Of a DNA stretch of 48,405 nt, positions 1-48,405 are shown piece by piece. The position numbers and the translations under genes were made by a program. The DNA is from Actinomyces sp. ZJ308 (GTDB lineage: Bacteria; Actinomycetota; Actinomycetes; Actinomycetales; Actinomycetaceae). The stretch is taken from assembly GCF_011752065.1 (NCBI RefSeq), contig NZ_JAAIJY010000027.1:1-48405 (forward strand), read 5' to 3'. A model generated the notes under the pieces. That model was not told the DNA's origin and did no database searches. It saw only the letters and a list, made by a program, of their open reading frames with translations. The stretch's first letter is position 1; each line of letters opens with the position of its first letter.

Positions 1-1
1 G

Positions 2-118
2 ATCAGCTCGGCGAAGGCTCATCGGGCCATGCTCCAGGCCGCCCGCGCCGGAGACGCCCAGGCCTACCGCCAGGCCATCACCCAGCACTACGCCCCGCTC
101 CTGGCAGCCCTCACCTGA
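2..118 (+). CDS. GntR-family regulator, C-terminal end only (partial)
   Basis: An open frame runs in from the left edge and ends at TGA 116-118, giving the last 38 residues of a protein. The piece HRAMLQAARAGDAQAY followed by an H-Y-PLL tail resembles the last helices of the FCD ligand-binding domain of GntR/FadR-type regulators, where HR-x-I-x-A-hydrophobic-x-A-G-D is common. The DNA-binding half lies outside the window, so family and target are inferred from this fragment alone. It is convergent with ogt. Confidence 0.5.
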   Translation: MSSAKAHRAMLQAARAGDAQAYRQAITQHYAPLLAALT

Positions 119-143
119 GCCGACCGGGGCCCGCCGGCTCAGG

Positions 144-734
144 TCACTCGAGCCCCTGGGCACCTTCACGGCTCAGCAGAGCGGTCTTCACCGCGGCCCC
201 ATAGCGGAATCCTCCGATACTCCCGTCTGAACGCCGGATCCGGTGACAGGGGATGAAAAGCGCCGCCGCGTTACGCGCGCAGGCTGAGGCCGCGGCCCGA
301 GAAGCGGACGGGTTCCCGCTGAGACGAGCGAGCTCGGTGTAGGTCAGAGTCGTGCCGGCCGGAATCTCTCGCATCCGGGACCAGGCCCGCTCGATGAAGG
401 GGCCACCTGTCTGGAGAACAGGCACCTCTCGGGGCTCGTTGTCCTCACCGCGGTAGTAGGAGCGCACGGCGGCGACGGCGCGCGCCAGGAGCCCGTCGAT
501 CTCCTCGACCGAGCACTCCTTGATACGAGACGGCCTCAGGCTCGGATGGATGAGTCCGGCCAGCTCCGTGGTCTGAGAGGTCCATCCGGAGGCGAGCACG
601 TACTCGGTCCGATCGGCTCCGTCACCGACGCAGTCGTCAGCACCGTCGGCGCCACCATGACCAGTGACGATGGTGAAGGGGCCGTCCGGGGTGCTCACGG
701 TGAAGCTGCGAGCAGTGGCGTTCGTTGTCGTCAT
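144..734 (-). CDS. ogt: Methylated-DNA-[protein]-cysteine S-methyltransferase
   Basis: The 196-residue protein removes O6-alkyl groups from guanine by transferring them irreversibly to its own cysteine, a one-shot cytoplasmic repair protein. The active-site motif IPCHRIRR is at residues 161-168, with Cys163 as acceptor. Upstream is IPAGTTLTYTELARLSG, the usual helix-turn-helix DNA-binding stretch, and downstream GGFRYG matches the conserved G-G-F/Y-x-x-G segment after the active site. Length is usual for Ogt/MGMT with a short acidic N-terminal insertion. In the ancestral arrangement it lay just downstream of ssrA and its terminator on the same strand; the mobile element now separates them. 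Confidence 0.9.
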   Translation of the reverse strand: MTTTNATARSFTVSTPDGPFTIVTGHGGADGADDCVGDGADRTEYVLASGWTSQTTELAGLIHPSLRPSRIKECSVEEIDGLLARAVAAVRSYYRGEDNEPREVPVLQTGGPFIERAWSRMREIPAGTTLTYTELARLSGNPSASRAAASACARNAAALFIPCHRIRRSDGSIGGFRYGAAVKTALLSREGAQGLE

Positions 735-799
735 GACGCCAGGCTACGCAGTGCTCCAGACGCGTTCCACCGGTTCCGTCCTTCGGCCACGACACAGCG

Positions 800-836
800 G
801 AGGGCCCGCTCGAACCTAACCGTTCAGCGGGCCCTC
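800..836 (-). terminator. Probable original ssrA terminator, now stranded
   Basis: A perfect 11-bp stem (GAGGGCCCGCT at 800-810 with AGCGGGCCCTC at 826-836) and a 15-nt loop lie just outside the left end of the integrated element. If the element is removed at its CTCAGG repeats, this hairpin falls about 20 bp downstream of the tmRNA 3' end on the minus strand. It is therefore best explained as the ssrA terminator cut off by the insertion. Confidence 0.65.
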
Positions 837-853
837 TCATGGGAGTCGTGGGG

Positions 854-876
854 CTCAGGGTGCACGTGTCGAACTC
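854..876 (+). other. attL junction: core CTCAGG plus right attP arm
   Basis: The core is at 854-859, followed by six bases and the arm GTGTCGAACTC at 866-876. This arm is the exact reverse complement of GAGTTCGACAC at 10602-10612 at the other element end. Chromosomal sequence to the left (ssrA terminator, then ogt) is the displaced downstream flank of ssrA. Confidence 0.75.
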
Positions 877-960
877 ATCCCGGCGCGAGACCACCTACTG
901 CTGGTGACGATCGCTGCGTAGAGCGGCGATGTGGCAGAAGCAGACTGGAGCGCCACTCAT

Positions 961-990
961 TTGACCCGCAGTTGACATGCTTGGTAGAGT
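961..990 (+). promoter_or_regulatory. Possible promoter for the HTH-rep region
   Basis: TTGACC (961-966) and TAGAGT (985-990) are separated by 18 bp, close to sigma-70-type consensus. The predicted transcript would start near 997 and read into the HTH gene and rep with an untranslated leader of about 185 nt. The stretch 877-1180 contains no convincing gene. Confidence 0.35.
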
Positions 991-1180
991 CTGGCGCACG
1001 CACTTTCAAACGAAGCGCCAAGGTGTCGGGTCGCCCGTTGTACGACGAAATCCCAGCTGCCGTCGAATCTTGCAGGGCGGAACTCATCGGGTCGACAGGC
1101 ACAGAAGCACGACGAACCGATATGGCCGTTGCATAGGAGACGTAAGACCGTTCTGGCGAGGTTCACCCACGGGGTGAGTT

Positions 1181-1936
1181 ATGTCTACTACCCAGACGAC
1201 CAACGATTTAGCCGCGCTCTCGGTCCCGGCCACGGGGGCCGCCGCCCTCATCGGTGTCGACCCCCGCACGCTCTCTAACTGGCGCACACAGGGCATCGGC
1301 CCGGCCTTCATGCGCGTCGGTACGCCCCACTCACGCACGCTTTACCGTCTCGATGACCTGCGGGCCTGGCTCAACACCAACCGGATCGAGACACCCACTT
1401 TAGGCGGTGGCACGATGACCTCCGCCGGCCTCTCCCCCGCTGACCCCTGTAGCAGCTTTGACAGCCACTCGTGCAGCGGTTCTGCTACACGTCGTGCTAC
1501 ACCGTTTCCCCTCGAATACCAGGCGAACCGTCGCGAAGTAGCAGAAGCGGTAGCAGTTCGTAGCAGAGCCGCTGCAAGAGCTGCTACAGCGTTCCCCCTG
1601 ACATACCAACCGAAACAGGCCCTTGTAGCAGATGTAGCAGTTTTCGGTAGGTCAATGGCACAGAGATGTTTTCACGTAGAACACGTGCATCTCTGTACCT
1701 TCTGTACCTCCTCGCCTGCTCCTGAGTCTGAAACCGTGCTCTATCAAGGAAAACGGATTACGCGCGCAGGCGCGATTCGGTGGGGTTCAGGTACAGAACG
1801 CGTTACACGGATCTGTACCTCTGTACCTCTTCCAGGTGCAGAAGGCACCGATGCGTACCCGAGGGCTGGGGCCTCACATGACACGGTTAGTGGGTTCCCA
1901 CGTGCCCCACGCTCAGCAGGAAAGGACTCGCCATGA
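1181..1936 (+). CDS. HTH (MerR/excisionase-like) protein with repeat-rich C-terminal region
   Basis: The frame encodes 251 residues. Residues about 15-68 form a small winged helix-turn-helix of the excisionase/HTH_17 type (TGAAALIGVDPRTLSNWRTQ, then YRLDDLRAWL), so it probably binds DNA as an element regulator or excision factor. The remaining two thirds do not resemble a known domain: that DNA is packed with short repeats (GTAGCAG family and TCTGTACCT family) and an imperfect 87-bp in-frame duplication, producing two similar protein segments (ATPFPLEYQ and ATAFPLTYQ, each followed by V-A-x-x-V-A-V). The stop overlaps the rep start (ATGA at 1933-1936), suggesting translational coupling. The start has only a weak GGGGTGAG Shine-Dalgarno. 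The C-terminal part may simply be a replication origin left open in this frame. Confidence 0.55.
   Translation: MSTTQTTNDLAALSVPATGAAALIGVDPRTLSNWRTQGIGPAFMRVGTPHSRTLYRLDDLRAWLNTNRIETPTLGGGTMTSAGLSPADPCSSFDSHSCSGSATRRATPFPLEYQANRREVAEAVAVRSRAAARAATAFPLTYQPKQALVADVAVFGRSMAQRCFHVEHVHLCTFCTSSPAPESETVLYQGKRITRAGAIRWGSGTERVTRICTSVPLPGAEGTDAYPRAGASHDTVSGFPRAPRSAGKDSP
1449..1640. repeat. Iteron-like GTAGCAG repeats (candidate origin, part 1)
   Basis: GTAGCAG occurs at 1449, 1538, 1550, 1560, 1625 and 1634, and its reverse complement CTGCTAC at 1482 and 1581, with a truncated TGCTAC at 1495. That is eight exact copies of a heptamer in 192 bp. Clusters of short repeats directly upstream of rep are typical of Rep-binding or regulator-binding arrays. 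Confidence 0.6.
1496..1617 (+). repeat. Imperfect direct repeat, 35 bp, offset 87 bp
   Basis: Copy one at 1496-1530 and copy two at 1583-1617 share GCTACA-n-CGTT-n-CCCCT-nnn-ATACCA-nn-CGAA. The offset of 87 bp is 29 codons, so the copies are in the same reading frame of the HTH gene. The pattern suggests a tandem duplication of an iteron-bearing unit. Confidence 0.6.
1660..1696. other. Hairpin at candidate replication origin
   Basis: ACAGAGATG (1660-1668) and CATCTCTGT (1688-1696) form a perfect 9-bp inverted repeat with a 19-nt loop containing CACGT and ACACGTG. It lies between the two iteron families and runs straight into the TCTGTACCT repeats. It could be a nick-site hairpin for the downstream Rep, but no known nick sequence was recognised. 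Confidence 0.4.
1692..1828. repeat. Iteron-like TCTGTACCT repeats (candidate origin, part 2)
   Basis: The nonamer TCTGTACCT occurs in tandem at 1692-1700 and 1701-1709 and again at 1812-1820 and 1820-1828 (sharing one base). Its reverse complement AGGTACAGA is at 1789-1797, and a one-mismatch copy AGGTGCAGA follows at 1834-1842. The array ends about 90 bp before the rep start. Confidence 0.65.
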
Positions 1937-3231
1937 GTGACAGCAACATGATCGACCTCTTGGAGGACAAGCACCCAGTGCGTGTCTACAAGTTCGTTCA
2001 GCACCTCGATGGGACGGACTGGACTCTCGACGCTCTGGAAAAGGGCTTCAGCCACCGCACCATCAAGGGCTGGGCCTGGATTCTCCATGACCAGGACGTC
2101 GGTACCGATCACGTCCACGTCCTGCTATGGACCCACAAGGAGATCAGCCCGGAGGTCCTCGCCTCGTGGTTTGCATTGCCCGGCCCGCAGGCCCAGAAGG
2201 TGCGCGGCGGCAAGGCCGCGATCAAGAATGAGCTCGACTACATGCGGCATCAGGACCGCAGTTCACAGGACCTCGGCAAGGTCCGTTATCCCGACTCGGC
2301 GATCCGCACCGTCCCTGGCTGGGACTGGTTGGCCTTCGACCGGGAGATGGATGAGCGCCGCATCCTGTCGGGTAGCAGTCGGCAGCGTTCCCGCAACGTC
2401 GCGCAGGCCATGAGCAGAGGTCTTTCGGTGAGGTCTGCACTCACGCGCTCGACGACGACGGAGACCCGTCTGCGTCGTGCTCGGGCGCGCTACCTCCTGG
2501 CGCAAGAGCCGCCGCTGTTTCGGCTCGCGTTCTACATGTACGGCAGTGACGCCCTTCTCGTGGACGCGATCGGCCAGGGTCTCGCCGAGGCACTGGCAGG
2601 GGGTCATGATGAGGTGTTCGTCGCCAAGGACGGCATTGACGAGTACGACGGGGAGCGCGTCCTCTACTGGAACACATCCACGTCTGAACTGGTCCCAGGA
2701 GATGACCTGCGAGGTGCCGCACTGGTAGCGGCACTTGACGTGTTCCCAAGCAGGACGCCGGTCAGCACGAGGTTCGGACACACCCAGCTCATCCACGAGT
2801 TCACCGTCATTAGCGGCACACAACCGTACCTCAGACCGAAGGCGCCCCTAGGCGGTTTTCGCGAGTTCTTGGAGGCGATGATGAACCACTTAGCACCCGC
2901 ACGTCTGCCGGTCCTCGTCCTTGTGAGCACCGACGAGTTGGAGGTTCAGGTGAACGCCGGACTCCTCGACGAAGGCACGTTCGACCAGTATCTCACCCTG
3001 GGACGTTTTCGGATGAACCTCCACAAGGTTCTCGCCCATGCCCGCGGTCTTCCCGAGAAGCAGCGTCGTGCCGTCGAGCGCGACGCCACCCGGCGGCAGG
3101 TCGCGCCGGTCCTTGAGGCCAGGGATCGGGTCATTGGGGCGCTCACCCCGTCTGACTCCCCTGCTGGAGAGAGCCTGCCAAGCGCGCTGGAGCATTTGCT
3201 CGCCGAGATGGGTGAAGAGGTGGCCACATAA
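1933..3231 (+). CDS. rep: Rolling-circle-type replication initiator (Rep_2-like HUH)
   Basis: The 432-residue protein has an N-terminal HUH endonuclease signature: HDQDV at 52-56, then HVHVLLW with His60 and His62, and YMRHQD with candidate nucleophile Tyr103, the order found in pMV158-family (Rep_2) initiators that nick the double-strand origin. The region beyond residue 150 is much longer than in small pMV158 Reps; no Walker motifs were recognised there and its role is unknown. A good Shine-Dalgarno (AGGAAAGG) precedes ATG 1933, which overlaps the stop of the HTH gene. Repeat arrays immediately upstream are the likely origin or control region. Rep in an integrated element suggests replication after excision, or descent from a plasmid. 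Confidence 0.75.
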   Translation: MSDSNMIDLLEDKHPVRVYKFVQHLDGTDWTLDALEKGFSHRTIKGWAWILHDQDVGTDHVHVLLWTHKEISPEVLASWFALPGPQAQKVRGGKAAIKNELDYMRHQDRSSQDLGKVRYPDSAIRTVPGWDWLAFDREMDERRILSGSSRQRSRNVAQAMSRGLSVRSALTRSTTTETRLRRARARYLLAQEPPLFRLAFYMYGSDALLVDAIGQGLAEALAGGHDEVFVAKDGIDEYDGERVLYWNTSTSELVPGDDLRGAALVAALDVFPSRTPVSTRFGHTQLIHEFTVISGTQPYLRPKAPLGGFREFLEAMMNHLAPARLPVLVLVSTDELEVQVNAGLLDEGTFDQYLTLGRFRMNLHKVLAHARGLPEKQRRAVERDATRRQVAPVLEARDRVIGALTPSDSPAGESLPSALEHLLAEMGEEVAT

Positions 3232-3302
3232 CCCGCAGTACCCGCCCGTCAAGTGAGCAAACCGAGGAAACAGACCAACCAGTAGCCGAAAGGAAAGTCA
3301 CC

Positions 3303-3584
3303 ATGAGCACCACCAACCTTGAGCGGCTCATCGCCGACGAGCAGCGCAAGCACGCTGAGCGTCTCAAGCGCCTACGCACGCAGGCCGAGAAGCAGGAGAA
3401 GATCCTGTTCCAAGAGATCGCGCGCCTCCTACGTGCCCAGGACCCTGAGCGCTTCGAGCAGTACGCCGAGCACGTCAAGCAGCAGCGTGAGGCCGATCGC
3501 CAGGCGCGATCAGAGCGTGCGGCTGCCTCGCGTGCTCGGAAGAAGGCTGAGACTGGCAGTGAGGACGGTGGCCGGTATGAGTGA
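3303..3584 (+). CDS. Small coiled-coil protein of the mobilization module
   Basis: The 93-residue, highly charged, almost entirely helical protein (heptad-like stretches from residue 5 to about 80, rich in Glu, Lys, Arg, Gln and Ala) is preceded by a strong AAAGGAAAG site before ATG 3303. No catalytic motif is visible. Its position between rep and mobC suggests an accessory of replication or of the relaxosome, but this is context only. The end overlaps an alternative upstream start of mobC (ATG 3577) by 8 nt. Confidence 0.65.
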   Translation: MSTTNLERLIADEQRKHAERLKRLRTQAEKQEKILFQEIARLLRAQDPERFEQYAEHVKQQREADRQARSERAAASRARKKAETGSEDGGRYE

Positions 3585-3726
3585 CGCATGTCTGAACCGG
3601 CTCGGCGTCGCGAACACTGCATTGTCTGTCCCTGCCTCGGGCGCCAGGCAGGTAGGGGTGGCGTCCTCCTCGCCCACAGGGAGCGAAGCGAGCGAGGACG
3701 AGGGCCAGCGCACGGATGGAGGACAC

Positions 3727-3817
3727 GGGAGCTTGCTCCCGATGTCCGACACCGTGCCTGCTGGCGCCATGAACTTCCACTCGCCCACCGTGCTCAGTAC
3801 TTCGGGTGGAAGTTCAT
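3727..3817. other. Candidate origin of transfer (oriT)
   Basis: Two inverted repeats lie just upstream of the conserved part of mobC. One is GGGAGC-TT-GCTCCC at 3727-3740. The other is a perfect 12-bp repeat, ATGAACTTCCAC (3769-3780) with GTGGAAGTTCAT (3806-3817), around a 25-nt loop. Relaxase target sites usually consist of such an inverted repeat beside the nick site, placed next to mobC/mobA. The nick itself was not identified. Confidence 0.55.
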
Positions 3818-3834
3818 GTGAGCCTGCCCCAACG

Positions 3835-4212
3835 ATGCAGAAGAAAGCACAGGGGGCAGGCTCACGGGTGACCCTCGACGCACATCTCGATGTGAGGGTC
3901 ACCCAAGACGAGCGCGAGGCCGTCAGGCGTCGCGCGAGCACGCTCGGCGTGAGGCCGAGCACGTGGACGAGAGCCATCCTGCGCGACGCGCTGGACGAGC
4001 GTCGCCACGAGGTCGAGGCGCTGGCTGCGCAGGCGGCTGTGCCAGAACCCGCGCCAGAGCTCACTCGGCTTACTGAGCAGCTGCGTCGGGTTGGGGTGAA
4101 CCTCAACCAGACCAGGCGCGCCGGTGACGCGGTGGACAGCAGCCTCTTGCACGACGTCCTGGCGGCGGTCACCGAGATACGTGCGTACCTCGGTGACGGG
4201 GTCTCGCTATGA
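3835..4212 (+). CDS. mobC: MobC-like relaxosome accessory protein
   Basis: From ATG 3835 the protein has 125 residues. It begins with a ribbon-helix-helix-like segment (TLDAHLDVRVTQDEREAVRRR) and ends with the MobC signature: LTEQLRRVGVNLNQTRRAG matches the conserved L-x-x-I/V-G-x-N-L-N-Q pattern. MobC proteins bind oriT and help the relaxase open the strands. The frame is open further upstream, with another ATG at 3577, but residues encoded between 3577 and 3834 are low-complexity and that DNA holds the oriT-like hairpins, so the shorter form is preferred; neither start has a strong ribosome site. The stop overlaps mobA (ATGA 4209-4212). Confidence 0.75.
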   Translation: MQKKAQGAGSRVTLDAHLDVRVTQDEREAVRRRASTLGVRPSTWTRAILRDALDERRHEVEALAAQAAVPEPAPELTRLTEQLRRVGVNLNQTRRAGDAVDSSLLHDVLAAVTEIRAYLGDGVSL

Positions 4213-5447
4213 GCACGGTCAACGTCCAACCCACGACGAGCGCACGAGCAGCCGTCACCTACGCGTTGCTGGGCACCGGCAAGCGCAGAGCACAGCACAC
4301 AGCCGACGGCACAACGCGCGCGGCGGCGCTGTCGTGTTCTCTCAGGTCGGTCGAAGAACTCATCCTGCGAGCGGAGCTAGTCTCGGCAGCGCTGGGTCGT
4401 CGCAACGAGATGTACACGTACACGCAGAACTTCTCGCCCGAGGAGTTCGACGTTAGGAACCCCGAGCACGTGCAGCGCGTGCACGAGCTGGGTGTCATGC
4501 TCGCGAAGCGAATGAACACCGCAGACCACCTCGTGGTCACGCACACCGACAGCGCGGGTGGTCACGTGCACAACCACATATACGTCATCAACCACGACAA
4601 CCTCACCGGCAAGGCGCTCACACGCTGCCGGTCGTGGTCGCGCGGTCTACGCCAGGTCAACGACGAGCTCATGCGTGATGAAGGATGCCAGGTGCTCCCA
4701 TCGCCCGAGGCTCCCAAGCCGGACTGGGACCTACGACGCGGCGCGTTCAAGGACGGCGGCTTTGAGCAGGTGCTCGGTGACAAGATCGCCGAGGCGCTGA
4801 TGGATGCTCGTTCTGTTGACCGCGGGGCCTTCGAGGAGGTCCTAGCCGAGCACGAGGTACGGCTGCGTGTCACCGATCGTGACGGGTGGACCTACTCGAT
4901 GAGACGAGCAGACAACGGCAAGTGGGGCAGGCGCAAAGCCTCGTCCCTGTGCGACGAGTTCACAGCATCGGGCGTCCAGCCCATTTTCGAGTACCACGCC
5001 AAGAAGATGAAACACAACCCACGTATGAAAGGAAACCATAATGGGGCTTCTCGAACAGATGAGGGAGCAAGACGACTGGGACGCATCTACGGAGACCTTA
5101 CCCAACTTGATCTCGAGGTTCGACAGCGTAGAGCAGCATCTATCCAAGCTCACAAAGCACATCTCGGATCAGACGGCCTACATGAAGAGCGCCGACGAGA
5201 ATACGGCAACACAACTGGAGAGTCTGTTAACCTCGCATCCAAACGAGCAGCACTTGACCGAGTTCGTCGAGATGCGGAGCAGGCTGAGCGAGATCGAGAA
5301 GACGATCGTCGCCGTCTCCGAAACGCTCACCGCATCACAACACGTGACACTCCCCAACGGCACGACCATACGATCAGCAGATTTTCAGGCCTACAACTTG
5401 ACGCAGGGAATCAACAACCAGCTCAAGACGATGGTTTCGAGCTGTGA
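4209..5447 (+). CDS. mobA: MobA/VirD2-family relaxase
   Basis: The 412-residue relaxase would nick oriT and pilot the single strand during mobilization. The HUH metal site is clear: HTDSAGGHVHNHIYVIN with His112, His119, His121 and His123. Tyr18 in AAVTYALLG fits the N-terminal catalytic tyrosine position of MOB_P-type relaxases. The C-terminal third is charged and helical with no primase or helicase motif recognised. It starts inside the end of mobC (ATGA), implying coupled translation. Its last 407 nt are also read in the +1 frame by the following gene, an arrangement like the nested mob genes of ColE1-type plasmids. No secretion or coupling ATPase is nearby, so the system is mobilizable rather than self-transmissible. 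Confidence 0.85.
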   Translation: MSTVNVQPTTSARAAVTYALLGTGKRRAQHTADGTTRAAALSCSLRSVEELILRAELVSAALGRRNEMYTYTQNFSPEEFDVRNPEHVQRVHELGVMLAKRMNTADHLVVTHTDSAGGHVHNHIYVINHDNLTGKALTRCRSWSRGLRQVNDELMRDEGCQVLPSPEAPKPDWDLRRGAFKDGGFEQVLGDKIAEALMDARSVDRGAFEEVLAEHEVRLRVTDRDGWTYSMRRADNGKWGRRKASSLCDEFTASGVQPIFEYHAKKMKHNPRMKGNHNGASRTDEGARRLGRIYGDLTQLDLEVRQRRAASIQAHKAHLGSDGLHEERRREYGNTTGESVNLASKRAALDRVRRDAEQAERDREDDRRRLRNAHRITTRDTPQRHDHTISRFSGLQLDAGNQQPAQDDGFEL

Positions 5448-6000
5448 TCATCTTGCTAAGGAAGTCCGTCAACGCGGCACCGTTCGCATCAATACCGACA
5501 AGCTCACCCAGCATTGCGTTGGCGTCCTCGATAAACGACTAGCGCTGGCCGTCGAAGGCCCTTTACGGCGTCTCGAAGAAAGATTGGACGATCTCGAGAG
5601 ACGCGTGTCCTCTCTGGGCGCGAAGGAAGTCTCTCGTGCTGTCGGCGAGGTTGAGCGGGTAACCGCCAAAATCGATGAGCTGATGGAAGCGATGCGAGAC
5701 GCCGAGCTTCGTATTGACAGGCTCTCAGCCCGGGTGACCTGGGTGAGCGCAGGACGCATGTGTCTTGCGCTGCTTCCACTTGCCGTCGTGCTTCTGGTGG
5801 TCGGAGGCCTGACCTTGGGGGCCTTCCACGCACTCGGCGTGGGCCCCATTCTGGGCTGGGCGTGGGCATCGTTCGCAGCGGCTCAGGCATGGTGGGCCAA
5901 GGCATTAATCGCACTGGGGACGCTCAGTTGCGTTGCGGTCTTCATATGGCTCGTCGGGAGGGCCTCGCGCTGGATCGCCGATGAGTACGCGCGCTGGTAG
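5041..6000 (+). CDS. MobB-like coiled-coil membrane protein overlapping mobA
   Basis: The 319-residue protein begins inside mobA in the +1 frame. Its start is well marked by AAAGGAAACCATA before ATG 5041. Residues about 1-230 are largely coiled-coil (for example EGPLRRLEERLDDLERRVSSL), and residues about 237-307 contain two hydrophobic segments separated by a Trp/Ala-rich loop. The plan, helical cytoplasmic region plus C-terminal membrane hairpin, matches MobB-type accessory proteins that link relaxase to the membrane or coupling protein. No sequence motif identifies it, so the role is inferred from position and architecture. It ends just before a strong terminator. Confidence 0.72.
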   Translation: MGLLEQMREQDDWDASTETLPNLISRFDSVEQHLSKLTKHISDQTAYMKSADENTATQLESLLTSHPNEQHLTEFVEMRSRLSEIEKTIVAVSETLTASQHVTLPNGTTIRSADFQAYNLTQGINNQLKTMVSSCDHLAKEVRQRGTVRINTDKLTQHCVGVLDKRLALAVEGPLRRLEERLDDLERRVSSLGAKEVSRAVGEVERVTAKIDELMEAMRDAELRIDRLSARVTWVSAGRMCLALLPLAVVLLVVGGLTLGAFHALGVGPILGWAWASFAAAQAWWAKALIALGTLSCVAVFIWLVGRASRWIADEYARW

Positions 6001-6023
6001 CAATAACGACGCACAGAAATAGC

Positions 6024-6059
6024 GGGGCCCTGAGACCGTTGCGACGGTCTCAGGGCCCC
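6024..6059. terminator. Bidirectional terminator between mob operon and cargo
   Basis: A perfect 16-bp stem (6024-6039 with 6044-6059) and TGCG loop sits between two convergent genes: mobB-like (ending 6000) and the membrane protein (ending 6083). Confidence 0.85.
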
Positions 6060-6082
6060 GCAGACACCTTCGTGGAGCCAGG

Positions 6083-6781
6083 TCACATTGTTGTGAGCAG
6101 GTGGATCGTCTGGCCGGCGGCCAGAGAGATTAGTGGAAGGAATCCTCCTAGAGGTGAGAACGAGATGACGATCATGATGCCTGCTGTGATGGCGCTTCTC
6201 TTCGCCAGGGTGCGTAGCGGCAGGTCGAGCTTCGTGGCGATAAAGCCGAGTAGCACAGCGGGGATGGCCCAGATCAGAGTGGGGTTGATGAAGGAGAAGA
6301 TGAAGCCCGCGACGTACAGGGGGTTGTCCTCGAGCACTTCTTCGGTGGTGGTGCCCTTGAGACCTTCGATCATCATGTCGAGCCCGAGCACATCGGATAT
6401 CGTGGCTAGGGTCAGGCAGAAGGCACCTACCGCTACTAGGCCGGGTGCGAGCTCTCTAGCCTGTCGCCCCGCCGGGCTGTCCCATTGAGAGCGTAGCCAC
6501 ACCCAGAACCGGCTGTTGCAGGCGGCCTTGGTGATGATCAGTGACACAGGGACGAAAGCCACCGCCAGAATGACTATCACCGCAAGCGCGGCCGGGAAGA
6601 TGACATCGCGATCGGGGTCGATCCCCATCACAGGTCTACCTGCGGCGACGATGTTCGCGGATATCACATCTATTGCCCTGAACTCCACGGCGACCAGTGC
6701 GATCCACACGAGCATCAGGGCCCACCACCGCTTACGTAGCACGCGACTGAGCGTCCAGGTGCGGGGCTGTGCACTTCTCAT
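6083..6781 (-). CDS. Polytopic membrane protein of unknown function (element cargo)
   Basis: The 232-residue protein has about five or six hydrophobic segments: around residues 22-42 (WWALMLVWIALVAVEF), 60-85, 105-128, 150-175 and 190-230. No enzyme, transporter or exclusion motif was recognised. ATG 6781 is preferred over an upstream start nine codons earlier because GAGGAG lies at the right distance. It follows the lipoprotein gene by 40 nt on the same strand, so the two are probably one operon under the divergent promoter at 7756. Function is unknown; surface exclusion or an envelope-linked defence or toxicity role are possibilities without direct evidence. Confidence 0.7.
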   Translation of the reverse strand: MRSAQPRTWTLSRVLRKRWWALMLVWIALVAVEFRAIDVISANIVAAGRPVMGIDPDRDVIFPAALAVIVILAVAFVPVSLIITKAACNSRFWVWLRSQWDSPAGRQARELAPGLVAVGAFCLTLATISDVLGLDMMIEGLKGTTTEEVLEDNPLYVAGFIFSFINPTLIWAIPAVLLGFIATKLDLPLRTLAKRSAITAGIMIVISFSPLGGFLPLISLAAGQTIHLLTTM

Positions 6782-6821
6782 CTTTGCTTCTCCTCGTGGG
6801 CACCTCAAGGGCCAGTTGATC

Positions 6822-7721
6822 CTACTTTTTCTTGAGCCAGTTGCCCGAGGTGTCTCGCTCGTACTTCTTGGTCTCGTTGTTGACGAATCCGATAGTGCCG
6901 TCCTGCATCACGGTGATGCCGATCTCGGCGATATCGTCGCGGTGCTTGCCGTCGTACATCCGGAAGGTCATGTCGGTGGCGGCCGATGTGTCATCGAAGC
7001 TCGTAGCGCAGGACTCCACGATGGTGAAGCTGCTCGTGGAAGTCATGTACAGGCCCCTCTCGGGGTTGGACTCACTGAGCTTTTTGTTATCAAAGACGTC
7101 TTTCCTCCCCGGAAACAGGAAGGCAGCCACGTTCTGTGCGGGCGTTTTCTCCTCACCGCTACTGGTGCTCTCCTGCTCGAGCTCGGCCCGACGGGTGCTG
7201 AGCTCAGAGGCGCGGGCCTTGGTCTCCCGCTCGATCGCTGCGTCACTGGCCTTCTCACCGAGTTCCTCCTCGACATCCTCGCGGATCTCGTCCTCGGTGG
7301 CACCCCCGAACTCCTCGCGCAGCTGTTCATCGACGTTCTTGGCTCGCTTCGTCGCCTGCTGCTCCTTGGTCTGCTCGGGCGCTGACGCGACGACCTCGCC
7401 GCCACTTGCGTAGGTAACCGCGCCATCGACGGCGCACATACTCGATGAGTCGAGCTTGTGCGCGGTGAAGGTGACGCCGGTGACGGGAACCTGGTTGCCG
7501 TCCTTGGTGACGACGTCGATAAGCCCCTGAGGCAGCTGGGCAGTCGCTGTGCCCTTGGAGACGAAGTTGCTCAACGAGGCGAACTCGTAGACCTGGGCTG
7601 ACGGGCTGCTCGCACCGCCTGAGGCGCCGCCGGACGGAGCGGTAGCGGCTGAGCACCCAGCGAGCGACACAGCACCTACGAGCAGGGCAAGAGTCAAGAC
7701 GGTTCTGGAGGGACGGGACAT
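6822..7721 (-). CDS. Secreted lipoprotein with charged coiled-coil middle (element cargo)
   Basis: The 299-residue product starts with a classical lipoprotein signal: MSRPSRTV, a hydrophobic core, then the lipobox LAGC with the modified cysteine near residue 23, followed by a Ser/Gly/Ala linker. A region of about 75 residues in the middle is very rich in Glu, Lys, Gln and Ala (REEFGGATEDEIREDVEEEL) and probably a coiled coil. The flanking segments hold two cysteines (SSSMCAVDG and ESCATSF) that could form a disulfide. The frame continues upstream of ATG 7721, but that part overlaps the divergent operator and lacks a signal peptide. Family not recognised. Likely co-transcribed with the downstream membrane protein. 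Confidence 0.72.
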   Translation of the reverse strand: MSRPSRTVLTLALLVGAVSLAGCSAATAPSGGASGGASSPSAQVYEFASLSNFVSKGTATAQLPQGLIDVVTKDGNQVPVTGVTFTAHKLDSSSMCAVDGAVTYASGGEVVASAPEQTKEQQATKRAKNVDEQLREEFGGATEDEIREDVEEELGEKASDAAIERETKARASELSTRRAELEQESTSSGEEKTPAQNVAAFLFPGRKDVFDNKKLSESNPERGLYMTSTSSFTIVESCATSFDDTSAATDMTFRMYDGKHRDDIAEIGITVMQDGTIGFVNNETKKYERDTSGNWLKKK

Positions 7722-7755
7722 AGGGGTACCTCGATTCGGTTGGTGGTTCAGGACG

Positions 7756-7814
7756 ATCATACGGAACTCATCGCTTCCTGTAGAAGCGATGAGTTCCTGG
7801 AATCGATGGATTCC
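7756..7814. promoter_or_regulatory. Divergent operator/promoter between XRE regulator and lipoprotein operon
   Basis: A perfect 15-bp inverted repeat, GGAACTCATCGCTTC (7763-7777) and GAAGCGATGAGTTCC (7783-7797), has a 5-nt spacer. A second small palindrome, GGAATC-GATG-GATTCC, is at 7799-7814. On the minus strand TATGAT (7761-7756) could be the -10 box for the lipoprotein gene with a weak TCTACA -35 at 7784-7779, so the large palindrome would overlap that promoter. It is a natural binding site for the adjacent XRE protein. Confidence 0.6.
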
Positions 7815-8075
7815 GCCTCTCACGATGGGGACGTGGCGACATCGTTGAGGCAGCGGCTTGGCGCGAATCTGCGCGCCGAGCGTCGTCGCCGTCAGCTCAC
7901 GCAGGAGGACCTGGCTGAGCGGCTTGGGGTGACAGCCCGCTACCTGGGCGGTATCGAGCGGGCGGAGCGCAACCTGACGCTCGACTCCGTTGACGCCTTG
8001 GCCCAGGACCTCGGGATCGACGCCCTGGACCTGCTGGCCAACACGCCCGCAGAAGGGCCGATTCAACGCCCGTAG
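7806..8075 (+). CDS. XRE-family transcriptional regulator
   Basis: From ATG 7806 the protein has 89 residues, mostly a single Cro/C1-type helix-turn-helix: LGANLRAERRRRQLTQ, EDLAERLGVTARYLGGIERA, then LDSVDALAQDLGI. It is a DNA-binding regulator with no effector domain. Starts at TTG 7740 or GTG 7833 are possible; 7806 keeps the large palindrome outside the coding sequence. The gene is divergent from the lipoprotein/membrane-protein pair, and the palindrome between them suggests it represses that operon and itself. The end overlaps the convergent small gene by 13 bp. Confidence 0.8.
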   Translation: MDSASHDGDVATSLRQRLGANLRAERRRRQLTQEDLAERLGVTARYLGGIERAERNLTLDSVDALAQDLGIDALDLLANTPAEGPIQRP

Positions 8076-8302
8076 AGACGCTGAAGGACAGCCGGGCTCG
8101 GACTCAGCGATGAGGCCACGGCGCTCCAGCTCATTGCCTCGAACTCGACCAGCTCACGCACGTGGACAGCGATCGCCACATCCACAGCGTCACGCAGTGC
8201 CGCCAGGCTGCGCAGCTCAGACTCCCCCACTGAGAAGTGGGGGTCCTCATGTTGGACATGGAAGGCCGCGACATGGGCCCGGGCGTGCTCATAGGTCTTC
8301 AT
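8063..8302 (-). CDS. Small hypothetical protein downstream of ardA
   Basis: The 79-residue soluble protein is helical with a long Val/Ala/Leu-rich stretch (LAALRDAVDVAIAVHVRELVEF) and a possible C-terminal helix-turn-helix (MSWSAVASSLSPSPAVLQRLYG). It starts 11 nt after the ardA stop, so it is probably translated from the same mRNA. Function unknown; the C-terminal segment may be a small DNA-binding fold. Confidence 0.55.
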   Translation of the reverse strand: MKTYEHARAHVAAFHVQHEDPHFSVGESELRSLAALRDAVDVAIAVHVRELVEFEAMSWSAVASSLSPSPAVLQRLYGR

Positions 8303-8313
8303 GCGCCCTCTCC

Positions 8314-8859
8314 TCAGAAGTCGCGGAAGACGAAGACGCCGCCACCAGAAGCATCAACGATGGTGAAGTCGTGCCGGCAGTCGCACTCGTACCTGTCCCA
8401 GTCGAAGTACCGGACAGCTTCCTCCGACCACTGGCAGAACACGCCACAGTCGTCGGCCCAGGACTCCACGAACTCGCGGAACGAGTCCCAGCAGCCCTGA
8501 TCGGCCTCCTCGAACTCTCTGGCCGATGGCACGCCGTTGACATCCAGGGAGGGTGAGCAGTTCTCGCACCAGGCGAGAAACTCTTCCCAGCGGTCAACCC
8601 CGACGTCGACGAGGATCTCGCCCCAGGCAGCCGCCTGCGACTGCGAGATCTCACTGACACCACGTGGGAGGTAGTCAGAGTCAAGTACGACCACTTCTTC
8701 GCAGCCTGGGTAGACATGCTGCCGGCCTCCGTGGACCTCGGCGAGGGTCACCTCTTCGACCATGTCACAGGGGAACCAGCAGCCGACCAGGTGGCCACTG
8801 TTGTTGCAACTCAAGCATCCGAGCCACACAGCGGGATGAACACAGGTGTTCGTTGTCAT
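8314..8859 (-). CDS. ardA: ArdA-family antirestriction protein
   Basis: The 181-residue acidic protein mimics DNA and inhibits type I restriction enzymes when a mobile element enters a new host. It begins with VWLGCLSCNNSGHLVGCWF, matching the ArdA pattern of a short strand followed by a Y/C-N-x-G-x-L-x-G-x-W segment. It ends with the WDSFREFVESW...CDCRHDF...GGGVFVFRDF region, corresponding to the family's conserved C-terminal part. The net charge is strongly negative (many Asp and Glu), as needed for B-DNA mimicry. GGGAGG precedes ATG 8859. It is the first gene of a two-gene operon. Family assignment rests on motif recognition, not on a search. Confidence 0.75.
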   Translation of the reverse strand: MTTNTCVHPAVWLGCLSCNNSGHLVGCWFPCDMVEEVTLAEVHGGRQHVYPGCEEVVVLDSDYLPRGVSEISQSQAAAWGEILVDVGVDRWEEFLAWCENCSPSLDVNGVPSAREFEEADQGCWDSFREFVESWADDCGVFCQWSEEAVRYFDWDRYECDCRHDFTIVDASGGGVFVFRDF

Positions 8860-9053
8860 TGGAACCTCCCAAGTAAGGGGAGGTCAGGCTGCGGCAGTCC
8901 AGTCTCGGTAAGGACGCTCACGGGGACAGCCCGACCTCCATTACCAACCTCGGGCCGTCGGCGACGGCCCCTGCCCCGCCCCATGCCCTGACGTTCAGGG
9001 TGGCGACCACGCCGTAGGATCGTTGATGAGTTCGACTGGACAAGGAGCGAATT

Positions 9054-10694
9054 GTGAGGTCTATGCCCACGTACAACGACAATCAGATGGTCGTCGCGTA
9101 CTACCGGTACTCCTCCTCTTCCCAGAACGAGGCCTCTATCGAGCAGCAGCGCGAGATGGTCCACCGCTGGGCGAAGTCGCAAGGTCTCGTCGTCGTGAAC
9201 GAGTACGAGGACGCAGCCAAGACCGGCACCAACGCCGACCGGCCTGGCTACCAGCTCATGCTGCGCGAGCTCCCGAAGATCAAGCCCGCCTATGTCGCGG
9301 TGTGGAAGAACGACCGTCTGGCACGCAAACGCGCCGAGCTGATCCTGGTCAAGCAGACAATCCGCAAGGCCGGTGCCCGTGTGCACTACATCGAGGGAAT
9401 CTCCCCCACCGACTCACCCGACTCGATCCTCATGGAGGGCGTAGCGGACGCCTTCGCCGAATACTACTCGCTCCAGCTCTCAGCCAACATCCGACGAGGC
9501 CAGCGGTACAACGCCGAGCGGGCGCTGAGCAACGGCCACAAGATCTTCGGCTTCACCGTGGATACCGACAAGCGCTACATAGCGGATCCGGAGACCGCGC
9601 CCATCGTCACCCAGATCTTCGACGACTACGCCCACGGCATCTCAATGCAGAAGATCGCGGATCGCCTGAACGCCCAGGGTATCCGCACGATCCGTGGGTA
9701 CCAGTTCACACCCAAGAACCTGAACAAGCTCCTGAAGAACCGCGTCTACATCGGTGAGTACTCCTTCGGGGAGCATGTCATCGAGGACGGTATGCCCCGC
9801 CTCGTCGCCGACAACGTCTTCGAGCAGGTCCAGCGCAGGTTCGCAATCAACAAGCGTCGCGGGGCCAAGACGAAGGCCGAGCTGGCCGCCCAAGGAGAGG
9901 AAGCGCCCGACTACTGGCTCACAGGGCGAATGTACTGCCTGACCTGCGGGGGACCGATGGAGGGCGTGAGCGGCACGTCCAAGACAGGCCGGACCTATCG
10001 CTACTACTACTGCCTCAATCAGCGCAAGAAGAAGTGCTCAGCCAAGACGGTGCGCAAGGACGAGATCGAGACCCGCGTCACGGAGATCATCGAGTCCTTC
10101 CTCCATCAGCCTGACATGCTGGCCTCGTTGGCTGTCGACTTGGCCGACCACTACCACGAGACCCACGAGCGCGGCGATGAGATCCTCAATGCGCTGGAGG
10201 CCCGCAGAAGAGATATTGAGACCAAGCTCGCCAACTTCGTCAAGGCGATCTCCCAGGGGATCTTCAACGAGTCGACCGCTGAGGCCATGAACGCCCTGGA
10301 GGCCCAGAAGCAAGAACTCGACGCCGCGATCCAGACCGAGCACGTCAAGGCTGCCCTCTTTGAGGACAAGGTCTCAATCGGAGCGTTCTACAAGAGGTTT
10401 GCCGAGGCCACGATCGACACCGTCGACACGCGCGACCGACTGTTCGACTACTTCGTCGACAAGGTCTTCGTCGGGCGGAACCAGATCGTCATCGCGTCCT
10501 ACTACTACGACAGCGAGAAGCACATCGAGTTCGAGGACCTGGAAGAGACCCTTCTCAGCGGGGACAGAGCAGGGGAAGTGCGAACCTATGCTCGAAAGCA
10601 CGAGTTCGACACTTCCCCCTCAGGTGGAGATGGGGGGAATCGAACCCCCGTCCGACGGGCGCACAACAGGACTTCTCCGGGTGCAGCTCGCTAG
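9054..10694 (+). CDS. int: Large serine recombinase (site-specific integrase)
   Basis: Start GTG 9054 follows AAGGAG at good spacing; 546 residues in the integrated state. The catalytic domain carries the Y-x-R-x-S signature (YYRYSSSSQ) with Ser20 as nucleophile and KNDRLAR later. A recombinase domain follows (NGHKIFGFTVD, then KNLNKLLKNRVYIGEYSFG), then a zinc ribbon with MYCLTCGGPM and a second Cys pair (YYYCL and KKCS), then a coiled-coil stretch (residues 375-440). It would join attP to the 3' end of ssrA. Codons up to 10622 belong to the element; the last 23 residues are antisense tmRNA sequence. In the excised circle the frame would instead run 92 residues into the left end, stopping at 1134-1136. 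Confidence 0.92.
   Translation: MRSMPTYNDNQMVVAYYRYSSSSQNEASIEQQREMVHRWAKSQGLVVVNEYEDAAKTGTNADRPGYQLMLRELPKIKPAYVAVWKNDRLARKRAELILVKQTIRKAGARVHYIEGISPTDSPDSILMEGVADAFAEYYSLQLSANIRRGQRYNAERALSNGHKIFGFTVDTDKRYIADPETAPIVTQIFDDYAHGISMQKIADRLNAQGIRTIRGYQFTPKNLNKLLKNRVYIGEYSFGEHVIEDGMPRLVADNVFEQVQRRFAINKRRGAKTKAELAAQGEEAPDYWLTGRMYCLTCGGPMEGVSGTSKTGRTYRYYYCLNQRKKKCSAKTVRKDEIETRVTEIIESFLHQPDMLASLAVDLADHYHETHERGDEILNALEARRRDIETKLANFVKAISQGIFNESTAEAMNALEAQKQELDAAIQTEHVKAALFEDKVSIGAFYKRFAEATIDTVDTRDRLFDYFVDKVFVGRNQIVIASYYYDSEKHIEFEDLEETLLSGDRAGEVRTYARKHEFDTSPSGGDGGNRTPVRRAHNRTSPGAAR
10572..10618 (-). terminator. Large hairpin at element right end, possible replacement ssrA terminator
   Basis: GGGGAAGTG (10572-10580) pairs with CACTTCCCC (10610-10618). 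Pairing continues CGAAC (10581-10585) with GTTCG (10604-10608) past one bulged A, and an inner TGCT-CGAA-AGCA mini-hairpin closes the loop. On the minus strand it starts 6-7 nt after the mature tmRNA 3' end, where the lost terminator should be. It lacks a clear U tract, so termination is inferred. It also overlaps the left attP arm and the integrase 3' coding end. Confidence 0.45.
10602..10624 (+). other. attR junction: left attP arm plus core CTCAGG
   Basis: The arm GAGTTCGACAC (10602-10612), six bases, and the core CTCAGG (10619-10624) are followed immediately by the tmRNA acceptor stem. It is the mirror of the arm at 866-876. The tmRNA CC end lies inside the core, so the crossover leaves the mature RNA sequence unchanged. 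Confidence 0.75.
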
Positions 10695-10992
10695 CGATTT
10701 TCTCGGCCCCGGCGTCTCACGCGAGCAAGGACGCCGACGGGCTCAGTCGATAGAGAGTCCCAAGAGCCCTACCGACACGGGCTCTCAGCAGTGGCTTCCT
10801 AGATGACGCCAGGAACCGGGGCGGAAGCGCTCCCCGGGCTGACGGACTTCGAGGCTCGCTCAGGCGGCGAGGGCGAAGTCGGTGCGAGTGTTATCGGCAC
10901 CTATTGGTTCGCGCAGAGCGTTGACGAGATGACTGCGCATCCTCGACCCGCTTCTCCTGAACCTACGACCGTCGTCGAAACCGATCATCCCC
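10625..10992 (-). ncRNA. ssrA: Transfer-messenger RNA (tmRNA)
   Basis: The RNA is read leftwards. The 5' end GGGGATGATCGG (from 10992) pairs with the 3' acceptor strand CATCTCC (10632-10626) through seven pairs including one G-U, and the T arm has GGGGG-TTCGATT-CCCCC just before it. The tag reading frame at 10898-10863 encodes ADNTRTDFALAA followed by TGA, with the usual ALAA degradation signal. Length is about 368 nt. The CCA is not fully encoded (ACCT), so CCA addition is needed. A possible -10 box TAGGAT is at 11058-11053. Together with SmpB it rescues stalled ribosomes. Its 3' end is the insertion site of the mobile element, which has displaced the terminator. Confidence 0.95.
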
Positions 10993-11174
10993 TGTGGACT
11001 TGTCACCGGTCTCCCGAAGGGGGCCGGAACATGCTCCCGATGGAGCCAAACAATCCTAGCAGCACAGAGGGGTGAAAGCACCGGGTCATGGATGCTCAGC
11101 GTGTCACACGATCATGCAGCCGGGGCTTCCGGGACGGGCATCTCACAGACGGAACGCCACGGCCGTCCGTCCTC

Positions 11175-11711
11175 TCAGCCCCGACGCCGGTTTGCTGCCG
11201 CCATGGCTCGGGCGGCCTCCCGCTTGTCCTGGGCCTCACGCAGTGCCTGGCGCTTGTCCCAGTCCTGCTTGCCTCGCGCCAGGGCGATCTCCAGCTTGGC
11301 GCGTCCACCGATGAAGTACAGCTCCAGCGGAACCACGGTGTAGCCCTTGGCCTGGACCCTGGTCTCAAGGCGCTCCAGCTCGGTGCGGTGCAGGAGGAGC
11401 TTGCGCTTGCGGCGTGGGGAGTGGTTGTTCCACGTCCCTTGCAGGTACTCGGGAATGTGGGCGCCCTGGAGCCAGGCCTCACCGTGGCGGTCGATCTCGA
11501 CCCAGGCCTCAGTGAGCGAGGCGCGCCCCATGCGCAGTGCCTTGACCTCGGTACCGGTCAGAACCAGCCCCGCCTCGTAGCGGTCCTCGATGAAGTAGTC
11601 GTGGACGGCCTTGCGGTTACGAGCCACTGTCTTGTGGGCGTCGGAGGCGGCCTTGGCCTTCTGCCCAGCGGTGGGCTTAGGAGCCCGACCGGACCTTGCT
11701 CCAGGAGTCAT
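11175..11711 (-). CDS. smpB: SsrA-binding protein SmpB
   Basis: The 178-residue protein binds tmRNA and delivers it to stalled ribosomes. Typical SmpB sequence is seen throughout: ARNRKAVHDYFIEDRYEAG, VLTGTEVKALRMGRASLTE, then EAWLQGAHIPEY and HSPRRKRKLLLHRTELERL, with the basic C-terminal tail (KQDWDKRQALREAQDKRE) that enters the decoding centre. It has an Ala/Lys-rich N-terminal extension of about 25 residues, common in actinobacteria. It lies immediately upstream of ssrA on the same strand, the common arrangement. Confidence 0.96.
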   Translation of the reverse strand: MTPGARSGRAPKPTAGQKAKAASDAHKTVARNRKAVHDYFIEDRYEAGLVLTGTEVKALRMGRASLTEAWVEIDRHGEAWLQGAHIPEYLQGTWNNHSPRRKRKLLLHRTELERLETRVQAKGYTVVPLELYFIGGRAKLEIALARGKQDWDKRQALREAQDKREAARAMAAANRRRG

Positions 11712-11872
11712 CGGCCTGTCCTTTCACGAGTACGGGATTCGAGCGCGCCCGTGTCAGCACGGCCCGAGGCGTTCTCAAGCAGCCCTCTGGTCCCTGACCC
11801 GGCCGCGGAACCACGGCGTGGCACGAGGATGCGCAGGCTCAGGAGTTTACGGGGCGCGTCAAGACGACTCGA

Positions 11873-13189
11873 CTAGAAGCCGGGCAGAGACATCGGGTCG
11901 ATGTAGACCCCGTCCTGAGCCACCTGGAAGTGGACGTGCGGTCCCGTTGCGTAACCGGTCGAGCCGGTGGAGCCGACGACGTCACCGCGGTTGACGTACT
12001 GACCGTCGGCAATGGTGCGTCCCGAGAGGTGGCACAGAGTGATGACGTAGGAGTGCCCGTCGATGATGCCACCGTTGATGTCGATGCCGATGCCGCAGGA
12101 CTCGGAGTTCCAGTAGGTGGCCACTCCGGAGACGGAGGCGTACTGCGGTGTTCCCTCACTGGCAGCGAAGTCGACCCCCTGGTGCCCGGTTCCGGTTCCG
12201 GTGACCGGGTGAACGCGGTAGCCGAAGGGCGATGTCACCTCGAGCGGACCGGTGATCGGGTGACCGATGTACCCGTCTCCCAAGGAGTCTGAGGCGATCG
12301 AGCTGGAAGGAACTGATGGCATCGTACCGGCGCTGGCCGCAGCCCGGTTGGCGGCGTCGATCTCGGCGACCCGAGCGGCCGCTGCCGCTGCATCGGCGTT
12401 GGCCTGGTCGAGCTGAGCCTGCAAATCACTCTTACGGCTCTCCAGCGCTGACGCGGCTGCCTGCTTATCAGCAGCCAGCTTGGCGACCTCGTCCCGCTTG
12501 GTCTGGGCTGTATCCCGAGCAGTCTTGGCATTCGACTCAGCGGTGTCGGCCTCGGTCTTGAGCGTCCCCACTCGCGTTGTAGCGGCGTTCTGCCTGGCCT
12601 CACGGTTGGCGTTCTGAGCGCGCTCGACCTCGGCGGCGGAGAGAACCGCCTCCTGGACCCCTGAGCCGATCTCGACGGCGGAGGCGCGTTGGTTGAGGTC
12701 CTCGACGTCCTGTGAGGCGAGGACATAGCTCCAGGAGGTGACCGAGTTGTCACCCTGGTAGGTGGACACCACGATCTCCGCCACGGAATCCGAGGTCTCC
12801 GAGGCGGTCTTCTTGGACGCCTCCGACTCCTGCTTGACCGTGTCGAGACTGCTCTGCGCCGTGGTCAGGCGGTCACTCGCGATCTGCTGCTCCCTCTCCT
12901 TCTCGGCCAGGGTGTTCTCGGCACTGGTCAGCTCATCCTCCGCGGCGGTCAAAGAGTTCTGGGCGTTCTGCAACGAGATGTAAGCCTGTCCCAGATCGGC
13001 GCTGACCCCCTCGAGGGAGGAGATAACCTCCTGCTGCTTGCGCTGCGCCTCGTTCTGGTTCGCGACGGCGTCATCGCGTTCATCAGCCAGGGAGATGTCA
13101 CCGGAGTAGAAGAAGGCGAGGCTGGCGGCGGCCAGGGCGCAGATCGCGGCGCGTCGACGCGAGTGGCGAAGGGACAGGCAAGACAGCAT
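11873..13189 (-). CDS. Secreted M23-family murein hydrolase with coiled-coil (EnvC/PcsB-like role)
   Basis: The 438-residue protein has an N-terminal signal peptide (AAICALAAASLAFFYSG), about 250 residues of coiled coil (LEGVSADLGQAYISLQ through the Ala/Lys-rich stretches), a Ser-rich linker and a C-terminal lysostaphin-type M23 domain. Zinc ligands are visible in HQGVDFAA (His and Asp) and GPHVHFQV (His). The domain contains SPFGYRVHPVTG, typical of active family members. It lies 6 nt downstream of ftsX in an ftsE-ftsX operon, which strongly suggests that FtsEX activates it across the membrane to split septal peptidoglycan, as for EnvC, PcsB and RipC. Those partners differ in domain type; here the hydrolase is M23 with no visible loss of metal ligands. 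Confidence 0.88.
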   Translation of the reverse strand: MLSCLSLRHSRRRAAICALAAASLAFFYSGDISLADERDDAVANQNEAQRKQQEVISSLEGVSADLGQAYISLQNAQNSLTAAEDELTSAENTLAEKEREQQIASDRLTTAQSSLDTVKQESEASKKTASETSDSVAEIVVSTYQGDNSVTSWSYVLASQDVEDLNQRASAVEIGSGVQEAVLSAAEVERAQNANREARQNAATTRVGTLKTEADTAESNAKTARDTAQTKRDEVAKLAADKQAAASALESRKSDLQAQLDQANADAAAAAARVAEIDAANRAAASAGTMPSVPSSSIASDSLGDGYIGHPITGPLEVTSPFGYRVHPVTGTGTGHQGVDFAASEGTPQYASVSGVATYWNSESCGIGIDINGGIIDGHSYVITLCHLSGRTIADGQYVNRGDVVGSTGSTGYATGPHVHFQVAQDGVYIDPMSLPGF

Positions 13190-13195
13190 GTGAGA

Positions 13196-14113
13196 TCAGA
13201 CCCTCGTGTACTTGGACAGTGAGAAGGCGGATGAGACCGCAGCCAGGGCGATGGCCGCAAGGATCAGCCAGGGCGACAGGAGGAGGACGTCCCTGGTGCT
13301 GATGAAGGCGCTCGTGAAGGAGATCGAGGATGCGAGCCACCCCTCCACGACATATCGGACGCCCACCCACAGGGTGGCCACGGCCAGGACCGCTCCGGTC
13401 AGGGCCGCGATCATTCCCTCGAGGATGAAGGGCAGCTGGATGAAGAGGTTGGAGGCGCCCACCAGGCGCATGATCCCCGTCTGGCGGGCACGGGATATGG
13501 CTGACAGCCTGATGGTGGTCGAGATGAGCAGAACCGCGGCCACTGCCATGATGGTTGCCAGCCCACCTGTGATCCAGGAGGCGCGGTTCATCACAAGGAA
13601 GAGAGGCTCCAGGGTGGAGCGCTGGTCGACCACGCGCTCCACGCCGCTGTGTCCCTCGAACTGCTCGGCCACCAGCTTGTAGTTCTCCGCGTCCTTGAGC
13701 TTGATGCGGAAGGACACGGGCATCATGTCCTCCGTGGCGTTTCGCCCCACGGCCGAGTTGGCGTAGGCCTTCATGAAGTTCTGGTAGGCCTGCGCCTTGG
13801 TCTCCATCTGATAGGACTTGACATAGCCGGAGGGGGCGCCGCTGGTGATGAGCTTCTCGACGTCGCTGATCTGAGCCTCGGTGGCCTCGCCGTTGGCGCA
13901 GTTGGAGGAGGCAGATGCCTTCGGGCACATGTAGACCGAGACCTCGACCTTGTCGTACCAGTCGCCCTTCATGGTCGAGATCTGGCTCTGCAGCAGCGAC
14001 GATGCGCCTACGAAGAGCAAGGACACGAAGGCGACGAGAATGACCGACACCGTCATCGCCAGATTACGGGACATGCCCTTGGCGGTCTCCGAGAGGATGA
14101 AACGCAGTCTCAC
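13196..14113 (-). CDS. ftsX: Cell-division protein FtsX
   Basis: The 305-residue membrane subunit of the FtsEX complex has one N-terminal membrane segment (NLAMTVSVILVAFVSLLF), a periplasmic-side loop of about 140 residues with two cysteines (YMCPKAS and SNCANG), and three C-terminal membrane segments (SWITGGLATIMAVAAVLLI, LPFILEGMIAALTGAVLAV, LLLSPWLILAAIALAAV). SRARQTGIMRLVGAS between the second and third segments is the family hallmark. It lies between ftsE (12 nt upstream) and the M23 hydrolase gene; the extracellular loop is the expected contact to that hydrolase. Confidence 0.95.
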   Translation of the reverse strand: MRLRFILSETAKGMSRNLAMTVSVILVAFVSLLFVGASSLLQSQISTMKGDWYDKVEVSVYMCPKASASSNCANGEATEAQISDVEKLITSGAPSGYVKSYQMETKAQAYQNFMKAYANSAVGRNATEDMMPVSFRIKLKDAENYKLVAEQFEGHSGVERVVDQRSTLEPLFLVMNRASWITGGLATIMAVAAVLLISTTIRLSAISRARQTGIMRLVGASNLFIQLPFILEGMIAALTGAVLAVATLWVGVRYVVEGWLASSISFTSAFISTRDVLLLSPWLILAAIALAAVSSAFSLSKYTRV

Positions 14114-14125
14114 AGTTCTTCTCCT

Positions 14126-14815
14126 TCAGCGGTCCGAGCCGTAGACACCGCGGTCCTGGTCGCGCACGACCTCACCGCCCTTGAGCTCGATGACGCGTTT
14201 ACGCATCTGGTCAACGATCTCGTCGTCGTGAGTCGCCATGACGACCGTGGTCCCCTGCCGGTTGATGCGGTCGAGCAGACGCATGATCCCGACCGAGGTT
14301 GAGGGGTCCAGGTTTCCGGTGGGCTCATCGGCAAGGAGAAGCTTGGGCCGGTTGACCATGGCGCGGGCGATGGCGACGCGCTGCTGCTCACCCCCGGAGA
14401 GCTCGTGCGGGAGACGCCTCTCCTTGCCTGCCAGCCCCACAAGGTCGAGGGCCTCCGGCACGGCGGAGAGGATGTAGTGGCGGGGCTTACCGATGACCTG
14501 GGACGCCAGCGCCACGTTCTCCAGGACGTTCTTGTTCTCCAGGAGCCGGAAGTCCTGGAACACGAAGCCGATCTCCCGGCGCAGCTGAGGCACCTTCCAT
14601 GAGGAGATCTGCGACAGGTCGCGTCCCAGGACGTGGATGCGTCCCTTGGTGGGGCGCTCCTCACGCAGGACAAGACGCAGGAAGGTCGACTTCCCTGAGC
14701 CCGAGGCGCCCACGAGGAACACGAACTCGTCGCGGTTGACCTTGATGTCGACGTCGTCAAGTGCCGGACGCGCCCCGCGTTTGTAAACCTTCGATACGTG
14801 GTCGAAGCGGATCAT
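14126..14815 (-). CDS. ftsE: Cell-division ATP-binding protein FtsE
   Basis: From ATG 14815 the protein has 229 residues, the typical FtsE length; the frame extends 16 codons further up but GGGAG supports this start. Walker A is GASGSGKST, the Q-loop FVFQDFRLL, the signature [14 protein letters not shown], Walker [13 protein letters not shown] and the switch ATHDD. It powers FtsX in the divisome. First gene of the ftsE-ftsX-M23 operon. The prfB gene that often precedes ftsE in actinobacteria is not here; a divergent hypothetical gene is. Confidence 0.95.
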
Positions 14816-15030
14816 CTGCTCGTTGCTCCCCTGCTGCGCCCCGAGCACGGCGCCCGGGTTCATGGCGTTACGGTCACCGTATGCGCCAACACGCCAATTT
14901 CCCGCCGTGACACGCCCACCATCGATGTGGCTTGTCCTGGCGACACCAAGGTGTGATGCTCTTGTGATCGGAGGAACCGGACGAACCGCGCTCCAACAGC
15001 TGACCGGGAAGGCGTTCTAGGCTTGGCCGC

Positions 15031-15603
15031 ATGAGTGAGATCTCCTTGTCGCAGGCATTGTCACGGGCCTTCGAGGATCGCGTCGATCTGGGGTCCTGGG
15101 CAGGTTTCACCCCTTCACTGGCCCAGTTCCTCGATGAGGTGTGCCGGCCGGAGCCGAGACCGGCCACGCAGTGGGGAGAGGCTCCCGACCAGGCCATTGA
15201 TCCCTCCGGAGGAACCCTGCTGCTGACTGCTCCCGTCCCCATGGTCAAGGCGGAGGAGCTGGTCCAGGAGGGGCGCTGGTCGCGACTGCTGTCGCGGCTG
15301 GCGCTGTCGGCTGCCCCTGTCCCGTCGCCTGACCTGCCGGGCATGGTCCTCATCGGTCGCTCCGACGGGATCGAGGTGTCTCTACCCGAGCTTGATGCAC
15401 AGGGCAGAGTGCTGCTCGGTCCCACCGAGCGAAGGATCCTGGGCGCGATCGGATGGCAGGAGACCAGTCATGTCTTCACCCGGCTGCTCCCCGACGGCGA
15501 GGAGACGGCCGAGCTGGTGACCCGCATCCTCATTGAGGTGCTCGAGGTCGCTCATCCCGCGGACCTCGACTATCTTCTCCGCGCGCATTCCGAGGTCAGC
15601 TGA
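15031..15603 (+). CDS. Conserved-looking hypothetical protein
   Basis: The 190-residue soluble, acidic protein shows clear coding bias but no recognised motif, signal peptide or membrane segment. It alternates helical and strand-like stretches (for example SRAFEDRVDLGSWAGFTPSL at the start and LVTRILIEVLEVAHPADLDY near the end), and may be a small alpha/beta chaperone-like fold, but I cannot name a family with confidence. It is divergent from ftsE and ends 8 bp inside the 3' end of the convergent SSB gene. Confidence 0.75.
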   Translation: MSEISLSQALSRAFEDRVDLGSWAGFTPSLAQFLDEVCRPEPRPATQWGEAPDQAIDPSGGTLLLTAPVPMVKAEELVQEGRWSRLLSRLALSAAPVPSPDLPGMVLIGRSDGIEVSLPELDAQGRVLLGPTERRILGAIGWQETSHVFTRLLPDGEETAELVTRILIEVLEVAHPADLDYLLRAHSEVS

Positions 15604-16270
15604 TCTCCGTCGCCTCCTCGACGAGATCGTCGGCGAGCTCATACGCCGGCCATTGCCGCCCGGTCTCCAAGGAGGTCGGACCGATGACGGCGGGCTCGGG
15701 GCTCTGAGACGGCGCATAGGACTCCGATGAGCCTGCAGGGGGCTCAGTCTCCTGCGAGACGAGGTCCGAGGTACTCGAGGTACTCGAGTTGCTACTGTCG
15801 GCCGGCCCCTCGGTGTCCCAGTGATCCGATGAGACGCGGTACTCGCTGCCGGACTCGACCTCGGTGTCACCGGCACCGGCTCCTGAGGAGGCGGAAGGCG
15901 CTGACTCCGAAGCCCTGACTCGCGCGAAGCGGGACTCTCCTCTGGTCAGGTCATGCCCCGCGGCCTGCAGCGTGATGACGTTCGTCTCGTGCTTCCTGCC
16001 GTTGCTCTCCCATGACTCCTGAGAGAAGCGCCCGGTCAGCAGGACCGCATCGCCTTTGCGCACCGAGTGACTCAGGTTGACGGCGAGCTGGCCCCACGCC
16101 TTGGCGGTGAACCAGATCGTGTCGGCGTTGTTCCAGCCCTGATCGGTGCGGTAGGTCGGTGTCACGGCGACGCGAAGACGGCAGTAGGGACGGGCGTTGT
16201 CCCCGACACGGGACAGGACCGGATTCGTTCCGACAACGCCCTGGACGGTGAGTTCGAGCTGACGAGTCAT
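15596..16270 (-). CDS. Single-stranded DNA-binding protein paralog with long acidic tail
   Basis: From ATG 16270, after AAGGAG, the protein has 224 residues. Residues 1-115 are an OB-fold SSB domain (LTVQGVVGTNPVLSR, YCRLRVAVTPTYRT, TIWFTAKAWGQLAVNL, SVRKGDAVLLTGRF). The following 100 residues are Ser, Glu and Pro rich and probably disordered. The protein ends in VEEATEIS and lacks the acidic D-D-D-I-P-F tip that recruits repair proteins in housekeeping SSB, so it is more likely an SsbB-like paralog used in recombination or competence. It may be transcribed with the GTPase genes upstream, though a hairpin lies between. Confidence 0.85.
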   Translation of the reverse strand: MTRQLELTVQGVVGTNPVLSRVGDNARPYCRLRVAVTPTYRTDQGWNNADTIWFTAKAWGQLAVNLSHSVRKGDAVLLTGRFSQESWESNGRKHETNVITLQAAGHDLTRGESRFARVRASESAPSASSGAGAGDTEVESGSEYRVSSDHWDTEGPADSSNSSTSSTSDLVSQETEPPAGSSESYAPSQSPEPAVIGPTSLETGRQWPAYELADDLVEEATEIS

Positions 16271-16293
16271 GAGGAGGCTCCTTGGTCGTGAGC

Positions 16294-16312
16294 GGGCGGC
16301 GCTCTGCCGCCC
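16294..16312 (-). terminator. Small GC hairpin between GTPase gene and ssb paralog
   Basis: GGGCGGC (16294-16300) and GCCGCCC (16306-16312) form a perfect 7-bp stem with a 5-nt loop, 24 bp upstream of the SSB start and downstream of the GTPase stop. It could be a weak terminator or an attenuator in the leader; no U run is present on the minus strand. Confidence 0.35.
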
Positions 16313-16438
16313 CTTGACCACAACCGTGCTCGTCAGACCCCTCACCCGCCCAACGGTCCCCGCGCTGCGTCCCCGCACGAACGCCAGCAGGTGCAGCACC
16401 GTCGGCTGTGGCCACCGAAAGACCGCGGAGATTCTGGC

Positions 16439-17941
16439 TTACAGTCCCAGGGCGGCCTGCAGCACCCGATGCTTCTCCAGAACTCTGGCGGCGGGCCGGC
16501 TCAGGCCGCGCTCGACCACGGACTCCAGTCGAGCACGCACCTGCTGCCCGTAGCGTTCAGCCTCGCGGCGTGCCCTGGTGCGCCGACGCACCGTGGCCAG
16601 CAGGACAGCCATGATCCCGAGGACGATGAGGCAGACGGGGACGATCTCGATGCTCTGGCGCAGCGCCTCAAGCCCCTCCCGGACCACGGAGGCGACCAGC
16701 CACGACACCCCGCCGATGGCCAGGAGCAGGCCGCCCCACCACAACAGGTCGATCACCGGCTGACGGTGTCCCGGCAGCGGGACGGAGCCGACCGCCTCAG
16801 CGGTCTGTCCCGCCAGGGTCTCAGGCGGGACCACGGACGACTCCATGCTTCGGGCCCAGGCCGGCGGCAGCCCCTGCGAGGTGCGGTGAACCCAGGTCGA
16901 GTGAGCCGAGGCCACCGCGGTACGAGAGGGAGGCTCAGGACGGGCCAGGGCCCTGGGTAGGACCCGCGACAGACCGGCTCTCACCGAGTCCTCCACCGCC
17001 TGGGCTCCTGAGGCCTGCAGCAGCACCTTGGTGGCGTCCTCGGTCAGATCGGCATTGAGCTCCACCTTGTTCTTAGCCACCGTGGGACGCAAGCGCCGCG
17101 TGATCGCATCGAGCTCGGCAGAGGCGGTACGAGCCGCATTGGACTCCCGGGCGACGCGCTGGCGCAGCAGACCGCGTACGACGTCGAGATTGTCACCGCG
17201 CACCGCCGACACCGGCAGCACCTGAACCCGGCTGAGACCGTCCTCCTTGAGAAGAGAGCCGACGTCGTCGAGCAGGCTCGCCAGTCCACTCTCCGGAAGG
17301 GTGTCCACCTGGTTGACCAGGACGAGCATGTCCTCCTGACGGGCGCCCAGCCCGCGCAGGTAGCCGTCGTGAAGGGCTGCGTCGGCGTACTTCTGCGGAT
17401 CAACGACCCAGACGAGGATGTCGGCCAGCGGCACAAGTCGGTCCACCTGCAGCGAGTGCTCCGTGGTCACTGAGTCGTAGTCGGGGACGTCGAGCAGGAC
17501 CAGGCCGGACATGCTTCCCTGGTCCTGTGCGTCAAGAAGTGAGTCCCTCCGGATCCGCCGCTCCGAGGAGACCCCGAGAAAGTCCAGGAGCGGACCGGCA
17601 TCGTCGCCCCAGGAGCAGGCGGCGGCCCGCGACGTCGTGGGCCGGCGCGCACCGACATCGGCGAAGTTCAGCTGGGTCAGGGCGTTGAACAGGGATGACT
17701 TTCCCGAGCCGGTGCCCCCGAACAGTGCCACGACCGTGTGATCCACTCCCAGTGCCAGGCGTTGCGCCACGGCATCAAGCGCCTTGTGAGCGGGGATCGA
17801 CAACGAGGCCGGCACCTCGGTCGGGCACGTGCGCAGGGCATCTCGAACCGCGTTGAGACGGGCGTCGAGGCGCGCGGCGTCGAGCACCTCGAAGTCCGTC
17901 TGCGTGGCGGACGAGGCGGAGGAGGCGTTGGGCTGGCTCAT
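16439..17941 (-). CDS. Dynamin-like membrane GTPase (second of pair)
   Basis: The 500-residue protein carries an N-terminal GTPase domain: GGTGSGKSSLFNALTQ (P-loop, about residues 75-90), DVPDYDS (G3), and VNQVDTL (G4). A long helical region follows, then two C-terminal membrane helices (LLWWGGLLLAIGGVSWLVAS and VPVCLIVLGIMAVLLATV, about 400-465) and a basic tail. The plan fits bacterial dynamin-like GTPases that act on membranes. It overlaps the upstream GTPase gene by ATGA (17938-17941), so the two are translationally coupled and probably form a heteromeric complex, as the paired DynA/DynB of Streptomyces do at septa. Exact orthology is not established. Confidence 0.85.
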   Translation of the reverse strand: MSQPNASSASSATQTDFEVLDAARLDARLNAVRDALRTCPTEVPASLSIPAHKALDAVAQRLALGVDHTVVALFGGTGSGKSSLFNALTQLNFADVGARRPTTSRAAACSWGDDAGPLLDFLGVSSERRIRRDSLLDAQDQGSMSGLVLLDVPDYDSVTTEHSLQVDRLVPLADILVWVVDPQKYADAALHDGYLRGLGARQEDMLVLVNQVDTLPESGLASLLDDVGSLLKEDGLSRVQVLPVSAVRGDNLDVVRGLLRQRVARESNAARTASAELDAITRRLRPTVAKNKVELNADLTEDATKVLLQASGAQAVEDSVRAGLSRVLPRALARPEPPSRTAVASAHSTWVHRTSQGLPPAWARSMESSVVPPETLAGQTAEAVGSVPLPGHRQPVIDLLWWGGLLLAIGGVSWLVASVVREGLEALRQSIEIVPVCLIVLGIMAVLLATVRRRTRARREAERYGQQVRARLESVVERGLSRPAARVLEKHRVLQAALGL

Positions 17942-19539
17942 GCTGTGGCTCCGGGACGGGTGAAGGGCTTGAGCTCGCCCGAGCGCAGGCGCAGCGCAGC
18001 GGCGAACCCAGGAGCGGGGGCGAGCGAGGTCGCCGCCCCCTTGGGGACTGTGGCGGTCAGCGCCTCCGTAACCGCTTCCACCAGGAGGGTACCGGCCTGA
18101 AGGGTCTGCTCCTCCAGCCCCAGACGCCTGGCGGCTAAGACGGCTCCGTCGACACCGGCGGCCGCGGAGATGAGGAGGTCGATGACGCTGGCGGGGGTCA
18201 GTCTACGAATATCCTGCGGAATCTCGATATTGGCCTCGAGGTAGCCGACCCAGGCATCGATGGTCGCCACCGCTTCATCGCCCTGCCCCAGGATCTTGGC
18301 AGCACGCTCACCGGCACCCACCTCGGCCCAGGCTCGCTCCGCCTTGGCACTCAGGGCGGCGATCGCGGCCTGGAGCTGGTTGGCAAGTGCCTCGCGGGCA
18401 TCGTTGGCCAGGTGGGAGAGCCCCTCGGCACGGGCCTTGTCCGCCTTGCCCAGGAACCCCCTGCGCATCCTGCTGCCCTGCGCCAAGGAGGCCAGCGGGC
18501 CGCCGGATGAGGCCAGGGTGATCCACCGGGTGGCGGTAGCCCCCTGGCCCGCGGAGCCGGATGTGATGTCGGCGCTCAAGGACTCGATCGCTCCATCCCT
18601 CAGCCGCTGACACTCCTTCTCCAGGTCCTGCGCCACCGCCTCCTGGGCATCGACGTCATCAGCCAGGTGCTCGAGGTCAGTGCGCAGGGTGCTCCACACG
18701 CCTCTGCCCGTACGACGCACAAGACCGGCGGCGCGGTGACGGCCGGCAAGGAGCTGCAGCCAGTCGCGCAGCTCGGTGACCCCTTCACCCGACAGCAGCC
18801 CCTCGTGCGGTCCGGCGTCCGGGACGACGAAGAACGGCGCCTCCGACAGCCCCAGCCCCTGCAGTCGGGTGATGAGGTCGCGGCGCACCTCGGCCAGGAT
18901 CGTTGCCGGCACCCGGTTGAGAACCACACCGATGGGGGTCTCGCGTCGTGCGGCCTCCTCCAGGGTCATCCAGGGCGTCTGGTCGCCGTAGCGCGCCGCG
19001 GTGGTGACGAAGAGCCACAGGTCGGCCGCCTCCAGCAACCTGCCTGCCAGCGTCCGGTTGGCCTCGTGCACGGAGTCCAGGTCCGAGGCGTCGATGAGAG
19101 CCAGGCCCGCTGGGATGGCAGCGGAGACCTCCTGACGGCATACCTCCGTCAGAGGGTGCTCGCTCAGCGACTCCATGTCCTCGGGGTTGGCCACCAGGAC
19201 GGGGACCCGAGTGGTGGGCCGCAGCACTCCGGCGTCCGAGACCTCCTGGCCGAGCACGGAGTTGACGAGGGTCGACTTTCCCGCACCCGTGGAGCCTCCG
19301 ACAACCACGATGGACGGGATGTCGGCGTCCTGAAGTCGGGGAATCACCTGATCACGGACCTGTCCGATGAGGCCGTCGCGCAGCGTGCGCGCAGCCTCGA
19401 TGCCATGGGAGCTCAGGGTCAGGTCGAGGCGCTCGAGGTCCCTGACCAGGTCAGTGAGGACATCGAGGAGCTGGACACGACTCAGCGAGGAGACGGGGGC
19501 ATCGTCCTCGGAGTGGTGCGAGGGGACAGGAGCGGGCAT
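17938..19539 (-). CDS. Dynamin-like GTPase (first of pair)
   Basis: The 533-residue protein has GGSTGAGKSTLVNSVLGQ (P-loop, about residues 81-98), LIDASDLDS (G3) and VLNRVP (G4). The remaining 300 residues are mostly helical with Ala-rich stretches and no obvious membrane helix, so membrane attachment would depend on its partner encoded immediately downstream. The similar layout of the two proteins suggests an old gene duplication. A role in septation or membrane repair is inferred from the class. Confidence 0.85.
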   Translation of the reverse strand: MPAPVPSHHSEDDAPVSSLSRVQLLDVLTDLVRDLERLDLTLSSHGIEAARTLRDGLIGQVRDQVIPRLQDADIPSIVVVGGSTGAGKSTLVNSVLGQEVSDAGVLRPTTRVPVLVANPEDMESLSEHPLTEVCRQEVSAAIPAGLALIDASDLDSVHEANRTLAGRLLEAADLWLFVTTAARYGDQTPWMTLEEAARRETPIGVVLNRVPATILAEVRRDLITRLQGLGLSEAPFFVVPDAGPHEGLLSGEGVTELRDWLQLLAGRHRAAGLVRRTGRGVWSTLRTDLEHLADDVDAQEAVAQDLEKECQRLRDGAIESLSADITSGSAGQGATATRWITLASSGGPLASLAQGSRMRRGFLGKADKARAEGLSHLANDAREALANQLQAAIAALSAKAERAWAEVGAGERAAKILGQGDEAVATIDAWVGYLEANIEIPQDIRRLTPASVIDLLISAAAGVDGAVLAARRLGLEEQTLQAGTLLVEAVTEALTATVPKGAATSLAPAPGFAAALRLRSGELKPFTRPGATA

Positions 19540-19868
19540 GTGCCAACACTATGAGCACATCAGGGCAGAGTCGACGATTGATCTCGACAGTTCGCGCCAT
19601 GAGTGTCGGGAGCTCGGCGAGAATCTCCTGTTACTCCACTGTGATGATCGAGATCATGCGCCCGACGTCGCGAAAGCGAGGAGCACCTCCCCTCAGAGGC
19701 ACGACAGACCGGGACCGGACCAGGACAGACGCAGACCGCCACCGGCGGCTCATACGGCAGGCAGGACCATCAGTCCTCGGCAGGACATCGTCGTCACGCC
19801 CGTGCGACCCAGCGGCCCGAGTGGTCGGTCATCCTAGGAATCTCAACCTTTTCGAGGCCGATACCCAG
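19540..19868. other. Gene-poor stretch between GTPase start and tRNA-Arg
   Basis: No convincing gene is seen. Open frames here lack ribosome sites and coding bias. It must contain the promoter of the minus-strand GTPase operon, but no clear hexamer pair was picked out. Confidence 0.5.
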
Positions 19869-19941
19869 TGCCCCCGGCCGGACTCGAACCGGCAACCTGC
19901 GGATTAGAAGGCCGATGCTCTATCCATTGAGCTACGGAGGC
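19869..19941 (-). tRNA. tRNA-Arg (anticodon TCT)
   Basis: The cloverleaf reads leftwards from 19941. The acceptor GCCTCCG pairs with CGGGGGC (one T-G pair), the D arm has AGCTCAATGGATAGAGC, the anticodon loop is CTTCTAA and the T arm is GCCGG-TTCGAGT-CCGGC. CCA is not encoded. The anticodon stem has a non-canonical closing pair. Confidence 0.9.
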
Positions 19942-20336
19942 GTGCGCAAGCGCTCGACCAGCCTACGCCATCAGCGGGGAGGCTCCAGTCCCCGACGAGA
20001 GTCGCCCCAGCGTCGCCTTCAACACCAACAGGCGATCACGAGCCGGTCACGCCGCCATTACGGGAGCACATCCAACCGGGCGTGCGGCCGATTCCGCACG
20101 CCCGCTTACAACCAGCCTCCGCGCCGCTCTCCACACGGGCTGCAACGCAGCCGTGACAGCACTGCAACCACGCTGTGACCAGCCAGAACGACAGCCCGTG
20201 GCGATCAGCGCCCTGGACCACGACAGAATCTCAATGTAGTCAACCTCATACTGGATAGTCCTTACTCTTAGCGATGACGGCGAAACCCCAGTATCGTGGC
20301 CGGAGCCCCGCCGCACGCCCCTGGAAGGACCGCGCC
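19942..20336. other. Intergenic region upstream of FHA-ABC gene
   Basis: No gene recognised. It probably holds the tRNA-Arg promoter (minus strand) and the promoter of the FHA-ABC gene; TTACTCT near 20262 could be a -10 box for the latter. An ATG at 20274 is in frame with the FHA protein but has no ribosome site. Confidence 0.45.
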
Positions 20337-23030
20337 TTGCCCACTCCCGCACTCATCGTGCGCTCCCTCTCTGCTCAGGCCTCGCTGGATCCTCATACCT
20401 TCACCACGCCTTTCACCGTGGGAAGGTCACCTGACAGCGATGTTCAGATCGTCCACCCCCTCGTGTCTCGAACGCATCTGCTGGTGACCCCCACCCCATC
20501 CGGGTGGGCCGTGAGCTGCCAGGGACGCAACGGCATGCTCGTCAACGGGGCCGTCACACGTGAGGCGCTCGTGACCCAGGGCACTCGAATCCAGCTGGGT
20601 GACGCCTCAGGACCGGCTCTGGGACTCACCCCGGTCGTCTCCGACGCCGCTCCTCACGCCGGGCCCCCCATTCAGTCGCAACCGATGGGTCAGCCTGTCC
20701 GATCAGCACCGAGCGCACCCTTCATCCCGTCCCAGCCAAGCGCGGCTTCAGCGCCACAGGCCACCCCCCACCCCCAACCTCCTTCCTCGGGTCTCCCCCC
20801 GACAACAGCCGTCCCGTCACAGGCCCGCCCCATGCCCCCGGCCATGAGCTCAGCGGGTTCAGCGGCCACCTACGTCGCCTCCGGAAGCCCGCAGGGAGCG
20901 CCGTCGTCGAGCTCGGCGAACTCCGGCGTCTTCCCCTCCTCCCGACACACGCTCAAGTCCTTCCGCATCACCTCCTCGGGCACTATCGGGCGAGCCCCCG
21001 ACAACACCCTCGTTCTGGACGACCCGCTCATCTCCAAGCACCACGCCCGTATTGACGTCTCCGCCAACGGCATGGTCGTCACCGACCTGGGATCCACGAA
21101 CGGCGTCTACGTCGCCGGCCAACGAGTCTCACAGGTCCAGGTGACCCAACCCGTGCTCCTGGGACTGGGATCGACCTTCATCGCCCTGAGTCCCGATGGG
21201 CTGTGTGAGGTCCAGGTCGCAGGCGGTGCCGGCGGCGAGCTGGTGGGCAAGGACCTGACCTTCCGCGTCAACAACGGCAGCCTGACGCTGCTCGACGGAA
21301 TCTCCTTCTCACTTCCCGGCAACGAGCTGCTGGCCGTCGTCGGACCGTCAGGAGCCGGTAAGTCGACGCTGCTCAAGGCCCTCACCGGTGAGCAGAAGGC
21401 TCAGGAGGGCCAGGTGCTCTTCAACGGGCTGGACGTCTACGAGCACTATCCGGTGATGCGCAACAAGATCGGAGTCGTCCCCCAGAGCGACGTCATCCAC
21501 TCCGCTCTGACCGTCCGCAAGACTCTGGAGTACGCCGCCGAGCTGAGATTCGCCAAGGACGTCACCAAGACCGAACGGCGTCAGCGCATCGCCGAGGTGC
21601 TGGAGGACCTGGATCTGACCGCGCACGTGGACAAGCGCATCAAGAAGCTCTCAGGAGGACAGCGCAAGCGAGTCTCCACCGCCATCGAGCTGCTGACCCG
21701 TCCTAGCCTGCTCTTCCTTGACGAACCCACCTCCGGCCTGGACCCTCAGCTGGATCGCGACGTCATGGACCTGCTGGCATCCCTGGCCCACGGGACGCGC
21801 CCCGGTGACAGCGGCCGCACCGTCGTCGTCGTCACCCACAACGAGAACCACATCGATCGGGCGGACAAGGTCCTCATCCTGGCGGCCGGCGGAAAGCCCG
21901 TCTACTACGGCTCCCCCCGCGAGGTGCTCTCCTACTTCCGCCAGCGACTCAACGAGATCGCCTCCCAGGGACGCCTCCTGCTCAACACTCCCAAGGGCAC
22001 GCTGCCCGACCCGCCTGCCGTGGACGGCTACGCCGATGTCTATGCGCTCATCCGCAACCACACTGCCGAGCTGCGCCAGTACATGGAGGCCACGGTGCCC
22101 TCGACGCGGCGCGGCGGGGCTCCCGCAGCGGCCGCCGCACCGGCCACTCAGGAGAAGCCGCCCAAGCAGCAGTCCGTGCTCCGGCAGGTCTCAACGCTCG
22201 TGCGACGTCAGCTGAGGATCGTCGCGGCCGACCCCTCCTACCTCGCCTTCATGCTGCTGCTCCCCATCATCATGGGACTGCTGACCAAGGCGATCGAGGG
22301 CAGCGACGGCTTCGCGGTCCCCCACTACCCGGAGCCGACACCTCCGACACCGGAGAACCCCACTCCCCAAATCATCAAGTACTCCAGCCAGGCCATGCAG
22401 CTGCTGGTCATTCTCATCACCGGGGCGGCCTTCTCCGGCATGTCGGCCACCATCCGCGACCTCATCGGGGAACGGGACGTCTTCCTACGAGAGAAGGCCG
22501 TCGGGCTGAGATCCGGCGCCTACCTCTTCTCCAAGGCAGTCATCCTGGCTCTCATCACCACCGTTCAGACCGCGCTGATGATGGGAATCGCCCTGGCGCT
22601 CAACAAGGGCCCCACCGATGCCGTCATCCTGAACGGGTGGCCGGGACTGGAGCTGGCCTTCTGCTGCTGGGCCGTCGCCTTCGTCGCCGGCCTCCTGGGA
22701 CTGGCGGTCTCGGCGATGGTCTCCTCCTCCGAGCAGGTGATGCCGGTGCTGGTGGTCACCATCATGGCTCAGCTGGTCCTGTCCGGAGGCATCATCCCGA
22801 TCTCAGGACGCGCGGTCTTCGAGCAGCTGGCGTGGTTCATGCCCTCCCGATGGGGCTACGCGATGGCCGCCTCCACCTTGGAGATGCTCGCGATCATGCC
22901 CAACCGCGACGACGCGCTGTGGAAGCACGAGACCGCGCAGTGGCTGACGAACTACGGCCTGCTCTCGGCCATCGGCCTGGCCTGCATGGTGGCCTGCTAC
23001 ATCGCCCTGGCCCGCCGAGGGCGGCGCTGA
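20337..23030 (+). CDS. FHA-domain ABC transporter (Rv1747-like)
   Basis: TTG 20337 is chosen because GGAAGGA lies 7 nt upstream; an in-frame ATG at 20274 would add 21 residues. The 897-residue protein has two FHA domains: residues about 8-95 (VGRSPDSDVQIVHPLVSRTH) and 205-300 (IGRAPDNTLVLDDPLISKHH, then LGSTNGVYVAG), joined by a Pro/Ser-rich linker. The ATPase domain has GPSGAGKST, LSGGQRKRVS and LLFLDEPTSGLDP. The C-terminal 280 residues form an ABC-2 permease with six membrane helices. FHA domains bind phosphothreonine; mycobacterial Rv1747 has the same order and is phosphorylated by PknF. Here a membrane Ser/Thr kinase is the convergent neighbour. Substrate unknown, probably a lipid-linked envelope component. 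Confidence 0.92.
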   Translation: MPTPALIVRSLSAQASLDPHTFTTPFTVGRSPDSDVQIVHPLVSRTHLLVTPTPSGWAVSCQGRNGMLVNGAVTREALVTQGTRIQLGDASGPALGLTPVVSDAAPHAGPPIQSQPMGQPVRSAPSAPFIPSQPSAASAPQATPHPQPPSSGLPPTTAVPSQARPMPPAMSSAGSAATYVASGSPQGAPSSSSANSGVFPSSRHTLKSFRITSSGTIGRAPDNTLVLDDPLISKHHARIDVSANGMVVTDLGSTNGVYVAGQRVSQVQVTQPVLLGLGSTFIALSPDGLCEVQVAGGAGGELVGKDLTFRVNNGSLTLLDGISFSLPGNELLAVVGPSGAGKSTLLKALTGEQKAQEGQVLFNGLDVYEHYPVMRNKIGVVPQSDVIHSALTVRKTLEYAAELRFAKDVTKTERRQRIAEVLEDLDLTAHVDKRIKKLSGGQRKRVSTAIELLTRPSLLFLDEPTSGLDPQLDRDVMDLLASLAHGTRPGDSGRTVVVVTHNENHIDRADKVLILAAGGKPVYYGSPREVLSYFRQRLNEIASQGRLLLNTPKGTLPDPPAVDGYADVYALIRNHTAELRQYMEATVPSTRRGGAPAAAAAPATQEKPPKQQSVLRQVSTLVRRQLRIVAADPSYLAFMLLLPIIMGLLTKAIEGSDGFAVPHYPEPTPPTPENPTPQIIKYSSQAMQLLVILITGAAFSGMSATIRDLIGERDVFLREKAVGLRSGAYLFSKAVILALITTVQTALMMGIALALNKGPTDAVILNGWPGLELAFCCWAVAFVAGLLGLAVSAMVSSSEQVMPVLVVTIMAQLVLSGGIIPISGRAVFEQLAWFMPSRWGYAMAASTLEMLAIMPNRDDALWKHETAQWLTNYGLLSAIGLACMVACYIALARRGRR

Positions 23031-23068
23031 CCTCACTCATCACAGCCACTCACTATCGTCCGTACAGG

Positions 23069-23105
23069 CGCCGGGGTGCCAACCCAGCTGGTTGGCACCC
23101 CGGCG
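23069..23105. terminator. Bidirectional terminator between FHA-ABC and kinase genes
   Basis: A perfect 16-bp stem (23069-23084 with 23090-23105) and CAGCT loop sits between the two convergent genes. Confidence 0.85.
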
Positions 23106-23118
23106 TCCGTGTATGAGG

Positions 23119-25692
23119 CTATCTGCTGGTGATGCTGGATACCACCAGGTCGTAGTCATAAGTGGTTCCCTGACCAAGCATCAAACGGGCACCGCTATCC
23201 CCGTCCAGTGGCGACGCCGTAGCGACATAGGTCCCCTGAGTCTTCCACCCGACCTTGCCGGATTCCGGAGAGACTGCGACAACTAGGGCACCGGTCTCGT
23301 CGGCAAGGTAGCCCAGCTTGCCGACCTGCATGAGGAGCTGCCCATCCCTTAGTCCACCTATGGGTCTGATATTGCATTCCTCACCTTTGGCGGGCTCAGG
23401 AAGCGAGAGCCTCTTGCCACCAACCTTGGCTGTGCACGCCTTCACATCGATCGAGACATTGACAGTACCCTGGGGACCGATGACAGGGATGGTTGATGAC
23501 GACGCCTTCGCCAGCGCCCCGTAGGCCTCCTTCAGTGCTGAGGAGTCCAAGGGAACTGATGCGGCCCACCGGTGATTCTCAGTGAAACTTCCCGATACGG
23601 TGCCCGCCTCACTGCCATCGGCCTTGTAGATCGTGGCGCCCGACGACGTCACTCTCGAAAAGGCCTCCGGCCCAGTCTCGATATTGACTCCACCGGGGAA
23701 AGGCTTGTCGCCGGCGAAGTCCGGCTCCTTGCCGGTCTCGGACATCAGGACAGCACCATCCTTGGCGGACAGCACCTGGACCTGTTTGGACTTGCTCTCA
23801 TAGGCCAGGACAAACCCGTTGCGAACTCGCCCTTTCTCATAGTGCCCGCCCACACGCCATTTCTCCTTGCCCGCCGTGTCATAGGCGATCAGAGGACCAT
23901 CGGTGGCCGTTCCCTTGCCGGAGGAGACCACTGCGACGTCGGTTGTCGCTCCCAGGAAGGTGGAGCCCTCAGGGAACGGAGCCTTGGAGGTCTTGCCGCT
24001 GTCACTGACCAGTGACGCACCTCCAGTCAACTTGATGCAGAGCAAGGACGTGCCCGCCCAGAACCGAGCCTCATCGCATTCTCCGCTCCACACCTTGCTG
24101 GTGCCCTTACGCGTCAGATCGAACAGGTGCACCTTGCCCATATCGGAATACACGAGCATTCGCCTGTCCTCGGAGAGATAGGGGTCATCGACGTCGGTAT
24201 AGCGCTGGTCCTCTTGAACGCGGTCGCCCTCGGGTAGTGCCGCTGGCCAGGCGTTACCGACGTCCGGTCCGGAGAAGAAGTACCACCAGGTAGCACTCGC
24301 CCCGACGACCGCCAGAACGGTGACGACGACGGCCGCTGCGACCCACCGGCGACGCCACCACCGCTTCGGGACGCCGGCAGCCGCCTCGGAGGACACGTAC
24401 CCGGCTCCCTGGGGGGCGACCTGCGAGGAGAAGGGCGCGAGAGAAGCCCCGTTGGCCGAGATAGCCGGGTTGACTGAGGCAGCCGGGTTGACAGCGCTAC
24501 TGCCGGGCATGGTCGCCATGGTCGGCGCAGTGGCTCCCATACCTCCTTGGAGACCTCCCTGGAAGCCGTGTCCAGCCTCCAGCCGGCCGGGAGCGTGGGC
24601 GTGCTGCCCGGCTACCAGGGTCGGCGCCACCGGTTCCATCGGCACCGTCCCCGCATGCGGGGCGGAACCCGCCTGTATCGTCTGCATCGTCTGCGCCGTC
24701 ACCGCATTCGCCGTGCGGCCCGACGACGGAGCGTCCCAGTCGTAGGGGACGACCGAGGCCGTCGACTGAGGCGGCGACGCAAGCCTCGGGGCTGCTGGAA
24801 GACCTGCCAGCGCGGACTGCATGACCTCCAGGCGCTGAGCGACGAACTCGATGGAGGGACGCATGTCGGGCTGCTTCGAGGTCATCAAGGCGATGAGCTC
24901 CCACAGGGCGTCAGGAACACCGTAGGGACGGCCCGGGTCACGACGCGCGTGCTGACTGAGCAGCTGGGCGGGCTGCCCCACGAACGGGGGCGTTCCGCAG
25001 GTCATCTCATAGAGCATGATGCCCAGCGAGTAGATGTCGGCCGCGGAGGTCGGGGCCTGCATCGACAGGATCTCCGGAGCCATGTACAGCGGGGTACCGA
25101 TGGCCCCGGTGAGGTGGGATGCGGAGAAGGTGTCACAGATGCGAGCCACTCCGAAGTCCGCCAGGCGAGGCACGACGGCATCCGGCACGACCCCTCCTGG
25201 GGCGACGCCGGTGGCAACCGTCTCCGCCGGGTCACCGCCGCTGCTCGGGCGCGAGCTGAGCAGGACGTTGGCGGGCTTGATGTCCCGGTGAATCACCCCG
25301 GCCTGATGGACCGCGGTCAGTCCCCGAGCGATGCGCGCGCCCAGGGCGGCCACCTGCGCGGGAGGCAGCGAGCCGCGAGCCCTCAGCAGATCACGCAGGT
25401 CTCCACCGTTGACGTAGTCCATGACGATGGCGAAGGTCGCGCCCTCAATGACGACATCACGAATAGCGACGACATAAGGGCTTCGCACCCGAAGCAGCGT
25501 TGATCGCTCCTTGATGAAGCGCTCAACGACGTCGGGGTTCTCCACGAGATCGGCGCGCAGCACCTTGAAGGCCAGGACCTCGCGGGCGTCAGTACGCCGA
25601 CCGCGCCAGACCTCGCCCTGGGCGCCCGCACCGATCCGGGCCTCCATGATGTAGGAGCTTCCGAGGTGACGAAGGGCGGGGCTTTGGGACAT
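23119..25692 (-). CDS. Transmembrane serine/threonine protein kinase with extracellular sensor
   Basis: From ATG 25692 the protein has 857 residues. The N-terminal kinase domain shows the glycine loop IGAGAQGEVW, the VAI/K region AFKVL, catalytic loop HRDIKPANVLL, DFG in LADFGVARI, and GTPLYMAPEI. A Pro/Ala/Thr-rich juxtamembrane linker of about 200 residues follows, then one membrane helix (WVAAAVVVTVLAVVGASATW). The C-terminal 340 residues lie outside the cell, with repeated W/Y-D-T-A-G-K-x-K-W-like segments suggesting a PQQ/beta-propeller sensor rather than PASTA repeats. It is convergent with the FHA-ABC transporter, its probable phosphorylation partner. Kinase activity is well supported; the ligand is unknown. 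Confidence 0.92.
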   Translation of the reverse strand: MSQSPALRHLGSSYIMEARIGAGAQGEVWRGRRTDAREVLAFKVLRADLVENPDVVERFIKERSTLLRVRSPYVVAIRDVVIEGATFAIVMDYVNGGDLRDLLRARGSLPPAQVAALGARIARGLTAVHQAGVIHRDIKPANVLLSSRPSSGGDPAETVATGVAPGGVVPDAVVPRLADFGVARICDTFSASHLTGAIGTPLYMAPEILSMQAPTSAADIYSLGIMLYEMTCGTPPFVGQPAQLLSQHARRDPGRPYGVPDALWELIALMTSKQPDMRPSIEFVAQRLEVMQSALAGLPAAPRLASPPQSTASVVPYDWDAPSSGRTANAVTAQTMQTIQAGSAPHAGTVPMEPVAPTLVAGQHAHAPGRLEAGHGFQGGLQGGMGATAPTMATMPGSSAVNPAASVNPAISANGASLAPFSSQVAPQGAGYVSSEAAAGVPKRWWRRRWVAAAVVVTVLAVVGASATWWYFFSGPDVGNAWPAALPEGDRVQEDQRYTDVDDPYLSEDRRMLVYSDMGKVHLFDLTRKGTSKVWSGECDEARFWAGTSLLCIKLTGGASLVSDSGKTSKAPFPEGSTFLGATTDVAVVSSGKGTATDGPLIAYDTAGKEKWRVGGHYEKGRVRNGFVLAYESKSKQVQVLSAKDGAVLMSETGKEPDFAGDKPFPGGVNIETGPEAFSRVTSSGATIYKADGSEAGTVSGSFTENHRWAASVPLDSSALKEAYGALAKASSSTIPVIGPQGTVNVSIDVKACTAKVGGKRLSLPEPAKGEECNIRPIGGLRDGQLLMQVGKLGYLADETGALVVAVSPESGKVGWKTQGTYVATASPLDGDSGARLMLGQGTTYDYDLVVSSITSR

Positions 25693-25846
25693 AAGGGCTC
25701 CGTGTCGCTCAGGGGCAGTCAGGCTTGGCAGAGACCTTATCGCGATATTCACCCCGACCAGGCCGCTCGACCAAGAACCGGCCGTGAGCCGCGCCGCCCC
25801 GGCCGCAGGCTCCATGACCTGAATTCCGGTAGGGGTGGGTGGCGAC

Positions 25847-25862
25847 TAGAGTGGGGCTCGTG
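25847..25862 (+). promoter_or_regulatory. -10-like box consistent with leaderless orn transcript
   Basis: TAGAGT at 25847-25852 is separated by only 7 nt from GTG 25860, and no Shine-Dalgarno precedes that codon. This geometry would place the transcript start at or next to the start codon, as in actinobacterial leaderless genes. Confidence 0.35.
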
Positions 25863-26483
25863 AGCAAGCAGATGACAACCTCCGACCCGCTGGTGTGGAT
25901 CGACTGTGAGATGACGGGCCTGAACCTGAGCGCTGACGCACTGATCGAGGTCGCCGTCGTCGTCACCGACTACGAGCTCAAGCCACTGGCTGAAGGAATC
26001 GACGTGCTCATCAAGCCTCCCACCGCCGCCCTGGAGCAGATGGACGACTATGTGCGGAACATGCACACCTCCTCGGGTCTTCTCACCGATCTGGAGGGTG
26101 GTCTGACCATGGAGGCGGCCCGCAAGACGGTCCTGGACTATGTGACGTCCCTCGTGCCCGAGCCCCGCACCGCCCAGCTCGCAGGCAACTCGGTGGGCAC
26201 GGACAAGGCGTTCCTGGCTCGCGACATGCCTGAGCTCATCGAGCACCTTCACTACCGGATCGTTGATGTCTCCTCTCTCAAGGAGCTGGCCAAGCGCTGG
26301 TACCCCAGGACCTTCTTCCACGCCCCGAAGAAGGTCGGCGGGCACCGCGCACTGGCGGACATCCTGGAATCCATCGATGAGCTGCGCTACTACCGTGCGG
26401 TCCTGTTCCCCAGCGGCGAGGGACCGAGCTCGCAGGAGTGCAAGGAGGCAGCTGAGCGCGTCCTGGCCGAACCGACCAGGTGA
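25860..26483 (+). CDS. orn: Oligoribonuclease
   Basis: From GTG 25860 the protein has 207 residues; GTG 25839 and ATG 25872 are alternatives. It degrades 2-5 nt RNA and pGpG to mononucleotides in the cytoplasm. DEDD-family motifs are clear: VWIDCEMTGL (Asp, Glu), AGNSVGTDKAFLARDMP (Asp), and KVGGHRALADILESIDELRYY (His, Asp). Length and sequence order match Orn closely. It is a monocistronic gene divergent from the kinase. The C-terminal extension is about 25 residues (SSQECKEAAERVL). Confidence 0.96.
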   Translation: MSKQMTTSDPLVWIDCEMTGLNLSADALIEVAVVVTDYELKPLAEGIDVLIKPPTAALEQMDDYVRNMHTSSGLLTDLEGGLTMEAARKTVLDYVTSLVPEPRTAQLAGNSVGTDKAFLARDMPELIEHLHYRIVDVSSLKELAKRWYPRTFFHAPKKVGGHRALADILESIDELRYYRAVLFPSGEGPSSQECKEAAERVLAEPTR

Positions 26484-26608
26484 CGGGACCGAAGACGATG
26501 GACGATCGCCAGGTGGTCTCGTGAAGTGACGCAGTGCACCGAGTTCAGTTTGGTGTGCGAGGAGTCGACCGGATACAGTACCGACTCGTTGCGGCTGTGC
26601 CGCATATG

Positions 26609-26684
26609 GTGGCTGTAGCTCAGTCGGCAGAGCGCCTGGTTGTGGTCCAGGAGGTCGCGGGTTCAAACCCCGTCAGCCACCCCA
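26609..26684 (+). tRNA. tRNA-His (anticodon GTG)
   Basis: GTGGCTG (26609-26615) pairs with CAGCCAC (26674-26680), the D arm has AGCTCAGTCGGCAGAGC, the anticodon loop TTGTGGT carries GTG, and the T arm is GCGGG-TTCAAAC-CCCGT. The extra G at 26608 pairs with the discriminator C, the hallmark G-1 of tRNA-His. CCA is encoded (26682-26684). Confidence 0.95.
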
Positions 26685-26895
26685 TCGTCCGAGACCGGAC
26701 TGCTGGCGCCGGTCTCGACCTCCGGCCCGCAGTGAGACCCACCTGCACGCCTCGGGAACGTGCCCGACAGTGAACGTGTCGACTGCGCGCCCATGGCGCC
26801 CTGAGCAACGGCCCGCTCGGACGTCCCCTTTTCATGGTGCTTGCCGAACAGGTCCTTGATGCTCTCACAACCTCATGCCTGAGAAAGTCCTTCCC

Positions 26896-27756
26896 ATGCA
26901 ACGACGCGACTTCCTACTCGCCCTGGCCGCCGGGACGGCCGGCTGTCTCAGTGCCTGCACCGCGGTGCAGTCGGCGCCCCGAGCCGATTCTTCGAGCTCC
27001 TCACCGATACAGGCCACCCCTTCGGAATCCGCACCTGTGTCACAGACGCCCTCCCCCACACCGTCCCTCAGTCCGCTCCACCTTCAGGACGGACCACCCC
27101 CGCTACCCGCTCCCGCCCCAGCGGACTCAATCATCACCGGCCTGCCGGAGAACGTCGGCAACGTCGTGGCCATCACGGTCGACGACGGCGTCGACTCCTC
27201 AGTGGTGGACGCATACCTGGACTTCGCCAAGGACTCGGGAGTCCGTCTCACCTTCTTCGTCACGGGCGCCTACCCGAGCTGGACGGACAACCGGGACAAG
27301 CTGGCGCCCCTCGTGGAGTCGGGACAGATTCAGCTGGCCAACCACACCTGGACGCACCCGGATCTGACGACATTGTCAGAACGGGCAATCATTGACGAGC
27401 TCACCCAGTGCGAGAACCTTCTGCGCAATACCTATGGCGTCACCGGAGCACCCTTCGTCCGTCCCCCCTACGGCAGTCGCAGCTCCTTCACCGACTCGGC
27501 CTGCGCTCAAGCCGGCTACACGAATGCCGCCCTGTTGTACGGCTCGTTCGGAGACTCCGGCCTGCTGACGGAGGACGTACTTCTCGGCGAGGCGCAGAAG
27601 TGGTTGCTCGCGCAGCACATCGTCATCGGTCACGCGAACTTTCCCACCGTCACGCACCTCTACGGCCAGATCATCGACATCCTGCGTCAACGATCCCTGC
27701 TGACCGCCACACTTGACGACGTCTACTTCGGCCCCGGGCACAGCCGTCACGTCTAG
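26896..27756 (+). CDS. Polysaccharide deacetylase (NodB domain) lipoprotein
   Basis: From ATG 26896 the protein has 286 residues; the start is chosen because MQRRDFLLALAAGTAGCLSA is a complete lipoprotein signal with a Tat-like RR and an LSAC lipobox. A Ser/Pro/Thr-rich linker of about 70 residues spans the wall. The NodB domain follows with VAITVDDGVD (catalytic Asp and metal Asp), HTWTHPD (metal His residues) and RPPYGS, then IVIGHAN near the end. Such enzymes remove acetyl groups from peptidoglycan or envelope polysaccharides. It points towards tagD on the opposite strand, ending 5 bp apart. Confidence 0.9.
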   Translation: MQRRDFLLALAAGTAGCLSACTAVQSAPRADSSSSSPIQATPSESAPVSQTPSPTPSLSPLHLQDGPPPLPAPAPADSIITGLPENVGNVVAITVDDGVDSSVVDAYLDFAKDSGVRLTFFVTGAYPSWTDNRDKLAPLVESGQIQLANHTWTHPDLTTLSERAIIDELTQCENLLRNTYGVTGAPFVRPPYGSRSSFTDSACAQAGYTNAALLYGSFGDSGLLTEDVLLGEAQKWLLAQHIVIGHANFPTVTHLYGQIIDILRQRSLLTATLDDVYFGPGHSRHV

Positions 27757-27761
27757 ACCAT

Positions 27762-28169
27762 TCACATCACCTGCGCCTGATCGACGTCACGGCACTCCTG
27801 CATCCTCGCGGAGTCGATCTCCGGAGTCCGCGGCAGATAGACGATCTCGCATCGCCCTTCAAGCTGCTCATTGAAGGTGTCGACCCAGTCGTCACCGATG
27901 ACGAACACGTCAATGCCGTACTCGTCGATGTCCTGGCTCTTCTGCCCCCAGGTCCGCTCGGGAACGACCAGATCCACGTACCGAATGGCCTCGAGCATCG
28001 TCTTGCGCTGAGAGTAGGAGAAATAAGCCTGCTTTCCCTTGAAGGCACTGAACTCATCGGTGGACAGAGCGACAATGAGATAGTCACCCATCGCCTTGGC
28101 TCGACGCAGCAGCTCGATATGCCCGTAGTGGAGCAGGTCGAAGGAGCCATAGGTGATCACGCGTTTCAT
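27762..28169 (-). CDS. tagD: Glycerol-3-phosphate cytidylyltransferase, copy 1
   Basis: From ATG 28169 the protein has 135 residues, usual for TagD. It makes CDP-glycerol from CTP and glycerol 3-phosphate. The nucleotidyltransferase signature is VITYGSFDLLHYGHIELLRRA (HxGH), followed by VALSTDEF, RKTMLEAIRYVDLVVPE and the RTPE ending of the core (YLPRTPEIDSARM, standing for the R-T-x-G-I/V-S-T-T motif). The final motif is degenerate compared with the second copy (PEIDSARM against PEVSTTRI). GAGGA precedes the start. Confidence 0.9.
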   Translation of the reverse strand: MKRVITYGSFDLLHYGHIELLRRAKAMGDYLIVALSTDEFSAFKGKQAYFSYSQRKTMLEAIRYVDLVVPERTWGQKSQDIDEYGIDVFVIGDDWVDTFNEQLEGRCEIVYLPRTPEIDSARMQECRDVDQAQVM

Positions 28170-29076
28170 CAAGATTGTCCTCGGGTCGGGGTCATCGGTT
28201 CTTGTATGAATCACACAAGAGTCGATGGCATTGTCGTTGGTTGCGCGTATGGCGGTTGAACGCGCTTGCCGTTAAGTCTAGACAGTTCCCACCCCCCAGA
28301 ATCCCCTTGTTACCCCTCCGCAGCAGGTTCCCGACTATGGCGGCGATCACCCCTTATCACTTAACCCAATGAATGCGCGGAACTGCGCCCCCACCCCTGA
28401 GCACATGGAATCATCAGCTGAGGCCATCATGTGACCGACCCCAGTTATTCCCTGGTATCGCAACGATGACGAGGGGTTTCAGCGTCGTCACGGCGAGCCT
28501 TGAACGTCACAGTCTGATTGCAGACAACCTCATCATGGCGGTAGTCGCTTTTCCAGTTCCTCGACACAACTACCGTTATAAGAATGCGAACAAAGAAGGC
28601 CTTCTTGCCGGGCCTCACCCATCCCAGCATCTTGGAGGTCGTCCGTGGTGACAGAAGCTCCTACTCGAGCCTTCACAACTCGTTCCCGCACACCGTCAGC
28701 CGTCCCGTCGCCGACCACGTCACCCCCTCATCTCCCCACCGATTTCTCGACAGCACACCGATACATGATCTCCCGGGCGCTATGGCTCCTCCTGGCGACT
28801 CTTATCAGGACACTCTTGTCAACGCGCCGAATTTTCTATCCTCGTATGCTGCCGATAGGAGTCACGGCCGCAGTTCTCATTCAGCTGACGGCATGGTGCG
28901 TGACATGGCGGTACTGGCCATGACCGATGGCGGTCCTGGAGCATCGCCAAGGACAAGCCTGAGAAGACCGTCGGGATTCTGGCCACGTGCCGGGAGAAGT
29001 GGAAACCGGCTGGAGTGCGGATCCAGCGATCAGAAGGTCGCACACTGCCCTTCCGACACGCTCGAGGAGTATGACC
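28170..29076. other. 900-bp region without a confident gene
   Basis: The stretch between divergent tagD and the DUF6270-like gene has weaker codon bias and several short frames. The best of these, 28645-28923 on the plus strand (92 residues, hydrophobic segment ISRALWLLLATLIRTLL and a second one near its end), could be a small membrane protein, but it lacks a clear ribosome site. The tagD promoter must lie near 28170-28260. TTATAA at 28574 could be a -10 box. It may be decayed sequence. Confidence 0.4.
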
Positions 29077-29850
29077 ATGCATGCTGAGAAGAACAGGCCG
29101 GCCGGACGAGTCACCGTCTACGGCTCCTGTGTGGCCAGAGACGTGGCCGGCGAGATGGAGAACCGGGGCTGGAGCGTCGAGCGTTACATCGCCCGCCAGT
29201 CGCTCATCAGCGCAGGGCGCCCGGCCGACGTCGGCGACCTCGACCTGTCGCTGCTGACCTCGCCGTTCGCCCGGCGGTCCTTCCTGTCTGACATGGTGGG
29301 CAATCTGGAGGCGCAGCTGACGGCTGTCGCCGCCTGCACGGATCTGCTGCTGTGGGACCTGACCGACGAGCGTCTCGGCGTACTGGAGACGGCCCCCGGG
29401 GCATTCCTGACACGCTCGACAGAGGCACTGACGGCCGGCCTCTACAAGGGACTGACCGCCAGGTTCCTGGAGCTGGGGACGGCTGAGCACCTGCACCTGT
29501 GGAGACCGGCACTACTGCATTTCCGCAGTCTTCTGGAGCGGCTCGACCTCACGAGCAGGACGGTGCTGGTCAACGTTCCGTGGGCGACGAGAACCACGTC
29601 CGGAGAATCGACGGTACCGAGCTGGGGACAGACGGCGGTGGAAGGCAACTGGGTCATGGCCCGCTACGTCGATCTCGTCCGTCAAGAGACCGATGTGCGA
29701 GTCCTCAACGTACCCGATGAGCTCGTCGTCGCCGACAACGCGCATCGCTGGGGATCGGCCCCCTTCCACTACGTCGGCACCGTGTACTCATGGATCGCCG
29801 ACGAGCTGGAGGTCGCTCGATCACCGCACAGCCTCGCTCCGGCTCTCTGA
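29077..29850 (+). CDS. DUF6270-like (GSCVxRD motif) envelope-locus protein
   Basis: From ATG 29077, with GAGGAG seven bases upstream, the protein has 257 residues; the open frame continues further upstream without coding bias. It opens with RVTVYGSCVARDVAGEM, the G-S-C-V-S-R-D start of a family of SGNH-hydrolase-like proteins of unknown function found in capsule and teichoic-acid clusters. DLLLWDLTDERLGV and the late H-Y-V/W-I motif (APFHYVGTVYSWIADEL) fit that fold. No signal peptide, so it is cytoplasmic. A modification step on wall polymer precursors is possible but unproven. Confidence 0.7.
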   Translation: MHAEKNRPAGRVTVYGSCVARDVAGEMENRGWSVERYIARQSLISAGRPADVGDLDLSLLTSPFARRSFLSDMVGNLEAQLTAVAACTDLLLWDLTDERLGVLETAPGAFLTRSTEALTAGLYKGLTARFLELGTAEHLHLWRPALLHFRSLLERLDLTSRTVLVNVPWATRTTSGESTVPSWGQTAVEGNWVMARYVDLVRQETDVRVLNVPDELVVADNAHRWGSAPFHYVGTVYSWIADELEVARSPHSLAPAL

Positions 29851-29875
29851 GCCCGAGTCCCGTCTCGTCGTCGAC

Positions 29876-31492
29876 TCACCCTTTGACGGGGATGTCGGTG
29901 ATTCGGAAGGGGTTGTTGGGGCGGGTGGGGCGCTTGGAGGGTTCGAGGTCGAGGGTGACGGTGTCCTGTCCGGTGTCGGGCCACACCACTATCAGCGTGG
30001 TGGCGTCGCCATCGCCTAGTTTGTTGTCGGCGGTGATCTCGCTCAAAGGGTGGTGGCCGCCCTGGGCGGTGGCGTAGTCGACCGGGTAGTAGCGCGTCTG
30101 GGCGGTCAGCAGGCTCAGCCCCGTGATCGCGCCCAGCAGCTTGGTGTCCTCCTCACCGCGGGCGCTTCCGGCCAGCTGGGTCGGCTGCAACCAGTCCGAG
30201 GGCCCGACATCAGTGCCTCCAGGCCCGCCGGTGGCCTGGACCTCACCGACGAGGTACTTCCCACGGCGGGTGACCTCCTTGAGCACGAAGGTCAGCTTGT
30301 CCTCCCCGCTGCCCCGCTTCACCGTGACCTCCTCACCGCCCTTGGCCACCGGCCCCTCGGCCTTGGGAAGATCACCGCCCTGCCCCGCGTCCTTGCCCGC
30401 GTCGGACTTGGTGGAGGACTCCTGGGTGGGCACCAGCGTGATCTCCACGCGACGGTTGAGCTGACGGTTCTCATCGGAGTCGTTGGGCACCCGGGGCTCG
30501 CCCTCCCCCTTGCCCGAGACACTCACGCTGTAGGCCGACATGCTCGTCAGCTGCCCCAGCCGGTCGGACACGGCCTGAGCCCGGCGCTGGGACAGGTCCT
30601 GGTTGTGAGCGTCGTCGGCGACGTCGTCGGTGTGACCCACGATCGTGACCTCACCGGCCGGGTAGGTGGACAGCTGGTCGGCCGCCTTCTTCAGCGTCGT
30701 GTCGGCCTGGGCGCTCAGGTCGGCCGAGTCCGAGTCGAACAGGACGTCCGAGGCCAGGTTGATCACCACCGACTTGCCCGTCACCCGCGTATCCGAGGCC
30801 CCGTCCACCGACGCCGTGAACGTCTCCAAGGCCACCGGATCCGGGGTGCTCCCGGTGTCGTAGGTGTACTCCAGCGCCTTCTTGGCCTCCTCGGACAACG
30901 TGCCGTCGCGCACCACCGGCACGCCCTCGAACAGCCCCGACTCGGGCACCAGCACATTAACGCTGCCGCCCTCGACCGGCTTGAACAGGGCATGCACCAC
31001 CCCATCAGGCTCCTTGTCGGACAGGGAAACACTCTCGGAGGAGGCCTTGAAGGTCTCCTGGACGGTGCCGGCATCGAAGTCCACCAACCGCACCCCATCA
31101 GCACCAGTAAAAGATCCAGTGCCGTTCCAGACCTGGGCCGCCTCGAACTTCTTATCAGAAGAGGACGAGGAGGCACCGGCCCCGGCCTTGTCCAGGTGGG
31201 CGGCCAGGGGAACCACCATGACGTCGTTGGAGACCACAGCCGGCCCCACCGTGACCTCCACGGACGCGCCCTCAGTGCTCACCGTCCGGGTCACACCCTG
31301 ACCCGAACCGCCCGACGCCCCCGCAGAACCCGACGCCGAGGCCGACGCCCCGGCCGATCCTGTCCCTGCGCCGCCGGACGCCGCCGAGCCCCCGCTCCTG
31401 CCGCCACCCCCGCCCAGGCAGGCGGCCAGCACCGGAACCCCCAGAACCGACCAACCACCCACCAGCAGCACACGCCGAGACACACGCCCCAT
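29876..31492 (-). CDS. OmpA-domain lipoprotein
   Basis: From ATG 31492 the protein has 538 residues, with AAGGAGGAGAGG upstream. Signal and lipobox: VSRRVLLVGGWSVLGVPVLA then AAC. A Gly/Ser/Ala-rich linker follows. Residues about 255-370 are an OmpA/MotB C-terminal domain: DVLFDSDSADLSAQAD, VTIVGHTDD, LSQRRAQAVSDRL and NRRVEI, with the Asp and Arg that bind diaminopimelate-type peptidoglycan. Regions on both sides are unrecognised beta-rich sequence. In a Gram-positive cell this would tie a membrane-anchored lipoprotein to the wall. It converges with the DUF6270-like gene, ending 25 bp away. Confidence 0.85.
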   Translation of the reverse strand: MGRVSRRVLLVGGWSVLGVPVLAACLGGGGGRSGGSAASGGAGTGSAGASASASGSAGASGGSGQGVTRTVSTEGASVEVTVGPAVVSNDVMVVPLAAHLDKAGAGASSSSSDKKFEAAQVWNGTGSFTGADGVRLVDFDAGTVQETFKASSESVSLSDKEPDGVVHALFKPVEGGSVNVLVPESGLFEGVPVVRDGTLSEEAKKALEYTYDTGSTPDPVALETFTASVDGASDTRVTGKSVVINLASDVLFDSDSADLSAQADTTLKKAADQLSTYPAGEVTIVGHTDDVADDAHNQDLSQRRAQAVSDRLGQLTSMSAYSVSVSGKGEGEPRVPNDSDENRQLNRRVEITLVPTQESSTKSDAGKDAGQGGDLPKAEGPVAKGGEEVTVKRGSGEDKLTFVLKEVTRRGKYLVGEVQATGGPGGTDVGPSDWLQPTQLAGSARGEEDTKLLGAITGLSLLTAQTRYYPVDYATAQGGHHPLSEITADNKLGDGDATTLIVVWPDTGQDTVTLDLEPSKRPTRPNNPFRITDIPVKG

Positions 31493-31943
31493 GACAGCCT
31501 CTCCTCCTTGCTCTCCTTCGTGGCAGAACCAGCTGCGTTCCTCCGCGCTACACAGCCGCGAAGACGCACCCAATCAGGACAACGACCACACTAGAGCACG
31601 ACACCGCGGCAACACCGGAGATCAGCAGAGACGATCCAGGCGGATGGTCGATTGAGCGACGTAAGGGACTTCTCCTTTCTCCGTCAACGGGGCGTCCCAA
31701 GCCGCTCAGCACCGTGCCTCCGCCAGGCGGGGTCTCCTGGGCCCAGACCCTGCAAACTCCGGGAGACTCGGCGCAGACTCCGTCCAGGACAAGCACGACC
31801 TGAAGACGAGAGTGGATAGTCCTGGGCATCGAGCGAGTCGAGGAAGCGCCGCGGGTAGGGAGCCACGCCCTAGAGGGGACTGACGAGGCTGACCCGGGGC
31901 GGGTGATGACGCCCTCGGGACACCCTCGGCATCGGACCGAGCA
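31493..31943. other. Intergenic region between OmpA lipoprotein and TagF-like gene
   Basis: No gene with convincing coding bias is seen. It contains the promoter side of the OmpA lipoprotein and the downstream side of the TagF-like gene, both minus strand. No strong terminator hairpin was found. Confidence 0.45.
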
Positions 31944-34364
31944 TCAGATCGAGTCGCGCTGGAGCAGATTAGTGAGGCGGGCACACGCGCCGGCGTCAAG
32001 CAGGATGAGGTCCTCGGGAGCGACGACGCGACCGGAGACGACATCATCCACCGCCTGATACACCTGCTCCAAGGTGTCGACGCCGATGGCGCCGATGGCC
32101 TCGTGGCGGGAGCGGTAGTGATCCGTGTCCGGCCGACCGCGGGGATCCCAGACGATACCGACGCAGCCGGCAAGCATGCCCTCGTCGAGGACGGAGGACC
32201 GGTCCGAGACGACGGCCCATGAGCGGGCCAGAACCTCAGGCAGATCGCGGCCGGTGATGGCGGGAACCCCCAGGGCCCTGAACCATTCGGGAGCATTGGC
32301 TGCGAGCTTGGGGTGGGCGAAGAGGACGATCTGGTGTCCGGCCTGGGTCAGGCCGGCGGCCAGCTCGAGCCACGGCCGGTAGAGCGCACTGAGGAGCCCG
32401 GCGCAGTCCGGGGCGCTCTCCAGGGCGCTCGCAACCTCCGGGTCCCAGGTGGGGGCCAGAAGGATGCGGTCACGTTCCTGCCCCAGGAGCCCGTGGAGAT
32501 GGTCGTGACGGGGAAATCCGGTGCGCCACACCTCACGGTCCGTGAGCGTGTAGGAGGTGTGGTCCGCCGTCAGCCCCACCTGCTCAGGAGTGGTGGCGCA
32601 CACGACGACGTCCAGGCGGGTGCCGTTGAACCAGCGCCACATGTCTCGCATGGTCACGCCGTGCTGGAGGAAGACGAGGCGCTGATCTGGGCTGGTGCCC
32701 GCACCTGTGAGCCGGTGCTTGATGAGCGGGTCGCCGATGTCGGACAGGAGGATGGTCTCGGCCCCGGTCCAGGCGGCATCGAAGCCGGGGGCGGTCGGAT
32801 CAAGGAGGACGAAGCCGTCCTGTGCGAGTCGGTCCCAGTCCGGGCAGGTGCGTTCGATGACGAAGATGTGCCGGACGCTGGGGGCGTGAGTGCGGGCGTA
32901 GCGATACAGCGGCTCGGCGTTGTCGCCGGCGCTGTTGTGACGGTCCATGTAGAGCCAGGTGCGGGGCCAGTCGGTCGGGGACGAGGCCGTGTACGGCGAG
33001 GGCGCCGAGGAGGACACCGAGGCCGGCGTGGAGGACGACGCGGAAGAAGACGCGGAGGAAGACGGTGTCGAGGTCGATGACGCGATGGTCTGCTGTGTCT
33101 GCTCCTGCGCGCTGCCGCGGCCGAGGACCCCGGCCAGGCGGCGGCGCAGCCCGGACGGCAATGATCCGTGGCGGCGCTGACCGGGGATCGTCTCAGGTGG
33201 CCGGGGGCTGCCCCGGTCAGGAGCCACCGGGAGCTCCTGACCGTTGATGACGGCGGTGACCTCTCCCTTGGGCAGCCAGACGATGCGCTCGTGGAGCACC
33301 ACCTCATCGAAGTATCGGTGATCGACCGTCTTGGCGCCGGTGGGGCTGGCCCAGGTGCCGTCCACCGTCCACTGCTCCGTGGGCGAGGCGCCGGTGTAGA
33401 AGTAAGTGACCTTCTGGTCGCTGCGGAACCTGCGTCTTGAGCACAGGATCGGCGCCGGCATGGGGCCCGCGGCCATGGCCATCAGGGCTGTGCGGCGCTC
33501 TACTGCCAGTGGTGTGGAGCAGTACGCCTCGATCTGGGAGGCGGGAACGCGCCGTGTGATGGCACGCAGAAGCCGGGCCACCTCGGCGCGCTCGGCGACC
33601 GTGAGCCCGGCCGAGGGGTAGCGCAGCCCCCGGTCGGCCTCGGTCACCTGGATGAGGCGATGAATGATGAGCTGGTAGACCCAGGCGGGAGGGGGCCCGT
33701 CGGCCTGCAACCACGCCGGGAGGATCGTGGCCAGCAGGTGGCGGTAGTGGTCGACCTCCCCCCAGGCGCCGGGGGACGGCGAGGCATGACGGATGACAGC
33801 TGGGCCGTTGTGGAGGCCCACCCGGTTGCCGGTGGACACGATATGGGCGATGAGTCCGCTCAGGCCGACGTTCTCGTCATCGCCACCGGCGCCGTCGGCG
33901 TCATCGACTCCGCGCAGCGGTCCCGGCCCGCCCCAGTCGGGCAGACCTCGGCGGGGGACGGTGAGCACCACTCCGCTGATGGTCTCGGGGAAGACGTAGG
34001 GCTCAGCTGTCAGGTCCGCACTGCGGCTGCCGTGGCTGAAGCGCCACTGCATTCGGTCGTCCCGGGTGCCGTCGGCACGGATGACGGCGGACGGTGTCAG
34101 GAGGACCCCGACGGCCTCGTCCGGACCGTGCCGGTCCAGCGAGGCGAGGTAGCCGGGTTCGACCCGGTCACCGGCCCTGAGGAACAGGACCCGGGTCCCG
34201 GCGCTCAGTGGCTTGAGAACCTGGGCCACCGCGGTTGGATCAGGGCAGCCGATGGGGACGATCCCGCTTTCTGGCGGGCTCTGCTGAAGGGAGTCGAGCG
34301 TGTCCTGACCACCTGCGGAACCGATGATGACGACGTGCAGGGTCTCGGCGCTGCGGGTGTTCAT
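31944..34364 (-). CDS. TagF-like CDP-glycerol glycerophosphotransferase with N-terminal glycosyltransferase-like domain
   Basis: From ATG 34364 the protein has 806 residues. The N-terminal 330 residues resemble a degenerate GT-A fold (LHVVIIGSAGG, then FLRAGDRVEPGYLASLD). A linker around residues 415-460 is almost entirely Ser, Pro, Thr and Ala. The C-terminal 350 residues match the CDP-glycerol:poly(glycerophosphate) glycerophosphotransferase family: TWLYMDRHNSAGDNAE, LVFLQHGVTMRDMWRWFNG, WRTGFPRHD, ILLAPTWD, and VVSDRSSVLDEGMLAG. It would polymerise glycerol phosphate from CDP-glycerol supplied by the neighbouring TagD proteins. It overlaps the upstream small gene by ATGA. The linker composition and fusion are unusual. 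Confidence 0.85.
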   Translation of the reverse strand: MNTRSAETLHVVIIGSAGGQDTLDSLQQSPPESGIVPIGCPDPTAVAQVLKPLSAGTRVLFLRAGDRVEPGYLASLDRHGPDEAVGVLLTPSAVIRADGTRDDRMQWRFSHGSRSADLTAEPYVFPETISGVVLTVPRRGLPDWGGPGPLRGVDDADGAGGDDENVGLSGLIAHIVSTGNRVGLHNGPAVIRHASPSPGAWGEVDHYRHLLATILPAWLQADGPPPAWVYQLIIHRLIQVTEADRGLRYPSAGLTVAERAEVARLLRAITRRVPASQIEAYCSTPLAVERRTALMAMAAGPMPAPILCSRRRFRSDQKVTYFYTGASPTEQWTVDGTWASPTGAKTVDHRYFDEVVLHERIVWLPKGEVTAVINGQELPVAPDRGSPRPPETIPGQRRHGSLPSGLRRRLAGVLGRGSAQEQTQQTIASSTSTPSSSASSSASSSTPASVSSSAPSPYTASSPTDWPRTWLYMDRHNSAGDNAEPLYRYARTHAPSVRHIFVIERTCPDWDRLAQDGFVLLDPTAPGFDAAWTGAETILLSDIGDPLIKHRLTGAGTSPDQRLVFLQHGVTMRDMWRWFNGTRLDVVVCATTPEQVGLTADHTSYTLTDREVWRTGFPRHDHLHGLLGQERDRILLAPTWDPEVASALESAPDCAGLLSALYRPWLELAAGLTQAGHQIVLFAHPKLAANAPEWFRALGVPAITGRDLPEVLARSWAVVSDRSSVLDEGMLAGCVGIVWDPRGRPDTDHYRSRHEAIGAIGVDTLEQVYQAVDDVVSGRVVAPEDLILLDAGACARLTNLLQRDSI

Positions 34365-34813
34365 GAGGTGGGCATCTCCATTTCGTGGGGCGGTCCCCAA
34401 TGACTAATGGTGGACGTCGCCAGCACCTCCGTGTTGGAGATGTCCCAGGTGTGTCCGAAAGTCGTTCCACGTTGTTGGACGAATCCGAACCGGGAAGCCG
34501 AATAGATACGGGCCCCGGCACGTACGCAGTCATTGAGGAAACCAGTATCCTCCCCAGGGGTTGTATCGGGAAAATTGATGGCGCGCGCCAGGCCCGTACG
34601 GGCCACCAGCGCAGGTCCGGAGACGAAGGTCGTATAGCGGTGCTCCCAGTCAGCGAAGCGCAGTACCGTCAGGTCCGGACCGGTCAGGCGCAGGTAGTGG
34701 GCATGCTTGCCGACGATCTCGGCGTAACGCACGAGCCCGGTGGCCACCGGCAGCTCCGACCGACCAGAGACGGCACGGCCGATCCTCCTGAGGACAGCAC
34801 CCCTGATGCTCAT
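34361..34813 (-). CDS. Small glycosyltransferase-like protein (C-terminal half only)
   Basis: From ATG 34813 (AAGGA upstream) the protein has 150 residues. FVSGPALVARTGLARAINF, then PGEDTGFLNDCVRAGARIYS and FVQQRGTTFGHTWD, are the C-terminal half of a family 2 glycosyltransferase, with the E-D catalytic-base region and the R-x-x-x-x-x-H-T-W ending. The nucleotide-binding N-terminal half with the DxD motif is absent. It is coupled to the TagF-like gene by ATGA, and that protein begins with a GT-A-like N-terminal half, so the two may complement one another; alternatively this is the remnant of a truncated gene. Confidence 0.65.
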   Translation of the reverse strand: MSIRGAVLRRIGRAVSGRSELPVATGLVRYAEIVGKHAHYLRLTGPDLTVLRFADWEHRYTTFVSGPALVARTGLARAINFPDTTPGEDTGFLNDCVRAGARIYSASRFGFVQQRGTTFGHTWDISNTEVLATSTISHWGPPHEMEMPTS

Positions 34814-34873
34814 CACCGTCCTTGTTCCACTATGGGGTCCGCTATGGGGCCCGCTGCGACCCTCACCGAGAGC

Positions 34874-35266
34874 TCAGCGCAGGCGCATGTCATTCTTGAT
34901 CCGAGTCGTCGAGACCTCAGGAGTACGGGGGAGGTAGACGATCTCACACAGCCCCTGGAGCTGATCGTCGAACTCGCCGCTCCAGTCATCACCCATAACG
35001 AAGACACCTATACCGTACATGGAAATATCCTCGGTCTTCTGCCCCCAGGTGAGCTCGGGCACCACGAGGTCGACATATCGAATGGCCTCGAGCATTAACT
35101 TGCGCTCCTCATAGGAGAAGTACGCCCGCTTCCCCTTCGCCGCGCTGAACTCATCACTGGACAGCGCCACCACCAGGAAGTCGCCGAGCGCTCGCGCACG
35201 CTTCAGCAGTGCAATATGACCGTAATGGAGAAGGTCATAAGTGCCATAGGTGATCACACGCCTCAT
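34874..35266 (-). CDS. tagD: Glycerol-3-phosphate cytidylyltransferase, copy 2
   Basis: From ATG 35266, after AGGAAG, the protein has 130 residues and is highly similar to the copy at 27762-28169. Motifs: VITYGTYDLLHYGHIALLKR (HxGH), VALSSDEF, RKLMLEAIRYVDLVVPEL and RTPEVSTTRIK, the last being the intact R-T-x-x-V-S-T-T signature. It supplies CDP-glycerol to the TagF-like polymerase encoded 510 bp downstream in the same direction. This is the more canonical of the two paralogs. Confidence 0.92.
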   Translation of the reverse strand: MRRVITYGTYDLLHYGHIALLKRARALGDFLVVALSSDEFSAAKGKRAYFSYEERKLMLEAIRYVDLVVPELTWGQKTEDISMYGIGVFVMGDDWSGEFDDQLQGLCEIVYLPRTPEVSTTRIKNDMRLR

Positions 35267-35679
35267 GGAGTCACTTCCTGGTCGAACGTCCGAGAGCAGC
35301 CCGCTTGACGGACCACAGGGAAAACCACCATGAGTATTACCCAGTCGCAAGCTACCATCGAAGGAGTCACAGAAATGACGCCATACTGATATATTTTCGA
35401 TATATATGCGGAGCCTCGTCGAGACGCGATCTCCGTCCAGGAAAGTCCGTCAATCCAGGAAGCGCGGCGTCCCCGAGCGTCCTCACGTTTCGGGGTACTC
35501 CCCCGCCCGGACCTCCCCGGCGTATCCCAGCGTCCGCTTCAGGCGCCGGCCGGCCTGGCGGTTCTGGGCGAGCAGCAGGCCCCACTGGGGGACCTGACGA
35601 CCCATGAGCCGGTGGTAGCGCGGACTGACGGCTGCGCACCCACCCGGGGTCAGTCCCCGGTCCGCCCGGCCCTCTGCCG
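35267..35679. other. Intergenic region with A/T-rich palindromic promoter candidate
   Basis: No gene is recognised. A striking A/T-only island, ATATATTTTCGATATATAT, lies at 35390-35408 in otherwise G/C-rich DNA and forms a near-palindrome centred on TTCGA. It is 125 bp upstream of tagD copy 2 on the minus strand and probably contains its promoter. The part nearest the LCP gene is G/C-rich and featureless. Confidence 0.45.
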
Positions 35680-36840
35680 TTAGTTCACCGTGGCGGGAAG
35701 CAGCTCGACGGCGTCGGGGTTCTCGGCGAGGTAGACGCCCACCCGGTCCTCGGCGAAGGCCTGGAACAGCGGCGCGTCGGCGTCGACGTCGAGCAGGACG
35801 ATGGACTGGCCGTCCGCAGAGGTTCCCGTGCCGGCGGTCGGCACGGTCATGAACTTGATGTCGTTGCTGCGCAGGTGCCGCGTTCCCAGGGCCAGGGACT
35901 GCATCTGGTTGATGGTGAAGGACTCGTCCACGGCGACCGTCCGGGTGGCGGTCTTGAGGAAGGAGTAGAGCTGCGTGGGGCTCGACAGGGTGCCGTTGGC
36001 GAGGACCCTGCTCACGATGGAACGCATCCAGGTCTGCTGACGCTTGACGCGGTCGAAGTCACCGCCCGGCAGGGAGGAGCGCTCACGGGTATAGGCCAGG
36101 GCCTGAGTCCCGTTGAGAGTCTGCGGCCCGGCCCCGAACTCCTGACCGGCGATCGTCTGAGGCGTCTTGAGGTTGATTCGTACCCCGCCGATGTCGTCGG
36201 TCAGGGCGACGAAGGACTCGAAGTTCGCCACCGCGAAGTGATCGATATGAATACCGGTGAGGCTCTCCACGGTGTGGATCGTCAGCGAGGGACCGCCGTA
36301 GGAGTAGGCGGCGTTGATCTTGCCCTGGCCGTGACCGGGTATGTCCACCCAGGAGTCGCGGGGGATCGACATGACCGAGACTGTTTTCCGATCACCGCTG
36401 ACCTGCAGGATCATGATCGCGTCCGTGCGCTGCGCCCCCTCCTCCCACTGGGAGGGATCGGAGGCGCTGGTACGGGAGTCGGTCCCAAGGACCAGGATGT
36501 TGGTGGCCGGCTCCTGGCCGGCCGGGACCGACTGCTGCGGTGCTCGCGTGGCAATACCTGCGAAGGGATTGGCGATGGTCTCGATGCCGGAGGCGATGGA
36601 GTGACGCACCCACAGGGCAAGGCCTCCCGCGGCCAGGGTCAGGACCAGGAAGACCGCCAGGACGCTGAGAAGAGCGATCCTCCAGCCTCGCCCGGGGCGT
36701 CTCCGGGGAGTGCTCGTCGGCGCCGCCTCGGTGCCGTGAGAGCTCGGGGCAGCGCCGGCGTCCTCTTCCTTGGCCGGGACGCTTCCGGGATCTGGCAGGT
36801 GGGTCCGCACGGTCGGGAGAATGCCGTCCGGTGACTTCAT
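35680..36840 (-). CDS. LytR-CpsA-Psr (LCP) family wall-polymer ligase
   Basis: From ATG 36840 the protein has 386 residues; the start overlaps the ilvE stop (ATGA). A cytoplasmic Pro/Ala-rich N-terminus of about 65 residues precedes one membrane helix (ALLSVLAVFLVLTLAAGGLALW). The outside LCP domain shows ILVLGTDSRT, DAIMILQVS, MSIPRDSWVDIPGHGQGKIN, HFAVANFESF and ALAYTRERSSLPGGDFDRV, i.e. the conserved Asp and Arg residues that hold the pyrophosphate of the lipid carrier. LCP enzymes transfer teichoic acid or other glycopolymers from undecaprenyl carriers to peptidoglycan or protein. The neighbouring tagD and tagF-like genes fit this role. Confidence 0.93.
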   Translation of the reverse strand: MKSPDGILPTVRTHLPDPGSVPAKEEDAGAAPSSHGTEAAPTSTPRRRPGRGWRIALLSVLAVFLVLTLAAGGLALWVRHSIASGIETIANPFAGIATRAPQQSVPAGQEPATNILVLGTDSRTSASDPSQWEEGAQRTDAIMILQVSGDRKTVSVMSIPRDSWVDIPGHGQGKINAAYSYGGPSLTIHTVESLTGIHIDHFAVANFESFVALTDDIGGVRINLKTPQTIAGQEFGAGPQTLNGTQALAYTRERSSLPGGDFDRVKRQQTWMRSIVSRVLANGTLSSPTQLYSFLKTATRTVAVDESFTINQMQSLALGTRHLRSNDIKFMTVPTAGTGTSADGQSIVLLDVDADAPLFQAFAEDRVGVYLAENPDAVELLPATVN

Positions 36841-38012
36841 GAGCGGGGCGGCACGAGCCGGTACATCCACCCGTAGGGGTCCTCGGCGCGACCGGACTGG
36901 ATGGAGGTGAGCCGGTCGTGGATCTGCCGGGTGACCTCGCTGCCCTCGATGCGGGCGTCGAAGCCCTCCCCCTTGAGATGCCCCAGGGGCACGACGACAG
37001 CGGCGGTGCCGCAGGCGAAGACCTCGCTGACACGACCGGACTCGATGTCCGCCAGAAGCCCCTCCAGGCTGATGGTGTCCTCGACGACACTGCGGCCGGA
37101 GTCGCGCAGCATGCGGATGATGGCGCTGCGGGTGGAGCCCTCGAGGATCGTCCCGGTCAGGCGGGGAGTGCGCACGGAGCCGTCGGCGTCGACGACCATG
37201 ATGTTCATGCCACCGAGCTCTTCGAGGTTCTTCTGCGAGACGTCGTCAAGGAAGCAGACCTGGTCACAGCCCTGCGCGTAGGCCTCCTGCTGGGGAAGCA
37301 GGGAGGAGGCGTAGTTGCCTCCGGTCTTGGCCGCTCCCGTTCCGCCGCGCCCGGCACGGTGGTACTCGGTGGTCACCCAGATGGAGATGGGCTCAAGGCC
37401 GTTGGTGAAGTAGGGGCCCGAGGGAGAGGCGATGACGTAGTAGTCGACCACCTTGGAGGGACGCACGCCGAGGAAGGCCTCGGAGGCGAAGGCGAAGGGA
37501 CGCAGGTAGAGGGACTCGCCCTCGCCTGAGGGCACCCAGGCGGCATCGGCGCGCACCAGGTCCACCAGGGAGGCCACGAAGTCCTCCTCCGCCAACTCGG
37601 GCAGGGCCAGACGACGGGCGGAGGCGTTGAGCCGAGCCGCGTTGTAGCGAGGACGGAAGGTCCACACCGAGCCGTCGTCGTGCCGGTAGGCCTTGATCCC
37701 CTCGAAGATCTCCTGGCCGTAGTGGAGGACGGCGGTGGCCGGGGACAGGCTGAGGTCGCCGTAGGGGACGACGCCGTAGTCACCCCACCCCCTGTCCTGG
37801 GTCCAACGCGCGTGGGCCATGTGATCGGTGAAGTGGTCGCCGAAGTGGAGGCCCGCCAGAATCGCCGTACGCTCATCCTCCGCGACGGGCGACGGGTTGA
37901 CGGTCAGAGGGAAGCGACCGGCGATCGCGTCGGCCTCGGGAACGGGAACCTCCGCGGCGCGGGCCAAGGAGGTGGATGCGGAGTCGGTTGAGGTGGCGTC
38001 TGTCTCGGGCAT
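36837..38012 (-). CDS. ilvE: Branched-chain amino-acid aminotransferase
   Basis: The 391-residue PLP enzyme makes the last step of Leu, Ile and Val synthesis. Class IV aminotransferase features: HYGQEIFEGIKAYRH, FRPRYNAARLNASARRL, and the catalytic lysine in GAAKTGGNYASSL, followed by VCFLDD and ELGGMNIMVV, then RDSGRSVVEDTISLEGL and EVFACGTAAVVVPLG. Full length for the actinobacterial type. It lies 84 bp downstream of leuB on the same strand, and its stop overlaps the LCP gene, so the envelope gene may be expressed with amino-acid synthesis genes. Confidence 0.96.
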   Translation of the reverse strand: MPETDATSTDSASTSLARAAEVPVPEADAIAGRFPLTVNPSPVAEDERTAILAGLHFGDHFTDHMAHARWTQDRGWGDYGVVPYGDLSLSPATAVLHYGQEIFEGIKAYRHDDGSVWTFRPRYNAARLNASARRLALPELAEEDFVASLVDLVRADAAWVPSGEGESLYLRPFAFASEAFLGVRPSKVVDYYVIASPSGPYFTNGLEPISIWVTTEYHRAGRGGTGAAKTGGNYASSLLPQQEAYAQGCDQVCFLDDVSQKNLEELGGMNIMVVDADGSVRTPRLTGTILEGSTRSAIIRMLRDSGRSVVEDTISLEGLLADIESGRVSEVFACGTAAVVVPLGHLKGEGFDARIEGSEVTRQIHDRLTSIQSGRAEDPYGWMYRLVPPRS

Positions 38013-38096
38013 AGGCCCACCCTACCGCCGAGGCCACGACCCGGACACAACCTTCCCATATCCTGGCTCACAGCCATCAGGCCTCGGCCAGGCGCG

Positions 38097-39164
38097 TCAG
38101 TGCGATGGCGTATTCGCCCCCTGCGCCACGGCAGCGGCAATGGCGTCACCGACCTGGCTGGTCGTGCGCTCGGCACCGCTACCGCGGGCGGCCATGTCGG
38201 CCTTGACCCCGGCCTCGACCCGGGCGGCCGCCACAGGCAGCCCCAGGTGATCGAGCATGAGACCCACGGCACTGATCGTGGCGGTCGGGTCGGCCTTGCC
38301 CTGCCCGGCGATGTCCGGGGCCGAGCCGTGCACGGGCTCGAACATGGAGGGGAAGGCCCGCTCCGGGTTGATGTTGCCCGATGCCGACAGCCCGATGCCA
38401 CCGGTGACCGCACCGGCCTCGTCGGTGAGGATGTCTCCGAAGAGGTTGTCGGTGACGATGACGTCGAAGCGGCCGGGGTCGGTCACCATGTAGATGGTGG
38501 CGGCGTCCACGTGGCAGTAGTCGACGGCGACCTCGGGGTACTCGGCGCCGACGGCCTCGACGACGCGGCGCCACAAGCCACCGGCGTGAACGAGCACGTT
38601 GTGCTTGTGGACGAGCGTGAGGTGCTTGGCCGCCCTGGCCTGCGCCTTGGCGAAGGCGTAACGGACCAGGCGCTCCACCCCGTAGGCGGTGTTGACACTG
38701 ACCTCGGTGGCGATCTCATGCGCCGTGCCCTGGCGCACCACTCCCCCGTTGCCGCAGTACAGGCCCTCGGTCCCCTCCCGCACCACGAGGAAGTCGATGT
38801 CGCCGGGATCGGCCAGCGGCGTCGGTACTCCCGGGTAGTGGATCGAGGGACGCAGGTTGACGTAGTGGTCCAGGGCGAAGCGCAGGCGCAGAAGCAGGCC
38901 GCGCTCGAGGACGCCGGAGGGGACGGACGGATCGCCGACGGCGCCCAGCAGGATGGCGTCATGACCCTTGATCGCCTCAAGATCCTCATCGGTGAGGGTC
39001 TGTCCGGTCCGGTGCCAGCGCTCGGCCCCCAGGTCGAAGGTGGTCGGTTGAATCTCGACCCCGGCCCCCTCCAGCGCTCGGTCAAGAACCTTGAGCCCCT
39101 CGGGAACGACCTCCTTGCCGATGCCGTCGCCCGGGATTACTGCCAGCTTGATGGTCTGCGTCAT
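38097..39164 (-). CDS. leuB: 3-isopropylmalate dehydrogenase
   Basis: The 355-residue NAD-dependent enzyme oxidatively decarboxylates 3-isopropylmalate in leucine synthesis. Motifs: [94 protein letters not shown] and [20 protein letters not shown]. The form lacking the short internal segment of enteric LeuB is usual in actinobacteria. Divergent from tetR across 120 bp. Confidence 0.96.
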
Positions 39165-39228
39165 GGGGCCACCTTAGAACACGGCCACGATATGAGACGA
39201 GAGGTCCGCATGATGGGAGTCATGCCCA

Positions 39229-39258
39229 TTCGCTTTTCGACCGACGGTCGGTTAGTCT
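39229..39258 (+). promoter_or_regulatory. Promoter with palindromic operator upstream of tetR
   Basis: The palindrome ACCGAC-G-GTCGGT (39240-39252) lies between TTCGCT (39229-39234, weak -35) and TAGTCT (39253-39258, -10). Such a 13-bp site inside the promoter spacer fits autorepression by the adjacent TetR protein and control of the coupled efflux gene. Confidence 0.6.
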
Positions 39259-39284
39259 TGTTTCAGTCACACCAAGGAGGAGCC

Positions 39285-39905
39285 ATGCCGCGCACCCACC
39301 GCCCTGCTGCACAACGTCGTGAGGAGATCCTCGACGCCGCACACGCCCTGTTCACCACCAAGGGCTTCCAGCCCACCACCATGGAGGACATCCTCAAGGT
39401 CGTGGGCATCGCCAAGGGGACGCTCTACTACCACTTCCCCGGGAAGGAGCAGATCCTCAAGGCTCTCGTCCTGCGCATCGTCAGCCAGGTCGAGCAGCGA
39501 GCCCGCGAGATCGCCTCCTCATCGGCTCCCGCAATGGACAAGCTCATGGCGATCATGGGGGCGATGCGGGTGGAGGACACCGAGACCGAGCTCGTCGAGC
39601 AGTTCCACGCGCCGGGCAACGCCGAGTTCCACCTGCTGTCCATCACGGCGATGATCGAGCACCTGACGCCGGTCCTGGCCGACGTCGTCGCTCAGGGCGT
39701 CAGCGAGGGGGTCTTCACCACGGAGCGGCCCTACGACGCCATCGAGCTGCTCCTGAGCGCCTCCGGAATCCTTCTGGACCATGAGATCATGAACTCCGGC
39801 CCGGATGAGCTCGCCCGCCGCCGTGAGAGCCTCATGTGGGCGAGCGAGACGCTTCTGGGCGCCCGGCCGGGGAGTCTCAGTCTCCTTGTAGAGGCGGAGT
39901 CGTGA
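39285..39905 (+). CDS. TetR-family transcriptional regulator
   Basis: From ATG 39285, directly after AAGGAGG, the protein has 206 residues. The N-terminal HTH is classical: RREEILDAAHALFTTKGFQP, then TTMEDILKVVGIAKGTLYYHF and PGKEQIL. The remainder is a helical ligand-binding and dimerisation domain of unknown specificity. The frame is open further upstream only as antisense of leuB. It overlaps the MFS gene (GTGA) and is the likely local repressor of it, through the palindrome at 39240. Confidence 0.93.
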   Translation: MPRTHRPAAQRREEILDAAHALFTTKGFQPTTMEDILKVVGIAKGTLYYHFPGKEQILKALVLRIVSQVEQRAREIASSSAPAMDKLMAIMGAMRVEDTETELVEQFHAPGNAEFHLLSITAMIEHLTPVLADVVAQGVSEGVFTTERPYDAIELLLSASGILLDHEIMNSGPDELARRRESLMWASETLLGARPGSLSLLVEAES

Positions 39906-41152
39906 AACGCGTCGGACTGCTGGTCCTGGGCTCGTTCATCAACTCCCTGGGAACGGGCCTGACCGCCTTTGGACTGACCATCATCATGCTGCGCGCCTAC
40001 GGAACGGCCTCCTCGGTGGCAGCCGTTCAGATGAGTGCCTTCGCCCCCGTCGTTCTCCTGGCGCCCTTGGCCGGAGTCCTGTCGGACCGCTACGACCGCC
40101 GCCTCATGATGATCATCGGCGACGCCGGCTCGGTGCTCGGCCTGGGCGTCATCCTTGCGGCCCTGTCCTCAGCCCGCCCCTCCCTTGCCTGGGTCTGCTC
40201 GGGGGCCGTCCTGTCCTCCTGCCTGGCGGCCCTTACCGAGCCGGCGCTGCGGGCCAGCGTCACCGATCTGGTGGCCGAGGAGGACTACGTGCGCTCCTCC
40301 GGTCTTCTCCAGCTCGCCTCAGCGGCCAAGTACCTGCTGGCCCCTGCAGCGGCGGGGTTCCTCATGCCCCTCGTCGGTGTGCGGGGACTCGTCCTGCTCG
40401 ACGCCAGCACCTGCCTCGTCACCGTGGCCTGCACCATGACAGTGCGCCGCTCTCTGGCTGCGGAGGCACCGCGACACACCGGCGTTCAGCGAGGTGGCGA
40501 CCCCGACGTCCTGGCGGGGTGGCGGACCATCACCTCCTCACCCGGCCTGCGCACTCTCGTCACCCTCATGACCCTGGCGACTCTCGCCATCGGGGTCATC
40601 CAGGTCCTTATCAAGCCGATCCTCCTGCCCACCGTGGGTACCTCAGAGATGGGTGTGATCGAGACCGTCGCAGCCACCGGTATGCTCGTAGGAGCGGCCC
40701 TGGTCACCGCCTGGAAGAACGCGCAGCCGACGACGCTGCTCGCCGCGGGCCTGGCCACGACCGGCGCCGCAATGGTCCTGGTGCCGTTGGGGCCGGGGGC
40801 CTGGTGGGTGACCGCCTGCGGGTTCCTCACCTTCGCCAGCCTTCCTCTGTCCCAGGCCGGGGCGGAGGTCCTGGTGCGCACCCGGGTCGACAACACCCGA
40901 CAGGCACGGACCTGGGGCACCATCAGCCTGGTCACCCAGATGGGCTACCTGATGGCCTACCTGTGCTCCGGGGTGCTGGTCGACAGGGTCCTTCAGCCCC
41001 TCTTGACCCCGGGGCGGCCGCTGTCGACCACTCTGGGAGCCGTCGTCGGCACCGGTCCGGGACGCGGTGCCGCGCTGCTGGTCGGGATCATGGGGCTGGT
41101 CATGGCCCTGGTGGCCCTCGGCGTCCGCCTCCGACGCCGCCGGCTCGCCTGA
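39902..41152 (+). CDS. MFS transporter (drug-efflux-like)
   Basis: Starts at GTG 39902, overlapping the tetR stop. The 416-residue protein has about 12 membrane segments and a motif A-like loop, LSDRYDRRLMMIIGD, between helices 2 and 3. Layout resembles the major facilitator subgroup of MefA/enterobactin-exporter-like proteins (N-terminal LGSFINSLGTGLTAFGLTII). Pairing with a TetR repressor suggests inducible efflux of a toxic compound; the substrate is unknown. The C-terminal loop before the last helix is Gly/Pro-rich. It ends before a strong convergent terminator. Confidence 0.9.
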   Translation: MKRVGLLVLGSFINSLGTGLTAFGLTIIMLRAYGTASSVAAVQMSAFAPVVLLAPLAGVLSDRYDRRLMMIIGDAGSVLGLGVILAALSSARPSLAWVCSGAVLSSCLAALTEPALRASVTDLVAEEDYVRSSGLLQLASAAKYLLAPAAAGFLMPLVGVRGLVLLDASTCLVTVACTMTVRRSLAAEAPRHTGVQRGGDPDVLAGWRTITSSPGLRTLVTLMTLATLAIGVIQVLIKPILLPTVGTSEMGVIETVAATGMLVGAALVTAWKNAQPTTLLAAGLATTGAAMVLVPLGPGAWWVTACGFLTFASLPLSQAGAEVLVRTRVDNTRQARTWGTISLVTQMGYLMAYLCSGVLVDRVLQPLLTPGRPLSTTLGAVVGTGPGRGAALLVGIMGLVMALVALGVRLRRRRLA

Positions 41153-41185
41153 GTCGAGTAGGCGTCAGCGGCGACGGCAGAGACA

Positions 41186-41227
41186 CGGCGGTGCCTCCGA
41201 CGACCCGAGTCGCCGGAGGCACCGCCG
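41186..41227. terminator. Bidirectional terminator between MFS gene and ilvC
   Basis: A 14-bp perfect outer stem (41186-41199 with 41214-41227) plus an inner CGAC/GTCG stem forms one long hairpin between the convergent genes. Confidence 0.85.
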
Positions 41228-41247
41228 CATGCGGTCTCAGTTGGTTC

Positions 41248-42288
<1,041 letters not shown>

Positions 42289-42810
42289 TCACTTCTCCTT
42301 GAGTTGATCGGTGATGGATCGTGGGCCGCGCGTGATCGCCACGGCACCGGACTGGACAATCTCTTTGACGCCGTACGGCTGGAGAGCCGTCAGCAGAGCC
42401 TTGACCTTGGATTCTGAGCCGATGGTCTCGATGACCACCGACGTGGGGGCGACGTCCACGACGTGGGCGCGGAACAGGTCGACGACCTGGAGCACCGCGG
42501 TGCGGTTGGCGTCATCCGCGTGGACCTTGATGAGGTAGAGCTCGCGCTCGACAGAGGTGTCGGGATCCAGCTCAACGATCTTAAGGACGTTGACCAGCTT
42601 GTTGAGCTGCTTGGTGACCTGTTCCATGGCCAGTCCCTCGGCATCGGCGATCACCGTGATGCGCGAGATGTCCTCGTGCTCGGTGGGCCCCACGGCCAGG
42701 GAGTGGATGTTGAAGCCCCGACGCGTGAACAGCGCCGACACCCGGGTCAGGACGCCGGGCTTGTTCTCCACCAGGACGGACAGCGTGTGCTTCTGGCTCA
42801 CAGCGCTCAC
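42289..42810 (-). CDS. ilvN: Acetolactate synthase small (regulatory) subunit
   Basis: From GTG 42810, overlapping the ilvB stop (GTGA), the protein has 173 residues. An ACT domain opens it: [26 protein letters not shown] shows the usual N-K/E-P-G-V-L-x-R valine-binding loop, and [14 protein letters not shown] follows. The second half ([19 protein letters not shown] through GRGPRSI-like ITRGPRSI) is the ALS_ss_C domain. It confers valine feedback control on IlvB. Confidence 0.96.
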
Positions 42811-44591
42811 TCCTCTTCCCACACCGGGCTCATGCCGCGGGCGTGCTGGATCTCGTCGTTGGAAACCCCGGCGGCGACCATCGGCCACACCTGGGCGTCC
42901 GCGGAGACGATGAAGTCGACGACGACGGGACGATCGTTGATGGCGTTGGCCTGGGCGATGACGTCGTCCAGGTCCTCCAGGCGCTCGCAGCGCAGTCCCA
43001 CGGCCCCATAGGCCTCGGCCATCTTGACGAAGTCGGGGACCCGCGCCGTTCCGGCGCCGGTATGCAGATCGGTGTTGGAGTAGCGCTGCCCGTAGAACAG
43101 CGTCTGCCACTGCCGCACCATGCCCAGCGAGGAGTTGTTGATGACGGCGACCTTGATGGGGATGTTGTTGAGGGTGCAGGTGGCCAGCTCCTGGTTGGTC
43201 ATCTGGAAGCACCCGTCACCGTCGATGAGCCACACGGGGCGGTCGGGGCAGGCCTCCTTGGCGCCCATGGCGGCGGGCAGGCCGTACCCCATGGTGCCGG
43301 CACCGGCCGAGGTGAGCCAGGTGTGAGGACGACGGAAGGTGAGGTAGTGCGCCGACCACATCTGGTGCTGCCCCACACCCGTCACCCAGATGGTGTCCTC
43401 GGTGGCGGCCCGGTTGAGGTGGGTGATGACCTCCTGAGGCTGGAGCAGCCCGTCGTCGGTGTCGGTCCAGTCCGTCGGGTAGGTGGCCTGGATGCGCTCG
43501 ACCTCACGGCGCCACGGTGCGATGTCCACCCGCCCCTCTGCAGCGACGTGGTCGCGGAACTCGGCGCCCAGGGCGGGAACGACCTCCGCCAGGTCACCGA
43601 CGATCGGGACATCAGCGGTGCGGATCTTGGAGATCTCGGCCGGATCGACGTCGACGTGGATCACCGAGGCCTTCGTGGCGAAGGTGTCGGGTCTGCCGGT
43701 CACCCGGTCGTCGAAGCGGGCCCCCAGGCAGACGATGACATCAGCCCGCTGGAGAGCCCCGACGGCGGCGACGGTGCCGTGCATGCCGGGCATCCTCAGG
43801 TTGAGCGGGTGCTCACTGGGCATGACGTCCAGAGCGGTCAGCGTGGTGACGAACGGCGCTCCGATCAGCTCGATGAGCTCGGCCAGATCCTTGGTCGACA
43901 CCTGCGCACGGTTCAGCCCACCACCGAGGTAGAGGACGGGACGATCAGCCGCGGCGATCACCTCGGCGGCCTGAGCCAGGCGCCGCTGGTTGGGCTTGCC
44001 GGGAAGCCGGTAACCGGGCAGGTCCCGGGCCGGGGGCCATACGAACTCCGTGGGGCCCTCCTGGGCGTCCTTCGAGATGTCGATGAGGACCGGACCGGGG
44101 CGTCCGGTTGAGGCGATGTGGAAGGCCTCGGCCACGCGCGGGACGATGTCCTCGGGGCGGGTGATGAGGAAGGAGTGCTTGACGAAGGGCATCGTGGCGC
44201 CGACGATGTCGGCCTCCTGGAAGGCGTCTGTCCCGATCCCGCGACTTGAGACCTGACCGGTGATAGCGAGCATCGGCACCGAGTCCATGTGCGCATCACC
44301 GATGGCGGTGATGAGGTTGGTGGCACCGGGGCCGGACGTCGCCACACAGACTCCGGGCCGACCGGTGACCATTGCGTAGCCCTCTGCGGCATGGCCCGCC
44401 CCCTGCTCATGACGTACCAGGACGTGGCGGATCCTCGTCGAGGCGAGCAGCGGGTCGTAGAAGGGCAGGATGGCGCCGCCCGGCATCCCGAAGATGTCTG
44501 TGACCCCGAGCTCCTCCAGTGCGCGCACCAGAGCCTGGGCGCCTGTCATGACCTGTTGGTCCTGACGTGCGGGAGCGTCATCGCGTGTCAT
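42807..44591 (-). CDS. ilvB: Acetolactate synthase large (catalytic) subunit
   Basis: The 594-residue ThDP and FAD enzyme forms acetolactate or acetohydroxybutyrate. Motifs: [39 protein letters not shown] (with the ThDP-activating Glu), [18 protein letters not shown], and the ThDP-Mg motif [17 protein letters not shown]. The C-terminus [14 protein letters not shown] is typical. First gene of the ilvB-ilvN-ilvC operon, with AAGGAGAGCGAGCG before ATG 44591. The upstream 285 bp show no leader peptide rich in Leu, Val or Ile codons. Confidence 0.97.
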
Positions 44592-44876
44592 CGCTCGCTC
44601 TCCTTGTCCGTGCTGAGCGTCCGGCGACCTGCCGGGTAATGAACGTTAGATCAGCGGCTGCAGAGAGTCATATTGAGACACCCACGGTCTCACATCATGG
44701 AATCACGGACTCGTCAGGGCCGCCGGGAGACGAGCCTGTCGTACGTCGTCTTCGGCCGGCGAATCCCGGACCTTGGTACGGCACGAGGCCCTTAGGAGAT
44801 GACACAATGAGGCTGTTACTCATGACAAACTCCGCTGCGTCACTTTCAGCGGCGAGACGGAAGGCGGCACAGCGAC
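44592..44876. promoter_or_regulatory. Divergent control region between ilvB and AspT-like gene
   Basis: TGAGAC-ACCCACG-GTCTCA at 44674-44692 is a small hairpin in the ilvB leader. AGGAG at 44794-44798 is a strong ribosome site eight bases before ATG 44807, but that frame is not the transporter frame. Nothing else was identified. Confidence 0.35.
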
Positions 44877-46653
44877 GTGGTCACCACTGTCCTGGACTAT
44901 CTGTTAGACAACCCGGTTGTCATCGTGCTCCTCATGGTCGGCGCCGGGATGCTCCTCTGGCGCGCCAAACGCCGGAGCATACGCATCCCGGCGACGGTGC
45001 TTCTGGTCTGCAGCACCGCCCTCATGGCCTGGAAGGTGGCGCACGCCAATGTCCTGCACCACCTGTCCGGGAACGTGGTTCTCGTCCTGTTCCTCCTGGT
45101 CGGCACTGGGATGCTGCTCGGACACGTTAAGGTCAAGGGAGTGAGCCTCGGGGCGGCGGCAGTTCTGTTCTGCGGCATCGCGCTGGCCGCCTGGGGGGGC
45201 GTCCGCCTCGACCCCCATCGAGGTTCCCAGAGAGCTGGGAACCCTGGGGCTGGCGATCTTCACCTTCGCCATTGGCATCCAGTCCGGGCCGAACTTCTTC
45301 CACGTGATCCGAACCGCCGGCGGGCCGCTGGCCATCCTCCTGGGGGTTCTGGGTGTCGCGGCCCTGGCGGCCGTGGGCGTAGGACGTCTTCTCGGCCTCA
45401 AGGCGGCGATGATCGCGGGCGCATTCGCAGGCGCCGTCACAAACACGCCCGCTCTGGCGGCGGCCGGAAACGCCGCGGCTATGGCCGGTGACAAGGCCGG
45501 ACCGGGAGACGCCACCGTGGCCTACGCCGTGACGTACCTCTACGGCGTGATCGGCATGCTGTTCTTCTGCCTGCTGGCGCTGCGCTACCGCCGCAGCGAC
45601 AAGGACACCCCCTCCCCGCTCATCAACCGCACCATCCGCGTGGAGCGTGAGGACGGCCCTCTTCTGGGCAACATCGTCGAGACCATCTCGGGACAGCTGC
45701 GGTTCTCCCGTCTGCGTCGTGGAGAGAAGGGCCCGATCACCCGACCGACGAATGACGACCGTCTGCACAAGGATGATCTCATCACCGTCGTCGGCACGCA
45801 GGAGGCCGTCAACCAGGCGATCAAGGCGGTGGGCCACGGCTCGTCGCACTCCCTCATCGAGGACCGCAAGTACCTCGACTTCCGCCGCATCACGGTCTCC
45901 GACCCGAAGCTGGCCGGCCGCACCATCGGTGACCTCGACATCGACAACCGTTTCGGGGCGACGATCTCGCGTGTGCGCCGTGGCGACGTGGACATGGTGG
46001 GCACCTCGGACCTCGTCCTCCAGCAGGGAGACCGAGTTCGCGTCGTCGGCCCGACCGGACGCATGAAGGAGATCTCAACCTACTTCGGCGACTCGTCGCG
46101 AGGTCTGTCGTCCATCAATCCGGTGGCCCTGGGCCTGGGCATGGCTCTGGGCATCTTCATCGGAGAGTGGAAGTTCCTCACCCCTACCGGTGCTACCTTC
46201 TCCATTGGATCGGCGGCCGGCACACTTCTGGTCGGGCTCATCTTCGGTCGCATCGGCCGCATCGGGAGCTTCGTGACCGCGATGCCCTTCACCGCGACGG
46301 CGGTGCTCTCGGAGTTCGGGCTCCTGGTCTTCCTGGCCCAGGCCGGTACCAAGGCGGGTGGAGAGATTGCGCACGCATTCACCGGCGGCGACTGGTGGAG
46401 GATCTTCGTCACCGGCTTCGTCGTCACCACCATAGTGGGCCTGGGGATCTACGTCTCCATGCGATGGGTGGTCAAGATGGGTGGAACTCGCCTGTCCGGC
46501 CTCATCGGTGGCGTCCAGACCCAGCCGGCGATTCTGGCCTTCGCCAATGAGCGCACCGGCGCCGACCCGCGGGTGGCCTTGGGGTACGCGATGGTCTATC
46601 CCGTGGCGATGATCGTCAAGATCTTCATTGCCCAGATTCTCGGCGGGCTCTAA
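44877..46653 (+). pseudogene. AspT/YidE-family transporter with TrkA-C domains, frameshifted at a G7 run
   Basis: Two open frames encode one protein. The first, from GTG 44877, gives five to six membrane segments up to GIALAAWG. The second resumes as STPIEVPRELGTLGLAIF and runs to 46653. The switch falls at seven consecutive G (45193-45199); one G fewer would restore a single protein of about 591 residues. Order: two N-terminal membrane blocks, AIGIQSGPNFFHVIR, two TrkA-C/RCK-C domains (residues about 235-400 of the rejoined protein, e.g. RVRRGDVDMVGTSDLVLQQG), then a second membrane half with GVQTQPAILAFA. AspT relatives exchange dicarboxylates or amino acids. A sequencing error, an inactivating mutation, phase variation or ribosomal slippage are all possible. 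Confidence 0.8.
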
Positions 46654-46689
46654 ACCTCCAGCCTGAGCCTCACGCGCTTGACAGCAGCA

Positions 46690-46728
46690 ATGGTGGCCTG
46701 TCGCTGTACACCAGCGGCAGGCCACCAT
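46690..46728. terminator. Bidirectional terminator between AspT-like and ThrE genes
   Basis: ATGGTGGCCTGTCGCTG (46690-46706) pairs with CAGCGGCAGGCCACCAT (46712-46728) with one T-G pair and a 5-nt loop, between two convergent genes. Confidence 0.85.
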
Positions 46729-46757
46729 CACGTCTCGTGAGCACCAGAGACTTCGCG

Positions 46758-48161
46758 TCAGTCCTCGATCGGCTGTCTCTCCGCCTCGTCCCGATTGCGA
46801 GGCAGCGTGATGTGTCCGGAGGTGGCGACATCGTGACGCCAATTGTGGTCAGTGATGATGCGCGCCAAAGCGAGCCCAACACCAATCGCCGTAATGACGA
46901 AGAAGACCTCGGCCAGGTTCGTGGCCGCCTCTCCGACGTCAACGCCCTTGTCCACCGACAGCGTGTTGAGTGCGGAGATGGCGCGGTAGAAGGGAACCCC
47001 GGGGATCATGATGACGACGGCGGGCACGGACAGCGCCACCCGGGACAGGGACGCGCGAGAGACGAAGAGCTGGGCCAGCAGGCCGATCGTCACCGCCGCC
47101 AGCCCCACGGCAAGCTGCCACGGCACATGGAAGAGGTCGATGAGAAGAAGCCGCCCGGTGTTGGCCAGAGCGCCGACGACAGCGGCCAGCGTGCTGGCCT
47201 TGGCACCCGCATTGAACAGCATCGCGAATCCGTAGGCGGCGATGAACGAGCAGAAGCAGCGCAGAACGTACAGGAGCGGCCCCTCGAGTGCGACTCCGCT
47301 GGCCGCCGCAACATCCCAGCGGAAGATGAAGGTCACCGTCCATACGGCGACGCCTGCGGCCGCCATGACCATGAGGACATAGGCACTGCGCGACAGCGCC
47401 GAGGAGAAGTCCTGACGGAACAGATCCAGCATTGCCGTGACCATGGGGAAACCCGGGATGAGGAACAAGATGGCCGAGATGATGCCGCCCTGGTGGTTCC
47501 CCGTCACCACGCCCGCCGCGTTGAGCGCGGTCACAATCCCCATGTAGGTACCGGATGCGGCGACACCGCAGACGAGCCACGTGAAGAAGTGCTGATAGTG
47601 CCGTTCAAGCATCTGCCGACGAATGAACTGACCGAGAAAAGCCGCCACGAGTACCGTCAGACACTCGACCCAGCCACCCATGTTGAGGAAGCAGAATCCT
47701 GCACAGGCCACACCGGAGGCGGCGGCGTTGGTGAAAACGTTGTAACGGGCGTGCATCTTCTCGACCTGCACGAGCTTGGCCTCGAGGTGCTCAACGGTCT
47801 CGTGCGCCCACAGATCATGGACGATCCTGCGCAGAGCCTCCAGTCGGTCCACGTTAACGCCGACACGCCGTACCTCGCAGGCCTCGGTGCGGAATCGGTT
47901 TCCGACATAGGAGGAGGTGACGATCTCCGTCATCGTTACAGTCGCCTCATGCCGATCAAGGCCGACTGCGGACGCAGCTCTCGCCATGGACGACTTAATG
48001 CGGTAGGAGCCTGCGCCCGCCGCGAGCATGAGGCGCCCAAGATGCAGCACGACGTCGGACTGTTGCATGAGCCGGTCAGCATCGAGACCCTGCTCACGGC
48101 TGCCTGAACGGGAAGGTGGTAGGTCGGTGTCAGTCACGGAGACAATGGTGCACCGTTTCAT
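46758..48161 (-). CDS. Threonine/serine exporter (ThrE family)
   Basis: The 467-residue protein starts at ATG 48161 (GTG 48137 is an alternative; neither has a good ribosome site). The N-terminal cytoplasmic part (LGRLMLAAGAGSYRIKSSM, then HEATVTMTEIVTS) and first five helices form the ThrE_N (DUF1212) half with IPGFPMVTAMLDLFRQDF. The C-terminal five helices form the DUF3815 half with VVIMIPGVPFYRAI. Both halves are fused, as in corynebacterial ThrE, which exports threonine and serine by proton motive force. Substrate here is inferred from the family. Confidence 0.9.
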   Translation of the reverse strand: MKRCTIVSVTDTDLPPSRSGSREQGLDADRLMQQSDVVLHLGRLMLAAGAGSYRIKSSMARAASAVGLDRHEATVTMTEIVTSSYVGNRFRTEACEVRRVGVNVDRLEALRRIVHDLWAHETVEHLEAKLVQVEKMHARYNVFTNAAASGVACAGFCFLNMGGWVECLTVLVAAFLGQFIRRQMLERHYQHFFTWLVCGVAASGTYMGIVTALNAAGVVTGNHQGGIISAILFLIPGFPMVTAMLDLFRQDFSSALSRSAYVLMVMAAAGVAVWTVTFIFRWDVAAASGVALEGPLLYVLRCFCSFIAAYGFAMLFNAGAKASTLAAVVGALANTGRLLLIDLFHVPWQLAVGLAAVTIGLLAQLFVSRASLSRVALSVPAVVIMIPGVPFYRAISALNTLSVDKGVDVGEAATNLAEVFFVITAIGVGLALARIITDHNWRHDVATSGHITLPRNRDEAERQPIED

Positions 48162-48230
48162 GCCCCTGTGTCAGATCGTGTGTGGATACAACACGGCGTC
48201 GGTAAGCGCGGCAGAACGCGAGAGGACGAC

Positions 48231-48273
48231 GTAGGGGCCCATGAGATCCAAGGAGGATTTCATGGGCCCCTAC
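48231..48273 (-). terminator. rRNA operon terminator
   Basis: A stem of about 20 bp (48231-48249 with 48255-48273, one G-T pair, loop AAGGA) lies just downstream of 5S rRNA on the minus strand. Confidence 0.85.
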
Positions 48274-48284
48274 GAGTGGTGTGT

Positions 48285-48402
48285 GCTCGGTGGTGTCCTA
48301 CTCTCCCGCACCCTGGCGGGTGCAGTACCATCGGCGCTGTCAGGCTTAGCTTCCGGGTTCGGGATGGGTGCCGGGCGTGTCCCTGTCGCTGTGACCACCG
48401 AG
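48285..48402 (-). rRNA. rrf: 5S ribosomal RNA
   Basis: Read leftwards, the 5' end CTCGGTGGTCACAGCGACAG and the 3' end GGACACCACCGAG pair to form the terminal helix. Internal ACACGCCCGGCACCC and CATCCCGAACCCGGAAGCTA are the typical loop sequences. About 118 nt; ends are approximate. The rest of the rRNA operon lies beyond the window. Confidence 0.95.
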
Positions 48403-48405
48403 ACG

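Follow-up and report, generated by a model that had tools for sequence, protein, structure and literature searches.

A mobilizable element at ssrA of Actinomyces sp. ZJ308 with its attP site inside the gene of a large serine integrase

The closest described systems each share a part of the design of the element analysed here. In Dehalococcoides, mobilizable-type islands at ssrA carry a CcrB-like serine recombinase, DsiB (PMC3146451). Their insertion was inferred to lie within the T-loop, they are flanked by a 20-bp direct repeat and encode a second recombinase, DsiA, and the part of this article considered here reports no trimming of an integrase. Split-gene (suicidal) integrases, whose attP is internal to their own gene so that integration splits it, have been reviewed as exclusively archaeal tyrosine enzymes, and in these SSV-type systems the N-terminal and catalytic parts become separated (PMC8371274). 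Listeria phage A118 encodes a large serine integrase that acts on half-sites of unequal strength, with an attP of about 50 bp, an attB of 41 bp and a GG crossover (PMC3556126), and direction control of serine integrases has been studied at the hinge of the phiC31 enzyme (PMC5814800). Serine integrases are genome-engineering tools, and the basis of their one-directionality is still under study. The Myxococcus phages Mx8 and Mx9 reportedly carry attP within int and alter the C-terminus of the enzyme after integration; their integrases are said to be of the tyrosine type. Within the literature searched, which lay mostly outside subscription journals, we found no serine integrase whose gene contains attP.

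The window, the whole 48,405-nt stretch of DNA that we analysed, contains an element that differs from these systems in several respects. Compared to the Dehalococcoides islands, it has a 4-bp core at the acceptor end, no T-loop insertion and no 20-bp repeat, and in contrast to the archaeal SSV-type integrases, a serine integrase loses no more than its C-terminal tail. Taken together, a GTGG core, an attP inside the integrase gene and a coding tail that integration would sever and excision restore make up our main reading, to which we assign a probability of about 0.88; this figure covers anatomy and reaction and leaves the proposed directional switch aside.

Gene content and boundaries of the element

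The features of the locus are as follows.

144..734, minus strand: ogt-like gene, chromosomal left neighbour (open reading frame; homologues beside ssrA elsewhere)
848..851, no strand: crossover core GTGG, left copy, common to empty sites and the left and right junctions
849..10624, no strand: the element, 9,776 bp, delimited by empty sites
850..921, plus strand: GAQGARVELIPARDHLLLVTIAA plus stop, the stranded tail of the integrase, which is in phase with its gene only in the circle
854..859, no strand: CTCAGG, left copy; element DNA, not core; missing from empty sites
866..876, no strand: attP arm GTGTCGAACTC, CGAAC 18 bp from the central GG
1181..1936, plus strand: HTH_17 excisionase-like protein, possibly a directionality factor (Pfam 1.4e-6)
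1933..3231, plus strand: putative Rep, weakly supported (one plasmid match, 23% identity)
3850..4212, plus strand: NikA/MobC-like mobilization protein (Pfam NikA-like 8.6e-8)
4209..5447, plus strand: relaxase, MobA/VirD2-like (Pfam Relaxase 8.8e-13)
8314..8859, minus strand: ArdA antirestriction protein (Pfam ArdA 2.3e-13)
9054..10694, plus strand: large serine integrase (Pfam Resolvase, Recombinase, Zn_ribbon_recom; open reading frame read-through)
10602..10612, no strand: attP arm GAGTTCGACAC, GTTCG 17 bp from the central GG
10619..10624, no strand: CTCAGG, right copy; element DNA, not core; missing from empty sites; CTCAAG in the second copy, L031
10623..10992, minus strand: ssrA (tmRNA), intact beside the element (ARAGORN); T-loop GTTCG 13 bp from the central GG
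10624..10627, no strand: crossover core GTGG, right copy, antisense of tmRNA CCAC

The first-pass annotation had described a mobilizable element with Rep, MobABC and ArdA whose serine integrase targets the 3' end of the tmRNA gene, a combination of enzyme and target that it considered less usual and for which Dehalococcoides provides a precedent (PMC3146451). The integrase is one long protein carrying PF00239, PF07508 and PF13408, all above the Pfam cut-offs, and its gene runs into the tmRNA gene (10623-10992, minus strand), so that the sequence supports a large serine integrase at ssrA. With regard to the remaining genes, MobA, the NikA/MobC-like protein and ArdA were recognised by Pfam, 'MobB' had no convincing family match in Pfam, NCBIfam and PHROG searches, and Rep stays doubtful, with a single plasmid match to a 'Rep family protein' and none in Pfam, NCBIfam, PHROGs or PDB. 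The HTH_17 protein also matches a PHROG excisionase/regulator (2.7e-6), and its frame in L031 breaks after about residue 71. Having both an integrase and a relaxase, the element classifies as an integrative mobilizable element. No conjugation genes were detected among the element's open reading frames scanned with Pfam, NCBIfam and PHROG, and with its relaxase and NikA-like protein it would be transferable through the conjugation machinery that another element provides. The integrase falls outside the SCC/Ccr group, scoring 104 bits against the NCBIfam CcrB cut-off of 900 and reaching no NCBIfam cut-off for CcrA, CcrB or CcrC.

The compact family postulated earlier is borne out by L031, a full second copy of 9,796 bp at the same site in another species (genome G011). 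Its integrase is 93% identical to that of the window and it carries the same genes; as identity is 61-62% for the relaxase and the MobC-like protein and 79-93% for the remaining proteins, the mobilization block has a mosaic appearance. The window's own genome gave one match to the integrase, plasmids gave no DNA match to the element, and all plasmid integrase matches were below 60% identity.

To delimit the element, we relied on congeneric empty sites. An ssrA gene was found in 49 of 49 genomes searched within the genus, and 30 ssrA loci, the window's own among them, were fetched. No element arm lies within 40 bp of the ssrA end in 28 of the 29 other loci, the exception being L031. The closest empty sites read ..[GA]AGTCG-TGGAGATGG.. 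or ..AATTTG-TGGAGATGG.., without CTCAGG, whereas the window has GGGAGTCGTGG followed by GGCTCAGG at the left flank and CTCAGG followed by TGGAGATGG at the right end. An ogt homologue (76-77% identity) adjoins the empty ssrA in L036 and L044 and is also present beside the L031 copy. Joined at TGG, the window flanks match L036 at 83% over 224 positions, gap-free at the junction, and L044 with a single-base gap immediately beyond the core, and the L031 flanks joined in the same manner are identical to L044 (an empty locus of genome G026) at 224 of 224 bases. On these comparisons, the mobile element comprises 849-10624 (9,776 bp), and, judged from sequence, it is real and precisely bounded.

The CTCAGG repeat is present at 854-859 and 10619-10624, as had been noted, and it had been taken for the crossover core. 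Because only GTGG is common to the flanks and the empty sites, both CTCAGG copies must be element DNA, a conclusion that also follows from the ends of L031, which are CTCAGG on one side and CTCAAG on the other. A 6-bp repeat is in itself weak evidence, as the window has 63 occurrences of CTCAGG when both strands are counted. The core is GTGG/CCAC, corresponding to the end of the tmRNA acceptor stem. Accordingly, the proposed bounds of 854..10624 hold in that the element is bounded and fail at the left edge, which lies 5 bp further out, and empty sites in relatives, for which a search had been suggested, exist and join at TGG/GTGG rather than CTCAGG. Junctions falling elsewhere in other copies had been named as grounds for refutation; this came partly true, since they fall at GTGG. 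A CTCAGG core would imply a host empty site with GGCTCAGGTGGAG. For the GTGG crossover, the predicted empty ssrA site is GTCGTGGAGATGG, and the circle would hold both CTCAGG copies, one on each side of GTGG. The assembled circle-junction pattern occurred in none of 213 genomes of the host's family, the reconstruction being made from sequence alone.

As CTCAGG is not the core, the 40-bp attP centred on its CA falls as well: the corrected attP measures 51 bp and its centre lies in TGG. The 11-bp arms, GAGTTCGACAC (10602-10612) and GTGTCGAACTC (866-876), are perfectly inverted as described, and their symmetry exceeds chance: when the element's own DNA was joined at random 200,000 times, such arms arose 13 times. 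The site also keeps the symmetric, serine-integrase-like character ascribed to it, with 13 of 17 positions paired, a value reached by 15 of 6,900 window stretches.

The attP site within the integrase gene

Absent from the earlier reading is the position of attP inside the integrase reading frame, with the last ~23 codons of the gene located at the far end of the element. In the integrated window copy, the native codons end at the core and translation would continue through tmRNA antisense to ..DTSPSGGDGGNRTPVRRAHNRTSPGAAR, yielding 546 aa. In the reconstructed circle, the enzyme would read ..DTSPSGGAQGARVELIPARDHLLLVTIAA and then stop, yielding 547 aa and ending in GAQGARVELIPARDHLLLVTIAA; the corresponding circle of L031 would give an integrase ending in ..SGAQGARVELIPAQDHLLLVALSA. 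Because attP lies inside the gene, integration would sever the coding tail and trim the enzyme, and excision would restore it. Homologous far-end tails are found in L071, L072 and L087 (GSVELFFIKNEFALVYRFGDAL), in L068 from Actinomyces bovis (GSVELYFVRNELALVYRFADDY) and in L182 and L183, which cover the L065 and L066 loci more fully (GAQGARVELRAFR..). Taking the frame from the integrase sequence on one side and from tail homology on the other, the reading phase of the core agrees between its two sides in all 12 elements for which both ends were located, a set that includes close relatives and whose independent number is nearer six or seven. For L075, whose gene is frameshifted, the phase was taken in the frame of the C-terminal part. 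This anatomy is well supported at the sequence level.

Viral genomes supplied free forms of the same arrangement. Dulem virus 37, a circular complete genome record, has an annotated integrase that is uninterrupted and contains attP internally: GTTCGACCAGCG is followed by 24 bp with CTCCACC, by CGCTGGTCGAAC and by further codons to the stop. In viral scans, query A1 retrieved no relative, and A2 retrieved 405, of which 80 were kept, some loci being near duplicates. Nine of the 80 had a reading frame cut by the contig end, leaving 71 for the site scan. The pattern TTCG-N18-NN-N17/18-CGAA occurs near the end of the integrase frame in 46 of these 71 loci, as compared to 7 of 603 body windows, and inside the frame in 45 of 71; it is missing in 25, four of which offered no usable frame. 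The central bases of the 46 sites are CC in 31, GG in 6 and other in 9, and the GG sites resemble the polarity of the window (TGGTGGAGC in five, CAGTGGAGC in one). C-termini were read for 43 of the 80 loci.

Terminators overwhelmed an untargeted dyad search around the stop codons of phage integrases, and we therefore used core-anchored and motif-spacing tests. In the core-anchored test, 11 of the 17 sites were below 5% of body windows and 6 were not, the core of L123 probably being misplaced; four further sequences had no TCCACC-like core in this test.

Target genes and the T-loop motif

At E 0.001, integrase relatives, most of them remote, turned up in 44 of 99 relative genomes; at 1e-40, they were present in 13 of 200 genomes of the host's family, the window's own included. 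The species-level collection yielded 23 loci, and 10 of them could not be assigned to an RNA gene. The search for related integrases at ssrA that had been recommended was productive: across the searches, the integrase end abuts an RNA gene in 13 loci, which is tmRNA in ten (window, L031, L032, L066, L067, L080, L188, L189, L190, L192) and tRNA-Ala in three (L065, L194 and the relic L034). For the L067/L184 element, the far end could not be located. Other loci form a second group in which the integrase points away from the RNA gene and that gene adjoins the opposite element end, being tmRNA in L068, L070, L071, L072, L075 and L086 and tRNA-Ser in L078; L074 and L087 have a tmRNA-like 3' end that ARAGORN did not call. 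The tmRNA tag peptides of L070, L072 and L075 are odd.

The spacing of one motif is common to these sites. GTTCG, or a form with one mismatch, lies 17 or 18 bp from the CC/GG centre in each attP half measured, and this spacing holds on both sides of 16 free sites, with L090, L094, L098, L099, L101 and L157 symmetric at 18/18. Where the host half belongs to a tmRNA or tRNA gene, the T-loop motif and the centre are 13 bp apart in 14 of 14 cases, two of them with one mismatch; in the host half outside the RNA gene, a motif at 13 bp occurred in 0 of 12 tested. The spacing script allowed one mismatch and resolved ties in favour of 17 bp. Three of the outer halves have something at 17 or 21 bp, L087 being exact at 17.

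Motifs thus lie farther from the centre in attP (17-18 bp) than in the host half (13 bp), as is characteristic of serine integrases. The usual offset between attP and attB motifs in these enzymes is about 5 bp, which the shift of 4-5 bp fits. The integrase would read the T-loop motif with its zinc domain, and the 4-5 bp difference in spacing would tell attP from attB. In the sister group, which has the opposite orientation, the centre is CC in place of GG, and the two element orientations are attributable to this opposite polarity. The T-loop rule offers a simple account of how serine integrases use tRNA-like genes and predicts site and orientation from sequence. A broader version, comprising a widespread clade, in bacterial elements and phages, with attP in its own gene, the universal T-loop sequence of tRNA and tmRNA as attB motif, direction set by tail exchange and orientation reversed by the CC/GG swap, is a tentative generalisation that we rate somewhat short of an even chance.

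Possible roles of the severed tail

Among the solved integrases listed, alignment extends no further than position 470 of a 521-position profile; the structure of the A118 integrase reaches this position and has no counterpart of the tail. The tail is therefore an addition to the structurally defined enzyme. Third positions account for about 49% of the differences between tails (57/117) and about 68% of those in the body (1,265/1,859), counts being summed over pairs, some of which share sequences. The tail changes faster than the body, and the codon-position bias is weak in several comparisons. Between the window and A. bovis, all 24 tail codons give 6, 6 and 14 differences by codon position, and an initial case for strong protein-level selection on these two tails, drawn from first codons that differ at third positions only, weakened once all of them were counted. 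Taken together, the sequences suggest moderate constraint on the tail.

These properties bear on two readings of comparable standing. According to the first, attP extends into the 3' end of int simply to save space, the enzyme can do without its tail and its two forms behave alike. This neutral overlap, which we consider close to a toss-up, would account for a tail that lies beyond the structure-aligned part and evolves faster than the body; it is less easily reconciled with a frame that remains open as far as a comparable end point in the 20 free members taken as whole reading frames (507-528 aa), with the hydrophobic pattern common to the tails and with the phase kept across the att site. 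According to the second, the tail-bearing enzyme made from the circle would integrate, and the trimmed one would be poor at integration and mainly excise together with a directionality factor, a proposal that we hold provisionally and at slightly less than even odds. By analogy to phiC31, the tail may act in integration or synapsis and be lost after integration; in the phiC31 integrase, changes in the coiled-coil hinge often hurt integration more than excision, and the directionality factor binds at the coiled-coil base (PMC5814800).

A truly suicidal integrase, which would lose its activity on trimming and need the full-length enzyme of a related element for excision, appears improbable. The element does share with that type an attP inside the integrase gene and a gene severed by integration, there is the archaeal precedent (PMC8371274), and several copies are damaged (L032 and L192, partial with stops; L075, frameshifted; L080; L086, partial; L190, with stops), but this is a serine recombinase whose resolvase, recombinase and zinc-ribbon domains are, by Pfam, intact in the integrated window copy, unlike the archaeal split. 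Finally, CTCAGG as the core of a 40-bp attP, which the repeat at the two ends and the arms symmetric about it had suggested, can be set aside with near certainty given the empty sites lacking it, the unequal ends of L031 and the TGG join needed for the 224/224 match.

With respect to the main reading, these results carry a caution for annotation, as an integrase sequence taken from an integrated copy ends in residues encoded by the chromosome and not in its own C-terminus. Here integration itself would change the enzyme, and the tail-bearing and trimmed forms represent natural matched pairs. If the proposed division of labour between them is true, the circle- and chromosome-encoded forms would constitute a commitment step built into the structure of the gene.

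Mobilization block and cargo of the window element

When compared with L031, the second full copy, located at ssrA of another species, the MobC-like protein and relaxase of the window element (3850-5447) exhibited an identity of just 61-62%, as against 79-93% for the adjacent genes. Judged from these sequences, the mobilization block of the two elements appears to be a mosaic. The following genes are probably cargo, and no family matches were found for them:

ORFs for membrane and lipoprotein-like products on the minus strand at 6083-8066, with ~88% identity to their L031 counterparts

Remnants and atypical sites in other genomes

In Actinomyces bovis (L068, 3705-14697), ssrA is adjoined by a type A element, followed by a remnant of ~3.2 kb. 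The remnant terminates in a window-type far end, carrying the integrase tail VELIPARDRVLLV, and the arrangement looks as if one site had accumulated two elements. At L034 (genome G021, 8272-8430), a tRNA-Ala (GGC) gene is adjoined by an attP arm together with the final 37 codons of an integrase. This is a relic left by a related element, whose site here is a tRNA instead of a tmRNA. At L186 (3040-3100), a window-type integrase end enters a shortened tmRNA-like 3' end, for which ARAGORN made no call; this junction is possibly a damaged or secondary site.

A near-identical element in two phyla

A 9.66-kb element (about 1905-11560) is shared by L071 and L087, from Massilioclostridium coli and Collinsella provencensis, respectively. 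Given its 97.9% identity between two phyla, a recent inter-phylum transfer is suggested.
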